Shown piece after piece: positions 1 to 49,841 of a stretch of DNA of 49,841 nt. The notes beneath the pieces were generated by a model, which was not told the DNA's origin, ran no database searches, and saw nothing but the letters and a program-made list of their open reading frames with translations. The translations under genes and the position numbers were made by a program. Positions within the stretch are counted from its first letter, which is position 1; every line of letters begins with the position of its first letter. The DNA comes from Bacteroidales bacterium Bact_13 (lineage in GTDB: Bacteria; Bacteroidota; Bacteroidia; Bacteroidales; UBA932), in the NCBI GenBank assembly GCA_001602845.1, contig LUZE01000161.1, forward strand, positions 1 to 49,841. Direction: 5' to 3'.

Positions 1-569
1 GCATCCGCCCCGTGATCCTGGTCAACAAGATCGACCTCTACACGGAACCCGAGCTGCAGGAGCAGCTGGCCGCGTTCAAGGCGCTGTACCGGAACGCGGG
101 CTACGAGGTACTGGAAATCTCCGCCCGCAAGGGCACGGGACTGGCACAGGTGCGGGCGCTCTGCCGGGAAGGCCTCACCCTGTTTTCCGGCGCATCCGGC
201 GTCGGGAAATCCTCCCTGCTGAAAGCGCTCGACCCGACCCTCAACCCGAAGATCGGCGAGATTTCGCTGAGCCACCTGCAGGGGCGGCATACCACCACCT
301 TCTACGAGATGCACCCGCTCTCGGGCGGCGGCTTCGTCATCGACACGCCCGGCATCCGCGGCTTCGGCCTCGTTGACATCGCGCCCGAAGAGCTGAGCAC
401 CTATTTCCCGGAGATGCTGCGCGTGATGGACAACTGCCGGTTCAAGCCCTGCACCCATACCCACGAGCCCGGCTGCGCCGTAAAGGAAGCCGTGGAGGAC
501 GGACGCATCGCGCCCGAACGCTACAATTCCTATCTCGGCATGCTGGAAGAAGAGCACAAGTACCGTTAA
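1..569 (+). CDS. rsgA: Ribosome small subunit-dependent GTPase RsgA (3' part)
   Basis: The gene is cut by the left window edge; the frame is open from the first bases. The visible part shows the circularly permuted GTPase order typical of RsgA: NKID (G4), then the P-loop GASGVGKSSL, then DTPG (G3). It ends with the zinc-binding region, with Cys and His residues in CRFKPCTHTHEPGC. RsgA binds the 30S subunit late in assembly and couples GTP hydrolysis to release of maturation factors; rbfA, another 30S maturation factor, lies further along this window. The N-terminal OB-fold lies outside the window. The stop codon overlaps the start of the MATE gene by one base (TAATG), which suggests translational coupling. 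Confidence 0.97.
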   Translation, partial: IRPVILVNKIDLYTEPELQEQLAAFKALYRNAGYEVLEISARKGTGLAQVRALCREGLTLFSGASGVGKSSLLKALDPTLNPKIGEISLSHLQGRHTTTFYEMHPLSGGGFVIDTPGIRGFGLVDIAPEELSTYFPEMLRVMDNCRFKPCTHTHEPGCAVKEAVEDGRIAPERYNSYLGMLEEEHKYR

Positions 570-1891
570 TGGCCCTGCGCAATCCCATCAACCGCGAAGT
601 GGTCCGGCTCGCCGTGCCGAGCATCCTGGCCAACATCACGGTGCCGCTGGTGGGTATCGTGGACACGGCCATCGCCGGTCACCTGGGCGACGCCGTGCTG
701 ATCGGCGGCATCGCGGTCGGCACCATGCTCTTCGACCTGCTGTACTGGAACATGGGCTTCCTGCGCGTGGGCACGGGAGGCATCACCGCGCAGGCGTACG
801 GGCGGGGCGACATGAAAGCATCCATCGGGACGTTCTCGCAGGGCCTGGCCACGGCGCTGGTGGCTTCGCTGCTGGTGCTGGCCATCCAGTGGCTGTTCGC
901 CGAGGCGATGTTCCTGCTGGTGGACTGCTCGCCGGAAGTGGAGCGCGTGGCGCGCAACTATTTCTTCATCCGGGTCTGGGCGGCGCCCGCCACGCTGTCG
1001 CTGTTCGTCTTCAAGGGCTGGTTCATCGGCATGCAGAACACGGTGTTCCCGATGATCACCGACCTGTGGGTAAATATCGTGAACATGGTGGCCAGCTGGC
1101 TGCTCTCGTTCTATACGCCGCTGGGCATCAATGGCGTGGCCGTCGGCACGCTCGTGGCGCAGTGGACGGGCCTGCTGCTGGCGTTCCTGCTGATGCGCTC
1201 GAAATACCGCGACCTGATGCAGCAGACGACCATCCTGCACAGCATGAAATGGAAGTATTTCAAGCGGTTTTTTTCGGTCAACAGTTTCCTGTTCGTGCGC
1301 TCGCTGCTGATGCTGGTGGTCTATGAAGGATTCACCATCTTCGCCGCCCGGTTCGGCGACGTGGAACTGGCGGTCAGCTCGGTGATGATGCACCTGCTGT
1401 TGCTCTACTCGTATTTCGTCGACGGCTTCGCCTATGCGGGCGAGGCGATGACGGGACGGTTCATCGGGGAGCAGAACCGGCACTCCCTGAACGAGACGGT
1501 CAAATATGTGTTCTTCTGGGGCGCGGTGATCGGTATCCTCTCCACCGTTGCATATGCGGTGTTTCCCCGTTCGATCATCGGCATCCTGACCGACAACGCC
1601 GAAGTCATCACGGCCAGCGAGCCCTATCTGTTCTGGCTCCTGCTGATGCCGCTGCTCAGCTGCGTAGCGTTCATCTGGGACGGGATCTACATTGGCGCCA
1701 CGGCCTCCCGCTTTTTGATGGTCTGCATGATCTGGTCGGCGGGCCTGTTCATCACCGCCTTCTATCTGTGTGCGCCGCGCTTCGGCGCCCAGGCGCTCTA
1801 CATCGCCTATTTCGTCCACCTGGTCGTCCGGTCGGTCTACATGACCATCGCCGCCCGCCGCAGCGTCTGGTCACAAGTGCCCGCGCACTAG
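569..1891 (+). CDS. MATE family efflux transporter (DinF-like)
   Basis: A 440-residue protein that is hydrophobic throughout, with about 12 membrane segments, as expected for a MATE antiporter. The N-terminus (PSILANITVPLVGIVDTAIAG) and the repeated half around residues 220-300 fit the DinF branch, which exports organic cations or bile-salt-like compounds using a Na+ or H+ gradient. The exact substrate cannot be read from sequence. It starts on the last base of the rsgA stop codon, so the two genes are probably one transcript. A large hairpin element follows five bases after its stop and may end transcription. Confidence in the family is high and in DinF-type function moderate. Confidence 0.93.
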   Translation: MALRNPINREVVRLAVPSILANITVPLVGIVDTAIAGHLGDAVLIGGIAVGTMLFDLLYWNMGFLRVGTGGITAQAYGRGDMKASIGTFSQGLATALVASLLVLAIQWLFAEAMFLLVDCSPEVERVARNYFFIRVWAAPATLSLFVFKGWFIGMQNTVFPMITDLWVNIVNMVASWLLSFYTPLGINGVAVGTLVAQWTGLLLAFLLMRSKYRDLMQQTTILHSMKWKYFKRFFSVNSFLFVRSLLMLVVYEGFTIFAARFGDVELAVSSVMMHLLLLYSYFVDGFAYAGEAMTGRFIGEQNRHSLNETVKYVFFWGAVIGILSTVAYAVFPRSIIGILTDNAEVITASEPYLFWLLLMPLLSCVAFIWDGIYIGATASRFLMVCMIWSAGLFITAFYLCAPRFGAQALYIAYFVHLVVRSVYMTIAARRSVWSQVPAH

Positions 1892-1895
1892 CCCC

Positions 1896-2003
1896 CGTGG
1901 CAGATAACTCGCTATAAACCAGCGCTATAAAGAAAATCGGTTGCGTTATTTTACGCAACCGATTATCGTGTTATGGCTGATAATCAGCGATTTATCTGCC
2001 ACG
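1896..2003. repeat. Nested palindromic intergenic element, copy 1
   Basis: The outer arms run 1896-1913 and 1986-2003 and pair with a single mismatch. Inside lies a perfect 12-bp stem (1935-1946 with 1953-1964) built on ATCGGTTGCGT and ACGCAACCGAT with a six-base loop. It sits between two convergent genes, and its right arm contains the stop codon of the glycosidase gene on the other strand. A related element with the same inner stem is at 9269-9380. It could work as a bidirectional terminator, but the nested design and recurrence suggest a dispersed repeat family. Confidence 0.8.
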
Positions 2004-2891
2004 CGGCAATGTTATTACGATGGCGTTGGCGACGGGGCGTTCCCCGGCGGCGTCAAACTGATTGTTGTCGGAAGGGTGATTGACGACCTGGCCGCGGACG
2101 ACCATCGTCGTGGAGCCGCCGCCGTCGAGGTTGATGGCGTCTACGCAACCGAGCGCCTCCATCACCTGCAGCAATTCGAGCATCGACAGGCCAGCCGCCT
2201 GCTTGTTGCGGCCGTCAGCCACCAACAGCAGGACGGTGCCGTCTGCCCGGCGGCCGACTGCCGTACGCGGATGGCGGTTGGTGTTGAAGCGGTCTTTCAC
2301 CACCGGTTCCGGTTCGCCGCCGATCAACAGCAGCGGACCCGTCGTCACGACATCTTCCGCCTCGATGCCGCGTTCCCATGCCTGCAGGCTGTCGCTTTTG
2401 AGCACGTACAGTCCGCCCTGGAACGTCGCTACCGCACCCGTCTGGCGCGTACTGCGTCCCCGCCGGCGATTTTCGTAAGCATCGTATGCGTTAGGCGACT
2501 GTTCTGCCCCGTCGACGCGCAGATAGTTCACCGAGCCGTACGGTGCGCGCATGTTGAAGAACGAACCGTTGACCGCCGCCACCGCTCCGGCCTTCGCCGC
2601 CAGCGCCGTGGTCGTCTCCAGCGTCCGGTCTTCCGCCGGCACGATATCGAACCGCAACCCCGGCGCCACCTCCAGCACACAAAGATACTGGTTCGCCCCA
2701 AACAGGCTGCCCTCGAAAGCCGCCGTCCGAAGCACGATCCCTTCGGCCACCTGCTCGCTCTGCCACTCACCCCCCGCCAGCAAGTCTTCCTCCTGCGCCT
2801 GCAACGGACAAACGAATAACAATAGCGCAACGACAAGCGCCGCGGAGCGGCAGAGATGCCCGGTCAAGCCGGGCATGACAAATTTATTCAT
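1992..2891 (-). CDS. Secreted phosphodiester glycosidase family protein (NAGPA-like)
   Basis: The protein carries the NAGPA/phosphodiester glycosidase domain (PF09992): AVNGSFF near residue 100, a PRTAVG segment and the signature NLDGGGSTTM near the C-terminus. The family cleaves phosphodiester-linked sugars; in bacteria it is usually exported and its substrate is rarely known. The chosen start (299 aa) gives a signal peptide ending near CPLQAQ and overlaps the stop of rnr by a few bases (ATGAATAA), which suits co-transcription behind rnr. An in-frame ATG at 2948 would overlap rnr by 65 bp and is less attractive. The next ATG downstream (2876) lies inside a dispersed palindrome that here encodes part of the signal-peptide n-region (MPGLTGH). 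Confidence 0.85.
   Translation of the reverse strand: MNKFVMPGLTGHLCRSAALVVALLLFVCPLQAQEEDLLAGGEWQSEQVAEGIVLRTAAFEGSLFGANQYLCVLEVAPGLRFDIVPAEDRTLETTTALAAKAGAVAAVNGSFFNMRAPYGSVNYLRVDGAEQSPNAYDAYENRRRGRSTRQTGAVATFQGGLYVLKSDSLQAWERGIEAEDVVTTGPLLLIGGEPEPVVKDRFNTNRHPRTAVGRRADGTVLLLVADGRNKQAAGLSMLELLQVMEALGCVDAINLDGGGSTTMVVRGQVVNHPSDNNQFDAAGERPVANAIVITLPRGR
2856..2879. repeat. Short palindromic repeat (REP-like) inside a coding start
   Basis: This 24-bp sequence has 7-bp arms (TGCCCGG / CCGGGCA) around a five-base loop. The same 23 bases recur in intergenic DNA at 9072-9094, and a degenerate form is at 9433-9476. Here it overlies the first codons of the phosphodiester glycosidase and is translated as MPGLTGH. 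It looks like a small dispersed palindrome family. Confidence 0.75.
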
Positions 2892-4983
2892 CTTCTTCAA
2901 CCAACTCATAATCAAGAATTTTTTGCTCAAGATTGGCGCGCAGGACACGGACCTTTACCGGGTCGCCCAGACGGAACACCCGGCCCGAAGCCTTCCCCCG
3001 CGTCTCATATTTCTCCTCATCAAACTGATACCAATCCGTGTGAATCTCCCGCAACGAGATCATCCCCTCGATCTTCGTCGGCTCCACCTCAACATAAATA
3101 CCCCACTCCGTCAGGCCGCTCACATGCCCGTCGAACAGACGCCCGATCTTGTCCTGCATGAACTCCACCATCTTGTACTTGATCGAAGCCCGCTCCGCAT
3201 CCGTCGCAATCTGCTCACGCACAGAACTGTGCTCGCAACAATCCTCGTAGTACAATTTATCCTGCGAAGTCGCCCCGTCCATGTACATCGCCAGCAGACG
3301 ATGCACCATGATGTCCGGATAACGCCGGATCGGCGAAGTGAAATGCGTGTAATACTGGAACGCAAGACCGTAGTGCCCCACATTGTCCGTCGAATAACGC
3401 GCACGTGCCATGCTGCGCAGGGCCAGCAGCTGGAGCGCATTCTCCTCCGGCTTGCCCTTGGCCTCCTTCATCAGGTCGTTCAGCGCACCTGCTGCCCGCT
3501 TCGGATCGGACGTATCACCCAGCTTGTGCCCGAAATTCTTCGCGAAACTCCGCAACGAATCGAGCTTCTCCGGATCCGGATCCTCGTGGATACGATAGAC
3601 GAACGTCGGATTCTTCGCCTTGCACTTTTTCGTCGCATATTCGGCCACGCAGCGGTTCGCCAGCAACATGAACTCCTCGATGAGCCAGTTGCTCTCGCGG
3701 CTCTCCTTCTGGATGACATCGACCGGCTTGCCCGCCTCATCGACGATCACCTTCATCTCGGGCCGCTCGAATGAAATGGCCCCTTTCTCGAAACGCTGCG
3801 TGCGCAGGATCGTCGCCAGAGCGTGCAGATCGAGGATTTCCGCTGCCAGCGGCCCCTCCTTCGTTTCGATGATCTGCTGCGCCTGCTCATAATCGAACCG
3901 GTAGTCCGAATTGATAATCGTGCGGCCGAACCATTGCGAGATGACCTTCGCCTTGGCGTTCATCTCGAACACGGCACTGAAAGTCAGCTTGTCCTCGTGC
4001 GGACGGAGCGAGCAGAGCCTGTTCGACAGCTTTTCGGGCAGCATCGGGATGGTGCGGTCCACCAGATAGACCGACGTACCGCGCGCGAAAGCTTCCTTGT
4101 CGAGCGGAGAGCCGGGTGTCACATAATGCGTCACGTCGGCGATGTGGATGCCCACCTCGACGTTTCCGTTCTCCAGCTTGCGGTATGAGAGCGCATCGTC
4201 GTAGTCCTTCGCGTCCGTCGGGTCGATGGTGAAGGTGGCCACGTCGCGGAAGTCGCGCCGGCCCGCCAGGTCTTTCTCCGTGATATCTTCGGAAATCGCC
4301 TCGGCCGCCTTTTCGACCTCCGGCTCAAAACGGTAGGGCAGCTGGAACTCGGCCAGGATGGCGTGCATTTCCGTGTCGTTTTCACCGGGGACGCCGAGCA
4401 CGTCGACGATCCGGCCCAGCGGTTCGGGGCTCTGCTTCGGCCAGTCGGTGACCAGTACGGCCACCTTCATGCCATGGGCCGCCTTCTTGCCGCCGATCTC
4501 GGGCAGTTCGTCGGGACCCTTCACGTCGATGCGCACGTCGTAGGGCATGTTCTTGCTCTCGACGATGGCCCACACCTGCTTCCCCCGCACGATCAGGATA
4601 CCGATGTGCGGACGGGTGCTGCGGCGGATGATCTTGGTCACCTCGCCTTCCAGGCTGCGGCCCTTCGTCCCGGCGGCCAGGCGCCGTTTCGAGACGGCGA
4701 TCTTCACGAAGTCGCCGTTGAGCGCGAAATGCAGCTTGCGCATCGGCACGAAGACGTCTTCGGTCTTGCCTTCCACCTGCACGAAGCCGAATCCGTCGCG
4801 CGACAGCGAAACCGTCCCCTCGAACTCCTCCACGGATTTGGAGCGACGCTCCGTCTTCCGCACCGGCTCCTGTTCGCCCCGGGCCAGCCGCTTCGCACGC
4901 TTGAGGGCACCTTCCCGCACAGGCGCTCCTCTTTTCTTGGTATTTTTCCCTTTTTTACTCCCTTTTCGATTCGTTATTGCCAT
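2884..4983 (-). CDS. rnr: Ribonuclease R
   Basis: A 699-residue RNase R. A basic Lys/Arg-rich N-terminal tail is followed by a cold-shock/OB domain (GFGFVQVEG, about residues 60-90), the RNB catalytic domain and a C-terminal S1 domain from about residue 614. Within [16 protein letters not shown] near residue 257 carries the metal-binding aspartates, and [11 protein letters not shown] lies near residue 551. The enzyme degrades structured RNA 3' to 5' processively in the cytoplasm. It is divergent from gpmI, with a minus-strand -7 box at 5017-5024. The downstream glycosidase start overlaps its stop codon. Confidence 0.97.
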
Positions 4984-4991
4984 ATATTCCT

Positions 4992-5024
4992 TACTTTTGC
5001 GTGATTACAACGATAACAAATATA
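4992..5024. promoter_or_regulatory. Divergent rnr / gpmI promoter region
   Basis: Two Bacteroidota -7 boxes (TAnnTTTG) lie between the divergent genes: TACTTTTG on the plus strand at 4992-4999, about 33 bases before the gpmI ATG, and TATATTTG on the minus strand (5017-5024 in plus coordinates), about 33 bases before the rnr ATG. The boxes face past each other, so the two transcripts would overlap at their 5' ends. No clear TTTG -33 element is seen for either. Confidence 0.6.
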
Positions 5025-5032
5025 CAAAAAAT

Positions 5033-6556
5033 ATGAACAAGAAAGTTCTTTTGATGATTCTCGACGGCTGGGGTGAAGGCCGCCACGATTATTCCAACGC
5101 TATCTGGACCCAGGGCGCACCGCATATTGACGCCCTCCGGGAGAAATATCCGATGAGCCACCTGCAGGCTTGCGGCGAATATGTCGGCCTGCCCGACGGG
5201 CAGATGGGCAACTCCGAGGTCGGCCATATGAACCTCGGCGCCGGCCGGGTCGTGTACCAGGACCTCGTGAAGATCAATATCGCCTGCCGCGAACACAAAC
5301 TGCTTGAAAACAAGGAGATCGCTTCGGTTTTCGAATATGTGAAGACTTCCGGCAAGAAGCTGCACCTGATGGGCCTGACCTCCCACGGCGGCGTCCATTC
5401 CTCCCTCGACCATGTGTATGAGTTCCTGCGCGTAGCCAATGAGCAGGGTCTGGACAAGGTCTTCGTCCACGCTTTCATGGACGGACGCGACACCGACCCG
5501 CGCAGCGGCAAGGGATTCGTCGCCGAGCTGGAGCAGAAGATGGCCGAAACGACCGGCAAGGTCGCCACGGTCTGCGGACGCTTCTACGCGATGGACCGCG
5601 ACAAGCGCTGGAACCGCATCAAGGAAGCCTATGACCTGCTGGTCGAAGGCAAGGGCGCAGCCTTTACCTCCGCCACCGAAGGCATCCAAGCCTCCTACGA
5701 CGCCGAGGTGACCGACGAATTCATCAAGCCGATCGTCGTCACCGACGCAGCCGGCGCCCCGCTGGCGAAGATCGAGGAAGGCGACGCCATCATCTTCTAC
5801 AACTTCCGCAACGACCGCGCCCGCGAGCTGACCACCGTGCTCACGCAGCAGGACATGCCCGAAGAAGGCATGCACACGATTCCCCTGTACTACTGCTGCC
5901 TGACCCCGTACGACGCTTCCTTCACCGGCGTCCACATCCTCTTCGACAAGGAGCTCGTGCAGGACACCCTCGGCGAGACCGTCGCCAAGGCCGGCAAGCG
6001 CCAGCTCCGCATCGCCGAGACCGAAAAATACGCCCATGTGACGTTCTTCTTCAACGGCGGACGCGAGACGCAGTTCGAGAACGAGGACCGCATCCTGGTG
6101 AATTCGCCGAAGGTGCCCACCTACGACCTGCTGCCGCAGATGAGCGCACCCGAGGTGGCCGAAAAGCTGACCGAAGCCATCCGCAGCGAGAAGGAAGACC
6201 TCATCATCCTGAACTTCGCCAATGGTGACATGGTGGGACACACGGGTGTCTACAACTCAATCACCCGTGCCGTCGCCTGCATCGACCGCCTGGTGGGCCG
6301 CGTCGTGGATGAGGCCCTGGCGCACGGATACGTGGTGCTGCTGACCGCCGACCACGGCAACGCCGACTTCGCGGTCAACGCCGACGGCACGCCGAACACG
6401 GCGCACTCGCTGAATGTCGTGCAGTTCATCGTCATCGGCGCGGGCGACCAGGTCAAGACGGTCAAGGACGGCGCGCTCTGCAACGTCGCGCCGACGATCC
6501 TCAAGCTGATGGGCATTCCGCAGCCCGCAGCCATGACCGCCGAGCCGCTGATCTAG
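5033..6556 (+). CDS. gpmI: 2,3-bisphosphoglycerate-independent phosphoglycerate mutase
   Basis: A 507-residue iPGM of normal length that interconverts 3- and 2-phosphoglycerate in glycolysis and gluconeogenesis. It starts [14 protein letters not shown], where the aspartate binds Mn2+. The phosphoserine nucleophile is Ser61 in [23 protein letters not shown] follows, and the second metal site is TADHGNAD near residue 445. The ATG at 5033 was chosen because the family N-terminus begins there and a -7 box lies 33 bases upstream, although the frame stays open further back. Its stop is four bases from the stop of the convergent metallophosphoesterase. Confidence 0.97.
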
Positions 6557-6560
6557 CCTT

Positions 6561-9023
6561 TTATTTGTCAGAAGTCGGGATGTCGCGGGTCGGAACGACC
6601 ACGCGGCCTTCCTCGTCGTAGATGGTCACCTCGATGTGGCCGCGGCGGACCTTGACGTCCAGCCGTGACTCATTGTCGTTGATCAGGATCGGAAAATCGT
6701 TGTTCATCTCTCCGGCCGGAACGAAGTGATATTCGTGCAGATCAGCGCCGATCATCAGGTCCACGCCGGCCTTGTTGAGCAGCGGCAGGAAGTTGTGGTT
6801 CATCCAGGTGTGGGGCACGAAATCGTCGGGCATCCGGGGATCGATCATCGGGGCGTGCAGGATGCAGATCTTGACGGGCGCACGCCGGAACGACGGCTCC
6901 TTCATCGCCTGCTCCGCCCAGGCCATCTGTTCGCGGAGATACTCTTCGTAGATCCGCTCTCCGGTGAGCGCCAGCGAATTCTTGACGCCCGTCTCCCCGG
7001 CATCGAGCACGATGAACGCCACGGGGCCCTCGCGGAAGGTATAATAGTACGGAGCTCCTTCCGCTTTCGGGAACACCTTTTCGACCAGTGCGACGCCGCT
7101 GCCGCGTCCCTCGTGGTTGCCGCGCGCGAACACGACGGGCAGGTTCCAGCCGCGGCTGCCCAGCCGTCCCACCTCATATTTGACCAGGCTGTCGACCGTC
7201 CAGTTGCCGGCCGAGATGATGTCCCCGTTGAGGACCAGGAAGTCGTTGTCCGCCACATCGACGCCGTCGAGCAGGGCGGAGTAGTGGTCGAGCCGCATGT
7301 GGACGTCGTTCATCACCGAGAAGTGGCACTCCTTGCGGTTGGGGTCGAACGTCGTGACGCTGTACCTTTCCGAAAGCATGTCGCGCCCGTAGGCCGGGCG
7401 GCGCGGATTGGCGGGATTGACCACCCGGTTGCCGATGCGGTAACCGTATTCCGCTCCGCGCGAGAGGCCCTCTACACGGACGGTGTGGAGCGTGCCGAAG
7501 AGCTTGCGCCCTGCGTAATTCTCCCAGACGCGGCGGCCGTTGTCGAGCTCGACCCAGCCCTGGCACGCGATGTCCGTCGTCCAGAGCACCGTGAACGCGG
7601 TCTCGCTCATATCCGTGACCCACGGCCCGCAGGTCACGTGGGAATCCTGTGCTTCGGTGCGGGGCTTGGCGGGGATGACCGTGCTGTCGAGGCCGTTTCC
7701 GTGGCGGTCGAGCAGCGTGAGGGCGATCCGGTCGTCATTCACGTCCATGTGGATGGCGCTCACCGAATGCGATCCTTCGGTCCAGCGGAAGGCGATCTTT
7801 TCGGGGTTCTGCAGCGCTTCGTCGGCGAAGTCGCGGCCGCGATCGTTGTCGCAGGCCGAGGTCTGGATATAGACCGTACCGGTGCTGCCGTCGGTGGGTT
7901 TGTCGTCATACAGGGCATGCGAGCGCACGTAGATATGGTTGTTGCCCGCCACGGCCAGGTCGACGCCCAGCTCGTCGAAGACTTTCTTCCAGCGGGAATA
8001 CTGGGCCGCGCGGCCGTTGGTGCCCTTGAACCATTCATAGTGCTGGCAGACCACGACGAATGTCGGCGGGTTCTCGCTGCCGCGCGCGAAGTTGACGCAG
8101 CTGCGAACCCAGGCCTGCGCCGCCATCAGGTCCTTCTCTGTTGTCGTATCCTCCGTATTGAGCATCACAAACAGCGTGTTGCCGTAGCGGAAATGGTAGC
8201 AGACCCCGGTCTCTCCTTCATAACCGTTCTGCGGGTAGAACGAAGTGCCGGTGAAGAACGGGTTGGGGATGTCGAAGTCATGGCTATCCTGCGACTGGCG
8301 GGTCCAGTTGTCGTGGTTGCCGTTGACCCGGGCCCAAAGGTAGTTGTGGAAGTTATCTTCTTCGAACATCCTGCGCCAGAACGAGTAGCTGCCGCCCCAG
8401 GCCACCACGTCGCCCGGGCTGAGGATCCAGTCGAGCGAAGGGTCGCGGCGCTGCATCGTGTCGATCATGCCCATGGCGACTTCCAGGCGCTTGGGAAGCG
8501 GGGTATAGCTATGGAAGTCGGATATGATGCAGGCGGACCAGTTCCCGGCGCCGGCCGTACGGAAGCGGTATTCGGCGCTCCGGCCCACGGGCTGGCCGTC
8601 CTCCCGGTCAAGGATGATATATTTATAGTCGGTGTCGGGTTTGAGGTCCGTGAGCGTCACGCCGCACTTGGTGAAGACGGCGTCCTCATGAATGTCGCTT
8701 CCGTCCGGGGCCTTTGAGTAGATTCCCTGGAACGCCCATGTCCGTTTATGCTGCGAGGGCTGGATCTCGCGGGCTTCGTTCCACTGCGCGTCGGAGGCTT
8801 CGGCCAGCAGCACGCTGGTCTGCCGCGACGTGGTGTCGCACGCCCAGCTGATGCACATTGCCGTCGAGGCGTCTTCGCCCGGTCCGGACGAGATGCTGTA
8901 GAGACGTTGTGAGACGGGCAGGTCGAGCGGCCGCAGGATTGTTCCGGACAGCAGGATCAAAAGTGACGCGAGCGTTGTGGCGACGGCGCCAATGAAAACG
9001 AGAAAGCTGAGGTGTTTTTTCAT
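6561..9023 (-). CDS. Secreted tandem metallophosphoesterase (purple acid phosphatase-like)
   Basis: An 820-residue exported protein with two complete calcineurin-like phosphoesterase domains. The N-terminus (MKKHLSFLVFIGAVATTLAS) is a signal peptide or signal anchor, followed by a fibronectin-like domain as in purple acid phosphatases. Domain 1 has SDFHS (about 168), PGDVV, NGNHD (about 235), CQHYEW and GNNHIYVRS (about 360). The last replaces the usual first His of GHxH with Asn. A second fibronectin-like segment leads to domain 2: MNDVHMR (about 573), NGDII, RGNHE (about 636), LHAP and GADLHEYHF (about 759). The start at 9023 lies 20 bases after a -7 box. Likely a periplasmic or surface phosphatase or phosphodiesterase with unknown substrate. 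Confidence 0.88.
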   Translation of the reverse strand: MKKHLSFLVFIGAVATTLASLLILLSGTILRPLDLPVSQRLYSISSGPGEDASTAMCISWACDTTSRQTSVLLAEASDAQWNEAREIQPSQHKRTWAFQGIYSKAPDGSDIHEDAVFTKCGVTLTDLKPDTDYKYIILDREDGQPVGRSAEYRFRTAGAGNWSACIISDFHSYTPLPKRLEVAMGMIDTMQRRDPSLDWILSPGDVVAWGGSYSFWRRMFEEDNFHNYLWARVNGNHDNWTRQSQDSHDFDIPNPFFTGTSFYPQNGYEGETGVCYHFRYGNTLFVMLNTEDTTTEKDLMAAQAWVRSCVNFARGSENPPTFVVVCQHYEWFKGTNGRAAQYSRWKKVFDELGVDLAVAGNNHIYVRSHALYDDKPTDGSTGTVYIQTSACDNDRGRDFADEALQNPEKIAFRWTEGSHSVSAIHMDVNDDRIALTLLDRHGNGLDSTVIPAKPRTEAQDSHVTCGPWVTDMSETAFTVLWTTDIACQGWVELDNGRRVWENYAGRKLFGTLHTVRVEGLSRGAEYGYRIGNRVVNPANPRRPAYGRDMLSERYSVTTFDPNRKECHFSVMNDVHMRLDHYSALLDGVDVADNDFLVLNGDIISAGNWTVDSLVKYEVGRLGSRGWNLPVVFARGNHEGRGSGVALVEKVFPKAEGAPYYYTFREGPVAFIVLDAGETGVKNSLALTGERIYEEYLREQMAWAEQAMKEPSFRRAPVKICILHAPMIDPRMPDDFVPHTWMNHNFLPLLNKAGVDLMIGADLHEYHFVPAGEMNNDFPILINDNESRLDVKVRRGHIEVTIYDEEGRVVVPTRDIPTSDK

Positions 9024-9043
9024 GACATTCATCCTAGATACTA

Positions 9044-9051
9044 CAAAGTTA
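9044..9051 (-). promoter_or_regulatory. -7 promoter box for the tandem metallophosphoesterase gene
   Basis: TAACTTTG on the minus strand matches TAnnTTTG and ends 20 bases before the chosen ATG at 9023. The alternative ATG at 9032 would be too close to the predicted transcription start. No -33 match is visible. Confidence 0.5.
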
Positions 9052-9071
9052 GTGGAAATTCCCGTTCCTTC

Positions 9072-9114
9072 GTCATGCCCGGCTTGACCGGGCAGCTGGT
9101 AATAGTGGCGCGCC
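9072..9114 (+). repeat. REP-like palindrome plus flank, direct repeat copy 1
   Basis: It begins with the same 23 bases as the reverse complement of 2857-2879 (arms TGCCCGG / CCGGGCA) and runs on to GTGGCGCGCC. A diverged copy with the same order of blocks and one indel is at 9433-9476. Confidence 0.65.
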
Positions 9115-9268
9115 GCCAGCCGTCGCTCCGCTTGGCGGGCTTTTCCCCGGGGCGCAGCCGGAACCGTTTGGGGCTGCGAGCCCTCGCCCCAAACGAACCG
9201 CGGCTGCTGCACCAGGCCTACGCACAGCCCGCGCTCCGCGACGGTCACCATCGTCTGGGCGGGAGTTA

Positions 9269-9380
9269 CCCGTGGTGGCTAACTATCTGTTTACCAACGC
9301 TTTCTTTGAAATCGGTTGCGTCAAAATACGCAACCGATAATTGCTTATCGGCTGATACACAGTGTGTTAACCACCACGGG
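9269..9380. repeat. Nested palindromic intergenic element, copy 2
   Basis: The outer 15-bp arms 9269-9283 (CCCGTGGTGGCTAAC) and 9366-9380 pair with one mismatch. The inner stem 9311-9321 with 9328-9338 is the same ATCGGTTGCGT / ACGCAACCGAT sequence as at 1936-1963, again with a six-base loop. The right side of both copies also shares a GGCTGATA segment. The outer arms differ from copy 1 in sequence but keep the pairing, which is compensatory change. Confidence 0.8.
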
Positions 9381-9432
9381 CCATCCCTTGCTTTGAGCCC
9401 AATCCTGTGTTGCCCGACTGATCTCCCCGATT

Positions 9433-9476
9433 ATCATACTCGGCCCCGACCGGGCATCTGATAACTGTGGCGCGCC
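9433..9476 (+). repeat. REP-like direct repeat copy 2 (diverged)
   Basis: The block order matches 9072-9114, ending GTGGCGCGCC, with scattered substitutions and one extra base. Its palindrome is degenerate. Confidence 0.55.
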
Positions 9477-9483
9477 ATTGTTT

Positions 9484-9520
9484 GGTCGACGTGAAAGAAT
9501 CCCTCAATTTTTTCACGTCG
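9484..9520. repeat. GTCGACGTGAAAG hairpin, copy 1
   Basis: The stem 9487-9496 (CGACGTGAAA) pairs with 9511-9520 over a 14-base loop. The 16 bases at 9484-9499 are repeated exactly at 9557-9572, 73 bp downstream. Confidence 0.7.
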
Positions 9521-9556
9521 CCAGGCAATATCGGTCACAAAGATCCATTTTCCCCG

Positions 9557-9595
9557 GGTCGACGTGAAAGAACGGCTAAAATCTTTCACGTCGAC
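9557..9595. repeat. GTCGACGTGAAAG hairpin, copy 2
   Basis: A perfect 13-bp stem, 9558-9570 with 9583-9595, around a 12-base loop. It ends 17 bp before the -33 element of the hicAB promoter, so it could block incoming transcription or bind a regulator. Confidence 0.75.
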
Positions 9596-9612
9596 GGACA
9601 AGTCGTTTTATT

Positions 9613-9644
9613 TTTGGATTATGGTACTAAATTTAGTACCTTTG
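9613..9644 (+). promoter_or_regulatory. hicAB promoter with palindromic operator
   Basis: TTTG (9613-9616), a 20-base spacer and TACCTTTG (9637-9644) form a full-consensus Bacteroidota promoter. A perfect 18-bp palindrome, GGTACTAAATTTAGTACC (9623-9640), fills the spacer and overlaps the first half of the -7 box. This is the expected place for an autorepressor such as the HicB ribbon-helix-helix dimer to exclude RNA polymerase. Confidence 0.82.
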
Positions 9645-9678
9645 TAAAAAGATTGAGGAGATTAGTACGAAAAGTAAG

Positions 9679-9915
9679 TTGAGAAAACGCTTCTTGCAGA
9701 TGCCTAACGATTTCACATTCGAAGAGATGTGTGCATTGTTGGCAGGATTTGGATATACGTTGGACAACAAAGGCTCGACTTCTGGATCTCGCATTCGTTT
9801 CCGCAAAGGACCAGGAGTATATATTGATATCCATCGTCCACACCCTGGGAACACGATGCGGGAATGGATGATGAAAGCTGTTTATTATCATTTGAAGAAT
9901 AACGAACTGATTTAA
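9679..9915 (+). CDS. hicA: HicA family mRNA interferase toxin
   Basis: A small HicA-type protein with the double-stranded RNA-binding-like fold features: FTFEEMCALLAGFGY, then DNKGSTSGSRIRF and IDIHRPHPGN. The family cleaves mRNA and is neutralised by HicB. The start is uncertain. No ATG is available near the expected N-terminus; 9679 is TTG, the first ATG at 9700 would remove conserved residues, and family resemblance suggests the protein really begins six codons earlier with I/M-STKSKL from an ATT at 9661, directly after GAGGAG. The usual catalytic His of the GSHH motif is Arg/Ser here, as in a Bacteroidota subgroup I recall. It is followed one base later by hicB. Confidence 0.88.
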   Translation: MRKRFLQMPNDFTFEEMCALLAGFGYTLDNKGSTSGSRIRFRKGPGVYIDIHRPHPGNTMREWMMKAVYYHLKNNELI

Positions 9916-9916
9916 T

Positions 9917-10273
9917 ATGGATTTTTTGGAATATAAAGGATATAAAGGCTCTGTGGAATATAGCCTTCAAGATGACTGCCTGCATGGGAAAGTACAGGGA
10001 ATCCGCAAGGCGTTGATCTTGTATGAGGGTCGTACGCTCGACGAACTCCGGCAGGATTTTCAGGAAGGTGTCGATTCCTATCTGGAAGCTTGCATAGCGG
10101 ATGGTGTAGAACCGGAAAAGCCATATAGTGGTAGACTAAATCTCCGGATGACTTCGGAAATCCATGCACAAGTTGCCGCTCGGGCAGCCGCCAACGGATA
10201 TACTATCAACGAGTATATCAATACAGCTATTGTCCGGTTGTTACAGGAAGATCAAGCCCCCTACGGTAAGTAA
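9917..10273 (+). CDS. hicB: HicB family antitoxin with ribbon-helix-helix domain
   Basis: A 118-residue antitoxin. The N-terminal half (YKGYKGSVEYSLQDDCLHG, then EGRTLDELRQDFQEGVDSYLE) is the HicB partial RNase H-like fold. The C-terminal half (SGRLNLRMTSEIHAQVAARA, then GYTINEYINTAI) is a ribbon-helix-helix DNA-binding domain. The RHH domain is expected to bind the palindrome in the promoter at 9623-9640 and repress the operon, while the N-terminal half blocks HicA. It begins one base after the hicA stop. Whether the pair is active is not shown by sequence, but both frames are intact and the promoter matches consensus. Confidence 0.93.
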   Translation: MDFLEYKGYKGSVEYSLQDDCLHGKVQGIRKALILYEGRTLDELRQDFQEGVDSYLEACIADGVEPEKPYSGRLNLRMTSEIHAQVAARAAANGYTINEYINTAIVRLLQEDQAPYGK

Positions 10274-10310
10274 ACTTCTTTCTCCATAAACTTCGCTTCG
10301 CACCAGCCGT

Positions 10311-10457
10311 GGGGTTTTCCTCGGCAGGCGCTGCGGGACCTTCTTTATCCCGCAGCGTCCTGACGGGAGAAAACCCCTGCAACGGCCTCTTTCTTTGTTT
10401 ATTCCCAAGATTTTTGATATCTTTGGAAAACCCGCCAAAAATTGACTGCCATGCGAC
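10311..10457 (+). repeat. Promoter/leader cassette, copy 1 (147-bp direct repeat)
   Basis: Near-identical to 11812-11957, with a one-base deletion as the clear difference. It contains a long imperfect hairpin (outer stem 10311-10319 with 10369-10377; inner stem GCTGCGGGA / TCCCGCAGC at 10330-10338 and 10348-10356), then a full promoter, an ATG at 10451 and the next codon. The repeat stops a few bases after the ATG, so each copy drives a different coding sequence. Confidence 0.9.
10394..10425 (+). promoter_or_regulatory. Promoter in cassette copy 1
   Basis: TTTG (10394-10397), a 20-base spacer and TATCTTTG (10418-10425) match the Bacteroidota consensus. The ATG of the RHS leader follows 25 bases later. 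Confidence 0.8.
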
Positions 10458-10609
10458 CGCTTCACCTGCCTGCCCGGATCATCCTTCTCTTCCTATCTTT
10501 TCTGTCCTTTTCCTTTTCCGCCTCCGCCCAGGAAGCCATATCCCTGGACAAGGTGAACTACATCGCCCTGTCGCCGGAGGCGGCGGCCCTGCACGAAAGG
10601 ACAATTTGA
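10451..10609 (+). pseudogene. N-terminal stub of an RHS-repeat protein
   Basis: The 52-codon frame encodes a signal peptide (MRPLHLPARIILLFL, then FSASAQ) followed by SLDKVNYIALSPEAAALHE. This matches the conserved start of large secreted Bacteroidales RHS-repeat proteins as I know them. Where the family continues for more than a thousand residues, this copy changes abruptly near 10597 into unrelated AT-rich sequence and stops. It is the 5' end of an RHS gene whose body has been deleted, still behind an intact promoter. It might still make a short secreted peptide. Confidence 0.75.
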
Positions 10610-10760
10610 TTTTATCCGTAAGGAGATTATGCTGCAAAGATTGGGATATGGATTTTTTAAGAATAATTCAGATATCAGTAAAAATGGAAATCTGATAAAT
10701 CATGCATTATATCAATGGTATTGGGAGAAGGTTCCTGGCACAACGGTTCGTAGTTTTTAG
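10599..10760 (+). pseudogene. C-terminal tail of a lost RHS-associated toxin domain
   Basis: A different reading frame opens at the deletion joint and runs 53 codons to the stop at 10758, containing FIRKEIMLQRLGYGFF, NGNLINHALYQWYW and EKVPGTTVRSF. It has no start codon of its own that makes sense and directly precedes and overlaps a lipoprotein gene. In RHS loci the variable toxin tip lies just upstream of its immunity gene, so this is best read as the last part of a toxin tip. I do not recognise the toxin family. Base composition is much more AT-rich than the surroundings. Confidence 0.55.
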
Positions 10761-11202
10761 CTTCTTTATTCTTTGTAATTGCTTAGTTATCCTATTTTCT
10801 TGTGGCAGAAATAGGGATAATACAAAGACATTTTATTATGATCCTATAGTATGTGATACTGTGTATTTGCTAGTTGAAGAAATGCCTGTTTATAAAAGTG
10901 GGGAAATTGATTTTATTTCGGACTTTATTAAGGGGCTTCAGTATAATTATACACCAGATGACGACCTGCAAACCACTTTTCATGTCAAGTTTGTTATCGA
11001 TAAAATAGGCAGACTAGTGAACCCGGAAATAGAAGGAAAGACACACGATGAGTTAACCCCGCTAGATAGCGCATGTATTAATTCTTTGTCGACGTTGCAA
11101 AACTGGTCGTATGGAAAAAATGAAGGAGTCCCTGTAAATGTCTTGTGTAAAAGGTTAATAAGGGTGGATTTTAGTAGCAATGCTAATGATTACCCGTTAT
11201 GA
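10702..11202 (+). CDS. Putative immunity lipoprotein with TonB C-terminal-like domain
   Basis: A 166-residue protein with a hydrophobic N-terminus ending in a lipobox-like VILFSC, so probably lipid-anchored. The C-terminal half (FHVKFVIDKIGRLVNPEIEG, then LQNWSYGKNEGVPVNVLCKR) resembles the TonB C-terminal fold. AT-rich lipoproteins with such domains can sit next to RHS or polymorphic toxins in Bacteroidales, so immunity is the best guess, but it is inference. The start overlaps the end of the toxin tail, and the stop overlaps the RHS core fragment (ATGA at 11199-11202). Codon and base use differ strongly from the GC-rich core genes. Confidence 0.6.
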   Translation: MHYINGIGRRFLAQRFVVFSFFILCNCLVILFSCGRNRDNTKTFYYDPIVCDTVYLLVEEMPVYKSGEIDFISDFIKGLQYNYTPDDDLQTTFHVKFVIDKIGRLVNPEIEGKTHDELTPLDSACINSLSTLQNWSYGKNEGVPVNVLCKRLIRVDFSSNANDYPL

Positions 11203-11678
11203 GCGGAACGAACAAGTTGTCGAAAGTAACGGTGGGCGGAGTCCAAAAATCGTATGCTTACAATGCCGACGGCACAATGAAGACCGACGGCCTCAGGGGG
11301 CTGACGGTCGCCTACAACCCGCTCAAGCTGCCGAACAAGATCAAGGTATCGTCCAACACCGGCACCGTGGACTACATCTACGACGCCCTTAGAAACAAGC
11401 TGGCAGTCAAGCAGGGCGGAACGCTGAAGAACGTCTACTGTGGCGACTTTGTGTACAAGAGCGGCATGGCCGTCGATTACATCCTGACGCCGAACGGCCA
11501 GATGACGAGAGATGCCGGCACGGGGACGTACACGGCGCAATACGACATCACGGACCATCTGGGGAGCGTAAGGGTCGTCGTCGATGACGGCGGCACCGTC
11601 CTGCAAACGACGGACTACTATCCTTTCGGCCTTGCGTTCAGATTTATCTTATATATTGGCCACAGAATGGCCAGATAA
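11199..11678 (+). pseudogene. RHS core fragment (C-terminal end of an RHS-repeat protein)
   Basis: About 160 codons of RHS core: KSYAYNADGTMKTDGLRG, AYNPLKLPNKIK, DYIYDALRNKLAVKQGG and the core-ending DHLGSVRVVVDDGG with TTDYYPFGLAF. In intact genes this YYPFG region leads into the variable toxin tip. Here it is followed by only 12 codons (RFILYIGHRMAR) and a stop. There is no RHS N-terminus in frame; an in-frame stop lies at 11187. GC content returns to near-core values, unlike the flanking AT-rich genes. This is a displaced or orphan core end rather than a functional gene. Confidence 0.85.
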
Positions 11679-11772
11679 AGTCTGTTGTTCATTTTGTGGC
11701 CGGATTTCGGCTGAAAACCCATGTTTTGCAGCCATAGGATGAACCAGACGGCGCACTTGTTCATCCTGTGGC
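11643..11772. repeat. Cluster of hairpins after the RHS core fragment
   Basis: Two hairpins lie just past the core end. The first pairs TTTATCT (11643-11649) with AGATAAA (11673-11679) and TGGCCA on each side of a short loop. The second is a 14-bp stem, 11731-11744 with 11759-11772, with one G-T pair. They share motifs of the type CCACAGAATG / CCACAGGATG in both orientations. They could be remains of a recombination or terminator region at the toxin-tip junction. Confidence 0.55.
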
Positions 11773-11811
11773 TATCGTTGGCACGCCCCTCGCCGTTCGC
11801 AGTCACGCCGC

Positions 11812-11957
11812 GGGGTTTTCCTCGGCAGGCGCTGCGGGACCTTCTTTATCCCGCAGCGTCCTGACGGGAGAAAACCCCTGCAACGGCCTCTTTCTTTGTT
11901 TATTCCCAAGATTTTTATATCTTTGGAAAACCCGCCAAAAATTGACTGCCATGCGAC
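11812..11957 (+). repeat. Promoter/leader cassette, copy 2 (146-bp direct repeat)
   Basis: The second copy of 10311-10457, with the same hairpins (11812-11820 with 11870-11878; 11831-11839 with 11849-11857). One base is missing in the promoter spacer. It ends just after an ATG at 11951. Confidence 0.9.
11895..11925 (+). promoter_or_regulatory. Promoter in cassette copy 2
   Basis: TTTG (11895-11898), a 19-base spacer and TATCTTTG (11918-11925). The ATG at 11951 is 25 bases downstream, as in copy 1. The spacer is one base shorter than in copy 1. Confidence 0.78.
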
Positions 11958-12334
11958 AGCAATACAACATCACGGACTATACGAGACCACTCTTTGTTTA
12001 TTTGTTGTTTTGCGCTATTGCTTGTTGTACTCCGCAGGTTCCTCAAGTATCAACATCAACATATTGCTATTTGGATAATAGCAACGATACGGCTCGTGTT
12101 TGTGTATTCTCTATTATGAATAGCTCGAAAGAGGACTATTATACTTGGATTGATTTTGATTGCCTGAATTCGTCTAATGACAAAACAGAAATAAAACGTT
12201 TTTTTTTAAGAAGAATCGGTGATTTCTCCTTATTATCTCTTTGGTCAGATAATGTCATTTTGTCTTCACCGATTATTTTTCAGGTAGGTAAGAATTTCCT
12301 GAAAAGAATAGGCCCTGGTGATACTTTTAAATAG
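11951..12334 (+). CDS. Chimeric small lipoprotein, possible orphan immunity protein
   Basis: A 127-residue protein starting MRQQYNITDYTRPLF, then a hydrophobic stretch ending in a lipobox-like CAIAC. The rest is hydrophilic, AT-rich and not recognised. Two joints are visible: the first two codons belong to the promoter cassette, and the DNA encoding QYNITD matches the RHS core sequence encoding QYDITD at about 11535 with one base changed. The gene looks assembled by recombination from an RHS leader, a scrap of RHS core and a downstream lipoprotein. Its position in an RHS graveyard suggests an immunity gene. Function is unproven. Confidence 0.5.
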   Translation: MRQQYNITDYTRPLFVYLLFCAIACCTPQVPQVSTSTYCYLDNSNDTARVCVFSIMNSSKEDYYTWIDFDCLNSSNDKTEIKRFFLRRIGDFSLLSLWSDNVILSSPIIFQVGKNFLKRIGPGDTFK

Positions 12335-12335
12335 A

Positions 12336-12354
12336 CCTTTGTTATTGACAAAGG
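12336..12354. other. Small hairpin after the chimeric lipoprotein gene
   Basis: A 7-bp stem CCTTTGT / ACAAAGG with a five-base loop, starting one base after the stop codon. No U-run follows directly, so it is at best a weak terminator. Confidence 0.35.
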
Positions 12355-12439
12355 ACAGACGGCGCCGGCCACGAGGTTTTTTTGGGCGTTCCGGAATTTT
12401 TCGGTAACTTGCTTTGCTTTTCAACCCCTTGCCTGGCCT

Positions 12440-15400
12440 ATGTCATTCGTCCATCTGCACGTCCATACGCAATACTCTATCCTTGACGGTCTTTCCGATA
12501 TCGAGACGCTTTTCGCGCGTGCGCGGGAACTGGAAATGCCGGCCCTGGCCATCACTGACCACGGCAACATGTACGGCGTGAAGGAGTTCTTCAAGTTCGC
12601 CTACGACAAGAAAAACCTGGACGAGAACAAGCAGCCCATCGTCAAGCCCATCATCGGGTGTGAGGTGTATGTGACCCGGCACTACGACAACCGGCTCAAG
12701 GACAACGACCACCGCCGGTACTACCACCTCATCTTGCTGGCCAAGAACCTTGAGGGTTACAAGAACCTGATGAAGATCTGCACGGAAGGGCATATCAACG
12801 GGTACTATTACAAGCCCCGCGTCACCCACGAATTCATCGAACGGTACCACGAGAACCTGATCTGCTGCTCCGCCTGCCTGGCCGGGGAGATCCCCCGTGA
12901 CATCCTGGACGGCAACATTGAGGCCGCCCGCGAAGCCATCCGCTGGCACAAGCGCGTCTTCGGGGAGGACTACTACCTCGAAGTGATGTGCCACAAGACC
13001 GAAGTGCCAGGGCTCGACGACGATGTGTACCGGGCGCAGATGACGGTGAATCCCGTCATCTTCGACCTCGCCCGGGAAGAAGGCGTGAAAGTGGTGGCCA
13101 CCAACGACGTACACTTCATCCACCGAGAGGACGGCCCGGCCCACGACCGCCTCATCTGCCTGACCACCAACTCCGACATCGACGATCCGAAACGGCTCCG
13201 CTACACCCAGCAGGAGTTCCTCAAGACCGAAGAGGAAATGGCGGCACTTTTCCCGGACCATCCGGAAGTGCTCGCCAACACGCTGGAAGTGGCCGCCAAG
13301 GTGGAGACCTACAAGATCGACCACGACTACATCCTCCCGAAATATCATATCGACGAAGCGTTCCTGCGCGACATCGACCACCATCTCGAACAGTACAAAG
13401 CCTATATCGACGCCGGCAAGAATGACCCGAAGGGGCACTACCGCGGCGACGACTTCTGCAAGTCCGTAGCCTACCTCTGCTATCTCACGTTCGAAGGCGC
13501 AAGGATCCGCTACGGCGAGACCCTGACCGACGAACAGGCCGAACGCATCGATTTCGAGCTGAAGACCATTTCGTCGATGGGCTTCCCCGACTATTTCCTC
13601 ATCGTCCAGGACTATATCCGCGCCATGCGGAAGCAGGGCTGGCTCGTGGGCCCGGGACGCGGTTCGGCCGCCGGGAGCGTGGTGGCCTACTGCCTGTGGA
13701 TCACCAACCTCGACCCGATCAAGTACCAGCTCCTGTTCGAGCGCTTCCTCAACCCGGAACGCATCTCGATGCCCGATATCGACGTGGACTTCGAGAACCT
13801 CGAGGCGGCGCACCGGTACGTCGAGGACACTTACGGCGCCGACCATGTCTCGCGCGTCATCACGTTCGGCACGATGCTGGCCAAGGGCGCGATCAAGGAC
13901 GTCGCGCGCATCAGCCACGTGTCCATCGACGAGTCGAACCGCCTCTCGAAGATGGTCCCGCCGCGCCTGAGCGAACGCGTGAAGAACGACAAGGGGCAGA
14001 TGGAAGAGAAAAACGTGAAGATCACGCTCAAGAACTGCTACCGCCTGGTTCCGGAGTTCAAGGAAGAGCTCGCCAAGGACAACAACGACCTCAACAAGGA
14101 GGTGCTCGAGTATGCCGAGCAACTGGAAGGCAGCATCCGACAGGTCGGCATGCACGCCTGCGCCACCATCATCGGCCCCGGCAATCTGAGCGACTATATC
14201 CCGATCTGCCTGTCGAAGGACAAGGACACAGGCCTCGACGTATGGACCTCGCAGTATGACGGCCACTACATCGAGGAGTGCGGCCTGCTGAAGATGGACT
14301 TTCTGGGGCTCAACACCCTGTCGATCATCCACAAGACGCTCGACCTGATCAAGGAGGGACACGGCGTGGATATCGACATCGAGGCCATCCCCATCGACGA
14401 CAAGGCTACCTATGAACTCTACGGCCGCGGCGATACCACCTCGGTGTTCCAGTTCGAGTCGCCGGGCATGAAGGAGTGGCTGCAGAAACTGCAGCCGGAG
14501 CGGTTCGAGGACCTGATCGCAATGAACGCACTGTACCGGCCGGGGCCGATGGACTACATTCCTGATTTCGTAGACCGCAAGCAGGGGCTGAAGCCCATTA
14601 CCTACGACACGCCGGAGATGGAGGAATACCTGAAGGACACCTACGGCATCACGGTGTACCAGGAGCAGGTGATGCTTCTGTCCCAGAAACTGGCCGGATT
14701 CACCAAGGGGCAGGCAGACAAGCTCCGCAAGGCGATGGGCAAGAAGAAGATCAAGGACATGGAGGAGCTCTATGTCAAGTTCATGGAGGGCGGCCATGCG
14801 CACGGGCACGACGACATGCTGCTGAACAAGATCTGGCAGGACTGGCGGGCCTTTGCGGAATACGCGTTCAACAAGTCGCACGCCACCTGCTACGCCTGGG
14901 TGAGCTACCAGACCGCCTACCTGAAGGCCCACTATCCGGCCGAGTTCTTCGCCGCCAACATGAGCTGCAACCTCAACGACATGGAGGAGATCACCAAGAT
15001 CATGGACGACTGCCGCCGCTGGCGCATCCAGGTGCTGGGACCCGATGTCAACGAGAGTGCCACGGAGTTTACGGTCAACAAGGCGGGCAATATCCGTTTC
15101 GGCATGGGCGGCATCAAGGGCGTGGGCGCCAATGTCATCGACGCCGTGATCGCCGAGCGCCGCCGGGGCGGTCCGTTCGAGAGCGTGTTCGACTTCCTGG
15201 AGCGCATGCCGCAGGGCGTGATCAACCGGAAGGTGATGGAATGCCTCATCTATTCCGGCGCCTTCGACGGATTCAAGGACATCTCCCGGCCGCAATATTT
15301 CTTCGAGACGGGCAAGGACGAGAACTATGTGGACGCCCTGCTCCGCTACGCATCACGGTTCCAGAGCGACACGATCTCCTCGGGCGGGAGCCTGTTCGGG

Positions 15401-16165
15401 GACATGGTGGAGCTCAAGCCGGTCCGGCCGGTAATTCCGCCGCCGATGCCCGAATACAATGAGCTTGAGTTCCTCAAGAAAGAGAAGGAGTGCGTGGGCA
15501 TGTACCTGTCGGCCCATCCGCTGGACCGGTTCAAGTTCGAGATCGACACGTTCGCCACGACGACCATCGCCCGGCTCGACGAGATCGAGCGCACGATGCA
15601 GGGGGACAAGGATGTCCAGAACAAAGAGTATCTCGTGGCGGGCCTGGTCACGGAGTGCGAGGTGCGCTACACCAAGACCGGCAACAAGCCGTGGTGCCGT
15701 TTCACGCTGGAAGACTATACCGGCAGCCATACGTTCTCGCTGTTCAGCAAGGACTACGAGACGTTCATGAAATACACGCAGGTGCATACGCCCCTGCTCA
15801 TCAAGTGTACGGTCCGTCCGCGTTTCCGCAAGAAAGACGACACGTCACAGGAAGACACCTACGAGCTCCGCATCATCGGCATGGTGCTGTTGTCCAATAC
15901 GAAAGATGATTTCATCAAGGAGTTCCACATCGGCCTGCCGCTCGACGAGGCTACGCCCGAGCTGCGCAGCGCGCTGGTCAAGGAACTCAAGCGCCACAAG
16001 GGGAAGGCCCGCCTCTATGTCGACCTGTCCTTCCGGCACGACGACAGGGACGACCATCTGTCGCTCTTCTCCCGCAAGTTCCTCGTCTCCCCCGACTACG
16101 AACTCTTCGACTTCCTCAAAAAGAAAAACCTCCGCCACCGCATGGTGACGAAGGTTGAACTGTAA
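12440..16165 (+). CDS. dnaE: DNA polymerase III subunit alpha
   Basis: A 1241-residue replicative polymerase of normal length. The N-terminal PHP domain opens with FVHLHVHTQYSILDGL and ITDHGNMYGVKEF. The palm carries the catalytic aspartates in MPDIDVDFE (about residue 440) and the later PMDYIPDFVDRK segment. Then come the helix-hairpin-helix region (NVIDAVIAERRRGGPFESVF) and a C-terminal OB-fold (about residues 1060-1150). It is convergent with groEL and marks the return to core, GC-rich sequence after the accessory island. No strong promoter consensus is seen in the 100 bp upstream. Confidence 0.98.
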   Translation: MSFVHLHVHTQYSILDGLSDIETLFARARELEMPALAITDHGNMYGVKEFFKFAYDKKNLDENKQPIVKPIIGCEVYVTRHYDNRLKDNDHRRYYHLILLAKNLEGYKNLMKICTEGHINGYYYKPRVTHEFIERYHENLICCSACLAGEIPRDILDGNIEAAREAIRWHKRVFGEDYYLEVMCHKTEVPGLDDDVYRAQMTVNPVIFDLAREEGVKVVATNDVHFIHREDGPAHDRLICLTTNSDIDDPKRLRYTQQEFLKTEEEMAALFPDHPEVLANTLEVAAKVETYKIDHDYILPKYHIDEAFLRDIDHHLEQYKAYIDAGKNDPKGHYRGDDFCKSVAYLCYLTFEGARIRYGETLTDEQAERIDFELKTISSMGFPDYFLIVQDYIRAMRKQGWLVGPGRGSAAGSVVAYCLWITNLDPIKYQLLFERFLNPERISMPDIDVDFENLEAAHRYVEDTYGADHVSRVITFGTMLAKGAIKDVARISHVSIDESNRLSKMVPPRLSERVKNDKGQMEEKNVKITLKNCYRLVPEFKEELAKDNNDLNKEVLEYAEQLEGSIRQVGMHACATIIGPGNLSDYIPICLSKDKDTGLDVWTSQYDGHYIEECGLLKMDFLGLNTLSIIHKTLDLIKEGHGVDIDIEAIPIDDKATYELYGRGDTTSVFQFESPGMKEWLQKLQPERFEDLIAMNALYRPGPMDYIPDFVDRKQGLKPITYDTPEMEEYLKDTYGITVYQEQVMLLSQKLAGFTKGQADKLRKAMGKKKIKDMEELYVKFMEGGHAHGHDDMLLNKIWQDWRAFAEYAFNKSHATCYAWVSYQTAYLKAHYPAEFFAANMSCNLNDMEEITKIMDDCRRWRIQVLGPDVNESATEFTVNKAGNIRFGMGGIKGVGANVIDAVIAERRRGGPFESVFDFLERMPQGVINRKVMECLIYSGAFDGFKDISRPQYFFETGKDENYVDALLRYASRFQSDTISSGGSLFGDMVELKPVRPVIPPPMPEYNELEFLKKEKECVGMYLSAHPLDRFKFEIDTFATTTIARLDEIERTMQGDKDVQNKEYLVAGLVTECEVRYTKTGNKPWCRFTLEDYTGSHTFSLFSKDYETFMKYTQVHTPLLIKCTVRPRFRKKDDTSQEDTYELRIIGMVLLSNTKDDFIKEFHIGLPLDEATPELRSALVKELKRHKGKARLYVDLSFRHDDRDDHLSLFSRKFLVSPDYELFDFLKKKNLRHRMVTKVEL

Positions 16166-16183
16166 GGCGCGCTGCGCGCAAGG

Positions 16184-18099
<1,916 letters not shown>

Positions 18100-18127
18100 G
18101 ATGTTTATATTTTTAATGTTTATTGTT

Positions 18128-18135
18128 TAATTTTG
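18128..18135 (+). promoter_or_regulatory. -7 box for the DUF5106 lipoprotein gene
   Basis: TAATTTTG matches TAnnTTTG, with TTTA at the expected -33 position 20 bases upstream. It lies 41 bases before the ATG at 18177. Confidence 0.5.
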
Positions 18136-18176
18136 CATTTGCTGGTCAAGGCAAATTGAATGCCAACAGCCCGATT

Positions 18177-18998
18177 ATGACAAAATGTCACCTCTTCCTC
18201 CTGGCAGCGCTGGCGCTGCTGTCGGTCTCCTGCAAGTCCGGCGGGCAGGGCACGTCCCTGTCTGACTACGGTTCCCGCTCCGCGGCCACGCGGACCGCGC
18301 AATTTGAGCAATATGTCCTGGAATTGCGGGAGATGCCCCTTCCGGACGCCATGCGCCGGCAGGACAGCCTGCTGCGGACGGCGGAGCAGGACAGCGCCGA
18401 GTGGGCGCGCCTGACCGAACTGGAGGCCAAGTACCTGATCGACCCGAACAGCCCGTTCCGGAACGAAGAGCTCTATATCCCCGTGGTCCGGCACCTGCTG
18501 TCGGCACCCTATTCCACCGAGTCGCAGCGCACCTATGCCGAATATATCCTGCCGCGGCTGCTGCTCAACCGGCCCGGAGAGCGGGCCGCCGATTTCGGGT
18601 TCATCACCCCGAAAGGCCGCCGCAGCAGCCTGTATGAGGTGCTCGAGGCACGGCATCCGCAGCAGACCATCCTATTCTTCAGCAATCCGGGCTGTCCCAA
18701 CTGCAAGGAGATCACCGAATCGCTGGAGGCCCAGGCCGAGGTGCAGGCGCGCATCGCCGCGGGCGAGCTCCTGGTGGTCAACATCTATCCCGATGAGGAC
18801 GTCGAGGCCTGGCTGGACTATCTGCCCAACTATCCGGACAGCTGGGTCTGCGGACAGGATGCCGACCAGCTGCTCAACAGCAACACGGTCTACTGGCTGC
18901 GTGCCATTCCGTCACTCTACCTGCTCGACGCGGAGGGACGCATCGTGCTCAAGGATGCCACGCTCGAAGACATCTTAAAATATAGCGTACAGCGCTGA
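18177..18998 (+). CDS. DUF5106 thioredoxin-fold lipoprotein
   Basis: A 273-residue lipoprotein: MTKCHLFLLAALALLSVSCK has a lipobox ending in Cys near residue 19. The N-terminal half resembles DUF5106, common in Bacteroidota. The C-terminal half is a thioredoxin-like domain with FSNPGCPNCKEITESL (a CxxC redox pair) and a later cis-Pro region (RAIPSLYLLDAEGRI). It is probably a thiol-disulfide oxidoreductase in the periplasm or anchored to a membrane. The ATG at 18177 was preferred over 18123 because it gives a clean lipoprotein signal. Its last 24 bases overlap the end of the convergent ispE. Confidence 0.82.
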   Translation: MTKCHLFLLAALALLSVSCKSGGQGTSLSDYGSRSAATRTAQFEQYVLELREMPLPDAMRRQDSLLRTAEQDSAEWARLTELEAKYLIDPNSPFRNEELYIPVVRHLLSAPYSTESQRTYAEYILPRLLLNRPGERAADFGFITPKGRRSSLYEVLEARHPQQTILFFSNPGCPNCKEITESLEAQAEVQARIAAGELLVVNIYPDEDVEAWLDYLPNYPDSWVCGQDADQLLNSNTVYWLRAIPSLYLLDAEGRIVLKDATLEDILKYSVQR

Positions 18999-19715
18999 GC
19001 CGCTGCCCGACATCGCGGCATAGAGGGCCCCTTCGTCATAGAGGGCCTGCTTCGCTGCGGCCAGTTCCGGGTGGCGGGCGAAGACCGACTCCTCGAAATC
19101 GTTGACCAGAAGGTCCTTCCACTCCTCGACCGGCCGCCGCACGACCGACTCGATGCGCAGTTGCGGCACGCGGGGCGTGATGCCGGCATAGGCCTCGCGG
19201 GTCGAGACAAAGACCTCCTGGGGATAGAGGCGCAGCGTGCGGCCTTCCAGCGAGAAAGCCAGCGGCGCGAGGATCTCGCCGCGGCCGCGCGCCATCATCG
19301 GGCGGTTGTAGATGAAAAAGGCGCAGTCGCTGCCCAGCTGGGCGGCCAGCGCGGCCAGCGCCTCTTTCGGCAGGTTCAGGCCGAAAAGGGCGTTGAGACC
19401 CGCCAGCGTGAAGGCGGCGTCGGACGACCCGCCGCCCAGGCCCGCACCCATCGGAATCTTCTTGTAGAGGTGGATCTCCACGGGCGGGATCCCGAAATGC
19501 CCGTTCATCAGCCGCCAGGCCTTCTCGCACAGGTTCTCGCCCGCGATGTCGGCGTTGTACACGTGCATCCGGAACGAATCGGCCGGAACCAGCTCCAGGA
19601 TGTCGCAGCATTCCGGGACGGGATAAAAGAGGGTTTCGATGTCGTGGTAGCCGTCGGAACGTTTCCGCAGGACATTCAGGCCCAGGTTGATTTTCGCGTT
19701 GGGATAGAGGATCAT
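18975..19715 (-). CDS. ispE: 4-(cytidine 5'-diphospho)-2-C-methyl-D-erythritol kinase
   Basis: A 246-residue GHMP kinase of the MEP isoprenoid pathway. It starts MILYPNAKINLGLNVLRKR, has the ATP-binding PMGAGLGGGSSDAAF near residue 95 and ends with AAMSGSGSALYAIF. It phosphorylates CDP-methylerythritol at the 2-hydroxyl. The start at 19715 fits the family; an ATG six codons upstream adds residues not typical of it. It is divergent from the ThiL-like gene and overlaps the DUF5106 gene tail to tail by 24 bp. Confidence 0.96.
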   Translation of the reverse strand: MILYPNAKINLGLNVLRKRSDGYHDIETLFYPVPECCDILELVPADSFRMHVYNADIAGENLCEKAWRLMNGHFGIPPVEIHLYKKIPMGAGLGGGSSDAAFTLAGLNALFGLNLPKEALAALAAQLGSDCAFFIYNRPMMARGRGEILAPLAFSLEGRTLRLYPQEVFVSTREAYAGITPRVPQLRIESVVRRPVEEWKDLLVNDFEESVFARHPELAAAKQALYDEGALYAAMSGSGSALYAIF

Positions 19716-19756
19716 GGCTGAACGATTACGCAACTACGAAGTTAGCGGTTTTTCCG

Positions 19757-19764
19757 TATCTTTG
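19757..19764 (+). promoter_or_regulatory. -7 box for the ThiL-like operon
   Basis: TATCTTTG lies 17 bases before the ATG at 19782. No TTTG is found at -33. Confidence 0.5.
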
Positions 19765-19781
19765 TAAATCAATCTTACGAC

Positions 19782-20765
19782 ATGCGCACAGAAATCTCTT
19801 CCATCGGCAAGCAGGCCGTCCTGCAGCGGCTCTTTGAAAACAGCGGTTTCACCAACGGGCAGCCCGTCCGGCTGAAACAGAAAGGCGAGTGTTGCACCGC
19901 CCAGAAACTGATGCTGGAGGGGTGCGACTTCGATCTGGTCTATACGCCGCTCAAGCATCTGGGATACAAGGCCGTGCTGAATGTCCTGGGAGAGCTGTAC
20001 GCGACGCTGCACCAGCCCGCTTCGTTGTCGGTCGTGCTGGGCCTTTCGAAGCGCTTCTGCTTCGAAGATGTGGCAGATCTGTGGGAAGGCATGCTGGCCG
20101 CCTGCCGCGAGCATGGCGTGAGCCAGCTGTCGCTCGACCTCAACCCCTCGGTCAACGGCCTGGCCATCGCCCTGGCCGCCTGCGGCGTGCAGAAGAAGGG
20201 CGTCATCGACAAGGTGCCGCGCACGAAGAACATGGACCTCATCTGCCTGAGCGGGCATGTCGGCGCCGCATACATGGGCCTGCACGTGCTCGAACGCGAG
20301 AAGGTCGCCTTCACCAGTTCCGGCGAACAGCCCGACCTGTCCAAGTACAAGGCCGTGCTGGGCAGCTACCTCAGCCCTGAAATCAAGCCGGGAATCATCG
20401 ACCGGTTCGTCGAGGCGGATGTCCTGCCGTCGAACGGCTATTTCCTGACGCGCGGACTGGGCGAAGCCATCCTGCGCCTCTCCCGCGACACGGGGCTGGG
20501 CGCGAAAATCTATCTCGAAAAGATTCCGATCTCCTCGCAGACGTTTGCGATGGCCGAAGAGATCGACATGGACGCCGTGACGGCGGCGATGAACGGCGGC
20601 GACGACTACAAGTTCATCTTTACCGTGCCCCTGGGCAAGCACGACGTCATCCGCAAGGATTTCCAGGATTTCGAAGTCATCGGCCACATGGCGCGCCCTG
20701 ACGTGGGCGCCGTCCTCGTCACGCCCGAAGGAGCCGAACTCCCCATCCACGCCCAGGGCTTCTGA
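19782..20765 (+). CDS. ThiL homologue (AIR synthase-like) lacking metal-binding aspartates
   Basis: A 327-residue protein collinear with Bacteroidota thiamine-monophosphate kinase (ThiL): RTEISSIG, EGCDFDLVYTPLKHLGYKA, LGLSKRF, LICLSGHVGAAYMGL, GGDDYKFIFTVP and IGHMARP align in order. The Mg-ATP aspartates of ThiL are lost. The GDDAAV motif reads GECCTA, the SD before YAM reads GE, GGDT reads LDLN and SDG reads TRG. The fold is kept but kinase activity is doubtful, so it may be a regulatory or repurposed paralogue. It is followed after 15 bases by gtrA and is probably co-transcribed with the three envelope-sugar genes. Family assignment is good; function is open. Confidence 0.72.
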   Translation: MRTEISSIGKQAVLQRLFENSGFTNGQPVRLKQKGECCTAQKLMLEGCDFDLVYTPLKHLGYKAVLNVLGELYATLHQPASLSVVLGLSKRFCFEDVADLWEGMLAACREHGVSQLSLDLNPSVNGLAIALAACGVQKKGVIDKVPRTKNMDLICLSGHVGAAYMGLHVLEREKVAFTSSGEQPDLSKYKAVLGSYLSPEIKPGIIDRFVEADVLPSNGYFLTRGLGEAILRLSRDTGLGAKIYLEKIPISSQTFAMAEEIDMDAVTAAMNGGDDYKFIFTVPLGKHDVIRKDFQDFEVIGHMARPDVGAVLVTPEGAELPIHAQGF

Positions 20766-20780
20766 TCCGCGACGCCGCGC

Positions 20781-21200
20781 ATGAACAAGCTTCTCCAGCA
20801 CCTCGTCAAAGGCAAGGCTGAAACCACCGGGCTTCAGCTGTTCCGGTATTTCTTCGTCGGCGGAGGCGCTTTCATCGCGGACTACCTGACCCTCTGGTTC
20901 CTCACGGACATCTGCGGGCTACACTACCTGCTCTCCGCGGCCATCGCCTTCCTGGTGGGCCTGACCTGCAACTATCTGCTCAGCACGGCCTGGGTATTCG
21001 ACCACAACCGGCTGAAGAACCGCTGGGCCGAATTCGCGGTGTTCGCCATCATCGGCGTGGCCGGCCTCGGGCTCAACGAATTGATCATGTACATCGGCTG
21101 CGACCTCCTGCACCTGCACTATCTGGTGGCGAAGCTCATATCCACGGGCATCGTCTTCTTTTGGAACTTCTTCGCCCGCAAATTCATCCTGTTCAAATGA
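20781..21200 (+). CDS. GtrA family membrane protein
   Basis: A 139-residue protein with four membrane segments and the GtrA signatures: [18 protein letters not shown] at the start and [11 protein letters not shown] at the end. GtrA-type proteins are thought to move polyprenyl-phosphate-linked sugars across the inner membrane for surface glycosylation. Its stop codon overlaps the start of the FAD oxidoreductase (ATGA), and a GT39-like glycosyltransferase follows, which supports a role in glycan transfer. Confidence 0.93.
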
Positions 21201-22759
21201 AAAAAGCCGTCATCATCGGGGCCGGACCGGCGGGCCTGACCGCCGCCAGCGAGCTGCTGGACAAGACGGACATCCAGCCCGTGGTGCTGGAGGCGACCGC
21301 TGCCATCGGCGGCATCTCGCAGACCGTCGCTTACAAGGGAAACCGCATGGACATCGGCGGACACCGCTTCTTCTCGAAGGACCGGGAAGTGATGGACTGG
21401 TGGAAAAAGCGGATGCCCGTACAGGGTGCCCGCTCCAAAGACGACATCCTGCTGGGGCTCAACGACAAGCCGCTGGAGCCGGGCGGGCCGGATCCGGAAC
21501 GGGAAGACCGCGTCATCCTGCTGCGGCACCGGGTCAGCCGGATCTTCTTCCTGCGCAAATTCTTCGACTACCCCATCTCCCTGTCCCGGGGCACTTTCGC
21601 CAATATGGGGCTGGGCCGCACGCTCAAGGCCGGGTTCGGATATCTGGGTTCCGTCATCCACAAGCGCCCGGAAAACTCGCTGGAGGATTTCTATATCAAC
21701 CGGTTCGGGAAGCCGCTCTACAGCATGTTCTTCGAAGGCTATACCGAGAAGGTGTGGGGCGTCCATCCCTCGAAGCTCGGCGCCGACTGGGGAAGCCAGC
21801 GGGTCAAGGGCCTCTCGGTGACAGCCGTGCTCAAGGACATGCTGAACAAGGCTTTCCACAAAAAGGAAGCACAGGGCGACAAGGTGGAAACCTCGCTCAT
21901 CGAGCAGTTCATCTATCCGAAATACGGTCCGGGGCAGCTGTGGGAGCTGGTGGCGGACGAGATTGCCGGAAAGGGCGGGGAGGTGCGCCGGGAGGCGGAA
22001 GTCATCGACGTCCATGTCGCAGACGGGCGCGTGGATTCCGTGGGATTCCGCCGGAGCGACGGCACGGTGGGCCGCGAGCCGTGCGACTGGCTGCTTTCCA
22101 CCATGCCCGTCAAGGACCTGGTGGCGGCCCTTTCGGGCATCGACGTGCCCGAAGATGTGGCCCGCATCGCGCGGGAACTGCCCTACCGCGACTTCATCAC
22201 CGTCGGACTCTGCGTCAAGAAGCTGAAAATCAAGAACCAGACGCCCATCAAGACTTTCGGCGGACGGGTTCCCGACACCTGGATCTACGTGCAGGAACGC
22301 GACGTGAAGGTCGGCCGGCTGCAGATTTTCAACAACTGGTCGCCCTATCTGGTGAAGGACTATGAAAACACGCTGTGGATCGGGCTGGAGTATTTCTGCG
22401 CGGAAGGCGACGAACTCTGGAAGATGTCCGACAAAGACTTCATCCGCATGGCCGTCGACGAGCTGGTGAAGATCGACGTGGTCGAACGCGAAGACGTGCT
22501 CGATGCGTGCCGCGTCAAGATCAAGAAGGCTTACCCGGCCTACTTCGGCAGCTACCGGGAACTCGACAAGGTAAAGGCGTTCCTCGACGGCATCGAAAAC
22601 CTCTACTGTCTGGGACGCAATGGCCAGCACCGGTACAACAATATGGACCACTCGATGCTGACGGCCATGGAGGCGGTGCGCAACATCCGCGACCACGTGA
22701 CCGGCAAAGAAAACGTCTGGAATGTAAATACGGAGAAATCGTACCATGAAAGTAAATGA
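21197..22759 (+). CDS. FAD/NAD(P)-dependent oxidoreductase (UDP-galactopyranose mutase/amine-oxidase-like)
   Basis: A 520-residue flavoprotein starting [20 protein letters not shown], a classic Rossmann GxGxxG for FAD, followed by [20 protein letters not shown]. The C-terminal [19 protein letters not shown] is typical of this family, which is related to UDP-galactopyranose mutase and protoporphyrinogen oxidase. The substrate is unknown; the setting between GtrA and a glycosyltransferase suggests modification of a lipid-linked or nucleotide sugar. The start overlaps the gtrA stop by four bases and the 3' end overlaps the next gene by 14 bases, so the three are tightly coupled. Confidence 0.85.
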
Positions 22760-24386
22760 AAAGACGCTCCGGTGGCTGTTTCTGGCGATCATCACGGTGA
22801 GTTTCATCGTGAACTACGCCGCCATCTTCGACAAGAAGCTGGATGTGAACGGAGACAACTACATGTATTACCTGCTCGCGCACAGCCTTTCCACCGGGCA
22901 GGGCTATGTCTCCGACATCGGCCCGGAGCCGGCTCCGCATACGCACTTTCCGCCGGGATACCCGGTTTTCCTGTCGCTGTTCCTGCGGATCTTCCCGAAC
23001 AATATCGTGGCCCTGAAGCTGCTCAACGGGCTCCTGTTCCTGGCTTCGCTGTTCCTCCTTTTCCGGATCGTCCGGAAGACGACGGGGAAATATGGCCTCT
23101 GGTACGCCCTGGCCGCCTGTCTCCTGTGTACCTTCCAGGCCGACCTGCTGCGCTGGACGACCATCCTGATGAGCGAGATGCTCTACATGACCATCTCCTT
23201 CGGCATCATCGCCCTGTGCCTGGACCTCGACCTTGACGCCGTGCGCCGCAAGGACCGCTGGCACATCGTGCGGCTGGCGGGCATCTGCCTGCTGGTCGTC
23301 TGTGCCTATTTCGTCCGGACCATGGGCATCTCCGTCATCCTGGCCGTCACGCTGGCGTTCCTGGTCCTGGCTATAAAAGGGCTGGCCCGCAGGAAGACGG
23401 AAGGGCGCCGCTGGCTGATGCCGCTGCTGGCCGCGAGCCTCGTACTGGCTTCGTTCTTCATTGCGAAGGGATGCTGGGACCATCGCAACCAGCGCGTGTC
23501 GCCCGGCTACCAGAGCGATTACCGGGCCTTCTTCACCCCGCCCGCCGAGGACGACGGAAACCCGGTCAGCGCGAAGGATTTCTGGGTGTCGCGCATCGCC
23601 AATAATTCGATCTTCTTTATTGGGTACTACATTCCTTATTCCGTGCTTAATCCGGAGAAATCCCTGCTGTCCCCGACCTCGGCATCGAAAGACGATTTGA
23701 GCTGGGTGCTGGGAATCCTGGTCATCGCGCTGATGGTGGTGGGGTTCCTGTCGATGGAGGGATTGCAATGGCTGCTCCTGGGCTATGTCCTGATCACTTT
23801 CGGCGTACTGGTGCTCTACCCGACCGGCTACACGAACACCCGGTATTTCGTCCCGCTGATCCCGCTGATGACCGCGGCCTTCGTCGTGGGCGCCGGCCAG
23901 GTCGTGGGCTGGCTCGCACGAAAACTGTTCCACCGCGACCTGCCCTGGCTTTCCCCGCTCGTGGCGATGCTCCTGCTGTTGCCGCTGCTGCCCGTCTATT
24001 ACCAGTCCCAGGCATTGTACCGGAAGACCGCTGGCATTAAGTCCTACGCAGCCGTGCCCCAGATGGCACCGTTCCAGGCTTACATCGACGCCTGCGAGGC
24101 CTGCCGCAACTTCCCGCAGGACCGTCTCACCGCGGTCCTGAAGCCGGAACTTTTCTATGTCCACTCCGGTTTTCACCATTCCGTGGCCATTCCGCGCGAC
24201 GGCACGCCGGAAGAAGCGCTTTCTTTCCTGGAAAACAATAAGGTGGATGTCGTCATCGTGGACACCTGGTTCCCGTCGGCCTACCGGATCATCCTGCCGA
24301 CCGTCGAACGGTATCCCGAGCGGTTCTCCCTCCTGGGCTCGACGGGAGACCGGGCCAAACCGACGCTGATCCTGGGATTCCGGTAA
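22746..24386 (+). CDS. GT39/ArnT-like membrane glycosyltransferase
   Basis: A 546-residue polytopic membrane protein. After the first membrane segment comes [20 protein letters not shown], where the aspartate in the first periplasmic loop fits the catalytic site of GT-C enzymes, then [15 protein letters not shown]. About ten further membrane segments and a C-terminal soluble domain follow. Such enzymes transfer a sugar from a polyprenyl phosphate donor to lipid or protein outside the cytoplasm. With GtrA and the FAD enzyme upstream it forms a small glycan-modification operon. A strong terminator follows 13 bases after the stop. Confidence 0.82.
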
Positions 24387-24398
24387 CCGGATGAAAGA

Positions 24399-24438
24399 AA
24401 AAAGGGCCGCCACCTTCTCCCGAGTGACCGCCCTTTTT
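24399..24438. terminator. Bidirectional intrinsic terminator
   Basis: Perfect 9-bp arms AAAAAGGGC (24399-24407) and GCCCTTTTT (24430-24438), with further pairing inside, give a GC stem with a U-run on either strand. It ends the GT39 operon, and could end the suf operon from the other side, about 130 bases past sufD. Confidence 0.85.
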
Positions 24439-24564
24439 AATTAATATACTAAAACCTAAACCACCTGTAAGATGCAACCGGAGGCGCAAATGTTGCGTCC
24501 CAAAACGGGATTTTCCACCTTTTGACAACAAATGCCTCTTTTTGACAATTTTAGTGCGCCTGAA
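24439..24564. other. Intergenic region between converging operons
   Basis: AT-rich spacer containing two near-repeats of TTTTTGACAA (about 24516 and 24538). No gene or clear regulatory site is visible. Confidence 0.4.
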
Positions 24565-25263
24565 CTAGCGCATCCTGCGCATTCTTTCCTCAACGAGCGC
24601 CGCCATCTTTTCGCGCAAGTCGGGCGCGGAGATCTTTTCGAGGACCTCGCCGACAAACGCCAGCTGCTGGAGCAGCCGGGCCTCTTCCTGCGGGATGCCG
24701 CGTGTCCGCATATAGAAGAGTTCGTCTTCATTGAGACGGCCGACTGTAGCGCCGTGGCTGCATTTCACGTCGTCGGCGTAGATTTCCAGCTGGGGCTTGG
24801 TGAAAGCACGGGCCGCTTCGCTGGCCAGCAGGTTGTGGTTGGCCTGGTAGGCCTCGGTCTTCTGCGCGTCGGGCACCACCTTGATCAGGCCATGGAAGCG
24901 CGTCACGGCATGGCCGCCGACCACGCTCTTGAACAACTGGTTGCTGCGACACTGCGGCACCTGGTGGGTCAGCAGGATGTCATAGTCCATCTCCTGGCCA
25001 CCGTCTGCCAGGCTGAGGCCGGCCAGGTCGCAGGAAGCCTCCCGGCCCTGGAGCGACACCTGCAGCCGGTTGCGGACCCCTTCTCCGCCGAGCGTCAGGA
25101 AGACCATCTTCAGGGAAGCGCCTTCGGCGAGCGAGAGCTCGAAGTCCGTCTCACAGTTGTCAGCACCGGCTCCGTCCTGCAGCACGAGATACTCGGCTGC
25201 AGCACCGGCTTCCAGCGCGATCCGCACACGGCCTTCGGGGTTGTTGATGATTTGCTGCTCCAT
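24565..25263 (-). CDS. sufD: SufD family Fe-S assembly scaffold protein (short form)
   Basis: A 232-residue SufB/SufD-family protein. The beta-helix core is present: LAGLSLADGGQEMDYDILLTH, KSVVGGHAVTRFHGLIKV, then TKPQLEIYADDVKCSHGATV and the C-terminal ELFYMRTRGIPQEEARLL. Typical SufD is about 400-450 residues; here the N-terminal helical domain is missing, so only the core partners SufB. It pairs with SufB and SufC in the scaffold that builds Fe-S clusters in the cytoplasm. It starts four bases after sufC. No cysteine desulfurase (sufS) follows, which is unusual because sufS often closes this operon. Confidence 0.92.
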   Translation of the reverse strand: MEQQIINNPEGRVRIALEAGAAAEYLVLQDGAGADNCETDFELSLAEGASLKMVFLTLGGEGVRNRLQVSLQGREASCDLAGLSLADGGQEMDYDILLTHQVPQCRSNQLFKSVVGGHAVTRFHGLIKVVPDAQKTEAYQANHNLLASEAARAFTKPQLEIYADDVKCSHGATVGRLNEDELFYMRTRGIPQEEARLLQQLAFVGEVLEKISAPDLREKMAALVEERMRRMR

Positions 25264-25267
25264 GCGC

Positions 25268-26026
25268 CTATTCGCTTTCCTGGATGAGCCAGTCGTAGCC
25301 TTTCTTTTCGATTTCGAGCGCCAGTTCCTTGCCGGCGGTCTTGATGATGCGGCCCTTGTACAGGACGTGGATCACGTCGGGCACGATGTAGTCGAGGAGC
25401 CGCTGATAGTGGGTGATGACGATGAAGGCGTTGTCGGCATGCCGGAGCTTGTTGACGCCGGAAGCCACGATGCGCAGCGCGTCCACGTCGAGGCCCGAGT
25501 CGGTCTCGTCGAGGATGGCCAGGCGCGGTTCGAGCATCGCCATCTGGAAGATCTCGTTGCGCTTCTTTTCGCCGCCCGAGAAGCCCACGTTCACGCCGCG
25601 GCCCGAGAAGCTGCTGTCCATTTCGACATAGGCCATCTTCTCGCGCATCATCTTCAGGAACTGGGCTGCGCTGAGCGGCTCGAGCCCGCGCTGCTTGCGC
25701 TGCTCGGCGACGGCCGCCTTCATGAAATTGACGTTGCTTACGCCGGGAATCTCGACCGGGTACTGGAATCCCAGGAAAATGCCGGCCCAGGAGCGTTCCT
25801 CGGGATTCATGGCGAGCAAGTCGCGCCCGTCGTAGGTGACGGAACCTTCCGTGACGGTGAAGGTGTCGCGGCCGGCCAGGACGGCCGAAAGCGTACTCTT
25901 GCCGGATCCGTTGGGCCCCATGATGGCATGGACCTCGCCGGGCTTGATTTCCAGGTTGACGCCGCGGAGAATCTCCTTCTCGCCGACCGAAGCGTGCAGG
26001 TTTTCTATCTTGAGCAGGGTGTTCAT
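25268..26026 (-). CDS. sufC: Fe-S cluster assembly ATPase SufC
   Basis: A 252-residue ABC-type ATPase with Walker A GPNGSGKST near residue 38, the ABC signature FSGGEKKRNE and Walker B LAILDETDSGLD. The SufC-type D-loop aspartates are present. It drives conformational change in the SufBCD scaffold. The ATG overlaps the stop codon of the upstream pnuC by one base (TGATG), so translation is probably coupled to the transporter gene. Confidence 0.97.
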   Translation of the reverse strand: MNTLLKIENLHASVGEKEILRGVNLEIKPGEVHAIMGPNGSGKSTLSAVLAGRDTFTVTEGSVTYDGRDLLAMNPEERSWAGIFLGFQYPVEIPGVSNVNFMKAAVAEQRKQRGLEPLSAAQFLKMMREKMAYVEMDSSFSGRGVNVGFSGGEKKRNEIFQMAMLEPRLAILDETDSGLDVDALRIVASGVNKLRHADNAFIVITHYQRLLDYIVPDVIHVLYKGRIIKTAGKELALEIEKKGYDWLIQESE

Positions 26027-26616
26027 CAGGCTTTCCTCCTATACATCTTCTCCCAGTTGACCAGGGAGATGATGCCGTTGACCAGGTAAAGGGCACTCAC
26101 GATCGGCATGAAAAGGTTGCCGACCGAAATGTGCAGGATGAGTTGGGTGATATTGACAATGATCCAGGCCACCCAGCAGTCCCATTTCTTCATGGCACTC
26201 AGGAACTGGGCGACGAGGATGAGGATCGTGACGCAGGAATCGAGATACGGGTGCGGGTCGGCCGGGAACAGGCGTTGCAGCAGCCAGCCCCAGAGCGCCG
26301 CCACCACCAGCACGATCGCGATGGTAAGGACGCGTTCCACCCAGGTGAGCATCGACACCTTCAGCTCGCCCTCCTTCTCGGAGCTCGCCTCGCCCTCCTT
26401 GGGATGGGTCCAGCGGTAGTGGCCGAGGATGTTGATGCCCAGCGACACGGGCTGCAGCAGCAACGAGGCAACCAGGTTCTTCTGCAGGAACAGGAAGAAG
26501 AGCGCGAAGGTGTAGAGATACCCCACCCAGAAGTTGTACTTGCTTCCCCGGCCTGCGAGAAAGACGCAGGTCAGGCCCAGCAGCGAGCTCACCAGATCAA
26601 GCCAGTTGAACGTCAT
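26026..26616 (-). CDS. pnuC: PnuC family vitamin/nucleoside transporter embedded in suf operon
   Basis: A 196-residue membrane protein with seven predicted segments and PnuC features: [39 protein letters not shown], and the second-half repeat [17 protein letters not shown]. PnuC proteins move nicotinamide riboside or a related vitamin by facilitated diffusion. It lies between sufB and sufC, overlapping sufB by four bases and sufC by one, so it is translated as part of the suf message. A second, different pnuC is at 37364. The substrate may not be nicotinamide riboside; some family members carry thiamine or riboflavin. Confidence 0.82.
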
Positions 26617-28079
26617 CCGATGCTCCCCTCCAGGGAGACCTGCAGCAGTTTCTGTGCTTCGACGGCAAATTCCATCGGCAGCTTGTTGAGGACTTCACGG
26701 GCATAGCCGCCTACGATCAGGCCGACGGCCTCCTCTTCGGTGATGCCGCGTTGGCGGCAGTAGAAGAGCTGGTCTTCGCTGATCTTCGACGTAGTGGCTT
26801 CATGTTCCACGACAGCATCCGGGTTGGCCGACTCGATGACCGGGAAGGTATGCGCGCCGCACTTGTCGCCCAGAAGCAGGGAGTCGCACTGTGAATGGTT
26901 GCGGGCACCCTCGGCGCCGGGAAGGACTTTCACCAGGCCGCGGTAGCTGTTCTGGCTGCGGCCGGCCGAGATACCCTTGCTCACGATGCGGCTGGTCGTG
27001 TTCCGGCCGATGTGGATCATCTTCGTACCGGTGTCGGCCTGCTGGAAATGGTTGGTGACGGCTACGCTGTAGAACTCGGACACGGAATTGTCGCCCTTGA
27101 GGATGGTGCTCGGGTATTTCCACGTAATCGCGGAGCCGGTCTCGACCTGGGTCCAGAAGAGCTTGCTGCCACTGCCCTTGCAGATGCCTCGCTTGGTGAC
27201 GAAATTGTAGATGCCGCCACGGCCCTGCGCGTCGCCGGGATACCAGTTCTGCACGGTGGAATATTTGACTTCGGCGTCCTTCTCGACGACGATCTCGACG
27301 ACGGCCGCATGAAGTTGCGCCTCGTCGCGCATCGGGGCGGTGCAGCCTTCCAGATAGCTCACGTAGGCGCCCTCGTCGGCCACGATGAGGGTGCGCTCGA
27401 ACTGGCCGGTGCCGCGGGCGTTGATCCGGAAGTAGCTCGACAGCTCCATCGGGCAGCGCACGCCTTTAGGAATATAGCAGAACGATCCGTCGCTGAAGAC
27501 GGCGCTGTTCAGGGCGCTGTAGAAGTTGTCGCCGATGGGGACGACCGTCGCGAGGTATTTCCGCACGAGTTCGGGGTAGTTCCTGACGGCTTCGGAGAAC
27601 GAGCAGAAGATGATGCCTTTTTCGGCGAGCGTCTCGCTGAAGGTGGTCTTCACCGACACGCTGTCGAACACGGCGTCAACGGCCGCGTTACCCTGTCCGG
27701 AGGCCAGGCCGGCCAGGACGTCCCGTTCGTTGAGGGGGATGCCGAGTTTGTCGAAGGTTTTCTCGATTTCGGGGTCGATCTCGCGTTTACCGGATTTATG
27801 TCCGGCCTTTTTCGGAGCTGCGTAATAGACGATGTCCTGGAAGTCGATGGGCGGGATATCGAGGTGCGCCCAGGTGGGCAACGACATCTTCTGCCACTGC
27901 CGGAAGGCTTTCAGCCGGAATTCGAGCAGCCATTCGGGCTCTTCCTTCTTGCGGGAGATCAGCCGGATGATGTCTTCGTCGAGACCTTTCGGGATGAAGT
28001 CCTGCTCCACCACCGTCTCGAACCCGTGCTCATACTCGCCCGACGTTACCTCTTCTATGATTTTCTCGCTCTCTTTCAT
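26613..28079 (-). CDS. sufB: Fe-S cluster assembly protein SufB
   Basis: A 488-residue SufB of normal length: an N-terminal [19 protein letters not shown] segment, then [40 protein letters not shown], and the C-terminal [20 protein letters not shown] with [20 protein letters not shown]. It is the scaffold subunit on which Fe-S clusters form with SufC and SufD. It is the first gene of the operon. The -7 box at 28088-28095 lies only eight bases before the ATG, so the transcript may be nearly leaderless. Confidence 0.97.
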
Positions 28080-28087
28080 TGCCGCTG

Positions 28088-28095
28088 CAAAGATA
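28088..28095 (-). promoter_or_regulatory. suf operon -7 box close to the start codon
   Basis: TATCTTTG on the minus strand (CAAAGATA on plus) matches consensus exactly. Eight bases separate it from the sufB ATG, leaving room for only a very short 5' leader. Confidence 0.6.
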
Positions 28096-28105
28096 GCATT
28101 ATTTT

Positions 28106-29170
28106 CTACAGTTGGCGACCGGCTTTCTTGAGCATGCGCTTTACCTTGCGGTTCCGCATGCTCAACCAGTGATCGATCATCTGGTTCTCAATCTCCGGGG
28201 CGTCCAGGACCGCGTTCTTGCGGCGCTTGGATTGGAAAAACCGGAGATAGGCTCCGATATGGCGGCGTTTCTTCTCGTGGTAGATAGCGTCGAACGGTAT
28301 CAGGATGCCGGTATCCTCGATATTATGCATCAAGCGGTTTACCGCCGTGCCGAACATCATCATCTTCGATGTGGCGGAGAGATAGGCGGTAAAGTTCGGC
28401 GGAAGGTTTACTTCCCTCATCTTTGCGGCCGCCTTCAGCTGTTTGTAATCTTCCGCCAGGTCGTCCTTGCTCAAGATCAGGTCCATCAGCCTGGGGTCGG
28501 AAACGGGCATGACCGCCTGGTCTTCCCAGGGGCGGACGAGATCGTCCTTGTCGCCGAAGTGCTTCCAGAGGAAATGATAGATCAAATCCCTGGCGATCGG
28601 GTCGTACGAAGGATAAAGGGTGACCTTCCCGAAGAAATACAGCAGGTCCGGGTTTTTCATGATGATGGCCACAAGGCCATCCCACAGGTTGTCCAGGGCA
28701 AACATGGGCCTTGTCACTTTCTCGGATCCCTGAATGACCGGCGTCACGAAATTGCGTCCCAGTTCTATGACGTGCGGCAGGTACTCATCGATAAACTTTT
28801 TGGAAAAACGAAACTGATGGGAGCTGGCGAGAACGGGCTGTCCATCCTCGTCGAACGTTGCATCCGATCCGAAAAGAAAGCGATAGCCCCCGATGATCAC
28901 CTCGTTGTCCGGATCCCAGACGATCAGCTGCTTGTAGGGCTTCTCCATCTTGTCATATTCGTCCAGGTCTATGGCGTTGCCCGTAGATCCTCCGGCCTCG
29001 CGGAAGGCGACTTCGCGCAGCCGGCCGATTTCCGTAACGACATTGGGGGAATCCTGCCAGGTAACGATGTACAGCTCGTTGTGGCCCTTGTTGGTGTCCT
29101 CCAGTTTCTTGGCGGGGGTAAGCTCGGCTTTGATCAGCTCGACAGGTACAGGATCGATGATGGTTTTCAT
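28106..29170 (-). CDS. glsB: GNAT-fold N-acyltransferase (OlsB/GlsB-like, amino-acid lipid synthesis)
   Basis: A 354-residue acyltransferase of the OlsB/Acetyltransf_5 family: [60 protein letters not shown] and [12 protein letters not shown]. OlsB-type enzymes put the first acyl chain on the amino group of an amino acid; in Bacteroides the homologue GlsB makes N-acyl glycine for glycine lipids. It lies 13 bases after a PlsC-type O-acyltransferase, the GlsA arrangement, which supports glycine-lipid synthesis. The start at 29170 ([12 protein letters not shown]) was chosen because the longer frame overlaps the upstream gene by 68 bp. The symbol is by analogy. Confidence 0.8.
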
Positions 29171-29183
29171 AGGGCGGATGGTG

Positions 29184-30041
29184 TCAGTCGATATGTGAAG
29201 GCCAGGGATTGGAAACAATGCCCGCCATGTCAAGCATGGTCTTGTGTGCAAGGTCGCGCATGCGTGCTGCCTCGTCCCTTCGCGCCGCCTTGAGATCGGG
29301 CACGATGGGATCGCCCACGTGGATGGTCAGCAGCGGTTCTCCCTTGCCAAAGAGCTTGCGCCAACCGGTACGGGGCCGGAAAGTAATGATCATCGGAACG
29401 ATGGGGAGGGCATACCGGTAGGCCATGTTGAAGGCGCCGGTCTTGAAGGGCCTGAGCGGAGCATAGTATTTCCAGCTGCAACTTTCCGGGAAGATGTGGA
29501 TCCACCGTTTGCGGGAATGCAATTCATCCATCGCCTCGTTGAACTTCCGCAGTCCGCCGTAATCTTCGGGGATGGCGATGCCACCGATATATTTCATGAT
29601 GAATCCGTCCTTGCCGTTGAACGGCTGGGCGTACATGGGAATCCATGCCGTCCGGAAACGCATCGCCTGCAGTACGCAAAGCATATCCCACCGGTGGACG
29701 TGATTGCACACGGTCATTACGCCGCCGGCAAAAAGCTTGCGGTTCTGGCGGATTTTCTCGCGCCCTTCGATCTTGAGCCCGAACCGGATCCGGTTCAAAG
29801 GGAAGGCCACGGTCCAGGCGACCAGGTACACAAGCGCGTGCAAGATTTTAAATTTCAGCGACTTGTCAAGATATGTGTACGTTTCGTCAAAGGCAATGTC
29901 CTTGTTTTTCCCGCGGATGGGTGCCATCCGGGTGAAAGGGTTGTCCCCGGAGAAATCCGCTATCGGTTCCGGCACATAGACCCCTTCCGAAACCATGAAG
30001 TTCCGATATGCCGGCCCGAATGAAGAATAATCCTTTGTCAT
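29184..30041 (-). CDS. glsA: PlsC-type O-acyltransferase (GlsA-like)
   Basis: A 285-residue lysophospholipid acyltransferase with the HX4D catalytic motif in TVCNHVHRWDMLCVL near residue 110 and the FPESCSWKYYAPLRPFKTGA block near residue 190, followed by PIVPMIITFRPRTG. In Bacteroides, GlsA adds the second acyl chain to N-acyl glycine after GlsB. The next gene downstream is the OlsB/GlsB-like enzyme. The start at 30041 (MTKDYSSFGPAYR) is the second ATG and follows a -7 box by 11 bases, so the leader is very short. Confidence 0.8.
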   Translation of the reverse strand: MTKDYSSFGPAYRNFMVSEGVYVPEPIADFSGDNPFTRMAPIRGKNKDIAFDETYTYLDKSLKFKILHALVYLVAWTVAFPLNRIRFGLKIEGREKIRQNRKLFAGGVMTVCNHVHRWDMLCVLQAMRFRTAWIPMYAQPFNGKDGFIMKYIGGIAIPEDYGGLRKFNEAMDELHSRKRWIHIFPESCSWKYYAPLRPFKTGAFNMAYRYALPIVPMIITFRPRTGWRKLFGKGEPLLTIHVGDPIVPDLKAARRDEAARMRDLAHKTMLDMAGIVSNPWPSHID

Positions 30042-30052
30042 ACTTAACCACA

Positions 30053-30088
30053 CAAATGTAATAAAAAAGAAAAAAAGTTATACCTTTG
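30053..30088. promoter_or_regulatory. Divergent promoters: glsA-like (minus) and tRNA-Gln (plus)
   Basis: TACATTTG on the minus strand (30053-30060) serves the acyltransferase pair. TACCTTTG on the plus strand (30081-30088) lies 128 bases upstream of tRNA-Gln. No convincing -33 elements are seen in the A-rich spacer. Confidence 0.55.
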
Positions 30089-30216
30089 CACTTTCCAGCC
30101 GGACCTCACCGCCAGTGGTTAACGGGCGGCATCAGCCGCTAGCGGAGACCGGGCAGCGGAGACCCTGCGGGATAGCAAGGTCGGAGCGAGGGGGTTCGGG
30201 GGCAGTGCCCCCGTAA
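30089..30216 (+). other. GC-rich leader upstream of tRNA-Gln with hairpin
   Basis: A noncoding stretch with the palindrome CCGCTAGCGG, two copies of GCGGAGACC and a 7-bp hairpin CGGGGGC / GCCCCCG (30197-30213) that ends three bases before the mature tRNA 5' end. The sequence from about 30170 to 30213 resembles repeats I associate with Bacteroidales intergenic DNA, but that memory is not verified here. The hairpin may help 5' processing. Confidence 0.45.
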
Positions 30217-30287
30217 TGAGATATGGTGTAATGGTAGCACAACAGATTTTGGTTCTGTTTGTTCAGGTTCGAATCCTGATATCTCAA
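30217..30287 (+). tRNA. tRNA-Gln (anticodon TTG)
   Basis: A 71-nt cloverleaf. The acceptor stem TGAGATA pairs with TATCTCA, the D-loop contains AATGGTAGCA, the anticodon stem ACAGA/TCTGT encloses the loop TTTTGGT with anticodon TTG, and the T-arm is CAGGTTCGAATCCTG. The discriminator base is A and CCA is not encoded. Confidence 0.96.
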
Positions 30288-30302
30288 CAAAGTAACCAAT
30301 TC

Positions 30303-30395
30303 AATACACCACTGTGGAACCTCCGAGTAGTCTGAACCTCAGCGACGGGCACCCATGCACCGGGTCCCCGGCCAGGTGGTGTATTCCCAACCACC
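30303..30395 (+). promoter_or_regulatory. Candidate structured leader with mutually exclusive hairpins
   Basis: A 10-bp stem joins AATACACCAC (30303-30312) to GTGGTGTATT (30376-30385), closing a region with two internal hairpins (CTG-AACCT-CAG, and a CGGG/CCCG plus ACCC/GGGT stem). The right arm can instead pair downstream: GGTGGT (30375-30380) with ACCACC (30390-30395), which touches the ATG at 30396. The two pairings exclude each other, the layout of a riboswitch or thermosensor. I do not recognise it as a known class. No promoter lies between it and tRNA-Gln, so the mRNA may be cut from the tRNA transcript. Confidence 0.5.
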
Positions 30396-31034
30396 ATGGC
30401 ACTATACCTCAAGAAAGAACTCGAAGATGACGCCCGGATCTACGTCTGGGAAATCACGGAGACCGAAGAAGAGCTGATGGCCAATACGGCCGTCCCTGAC
30501 AACGAGCTGGAAGAACTCCAGTACACGCGCAGCGAAGCCCGCCGAAGGGAGAAGCTTGCCGAGCGCGCCCTGCTGAACGAGATCTTTCCCGAAAAGCTCT
30601 ATCTGGGCCACCACGACAACGGCAAGCCGTATCTCCAGAATACGGCCATGGAGATCAGCATCTCCCACACCAACCGTTTCGTGGCCATCCTGCTCAGCCC
30701 CGACGAGAACCTGGGCATCGACATCGAAAGCCTCGACCGGGATTTCTCGGCCGTGGAGAAAAAGGCGCTCAGCGAAGACGAGATCGAAGACCTGGAGGAC
30801 GACAAGCGGAAGACGCTGCAGCTGGCCATCTACTGGTGCGCCAAGGAGGCCATCTACAAGAGGATGTCCATCTCCGGCGTCGATTTCGCCGAGCAGATCG
30901 AGGTCGAGCGCTTTACGCCCCGCGACGAAGGCGAGATCGAGGCGACGTTCTACCACAAGGACGGCACGGAGCTCGAATTCGAGCTCAGCTACGAGGTGTT
31001 CGAGAACCATGTGATGGTCTGGGTTGTAGGATAA
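30396..31034 (+). CDS. 4'-phosphopantetheinyl transferase superfamily protein
   Basis: A 212-residue Sfp/AcpS-superfamily enzyme. The signature residues are in ISISHTNRFVAILLS, LGIDIESL and WCAKEAIYKRM, which bind CoA and Mg2+. It transfers the phosphopantetheine arm from CoA to a serine of carrier proteins. In Bacteroidota it may modify acyl carrier protein or other carrier domains; no polyketide or peptide synthetase is seen in this window. It lies just after the candidate switch leader and 26 bases before tyrS. Confidence 0.88.
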   Translation: MALYLKKELEDDARIYVWEITETEEELMANTAVPDNELEELQYTRSEARRREKLAERALLNEIFPEKLYLGHHDNGKPYLQNTAMEISISHTNRFVAILLSPDENLGIDIESLDRDFSAVEKKALSEDEIEDLEDDKRKTLQLAIYWCAKEAIYKRMSISGVDFAEQIEVERFTPRDEGEIEATFYHKDGTELEFELSYEVFENHVMVWVVG

Positions 31035-31060
31035 TAACATAAAAACTGACACGAGAGGAG

Positions 31061-32349
<1,289 letters not shown>

Positions 32350-32350
<1 letters not shown>

Positions 32351-32694
32351 TGGAAAGCGAAACCACCCGACAGCAGAAAGTCGCCCGCCAGATCCAGAAG
32401 GACCTGGCCGAGATGATCCGCGCACGCGGCATGGCTGCGTATGACGGCGCGCTGGTCACGGTAAGCGGCGTGAAAATCAGCCCCGACCTGGCCCTGGCCA
32501 AGGTCTATGTCAGCATCTTTCCGTCCGCCAAGGCGAAGGATGTGATGCAGCGCCTCCAGGATGAGACGTCGCGGCTCCGCGGCGCGCTCGGACGCAGGGT
32601 GGCGAAGCAGCTCCGCATCGTGCCGGAACTGAATTTCTATCTGGACGATTCGCTCGACTACGTGGAGCACATCGACGAGTTGCTGAAAAAATAA
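32350..32694 (+). CDS. rbfA: 30S ribosome-binding factor RbfA
   Basis: A 114-residue RbfA with the KH-like fold: TRQQKVARQIQKDLAEMI at the start, ALVTVSGVKISPDLALAKVY and the C-terminal LRIVPELNFYLDDSLDYVEH. It helps 16S rRNA 5' end maturation and 30S assembly. It is coupled to tyrS by a one-base overlap, and the LolC/E-type permease begins 16 bases after it. Confidence 0.97.
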
Positions 32695-32710
32695 ACCGGC
32701 GGGGTTTCCG

Positions 32711-33925
32711 ATGAATCTCTCCCGGTTCATAGCGCGGCGCTATCTGTTTGCGAAAAAGTCGCACCAGGTGATCAACATCATCTCCATCATCGCGGCGACG
32801 GGCATCGCGGTCGGATGCGCCGCACTGGTAATTATCCTGTCCATTTACAACGGGTTCGATTCCGTAGTGCGCAGCCTCAACGACTCGCACACGCCCGACG
32901 TGCTGGTGACGCCCGCGCAGGGCAAGGTTTTCTCGCCGGACAGCCGGTTTGATTTCCTGCGCGAGGACCCGCGCGTGAAGGCGGCGTGCGGGGTGCTGGA
33001 GGAGAGCGTGTTCCTGCAGTACGGCGAACGCAACAAGGTGGTCGTGGCCCGGGGCGTCGATTCGCTGTACGAACAGGTGACGGGCCTGCGCGACTACCTG
33101 GTGGAAGGGCGGTTCGAGCTCATGTACGGCGACCTGCCGCAGGTGGTGCTGGGGCGCACGGTCGCACTGGAGCTGGGCCTGAAGACGGCCTTCCTGCTGC
33201 CGGTCACGGCCTGGTTCCCCAGCCGTACGAAGCAGGTGGACCTGCTCAATCCCCTGGCCTCGCTCCGGCAGAAGCGGCTGTATCCCGCCGGCATCGTGGC
33301 GCTGGACCAGGATTTTGACCAGAAGTACATGTTCATGCCGCTCGATGTCCTGCAGGACCTGCTTGAATACACCAATGAGGTGTCGGGCGTCGAGATCTAC
33401 CTGAATCCGGAAGGGCTGGACCGTCGGGAGATGGCTTCTCGCCAGGTGCTCTCCGACCTGCGCGGGCGGCTGGGCGACGAATTCGTCGTGCGCGACCGCC
33501 AGCAGCAGAACAGCACGCTCTACCGGCTGCTGAAATATGAGAAGGCGGCTATCTACCTGATCCTGCTGTTCGTGATGCTGATTATCTCGGTCAACATATA
33601 TGGCTCTCTGTCGATGCTCATCATCGAGAAGCGCGACGACATCGCGACGCTGCAGGCAATGGGCGCCGACGGGAAACTGGTGGAGCAGATCTTCGTCCGG
33701 GAGGGATGGATGATCTCGCTGCTGGGCATCCTGGCCGGCGTGGCCGTGGGCTTGCTGGTCTGCTGGCTGCAGCAGCGTTTCGGACTGGTGAAGATGCCAG
33801 GCAATTTCGTGGTGAGCGCCTATCCGGTGGACGTACAGGTGCGCGACATCGCCCTGATCGCCGTCGGCGTCGCCCTCATCGGCTGGCTCATCTCGCTCCT
33901 CACCCGCCGCATGACAGAACGGTAG
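32711..33925 (+). CDS. FtsX-like ABC permease (LolC/LolE type)
   Basis: A 404-residue permease with the LolC/E N-terminus (FIARRYLFAKKSHQVINIIS, then IAVGCAALVIILSIYNGF), a large periplasmic domain (about residues 45-270) and three C-terminal membrane segments. The conserved cytoplasmic loop SMLIIEKRDDIATLQAMGAD contacts the ATPase partner. The family extracts lipoproteins from the inner membrane for transport to the outer membrane. No matching ATPase (LolD) lies next to it. Placement after tyrS-rbfA suggests co-transcription. Confidence 0.88.
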   Translation: MNLSRFIARRYLFAKKSHQVINIISIIAATGIAVGCAALVIILSIYNGFDSVVRSLNDSHTPDVLVTPAQGKVFSPDSRFDFLREDPRVKAACGVLEESVFLQYGERNKVVVARGVDSLYEQVTGLRDYLVEGRFELMYGDLPQVVLGRTVALELGLKTAFLLPVTAWFPSRTKQVDLLNPLASLRQKRLYPAGIVALDQDFDQKYMFMPLDVLQDLLEYTNEVSGVEIYLNPEGLDRREMASRQVLSDLRGRLGDEFVVRDRQQQNSTLYRLLKYEKAAIYLILLFVMLIISVNIYGSLSMLIIEKRDDIATLQAMGADGKLVEQIFVREGWMISLLGILAGVAVGLLVCWLQQRFGLVKMPGNFVVSAYPVDVQVRDIALIAVGVALIGWLISLLTRRMTER

Positions 33926-33930
33926 AGGGG

Positions 33931-34368
33931 TTAAGGGCGTTGGGACTTGAAGAAGTCGGTCATGAGGCGGGAGCAGTCGGGGGCGAGGATGCCGGCGGTG
34001 ACTTCGGTGCGGGGATGGAGGAGCGACGGAAAAAAGAGCGTGTAGCCCCGCTTCGGATCGTCAGCCCCGTAGACCAGACGGCCCAGCTGAGCCCAGGCCA
34101 GCGCCGCCGCACACATCGGACACGGCTCCACCGTCACATATAACGTACAGTCATTCAGATATTTCCCGCCAAGAAACCCCGCAGCCATCCCGATCAGCTG
34201 CATCTCCGCATGCGCCGTCACGTCCGTGAGCCGCTCCGTCAGATTGTGCGCCCGCGCAATGACGCGCCCGCCGCAGACCACAACGCCGCCAATCGGCACT
34301 TCCCGCTCCGCCAAAGCACGCTGTGCCTCCCGCAACGCCTCCCGCATGTATTGTTCGTCATCCTTCAT
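33931..34368 (-). CDS. tadA: tRNA-specific adenosine deaminase
   Basis: A cytidine-deaminase fold enzyme with the zinc site in TAHAEMQL (HAE) and EPCPMCAAAL (PCxxC). This family deaminates A34 to inosine in tRNA-Arg. The start at 34368 (MKDDEQYMREALREAQRA) fits the family; an ATG at 34386 adds six residues. The 3' end lies five bases from the stop of the convergent permease. It is divergent from the large peptidase-barrel gene, with back-to-back -7 boxes between them. Confidence 0.95.
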   Translation of the reverse strand: MKDDEQYMREALREAQRALAEREVPIGGVVVCGGRVIARAHNLTERLTDVTAHAEMQLIGMAAGFLGGKYLNDCTLYVTVEPCPMCAAALAWAQLGRLVYGADDPKRGYTLFFPSLLHPRTEVTAGILAPDCSRLMTDFFKSQRP

Positions 34369-34416
34369 TTCTGTCCGAAACGGCATAGTTTTTTCATCCG
34401 TGACCTATTTTTCATG

Positions 34417-34433
34417 CAAATATAATAAATTTG
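34417..34433. promoter_or_regulatory. Back-to-back -7 boxes between tadA and the peptidase-barrel gene
   Basis: TATATTTG on the minus strand (34417-34424) and TAAATTTG on the plus strand (34426-34433) are separated by one base, together forming a near-palindrome with CAAAT and ATTTG ends. Both fit TAnnTTTG. Simultaneous open complexes are unlikely, so the two genes may compete for polymerase. Confidence 0.6.
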
Positions 34434-34450
34434 CACCGCCAATTGAATAT

Positions 34451-37360
34451 ATGACCCGGAAGCTTCTCATCCTCCTCACCCTGACGGTGCTGGCTGCCCT
34501 GCCGGCCCGCGCCCAATACTACCAGACGGGCAGCAACCCGTCCGGTACGCGCTGGAACCATATCAGCGGTGAGCATTTCGAAGTCATCTACCCCCGCGAG
34601 ATCGACTCCCTCGCCCGGGAATTCCTCTTCGCCTTCGAGCGTGACCGCGCCGCCGACCTGGCCGGACTCCGCATCCAGTCGGAACGGGTGCCGATGATCC
34701 TGCACCCCTACGACATGTACAGCAACGGAACCGTCGTCTGGGCGCCCAAGCGCGTCGAACTGATGACGACCCCGCCTTTCGAGGCCCTCTATCCGATGGA
34801 CTGGGAGACCCAGCTCTCCACCCACGAAGGCCGCCACCTGGGCCAGATGGCCCATTACACGAGAGGCATCTACCGCGTGTTGATGTTCCTCACGGGCGAG
34901 CAGGGCATCGGCGTGGGCGTCGGCCTCTATCCTTCGAAGACCCTGCTGGAAGGCGACGCCGTGCAGAACGAGACCGACCTGACCGGTGCCGGCCGCGGCC
35001 GCAATCCCGAATTCCTGAAATTCTACCACGCCTCGTTCCTCGAAAAGGATTTCCGTAAATACGACGACTGGCGCTACGGCTCCTACCACCGGTACAATCC
35101 CAGCAAATACGCCTTCGGCTACATGATCAACAGTACGATGCGCGACAATTCCGGCAACTATTTCGTGACGGGCGACATCATGGCCGAACAGGTCCGGAGC
35201 TGGTGGCGCTTCTTCAGCGTGTCGCACCGCAGCTATATCCGCGCCTCCGGCCTGACCACGCGCAAGAACTGGCGCCTGGCCGTGTCGCGCTACACCCAGC
35301 GGTGGGACTGGGAATACAAGACACGCGCACCGTACACGATCTCTACGGCCCTCATCCCGGAACGGCCGAAATACTATACGGAATTCGACAACCCGCTGCT
35401 GCTCCCGGACGGCCTTTATGCGACGATGGCAGGCCTGCAGGATGAACGTCACCTGGTCCGCATCGATTCGCTGGGCGACCACCATCGCCGGCACACCCTG
35501 TCGGGCAACACCAGCTCGCTGGCCGCCGACGGCGACGGCGCGCTGTTCTCGGAAATCATCCCCGACCCGCGCTGGGAACACCGCAGTTGGTCGGTCATCC
35601 GCCGTTACGACGCAACCACCAACCGCGTGGAGACCCTGACCCGCAAGACGCGCTACGTCAATCCCGTCCCCGCGGGCGACGCGATCCTGGCCATCGACTA
35701 CAAGGTCACGGGAGGCTCGGATATCGTGGTCCTCGACCGGGAAGGCCACCTGACCGACCGGATCGCCGCCCCGGCAGGCACGCAGGCCCTCAACGCCGCC
35801 CGGCTCGGAGAGACCCTCTATGTCTCGGCCCTGTCCCACGAAGGCGCTGCCATCTACCGGCTCGGCGACACGGGGTGGAAGGCCGTCCTCGGCCCGCAGA
35901 AAAAGGCCATCCGCGACATGCGCCCGGCCGGTGACAGCCTCCTCTATTTCATCTCCGACCTCGACGGCATCAGCAACGTCTACGCTTACCGGCCCGACGA
36001 AGATGAAGAAGAACTGCGGTTCGAGCAGTGGACCACCGTCCCGGTGAGTGCCGCCCACCCGTTCCTGGGAGAAGACGGCTCCCTGTACGTGTCCAACTAT
36101 GACGCGCTCGGCTACCGTCCCGTTCGCGTAGACGCCGACAGCCTGGACCGGAAGGACGCTTCGTTCTTCCTGGCCTACGAAGAGCCGACGGCAGGACGCA
36201 ATAGCCGGCAGGCCACCGGATACATTCCGCCGCGCTCCGAAGAGCGGGAGGCCCAACTGCGCGCCGATATCGACTCGCTGGAAAGCCACCCGTACAGCAA
36301 GGTGCTGCACGGCATCCATATCCATTCCTGGTTCCCGTTCTATGCCGACCCCGACCGCATCATCAACGACATCGGCCGCTTCAACCTCGATAACTGGTAC
36401 CGGTTCATCGCACCGGGCGCCACGGTGATTTCGCAGAACAACCTCGGCACCCTCGCGGCCATCCTCGGCTACTCGTGGCGGCAGGACAAGAACCTGCATG
36501 GCGCGCACCTGAACCTGAGCTATTCGGGACTCTACCCCGTGTTCGAGGTCGCCGTCGATTATAACGACCGCCTCCGGCAGAATATCGTCTACGAATTCGA
36601 CCAGAATTCGCTCCGGAATACGACCTATTCGTATGAGCGGAACGCCCTGACCGCGGTAGCCATGGCCTACGTGCCGCTCAACCTGTCGCGCGGCGGGTGG
36701 AACCGCCAGCTCACACCGCAGCTGAGCTACTCGATGACCAACGACCGGGCCCGCTTCGAATATGCCGGCAAGACCCTGGAGATCCCCGTCAACCAGCTGC
36801 TCCGCGCCAGCGTCAGCTACTACTCGATGCTTTCACAGCCGGCAGCGCGCATCCGTCCGCGCCTGGGCCTGGGCCTGAGCGTCAGCGGCCAGCTCCAGCT
36901 GGGCGTCAGCAACCTCGAGCCGCACTGGATGAACGCAGTCAACGTCTACGGCTATCTGCCCGGTTTCGGCAAGGAAGACAACTTCAAGCTGACGTACAAC
37001 TACCAGCAGCAGGGCGGAAGCCTGCTCACCACCCAGAACATGGTGAAACTGCCGCGGGGATACAACAAGGATGAGTTCATCCTGAAGAACTACCACGGCT
37101 TCTCGCTCGACTACGCGCTGCCCATCAACACCGACGGCATCAGCGGCGGCTGGCTCTTCTATTTCAAGCGGCTACAACTCATTCCCTTCGTGGATTACGG
37201 CTTCGACGCCGACCAGCAGTTCTTCTCGTACGGCGGCGCGGCGCTCGTCAACACCCAGCTGTTCCGCATCGGCAAGGAACTCCGGTTCGGCGTGCAGTAC
37301 GCCCGCACGATGGAAGGCGGCCGCGGCCAATTCAAATTCGTCCTCAGCTCCGGTTTCTAA
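34451..37360 (+). CDS. Outer-membrane protein: gluzincin-like peptidase domain, TolB-like propeller, beta-barrel
   Basis: A 969-residue exported protein (signal peptide ending ALPARAQ). The N-terminal domain has HEXXH as HEGRH at residues 125-129 and a downstream Glu167 in LLEGDAVQNETDL, the layout of gluzincin zinc peptidases of the peptidase MA type. Residues of roughly 330-620 form repeats like a TolB beta-propeller (SDLDGISNVYAYRPDEDEEE). The last 300 or so residues are alternating amphipathic strands ending FKFVLSSGF, with a C-terminal aromatic, as in outer-membrane barrels. It is probably a barrel-anchored surface or periplasmic peptidase. No substrate is known. The ATG at 34451 was chosen for its signal peptide and the -7 box 17 bases upstream. 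The second pnuC begins three bases after the stop. Confidence 0.75.
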   Translation: MTRKLLILLTLTVLAALPARAQYYQTGSNPSGTRWNHISGEHFEVIYPREIDSLAREFLFAFERDRAADLAGLRIQSERVPMILHPYDMYSNGTVVWAPKRVELMTTPPFEALYPMDWETQLSTHEGRHLGQMAHYTRGIYRVLMFLTGEQGIGVGVGLYPSKTLLEGDAVQNETDLTGAGRGRNPEFLKFYHASFLEKDFRKYDDWRYGSYHRYNPSKYAFGYMINSTMRDNSGNYFVTGDIMAEQVRSWWRFFSVSHRSYIRASGLTTRKNWRLAVSRYTQRWDWEYKTRAPYTISTALIPERPKYYTEFDNPLLLPDGLYATMAGLQDERHLVRIDSLGDHHRRHTLSGNTSSLAADGDGALFSEIIPDPRWEHRSWSVIRRYDATTNRVETLTRKTRYVNPVPAGDAILAIDYKVTGGSDIVVLDREGHLTDRIAAPAGTQALNAARLGETLYVSALSHEGAAIYRLGDTGWKAVLGPQKKAIRDMRPAGDSLLYFISDLDGISNVYAYRPDEDEEELRFEQWTTVPVSAAHPFLGEDGSLYVSNYDALGYRPVRVDADSLDRKDASFFLAYEEPTAGRNSRQATGYIPPRSEEREAQLRADIDSLESHPYSKVLHGIHIHSWFPFYADPDRIINDIGRFNLDNWYRFIAPGATVISQNNLGTLAAILGYSWRQDKNLHGAHLNLSYSGLYPVFEVAVDYNDRLRQNIVYEFDQNSLRNTTYSYERNALTAVAMAYVPLNLSRGGWNRQLTPQLSYSMTNDRARFEYAGKTLEIPVNQLLRASVSYYSMLSQPAARIRPRLGLGLSVSGQLQLGVSNLEPHWMNAVNVYGYLPGFGKEDNFKLTYNYQQQGGSLLTTQNMVKLPRGYNKDEFILKNYHGFSLDYALPINTDGISGGWLFYFKRLQLIPFVDYGFDADQQFFSYGGAALVNTQLFRIGKELRFGVQYARTMEGGRGQFKFVLSSGF

Positions 37361-37363
37361 ATA

Positions 37364-38062
37364 ATGGACAAACAGCTTAAACTCAACGGGTTCGACTGGT
37401 TCCTGATCCTGGGTACCACGGCCGTCAGCATCGCTTCCTCGCTGCTGGGCGAGGGTTGGGACACACTGGGCTTCATCGTGGCCGTCACGGGCATCGTCAA
37501 CCTGGTGCTCTGCGCCAAGGGCAACATCTGGAACTACCTGTTCGGCATCATCTACAACGCCATCTATGTCTATATCGCGTGGAAGTCGCGCCTGTTCGCC
37601 GACTCGGCCATCTACCTGCTCTATTACCTGCCGATGCAGTTCGTGGGCTGGGCCCAGTGGAAGAAGAACCGGAACCAGGACAGCGGTGCGGTGAACGCCC
37701 GCCATCTCGACCGGAAGACCGCGCTGGCGCTCCTGGCCGCGGCGGCCGTGCTGATCCCGCTCTTCGCCTGGATCCTGTCGCGCCCGGTCATCGCCGACTC
37801 GCAGCCCTGGCTCGACAGCGTCACGACGGTCGTCTCCATCCTGGCCATGTACATGATGGTCAAGGCCATCGCGGAGCAATGGTACATCTGGATCGTGCTG
37901 GATGCGGTGCAGACCATCAAGTGGACGATCGCCACGATACGGGGCGACGAACACGCCGCGCTGATGCTCGTGATGTTCGCCTTCTTCCTGGCCAATGCCG
38001 TCTACGGCCTCATTCAGTGGAATGGATTAGCGCGGCGAGCTTCGGACCCACAACAGCCGTAA
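37364..38062 (+). CDS. pnuC: PnuC family vitamin/nucleoside transporter (second paralogue)
   Basis: A 232-residue membrane protein with the family pattern GNIWNYLFGIIYNAIYVYIA, YYLPMQFVGWAQWKK and EQWYIWIVLDAVQTIKW, where tryptophans and asparagines line the substrate path. It shares little with the pnuC inside the suf operon (26026-26616), so the two probably carry different vitamins or nucleosides. It starts three bases after the peptidase-barrel gene. Its last 53 bases overlap the end of uvrC on the opposite strand. Confidence 0.88.
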   Translation: MDKQLKLNGFDWFLILGTTAVSIASSLLGEGWDTLGFIVAVTGIVNLVLCAKGNIWNYLFGIIYNAIYVYIAWKSRLFADSAIYLLYYLPMQFVGWAQWKKNRNQDSGAVNARHLDRKTALALLAAAAVLIPLFAWILSRPVIADSQPWLDSVTTVVSILAMYMMVKAIAEQWYIWIVLDAVQTIKWTIATIRGDEHAALMLVMFAFFLANAVYGLIQWNGLARRASDPQQP

Positions 38063-39497
38063 GCTCTTCCAGCGACGCTTCCTTGATCTTCTTCAGGCTC
38101 TTGAAGTGACGGAGCAGCTTCTGCTCGGTCTTCTCGCCGACGCCCGGTATCGAGCGCAGGGCGCTGACCGTCTGCTCCTTGCTGCGACGGTTCCGGTGAT
38201 GCGTGATGCCGAAGCGGTGGGCTTCGTCGCGGATCTGCATCAGCACGCGGAGCGAGCTGGAGTTGCGGTCCAGGAACAGGGGCAGCGGATCGCCGGGCAC
38301 GATGACCTCCTCCATCCGCTTGGCCAGGCCCACCACATACACCTGGTCGGCGATGCCCAGCTCCATGAGCGCCTCCAGGGCAAAGCCCAGCTGGCCCCGG
38401 CCGCCGTCGATGACGACCAGTTGCGGCAGGTCTTCCCCTTCGGCCATCATCCGGGAATAGCGGCGGTTCACCACCTCCTTCATCGAGGCGTAGTCGTTCG
38501 CGCCCACCACGGTCTTGATATTGAAATGGCGGTAGTCGCGTTTGCTCGGAAGCCCGTCGCGGAACACGACGCAGGAGGCCACGGGATTCGTGCCCTGGAT
38601 GTTCGAGTTGTCGAAACACTCGATGTGCCGGGGCGGGACCGTCATGCCGAGATCCTTCTGCAGCTGCGCGACAATCTTTTCGGATTTCTCGATCCGTCGC
38701 GGCAGTGACTTCTCTTTCAGCAGCTTGTAGGTTTCCATGTCGAGGATGCCGTGTCCCACGGCCTTCTCGCGTTCATGATGGGCCTCCAGCAGCGCGAGCC
38801 GTTCCTTCCATTCCTGGGCGTCCTCGAAGCGGAGCTCGGCGGCCGCTTCCTGCATCTTTGCCCGGCAGGCCGACATCAGCTGGCGGGTGCGGCCGCTCAG
38901 CAGGGCCTTGATCTCCTCGACCTGCGCATCGTACGCCTCCCGGCTGAAGAGGCCCTCACACGGGCCAGCGCATTTTTCCAGGTGGTAGTTGAGGCAGCAG
39001 CGCACTTTCCCAGCGGCGATCTGCTCGTCCGTGAGCGGATGGGCGCAGATGCGCAGCTTGTAGAGGCTGCCCATCAGGTCGAGCAGCCGGCGCGCGTGCT
39101 GCACCGAAGCATAGGGCCCGTAGTAGAGCGAGCCGTCCTGGACATAGCGGCGCGTCAGCATCACGCGCGGGAAGGGCTCCTTGCGGATGCAGATCCACGG
39201 ATAGGTCTTGTCGTCCTTCAGCATGATGTTGTACCGGGGCTGGAGCTGCTTGATCAGGTTGTTTTCCAGCAGCAGCGCGTCCTCCTCCGTCTCGACTACG
39301 GTGTAGCGGAGGTCGGCGATGTGTTCGACCAGGGCCCGGGTCTTGCGGTCCAGCTGTTCCGGGGGCCGGAAATACTGCGTCACGCGCCGTTTCAGGTCCT
39401 TCGCCTTGCCCACGTAGATGACCGTCCCGGCCGCGTCCAGATAGCGGTAGACTCCCGGATCGTGCGGCAGATATGCTATTTTCTCTCTGACATTCAT
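38010..39497 (-). CDS. uvrC: Excinuclease ABC subunit C, internally shortened
   Basis: A 495-residue UvrC; the usual length is about 600. The GIY-YIG nuclease (GVYRYLDAAGTVIYVGKAKD, residues 15-34), the Cys-rich region and the UvrB-binding UVR motif (about 205-241) are intact. So are the second nuclease (D297 in HIECFDNSNIQG, D364 in VVIDGGRGQL, H427 in EAHRFGI) and the C-terminal helix-hairpin-helix (IPGVGEKTEQKLLRHF). Between UVR and D297 there are 56 residues where E. coli has about 160, so roughly 100 residues are gone without frame loss. It makes the dual incision in nucleotide excision repair. Its 3' end overlaps the second pnuC by 53 bp. Confidence 0.94.
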   Translation of the reverse strand: MNVREKIAYLPHDPGVYRYLDAAGTVIYVGKAKDLKRRVTQYFRPPEQLDRKTRALVEHIADLRYTVVETEEDALLLENNLIKQLQPRYNIMLKDDKTYPWICIRKEPFPRVMLTRRYVQDGSLYYGPYASVQHARRLLDLMGSLYKLRICAHPLTDEQIAAGKVRCCLNYHLEKCAGPCEGLFSREAYDAQVEEIKALLSGRTRQLMSACRAKMQEAAAELRFEDAQEWKERLALLEAHHEREKAVGHGILDMETYKLLKEKSLPRRIEKSEKIVAQLQKDLGMTVPPRHIECFDNSNIQGTNPVASCVVFRDGLPSKRDYRHFNIKTVVGANDYASMKEVVNRRYSRMMAEGEDLPQLVVIDGGRGQLGFALEALMELGIADQVYVVGLAKRMEEVIVPGDPLPLFLDRNSSSLRVLMQIRDEAHRFGITHHRNRRSKEQTVSALRSIPGVGEKTEQKLLRHFKSLKKIKEASLEELTAVVGPKLAALIHSTE

Positions 39498-39507
39498 CGA
39501 AAAATGT

Positions 39508-39515
39508 TATCTTTG
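39508..39515 (+). promoter_or_regulatory. -7 box for the OlsF-like acyltransferase gene
   Basis: TATCTTTG lies 21 bases before the ATG at 39537. No TTTG is visible at -33. Confidence 0.55.
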
Positions 39516-39536
39516 TATTTTCAAGCGACTCCTACT

Positions 39537-41381
39537 ATGTCCAAGATAAAGACAAAGTTAATCAATAAATCCGATATAATGAAGGCCATCCATATGCGTG
39601 GCCCGATCGGATGGCTGCTCGCTTCCCTGGCCATGTGGATTTTCGGATTCAACAAGGTCAACAAGGCGAACGACCATTGCAAGCAATACCAGAATGCCGA
39701 TTTCTCTGCCCACATCCTCAAGTACGCGGGCGTGAACATCGACCTCAACCCCCAGCAATATAACTACATTCCGCAGGACGGACCGTTCATCGTCATCGCC
39801 AACCACCCCATCGGGTCTGCCGACGGCATGATCCTGAGCGCCGTCATCGGCACGATGCGCACCGACTTCAAGATCATGGCCAACTTTATCCTGTCGATGA
39901 TCCCGTCGCTGCGCGACCAGTTCATCTCCGTCAACCCGTTCTCCGACAAGACCTCCACGCGGAGCAGCCTGGCCGGCCTGCGGTTCGCGAAGGAACATGT
40001 CGCCGCGGGCGGTTCACTGGGCCTGTTCCCGGCCGGCGAAGTGTCCACCTACCAGCACGGCAAGAGCCGCACGTCGCTCAAGAAACACGAAGTGGAGGAC
40101 ATCCCGTGGCCCGCTTCGATCATCAAGTTCATCCGCAACGCGGGCGTGCCCGTGATCCCGGTCTATTTCGAGGCGCAGAATTCCCGCTGGTTCCATTTCG
40201 TGGGACGCATCCACCCCATGCTCCGCACCATCAACCTGGCCAACGAGCTCTTCAACAAGAAGGGCAAGACCATCCCGATGCGCATCGGCAAGCCAATCAT
40301 GCCCAATGAGATGTCGGAGTTCACGGAACTCTCCCATCTGGGCGGATACCTGCGCAGCCGCGTCTACGCAATGGAAGCGGAATTCAACAACACCAACGCC
40401 GAGCTCATCAAGCCGCCGGAGCTGGTCACGCCCATCGCCCTTCCGCGCGACAAGAAGGCCGTGGTCAAGGAATTCGACCGCCTCAAGAACGCCGGCAAGT
40501 TGTTGTTCGAGGTGGCCACCTACCAGTGCTACCTGGCCGAGCAGAGCGAGATTCCCATCGCGATGATCGAACTCGGACGCCGCCGCGAGGAGTCGTTCCG
40601 CGCCACGGGCGAAGGCAGCAACCACGACATCGACGTCGACGATTACGACAAATACTACAAGCACCTGATTCTCTGGGACTCCAAACGCAAGCGCATCGCC
40701 GGCGGCTACCGCCTGGGCATCGGCAAGGAGATCTTCGAGAAGTACGGCGGCACGGAAGGCTTCTACACCAGCTCGCTGTTCACCTATTCCGAAGGTTTCG
40801 CCGACACGCTCCGCGAGACCATCGAGCTGGGCCGTTCCTTCGTCAGCCTCGAGTACCAGAAAGAGGCCCTGCCGCTGATGCTGCTACTCAAAGGCCTGAT
40901 GCACACGCTGATGCGCTATCCCGACGCAGTCTATTTCATCGGCCCGGTGAGCATCAGCAACTCATACCCGAAGTTCTACCAGAGCCTGATGGTGTATTAC
41001 CTGGAGAACATGCACAACGCGAAGCTGCCCGAGAATTCTGCCGTCCCGACCATGGCCTTCGAGCCGGACTACCTGAAGCTCAACCCGAAGGACCTGCTCC
41101 GGCACAAGATGGACAATTTCGAGAAGTTCGACCGTTTCATGATGCGCCTGTCGGACAACACGTACCGCATGCCGACGCTGGTGAAGAAGTACATGAAGGT
41201 CAACGCGCGCATCATCACGTTCAACGTCGACCCGCTGTTCAACTACAGCGTCGACGGCCTGATCATCCTGCGCATCAAGGACTATCCTCGCGCCGAGATC
41301 ATGCAGATGACCAAGGACATCACCAATCCCGCCGAACGCGAAGCCATCATGAACCGCTTCGGGTACAGCCTGAAAGACTAA
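39537..41381 (+). CDS. Two-domain acyltransferase: PlsC-like plus OlsB-like (OlsF-type)
   Basis: A 614-residue protein. The N-terminal half is a PlsC-like O-acyltransferase with VIANHPIGSADGMIL (His90, Asp96; spacing HX5D, one longer than the usual HX4D) and LGLFPAGEVSTYQHGKSRTS. The C-terminal half is an OlsB-type N-acyltransferase: AMIELGRRREESFRATGEGS, HLILWDSKRKRIAGGYRLGI, ELGRSFVSLEYQKEALPLML and YFIGPVSISNSYP. Bifunctional OlsF enzymes of this order make ornithine lipids in Flavobacterium and Serratia, so this protein may make an ornithine- or glycine-type lipid alone. It is separate from the GlsA/GlsB-like pair at 28106-30041, so the genome encodes two such routes. Confidence 0.82.
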   Translation: MSKIKTKLINKSDIMKAIHMRGPIGWLLASLAMWIFGFNKVNKANDHCKQYQNADFSAHILKYAGVNIDLNPQQYNYIPQDGPFIVIANHPIGSADGMILSAVIGTMRTDFKIMANFILSMIPSLRDQFISVNPFSDKTSTRSSLAGLRFAKEHVAAGGSLGLFPAGEVSTYQHGKSRTSLKKHEVEDIPWPASIIKFIRNAGVPVIPVYFEAQNSRWFHFVGRIHPMLRTINLANELFNKKGKTIPMRIGKPIMPNEMSEFTELSHLGGYLRSRVYAMEAEFNNTNAELIKPPELVTPIALPRDKKAVVKEFDRLKNAGKLLFEVATYQCYLAEQSEIPIAMIELGRRREESFRATGEGSNHDIDVDDYDKYYKHLILWDSKRKRIAGGYRLGIGKEIFEKYGGTEGFYTSSLFTYSEGFADTLRETIELGRSFVSLEYQKEALPLMLLLKGLMHTLMRYPDAVYFIGPVSISNSYPKFYQSLMVYYLENMHNAKLPENSAVPTMAFEPDYLKLNPKDLLRHKMDNFEKFDRFMMRLSDNTYRMPTLVKKYMKVNARIITFNVDPLFNYSVDGLIILRIKDYPRAEIMQMTKDITNPAEREAIMNRFGYSLKD

Positions 41382-41397
41382 CAACCTTTTTTAGAAA

Positions 41398-41643
41398 TCA
41401 AGGCACCGGGTCGTAACCGGAGCCACCCCAGGGGGCGCAGCGCAGGATCCGCTTGATTGCCAGCCAGCCGCCCTTCAGCAGGCCATGCTTCTGCAGGGCT
41501 TCCAGCGCATAATTCGAGCAGGTGGGCGTGTAACGGCACTGCCGCCCCATGTAGGGCGACAGCGTGACCTGATACAGGCGGATCAGCTTAACGGGAAGCC
41601 AGATCGTCCAGGACCTGGGAGACGCTTTTTTCGATTCGTTCAT
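41398..41643 (-). CDS. yidD: Membrane protein insertion efficiency factor YidD
   Basis: An 81-residue YidD with [20 protein letters not shown] and [13 protein letters not shown], where the Cys residues and the [12 protein letters not shown] end are conserved. It is thought to help YidC insert membrane proteins. Its first 56 bases overlap the 3' end of rnpA in another frame; this overlap is a known arrangement. An alternative start lies three codons upstream at 41652. Confidence 0.95.
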
Positions 41644-41893
41644 AATCCTCAACCTGTTTCCCGATATAATAGATGAAAACGTCGAGATTGCCGGCAGCCC
41701 CGGGGCCGCCGCTGCGCCGCCATGCCTCGCGCAGACGCCGCTTCAGCAGGTTGCGCCGGACCGCGCGCTTGAAATTGCGCTTGGGAACCGATACGCCGAA
41801 ATCACCTTCCCCCTCCTGGTAACAGACCTTGAGCGGATAGCGGAACACGACCTGTCCCGTCCTCAGCAGGGAAAGGATCCGGCGTTCATTCAT
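41588..41893 (-). CDS. rnpA: Ribonuclease P protein component
   Basis: A 101-residue Rnp[21 protein letters not shown], then the RNA-binding signature [20 protein letters not shown]. It binds the catalytic RNA of RNase P for tRNA 5' maturation. It overlaps hemD upstream by four bases and yidD downstream by about 56 bases. The usual partner rpmH (L34) is not next to it. Confidence 0.95.
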
Positions 41894-42636
41894 CGCGGAG
41901 CGTTTGCTTCAAGATAGCCGGCCAGCGCCTCGGCGACGGAACGTGCCGCCGGCGTGGGCGCGGGGACTGCGACCGAAAGGCCCGCTTCCTTCATAGCCTT
42001 TGCCGTAGAAGGGCCGTAGGTCACGAACACCATGTCTTCCTGCTTGAACTCCGGGTAGTTTTCCTGCAGCGACTTGACGTCGGCGGGGCTGTAGAACGCC
42101 GCCACCTGGTAATCGTGCAGGCTGATGTCGTGGATGTCGTTGCTGACCGTGCGGACGAACACCGCGCTGCCGTGCTTCAGGTTCTCCTTCGTGAAAAGCT
42201 TGTGCACGTCGGGCTTCAGGCTGTCGGTGCAGGCGATCAGGAAATGTTCGTTCTTGTGCTTCGTGCCGATGGCCGCCACCATCGAGGCAACCGTTCCCGT
42301 GCCGTAGAAAATCTTCCGCTTGCGATAGACGATGTATTTCTGCAGGTACACGGCGATGGCCTCGCTCTGGCAGAAATATTTCATCGTTTCGGGAATGTTG
42401 ACGCGTGTCTGCTCACAGATCTTGAAGAAAGAATCGATGGCCAGACGTGAAGTGAACACGATGGCCGTATAGTCGAGGATGGTAACCCTCTGGGCGATGA
42501 AATCGCGAACCGAAACCCCCTCCACCTTGAAAAACGGGCGGAAATCGATCTGTACGCCCCATTTTGCGATCAGGTCGGTATAGGGCGACGTGCCGGAAGG
42601 TTCGGTTTGCGAGATGAGAATTCGTTTAATTTCCAT
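41890..42636 (-). CDS. hemD: Uroporphyrinogen-III synthase
   Basis: A 248-residue HemD-family protein. Sequence conservation in this family is low; the recognisable parts are ILISQTEPSGTSPYTDLIAK, AIVFTSRLAIDSFFKI and VFVTYGPSTAKAMKEAGL. It cyclises hydroxymethylbilane to uroporphyrinogen III in the haem/corrinoid pathway. The assignment is also supported by the DUF4271 gene immediately upstream (11-bp overlap), a pairing I know from Bacteroidales. It is followed by rnpA with a four-base overlap. Confidence 0.88.
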   Translation of the reverse strand: MEIKRILISQTEPSGTSPYTDLIAKWGVQIDFRPFFKVEGVSVRDFIAQRVTILDYTAIVFTSRLAIDSFFKICEQTRVNIPETMKYFCQSEAIAVYLQKYIVYRKRKIFYGTGTVASMVAAIGTKHKNEHFLIACTDSLKPDVHKLFTKENLKHGSAVFVRTVSNDIHDISLHDYQVAAFYSPADVKSLQENYPEFKQEDMVFVTYGPSTAKAMKEAGLSVAVPAPTPAARSVAEALAGYLEANAPR

Positions 42637-43306
42637 TCATCAAATAATTAACTGCCACACAAACCGGCAATATTTCGAGCGTGCAAAGATACAAAACCCA
42701 AAAAAAAGACGAAAATCCAGTTGCAGAAATCAACTGTAAACTGCGGACGGCATAGAAAAGATAGCCGATCAGTGCCACAATTGACAAATAAATGCGAAAA
42801 GTTGCAAAAATGCGGGACGGAAGCATCATCAGCACGGGGACGGGCAGGAAAGTGGCCAGCGCGACCATCAGGAAGATGCCGTAGCCGACCCGCTCCACCG
42901 ACCGGACCGCCGCCTGGCGTCCGCTCAGCCAGGCAAACAGCGCATACATGGCCTTCCTGAGCAGGAGAAGCCCGCAAAGGACACCGAAGACCAGCAGGAA
43001 ACTGTTTCCCAGGCCCGCCATCCGGAGCGCGACGGCGTAGAACGGAACCACCAGGATGTACATCATGATGATGGAGTCGCAGAGATACTTGTTGCCCAGT
43101 GTCTCGGAAGTGGGATAGGCGCCGCGGAAGAAGGAGGAAGAGCCGCTGATGGCCGCCACCAGGCGGCTGTAGAGGAGGACCAGGGCGAGCGATATCAGCA
43201 ACAGGAACGCCAGCACGAAGGGATCGGGCGCTCCCGTCCCCAGCGCTTTCGTCACCGCGTCCCCGTCGAGGGACAACCTGCTTCCCGGCCAGATATCCAC
43301 TGTCAT
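42626..43306 (-). CDS. DUF4271 membrane protein
   Basis: A 226-residue protein with about six membrane segments and the family pattern (FFRGAYPTSETLGNKYLCDS, then FFWVLYLCTLEILPV). DUF4271 is restricted mainly to Bacteroidota and is usually found next to hemD; its function is unknown. It overlaps hemD by 11 bases, and its start is fused to the stop of the SUI1 gene (TAATG). Confidence 0.85.
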   Translation of the reverse strand: MTVDIWPGSRLSLDGDAVTKALGTGAPDPFVLAFLLLISLALVLLYSRLVAAISGSSSFFRGAYPTSETLGNKYLCDSIIMMYILVVPFYAVALRMAGLGNSFLLVFGVLCGLLLLRKAMYALFAWLSGRQAAVRSVERVGYGIFLMVALATFLPVPVLMMLPSRIFATFRIYLSIVALIGYLFYAVRSLQLISATGFSSFFWVLYLCTLEILPVCVAVNYLMNGN

Positions 43307-43644
43307 TAATTCCCCCGTTTGGCCTGATGGCCCATCTCCTTCAAGATTGCAACCACCTTGTCGCGGACATCACCCTGGATGAGGATCTCGCCGTCCTTGA
43401 CCGTTCCGCCCGTGCCGCAGCGCGTCTTGAGCGCCTTGCCCAGTGCCTCGAGCGCTTCGTCGGAGCCCGTGAAGCCGCTCACCAGCGTCACCTGCTTGCC
43501 GGCCCTGTGGCGCCGGTCGATCGTGACGGTCAGCCGCTGCTTCCGCAGCTCCTGGGGAACAGCCGTTTCAGCGTCCCCGGGCGTCGCTTCCGGAACTTCT
43601 ACGCCAAACTTCCCCGCAAGGATATCTTTCCAGTCCTGTGGCAT
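43306..43644 (-). CDS. yciH: SUI1/YciH family translation initiation factor homologue
   Basis: A 112-residue protein whose C-terminal half is the SUI1/eIF1 fold: KQVTLVSGFTGSDEALEALG, KTRCGTGGTVKDGEILIQGD and VRDKVVAILKEMGH. In bacteria YciH-type proteins bind the 30S subunit and affect initiation fidelity. The N-terminal 35 residues are linker-like. It is first in the operon yciH-DUF4271-hemD-rnpA-yidD. A TAACTTTG box on the minus strand at 43664-43671 lies 19 bases before its ATG. Confidence 0.92.
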   Translation of the reverse strand: MPQDWKDILAGKFGVEVPEATPGDAETAVPQELRKQRLTVTIDRRHRAGKQVTLVSGFTGSDEALEALGKALKTRCGTGGTVKDGEILIQGDVRDKVVAILKEMGHQAKRGN

Positions 43645-43663
43645 TGCAGTTGCAAATTTTTCG

Positions 43664-43691
43664 CAAAGTTAGTGATAAAACCTTATCTTTG
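43664..43691. promoter_or_regulatory. Divergent promoters between yciH and the DUF2723 gene
   Basis: TAACTTTG on the minus strand (43664-43671) serves the yciH operon. TATCTTTG on the plus strand (43684-43691) lies 37 bases before the DUF2723 ATG. Both match TAnnTTTG. Confidence 0.6.
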
Positions 43692-43728
43692 CTATTTAGT
43701 CCAAAAAAGTTTGAAATCAGATATCTCT

Positions 43729-46700
43729 ATGGATAAGACCCTGTTCCGCCGGATCAACCGCATCATCTCCGCCTGCGTGGCCGTCCTCGCGTCGCTGGTT
43801 TACCTGCTGACGATCGAGCCCACGACCAGCTTCTGGGACTGCGGCGAATTCATCGCATCGTCATATAAACTCGAAGTCGGACACCCGCCGGGAAACATGG
43901 TGTTCAACCTGTTCGCCCGCATTTTCACGATCTTCACCGGGGCTTCGCACGCAGCCGTCGCCGTCAACGCGATGAGCGCCATCTGCTCGGGCCTGACCAT
44001 CTTCTTCCTCTACCTGACCATCGTCCACTTCGGACGGCGGATCTTCGAGAAACGCGGCAAGGCCCTCACCACCGGCAACGCCGTCGCCCTGTTCGGCGCC
44101 GGCATCGTGGGCGCATTCGCCTACTGCTTCTCCGACACGTTCTGGTTCTCGGCCGTAGAAGGCGAGGTCTATGCGATGTCCTCCCTCTTCACCGCCGCCG
44201 TGTTCTGGGCCGCGCTCAAATGGGAGGAACAGGCGGACAGCCCGTACGCCAACCGCTGGCTGGTACTCATCTGCTTCCTGATGGGCCTTTCGATCGGCGT
44301 CCACCTGCTGAACCTGCTGACCGTCCCGGCCATCGTGTTCCTGATCTACTACAAGAAGAAGCACGACCAGCCCGTCTCGTTCCTGAAGGCCTTCGGCGTA
44401 CTGGCGCTTTCCGGCGTCATCCTGGGCATCATCCTGTTCGGCATCATCCCGTACCTGCCGCGATTCGCAGCCGGCTTCGACCGCCTGTTCGTCAACGGAT
44501 TCGGCACCCGCTTCGACGTGGGCGCCGCCATCTTCATGGTCCTGTTCCTGGCCGCCTGCTTCGTGCTGATGTACATCTTCCGCAAGCGCGAGAAGCCCCT
44601 GGCGCACACCATCACGCTCATGGTCACCGCCATCATCATCGGCTACTCGCTCTTCACCGTGACCATCATCCGGTCCAGCGCCGGAACGCCGATGAACGAG
44701 TACCAGCCCGACAACCCGTATTCCCTGATCCGTTACCTGGGCCGCGAGCAGTACGGTGACAACCCGATCCTGTACGGGCAGATGTTCACATCGCCGTACG
44801 AGATCAAGGAAAAGCCTTACTACACCCCGCTGGACGGCAAATATTTCAAGGCCGAAAACATCGATGCCGACTATCCGGCTTCTGCCAGGATGGTATTCCC
44901 CCGCATGTGGAACGGCTTCGACGAGCGCTACAAGGAGTTCTACAAGACCTACGTCACCCGCTACAACACGCGCAACGCCACCATCTACGGCAAGAGCTAC
45001 CGGTTCCAGATGCCCTCGATGGCCGACAACCTGCGGTTCTTCTTCGACTACCAGGTGAACTATATGTACGTGCGCTACTTCATGTGGAACTTCGTGGGAC
45101 GCCAGAACGACTTCCACGGGCAGATTCCGGGCGACCGGGTCTCCGGCAACTGGGAGAGCGGCATCGGGGCCATCGACCGCATGCGGCTGGGTGACCAGAG
45201 CGAAGGACCTGACTTCATGATCCACAACCGGGCCAAGAACCACTATTTCTTCCTGCCGCTGCTGCTGGGTCTGATCGGCTTCTTCTTCCAGCTGCGCCAC
45301 GACGGGCGCAACAGCTGGGTGACGGGGCTGCTGTTCCTGCTTACCGGCCTGGCCATCGTGATCTACCTGAACCAGCCGCCTTTCCAGGTACGCGAGCGCG
45401 ACTACGCGTATGCGGGTTCCTTCTATGTCTTTGCGCTATGGATCGGACTCGGGGTGCTGGCGCTACAGAACTGGCTGGAGAAGCTTTCCAAGAAGGCGGA
45501 CGGCATTCCGGTGGCGGCCGTCGCCACGGCCATCGGCCTGGTGGTGCCCGTGCTGATGGGCTGCCAGAACTGGGACGACCATGACCGAAGCGGCCGCTAC
45601 ACGGCCCGCGACATGGCCTGGAACCACCTGATCGGCTGCGCACCCAATGCGATGCTGGTCACGCACGGCGACAACGACACCTTCCCGCTGTGGTACATCC
45701 AGGAAGTGGAGGGCGTCCGGACCGACGTGCGCATCCTCAACTCCTCGCTGCTGGGAACCGACTGGTACATCGACCAGATGAAGTGCCGGTTCTACGACTC
45801 CGACCCGGTGAACATCACCATCCCGCGCAAGCAGTACCTGTACGGCACCAACGACTTCACGCCCGTCATCGACGTGGTGGACCGCCCCATCCTGGCATCC
45901 GAAGCCATCGATATTTTCAAGGACGAGCGTTACCGCCGCGACGGGCAGGATTTCATCCCCGGCCACAAGATCCTGGTCCCGGTCGACAAGGAGAACGCCC
46001 TCCGGAGCGGCATCGTCCCGGAATCGATGCGCGACAGCATCCAGGATTACCTCGTGCTCAACATCAGCGGCGACAACCTAACCAAGTTCAACCTGGTGAT
46101 GCTCGACATCCTCGCCCACTACGACTGGTCGCGGCCCCTGTACTTCGTCTCGCGCGGTGAAACCACGCTGGGCCTGGAGCCGTGGCTCCAGTACGACGGT
46201 TTCGTGTACAAGGTGGTCCCGTTCCTCAACGACTACGGCGACCGGGAACAGACCATCGACGCGGACGCCCTCTACACGCGGATCATGCGGGATTACCGGC
46301 TGGAATCGCTGGCAGACACGACGGTGAACTACGACTACCAGAACCTCTACACCTTCACGGCCGTGATTCCCGTGCGCGACATCTTCGCGACCACGGCCAA
46401 CGCGCTGATCGACAAGGGCGAGTACATCAAGGCCGAGAGCGTGCTCGACAAGTGCGTGGAAGTGATGCCTGACCGCAACTTCCCGTACAACGTCGCCATG
46501 CTGCGCAGCGTCAACGAATGGTCGATGCTCTCCATCATCGAGGGATATATGCGGATCGGCAAGCCTGAAAAGGCCATTGCCATCGGCGACCGGATGGCCG
46601 ACGAGACGATCCAGACGATGCTCTATTACTCGACGCCCATCGGTCCCGGCGAGGATGACGTGCTTTCGAAGAAACTGGCCGACGACTCCGCGTCGATCTA

Positions 46701-46782
46701 TCTCTATCTGGTCCGGCTGTACCAGACGTTCGGGCAGAAGGACGCCGCCGACAGGCTCGAAGAGAAGCTGAAGGGATTTTAG
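43729..46782 (+). CDS. DUF2723 membrane glycosyltransferase-like protein
   Basis: A 1017-residue protein. The N-terminus has the DUF2723 signature TIEPTTSFWDCGEFIASSYK and LEVGHPPGNMVFNLFARIFT, where the acidic DCGE resembles GT-C catalytic loops. About eleven membrane segments follow, with a large extracytoplasmic part (from about residue 580) that includes VRERDYAYAGSFYVFALW and THGDNDTFPLWYIQEVEG. The C-terminus looks TPR-like. DUF2723 is related to eukaryotic TMEM260, an O-mannosyltransferase, so protein O-glycosylation in the periplasm is a fair guess. The ATG at 43729 was chosen because it begins the signature-containing N-terminus and follows a -7 box. Confidence 0.88.
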   Translation: MDKTLFRRINRIISACVAVLASLVYLLTIEPTTSFWDCGEFIASSYKLEVGHPPGNMVFNLFARIFTIFTGASHAAVAVNAMSAICSGLTIFFLYLTIVHFGRRIFEKRGKALTTGNAVALFGAGIVGAFAYCFSDTFWFSAVEGEVYAMSSLFTAAVFWAALKWEEQADSPYANRWLVLICFLMGLSIGVHLLNLLTVPAIVFLIYYKKKHDQPVSFLKAFGVLALSGVILGIILFGIIPYLPRFAAGFDRLFVNGFGTRFDVGAAIFMVLFLAACFVLMYIFRKREKPLAHTITLMVTAIIIGYSLFTVTIIRSSAGTPMNEYQPDNPYSLIRYLGREQYGDNPILYGQMFTSPYEIKEKPYYTPLDGKYFKAENIDADYPASARMVFPRMWNGFDERYKEFYKTYVTRYNTRNATIYGKSYRFQMPSMADNLRFFFDYQVNYMYVRYFMWNFVGRQNDFHGQIPGDRVSGNWESGIGAIDRMRLGDQSEGPDFMIHNRAKNHYFFLPLLLGLIGFFFQLRHDGRNSWVTGLLFLLTGLAIVIYLNQPPFQVRERDYAYAGSFYVFALWIGLGVLALQNWLEKLSKKADGIPVAAVATAIGLVVPVLMGCQNWDDHDRSGRYTARDMAWNHLIGCAPNAMLVTHGDNDTFPLWYIQEVEGVRTDVRILNSSLLGTDWYIDQMKCRFYDSDPVNITIPRKQYLYGTNDFTPVIDVVDRPILASEAIDIFKDERYRRDGQDFIPGHKILVPVDKENALRSGIVPESMRDSIQDYLVLNISGDNLTKFNLVMLDILAHYDWSRPLYFVSRGETTLGLEPWLQYDGFVYKVVPFLNDYGDREQTIDADALYTRIMRDYRLESLADTTVNYDYQNLYTFTAVIPVRDIFATTANALIDKGEYIKAESVLDKCVEVMPDRNFPYNVAMLRSVNEWSMLSIIEGYMRIGKPEKAIAIGDRMADETIQTMLYYSTPIGPGEDDVLSKKLADDSASIYLYLVRLYQTFGQKDAADRLEEKLKGF

Positions 46783-46806
46783 TCCGGCCGGGCGTTTCCC
46801 GACCCT

Positions 46807-47949
46807 TTACTTGACAATACGGATTTCCTCGGTGATGACTTTCACCGAGGATTCTTTTTTCCGTGCCTGGGATACGGAGAGAGACTTGCCGTCCTCGAAG
46901 GCGATGATGATCGCGCCCTTGTGCCCGGCTTTCCGGACGGCGGCAAGGGCGGTTTCGGCTTCCGCATAGGTACGGAACACCCCGGCCGCATACAGGACCT
47001 TTCCGGAACGCTGCTTGTGTGCGTAGACAGGGCGGACGCCCTTGAGCTGGCGGATCGTCGGCTTGGTATTGCCCACGAACAGCTGCACCTGGTACACAAG
47101 TCCGGAAGGAAGCTGATTGTTTTCGGCGAATGCGCCCGTCCCTTCCACCCGGAAGGAATCGTCGATCTCCGGTTCGGGCACTTCAAAGACGAGGTCCGGC
47201 TCCTTGCCGGGGTTCCGCCGGACGAACGGATAACTTTCGTCAGGCGCGGTAACCCGCAGTTGCGCGGCTGCTGCCGCCCGGCCCTTTTCGACCGGCACCG
47301 ACACCGGATTCTCCTGTCGCAGGACATAGATCACCACACTGTCCCGGCCGCAGTCGCGATTCGAGGCGAATACGCTGAAACGGCCGTCCTCCGTGTCGCA
47401 GAAGAGCAGGTCGTCGGCCGGAGAGGAATACGGGACGCCCATGTTCTGCACGTTTCCCCAGGTGCGCGTCGCGGGATTCCAATAAGCGACGTAAAGGTCA
47501 TGGCCGCCCATGCCGAACAGACCGTCGGAAGAAAAATAGAGCCGTTTCCCGTCGGGCGAAAGCATCGGGAAGATCTCGTCGCCGGGCGAGACCGCATCGG
47601 CGCAGAACGGGACGGGGGCGCTCCAGATCACGCTGTCGACGGCTTCCGAACGCATGATGTCCAGGTCGCCGGCCGCATTGCGGCGGGAGAAGAAGCGGAC
47701 CCGCGATTCGGCGGGGTCGTTCCAGTTGCCGTCGGGCGACCAGGTCCGGTCGGGCAGATGGCCGTACCAGAGCTGGAAATCCTTGCGCGGGACCCGTTTC
47801 GTGGCGACGACCGTCACATCGGCGGCATAGGCCTCGAGCGCGGCGCGGTTGGCGGCCTCGACGGCGCGGACCACCGCCAGGCTGTCCTGCGCGGGCATCG
47901 GCAGCACCGCCAGCAGGACGAAAACAGGGACCAGCAGGACTCTTTTCAT
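46807..47949 (-). CDS. PD40-repeat protein with C-terminal SPOR domain
   Basis: A 380-residue exported protein (MKRVLLVPVFVLLAVLPMPA signal). The middle has PD40/TolB-like strands, for example FPMLSPDGKRLYFSSDGLFG and GGHDLYVAYWN. The C-terminus is a SPOR domain (VYQVQLFVGNTKPTIRQLKG to about residue 355), which in other proteins binds denuded peptidoglycan. It resembles OmpA-family PD40 proteins but lacks an OmpA domain. It probably acts in the periplasm at the cell wall, perhaps at division sites. A TAAATTTG box on the minus strand (47986-47993) lies 36 bases before the ATG. Confidence 0.85.
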   Translation of the reverse strand: MKRVLLVPVFVLLAVLPMPAQDSLAVVRAVEAANRAALEAYAADVTVVATKRVPRKDFQLWYGHLPDRTWSPDGNWNDPAESRVRFFSRRNAAGDLDIMRSEAVDSVIWSAPVPFCADAVSPGDEIFPMLSPDGKRLYFSSDGLFGMGGHDLYVAYWNPATRTWGNVQNMGVPYSSPADDLLFCDTEDGRFSVFASNRDCGRDSVVIYVLRQENPVSVPVEKGRAAAAAQLRVTAPDESYPFVRRNPGKEPDLVFEVPEPEIDDSFRVEGTGAFAENNQLPSGLVYQVQLFVGNTKPTIRQLKGVRPVYAHKQRSGKVLYAAGVFRTYAEAETALAAVRKAGHKGAIIIAFEDGKSLSVSQARKKESSVKVITEEIRIVK

Positions 47950-48073
47950 CGGTACGTTTTCAGTTTTTCAACAACAAATCAACAACAAATTTAGCCAAAT
48001 CCTTCAGATATTGAGAAAAAAGTGTAATTTTGCAGGCTATTTGAAAATTTAAATGATTTAAAAATACCCGTTT
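47950..48073. promoter_or_regulatory. Divergent promoter region, PD40/SPOR gene and secDF
   Basis: It contains a minus-strand -7 box TAAATTTG (47986-47993) and a plus-strand -7 box TAATTTTG (48025-48032), the latter 41 bases before the secDF ATG. A tandem duplication of AACAACAAAT lies at about 47969-47990 and overlaps the minus-strand box. Confidence 0.55.
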
Positions 48074-49841
48074 ATGCAAAGCAAAGGTGCCATCACATTA
48101 GTGGCCGTACTCATCGGCTTGGCCTGCCTTTTCCAGTTGTCGTTCACTGCAGCGACGGCCGTGCAGGAAAGCAAAGCTGCCAAGGCAGCCGCAAAGGTTG
48201 TCGAAGAGGTGCAGCAGAGTCCTTCGTTTGCAGAAGTTTCCGAGCTGAACCGGGCGTTCTATCTTGACTCTGTCACCAGCGCCGCTAACAAGCTCTACCT
48301 CGACTCCATGGCAAACCAGAAGGTTTATTTCAATTACACGTACAAAGACGTCAAGGAGAAAGAACTCAACCTCGGCCTTGACCTGAAGGGCGGTATGAAC
48401 ATCGTCCTCCAGCTCGACCTGGCGGAGCTCGTCCGTTCCTGCGCCCGCGAGAAGACGTCCGATGAATTCAACCAGGCCATGGCCCGCGCCGCAGAGCGTG
48501 CCGACCAGACCCACGAAGACTTCATCACCCTTTTCGCTGAGGAATGGAAGAACCTGGCCAGCGGCAAGCGCCTGTCCTTCGACATCGACCTCGACAAGCT
48601 CAGCGGCGATGTGAAGAACAAGACGAAGGCGACCGACGACGAAATCATCTCCCTGCTCAAGGAAGAGGCCAAGAGCGCCATCGACAACTCCTATCAGGTC
48701 GTTGAGCGCCGTGTCAACCAGTTCGGTGTGGCACAGCCTAATATCCAGAAAGTCGCAGGTACCGGCCGTATCCTCGTCGAGCTCCCGGGCGTGAAGGAGC
48801 CGGAGCGTGTCCGCAAGCTCCTCCAGGGAACCGCATCCCTCGAATTCTGGGAGACCTACAATTCCCAGGAACTGACCCCGTACATGCAGGAACTCAACGA
48901 GACCATCCGTCTCCAGAACGAGGCGCTTGAGGCAGCAGCTCCCGCAGCAGAAGAGCAGAAGGCAGAAGAGAAGGACGGCAGCCTCGCTTCCGAACTGGAC
49001 GCAGCTACCGACCAGCAGACCAACGCGGCACAGGACCTGATCCGCAAGGCCAACCCGCTGTACAGTGTGCTCCAGAGCCTGGGCGGCAATTCCGCCTGCC
49101 TGGGTATCGCGCACTACCGCGACACCGCGCAGATCAACGCATGGTTCGCTGCCAACCGCAGCCTCTTCCCGGGCGACTTCTTCCCCGCATGGAGCTTCAA
49201 GGCCTTCGAGGCTGAGGGCGTGAGCCCCGACACCTATTTCGAACTCGTGGCCCTCAAGAGCCATGTCGGCAAGGGTCCCGCGCTCGACGGCAAGTACATC
49301 GCTTCGGCGAACGTCAACTACAACCAGATGACCGGTGCGCCGGAAGTCAGCATGACGATGAACAGCAAGGGCGCCATCGAGTGGGAGAACATCACCGGTG
49401 AGAATGTCGGACGCCAGATTGCCATCGTAATGGACGGACAGGTCTATTCCTATCCGAATGTCCAGACCAAGATTTCGGGCGGCAACTCCTCGATCTCCGG
49501 CCACTTCACCCAGAAGGACGCCGACGACCTTGCGAACGTCCTGAAGTCCGGTAAGCTGTCCACCCCGGCCCGCATCGTGCAGGAGCAGGTGGTCGGCCCG
49601 TCCCTCGGTAGCGCATCCATCCGTTCCGGTATGATCTCGTTCATCATCGCCTTCATCCTGGTGCTGATCTACATGGTCATCTTCTACCGCCGTGCCGGTA
49701 TCGCCGCCGACATCGCACTGCTCTGCAACGTGCTCTTCCTGTTCGGCGCACTCGCATCCTTCGGCACCGTGTTCACCCTCTCGGGTATCGCCGGCCTCGT
49801 GCTGACGATGGGTATGGCCGTCGACGCGAACGTGATCATCT
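48074..49841 (+). CDS. secDF: Protein translocase subunit SecDF (5' part)
   Basis: Runs off the right window edge; 589 codons are visible. It starts MQSKGAITLVAVLIGLACLF (first membrane segment), followed by NLGLDLKGGMNIVLQL (SecD D1 motif), VVERRVNQFGVAQPNIQKV, the P1 periplasmic domain with a low-complexity Ala/Glu insert near residues 280-310, IAIVMDGQVYSYPNVQ, and the membrane region ending GLVLTMGMAVDANVII. SecDF uses the proton gradient to pull proteins out of the Sec channel. In Bacteroidota SecD and SecF are one chain; the SecF part would lie beyond the window. Confidence 0.97.
   Translation, partial: MQSKGAITLVAVLIGLACLFQLSFTAATAVQESKAAKAAAKVVEEVQQSPSFAEVSELNRAFYLDSVTSAANKLYLDSMANQKVYFNYTYKDVKEKELNLGLDLKGGMNIVLQLDLAELVRSCAREKTSDEFNQAMARAAERADQTHEDFITLFAEEWKNLASGKRLSFDIDLDKLSGDVKNKTKATDDEIISLLKEEAKSAIDNSYQVVERRVNQFGVAQPNIQKVAGTGRILVELPGVKEPERVRKLLQGTASLEFWETYNSQELTPYMQELNETIRLQNEALEAAAPAAEEQKAEEKDGSLASELDAATDQQTNAAQDLIRKANPLYSVLQSLGGNSACLGIAHYRDTAQINAWFAANRSLFPGDFFPAWSFKAFEAEGVSPDTYFELVALKSHVGKGPALDGKYIASANVNYNQMTGAPEVSMTMNSKGAIEWENITGENVGRQIAIVMDGQVYSYPNVQTKISGGNSSISGHFTQKDADDLANVLKSGKLSTPARIVQEQVVGPSLGSASIRSGMISFIIAFILVLIYMVIFYRRAGIAADIALLCNVLFLFGALASFGTVFTLSGIAGLVLTMGMAVDANVII

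Follow-up and report, generated by a model that had tools for sequence, protein, structure and literature searches.

Organization of the locus

The window is a stretch of 49,841 nucleotides from the Bacteroidales bacterium Bact_13 (contig LUZE01000161.1, forward strand). In its second half, a short leader separates a tRNA-Gln gene from the gene of a 4'-phosphopantetheinyl transferase (PPTase), which is followed by tyrS. The leader carries two stems (P1 and P2), a hairpin (P3) and a short open reading frame, here called the leader ORF, whose first five codons form an invariant core (Table 1). The original prediction for this locus described the stems and overlooked the ORF.

Table 1. Positions of the leader elements and neighboring genes in the window
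Feature	Positions	Strand	Remarks
-7 promoter box TACCTTTG (Bacteroidetes TAnnTTTG)	30081-30088	+	Upstream of tRNA-Gln; pattern scan
tRNA-Gln (TTG)	30217-30288	+	ARAGORN, Rfam
Stem P1, 5' arm AATACACCACT	30303-30313	+	Directly 5' of the leader-ORF start codon; covarying, 37 leaders
Leader ORF	30314-30430	+	GTG start, 38 codons, stop TGA at 30428-30430; open frame, legal starts, gldE homology of start region
Invariant core GTGGAACCTCCGAGT, codons 1-5 (xEPPS)	30314-30328	+	Common to gldE starts of sister genera
Hairpin P3	30346-30370	+	Inside leader ORF; covarying in genus; predicted fold
Stem P1, 3' arm GGTGGTGTATT; also P2, 5' arm	30375-30385	+	
Stem P2, 3' side (ACCACC plus TGGC)	30390-30400	+	Touches PPTase AUG and includes part of it
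PPTase superfamily gene (PF01648)	30396-31034	+	Gene taken as gated
tyrS	31061-32350		3' of PPTase

The sequence TAnnTTTG is the consensus of the Bacteroidetes -7 box (PMC7366714). The only such box found by pattern scan on the + strand near the leader, before the PPTase gene, is the one that precedes the tRNA, and scans for sigma-70 promoters and intrinsic terminators around the leader gave nothing. Of the 41 tRNA-bearing leaders, 39 have the box before the tRNA, and 1 has it between the tRNA and the PPTase gene. The box is short, and some of the matches at larger distances are due to chance. These positions agree with the earlier claim that there is no promoter between the two genes and support the proposal that the PPTase message is derived from the tRNA-Gln transcript; tRNA-Gln and PPTase are probably carried on one transcript. 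In the genera that lack the tRNA, nearly all leaders have the box about 31-39 nt 5' of the leader-ORF start, and the leader ORF is therefore the putative first cistron.

Directly before the tRNA-Gln of the window (positions 30125-30216) there is a G+C-rich element of roughly 90 nt, about ten more partial copies of which, with 76-100% identity, are scattered over the genome. It is an interspersed repeat that separates the tRNA from the promoter box.

Distribution of the leader

By nucleotide search, 17 of 61 relatives were seen to carry the leader, and each of them belongs to the same genus. Of these 17, 16 were used to construct a covariance model, with which the leader was detected in 33 of the 40 genomes of the genus. 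When strict filters were applied to the 295 genomes of the order, a single one was retained, namely the window's own. A weak match to the model in another genus of the family (L053) lies 5' of a PPTase gene, without a tRNA. Other weak matches (L052, L054, L056, L057 and L059) lack the combination of leader and PPTase and were set aside; matches to the core in other families of the order, at a kamA-like gene (L062) and at L060 and L061, were judged from their context to have arisen by chance.

Conservation of the leader outside the species, on which the original prediction had been made to depend, is confirmed: homologous leaders are present in the genus and in sister genera. Some sister species lack the leader altogether. 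In the latter, including some relatives in genus g197, the ATG of the PPTase gene follows about 10 nt after the tRNA-Gln. Such leaderless relatives (L072, L075, L206, L211-L213, L218 and L219) are natural deletions and could be used as controls.

The P1 stem

P1 is formed by the pairing of AATACACCAC (30303-30312) with GTGGTGTATT (30376-30385) and has 10 bp, or 11 if the flanking T-G pair is counted. Pairing was evaluated in 37 distinct leaders, six of which are GenBank records without an established genus. In the MAFFT alignment A3 the 3' arms of the TTG group are misaligned, and the alignment fitted to the covariance model is biased toward the structure; P1 was therefore also tested sequence by sequence, without any alignment. 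In this test a stem of 5-12 bp was found in all 37 leaders, the shortest (5 bp) being that of L049. When the window's own arms were shuffled 300 times, no shuffle paired as well. Over the 37 leaders the combined significance is high (Fisher chi2 366, 74 df), and the arms paired better with their own partners than with partners swapped between species in 5000 of 5000 permutations. In the model-fitted alignment, two-sided changes occur at nine of the ten pairs and the covariation signal is lost upon sliding the 3' arm by 1-3 columns.

In the 37 leaders, the 5' arm of P1 ends 0-6 nt 5' of the start codon, and the distance from the start codon to the beginning of the 3' arm is mostly 57-67 nt, L203 having 46. 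The arms themselves are built from pairs that are unrelated in sequence, among them CACCAC/GTGGTG, GCGCTGT/ACAGTGC, ATAACAC/GTGTTAT, TTTATTGCACA/TGTGCAATAAA and AACATTAATAC/GTATTAATGTT. Because the stem is present in all 37 leaders and is made from many unrelated sequences, P1 is, to judge from these comparisons, maintained by selection.

The P2 stem and the distal hairpins

P2 is formed by GGTGGT (30375-30380) and ACCACC (30390-30395), and its extension, GCCA/TGGC, takes in the UG of the PPTase AUG at position 30396. The 3' arm of P1 is common to both stems, so that they are mutually exclusive. P2 is confined to the clade with short leaders, defined by a distance of 77-83 nt between the leader-ORF start and the PPTase gene. 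It can form in all 13 short-leader species, by routes that differ between them (GGTGGT/ACCACC, GTGGTGT/ACACCGC, AAGTGGT/ACCACTT and CCATGGG/CCCATGG). Over these 13 species, which are close relatives, the Fisher chi2 is 88.5 with 26 df. Swapping of partners between species gives a p value of about 0.01, and in the window alone the stem is weak (shuffle p 0.07). The covariation of P2 is modest, weaker than that of P1. Both of the mutually exclusive stems that had been predicted beside the PPTase ATG are therefore found at the expected positions, P1 beyond chance and P2 in every short leader; the covariation that had been proposed as their check is strong for one and modest for the other.

Energy models favor P2 in most short-leader species and P1 in L004. 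The whole leader is not unusually stable when folded (z -1.25). In the window, the pairing probability of P1 is 0.01. Since the predicted folds there favor P2 over P1, it is uncertain whether the two stems constitute a balanced switch.

In long-leader species the place of P2 is taken by a separate G+C-rich hairpin before the PPTase start, which has a run of U in L041, L049, L188 and L230. Inspection of single predicted folds places the end of the leader ORF within or past this distal hairpin in nearly all long leaders, the exceptions being L207, in which the ORF ends just before the hairpin, and L214, which has no clear hairpin. In L087, L088 and L230, a terminator-like hairpin followed by a run of seven T is located inside the leader ORF, about 60-100 nt before the PPTase gene. 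This suggests translation-dependent attenuation of transcription in that genus.

The leader ORF

In the window the leader ORF overlaps the start of the PPTase gene out of frame and terminates 35 nt past the A of its AUG. The length of the ORF in the window's genus is 30-53 codons. The end of the stop codon is 16 nt past the A in 11 of 13 short leaders, and the stop is situated from 34 nt before to 17 nt after the A in long ones. The first base of the start codon is only ever G, T or A, giving GTG, TTG or ATG, all of which are legal starts. Beyond the core, the frame stays open for 26 codons in 35 of 37 leaders, against an average of 13 and at most 21 when the sequences are shuffled, and 8 in each of the other frames.

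The peptide itself is nearly unconstrained past EPPS in the window's genus, the median dN/dS being about 0.6-0.7. Because it varies almost freely there, the sequences suggest that translation of the leader ORF matters more than its product. Leaders of the Cryptobacteroides type have an ORF of about 65 aa with a median dN/dS of 0.25, which clearly indicates selection at the protein level. In L231, L237, L239-L244 and L248-L253, all of this type, the ORF encodes a conserved protein of that size ending in ...VCAxxARTGLSYIG, 5' of the PPTase gene, and the codons for VCA..ART form a hairpin, GTGTGTGC/GCACGCAC. It is possible that this remnant ORF specifies a small protein or an arrest peptide.

Origin of the invariant core

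The sequence TGGAACCTCCGAGT is the same in all 32 leaders of alignment A3. That alignment contains no further invariant columns outside the core, and no well-conserved unpaired nucleotides are evident there. In the sister genera g28, g188, g201 and g202 the same 15 nucleotides, varying only in the third base of codon 4 (C or G), open a long ORF that immediately precedes the PPTase gene. This ORF family is GldE (NCBIfam TIGR03520); a query taken from the family scores 444.6 bits, where the cut-off is 376. The leader resembles GldE in its first codons and in its position upstream of PPTase, and differs from it in retaining the start region only, the membrane and CBS parts being gone. No GldE above the 376-bit cut-off of TIGR03520 was found in the 40 genomes of the window's genus. 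Because the core has the same start and position as the gldE genes of the sister genera, and no GldE exceeds the cut-off in the genus, the core is, on these comparisons, a remnant of the gldE start whose gene body has been lost in the window's genus.

Shortened forms are found also in g26, g189, g195, g197 (with one extra codon) and g198 and in single members of g188 and g203; none was found in g27, g186 or g194. The synonymous sites of the first codons are nearly fixed, even in full gldE genes, and the core is unchanged in gldE genes without an obvious P1. Across the order Bacteroidales, gldE ORFs commonly start with TTG GAN (loci L145-L174), an oddly conserved non-AUG start. A search of the literature yielded no work on gldE together with PPTase and one incidental paper on gldE/CBS.

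A proposed translation-coupled gate

We consider it slightly better than an even chance (probability about 0.55) that the leader functions as a translation-coupled gate derived from the remains of the lost gldE. A short ORF with a legal start is kept open in relatives, and inspection of the predicted folds indicates that it reaches or overlaps the structure over the downstream start, as such a gate would require. The two stems, the open frame, the start shared with gldE, the loss of gldE and the promoter-like boxes before the tRNA are seen in the sequences themselves. Translation of the leader ORF is inferred, as are the direction in which it would act on PPTase and any signal to which it might respond.

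In the ancestral arrangement, gldE with a non-AUG start (TTG GAA CCT CCN AGT) would have been located directly 5' of PPTase. The gldE body would then have been lost in the genus, its start persisting as the present leader ORF. P1 would pair the bases just before the leader-ORF start with bases about 60 nt into the ORF and thereby restrict initiation. Upon opening of P1, its 3' arm would become free to form P2 with the bases touching the PPTase AUG in short-leader species; in long-leader species the G+C-rich, sometimes U-tailed hairpin would act in this position. A ribosome translating the leader ORF would enter or cross the last hairpin and so open the PPTase start. In the window, termination of the leader ORF 35 nt past the PPTase A would leave the AUG exposed for new initiation or reinitiation.

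A more elaborate version of this mechanism, which we think improbable, is that the gldE start has been exapted as a sensor of the state of the ribosome and has been kept in several genera for such use. A ribosome initiating or pausing at the early EPPS codons (the prolines, codons 3-4) would cover the P1 5' arm; P2 would then form and the PPTase start would be shut, while free passage through the leader ORF would open it. PPTase synthesis would in that case track translation or EF-P status.

Alternative explanations

The main rival of the gate is a passive vestige, in which the start of gldE and the stems, as decaying remains or as a translation-enhancing sequence, have no part in regulation and P1 serves only in the processing or stability of the transcript next to tRNA-Gln. 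It has this rank because the complete leader has been lost from some g197 relatives. The loss of the leader from some sister species and the nearly unconstrained peptide of the window's genus are what would be expected of a vestige. However, repeated compensation has kept P1 in 37 leaders, the frame stays open, and the start region has been retained after the loss of gldE in several genera, so that we regard a purely passive role as unlikely.

The reading as a riboswitch or thermosensor, put forward in the original prediction, is not upheld, as the invariant block consists of inherited gldE codons that are present also in gldE genes without an obvious P1. A metabolite-binding riboswitch would have a ligand, CoA or a carrier-related compound, bound by the domain that P1 closes, stabilizing P1 and freeing the PPTase start. 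The mutually exclusive stems at the start codon, of which P2 is found only in the short-leader clade, the conservation of P1 and P3 and the absence of an Rfam class speak for this reading. When the window and seven homologues were compared with Rfam, at the gathering threshold and at a permissive one, only the tRNA reached a gathering score and nothing else significant was found on the leader, in agreement with the earlier statement that the leader matches no known class. However, a riboswitch of a new class should have an unpaired ligand-binding core specific to the RNA, whereas the sole invariant block here is shared with gldE starts and there are no clear conserved unpaired nucleotides outside it. 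Moreover, the spacing is variable (the P1 loop of L203 is much shorter, with about 45 nt from the start to the 3' arm), and the domain enclosed by P1 is an open frame. No sign that the leader binds a metabolite was found; the reading is not favored, and a riboswitch appears very improbable. A T-box, suggested by GUGGAACC after the tRNA-Gln, was considered as well and dropped: coding accounts for the block, and the discriminator base is not the one expected.

Equally hard to sustain is a leader ORF whose product has a function of its own, the stems being secondary. The conserved ORF of the Cryptobacteroides-type genomes speaks for it, but the peptide of the window's genus is free to vary past EPPS, and it overlaps PPTase. 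Least probable of all is a thermosensor in which P2 would hide the PPTase AUG and come apart on warming. P2 does include part of the AUG and is the prevailing structure in the ensemble predicted for the window. However, it is limited to the short-leader clade, P1 as the better conserved stem would be left without a role, and many record titles name animal-gut sources, where the temperature is nearly constant.

Comparison with known systems

If the leader is a gate of the kind described, a structured regulatory leader can arise from the remains of an upstream gene after its deletion. While the body of gldE has been lost, its start region has been kept across several genera, with a covarying stem around the start codon. 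The gldE origin explains an invariant block that otherwise looks like part of an aptamer, and the locus offers a testable case of leader-ORF control in a phylum without Shine-Dalgarno sequences.

The translational attenuators of the erm type have a leader ORF and an arm with alternative pairings, and one of these pairings conceals the start codon that follows. The PPTase leader likewise has an ORF and an arm with alternative pairings, one of them over the start. It differs in that no antibiotic-stalling peptide is known in it, and in the order of the arms and the origin of the ORF.

In the ppe2 leader of Mycobacterium tuberculosis, an upstream ORF is needed for PPE2 (PMC11260477). There too a short upstream ORF extends over the gene start and downstream translation has been proposed to depend on its translation, but the ppe2 leader contains a B12 aptamer, none being evidenced in the PPTase leader, and the arrangement of stop and start is unlike (PMC11260477).

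In outline, the leader would work like translational coupling via RNA unfolding or termination-reinitiation (reviewed in PMC12548453), in which an upstream ORF overlaps or abuts a gene and its translation opens the structure over the start, as is proposed here. In contrast to that coupling, the upstream ORF of the PPTase leader is the remnant of a gene, equipped with its own start clamp, P1, whose 3' arm would double as the blocker of the downstream start.
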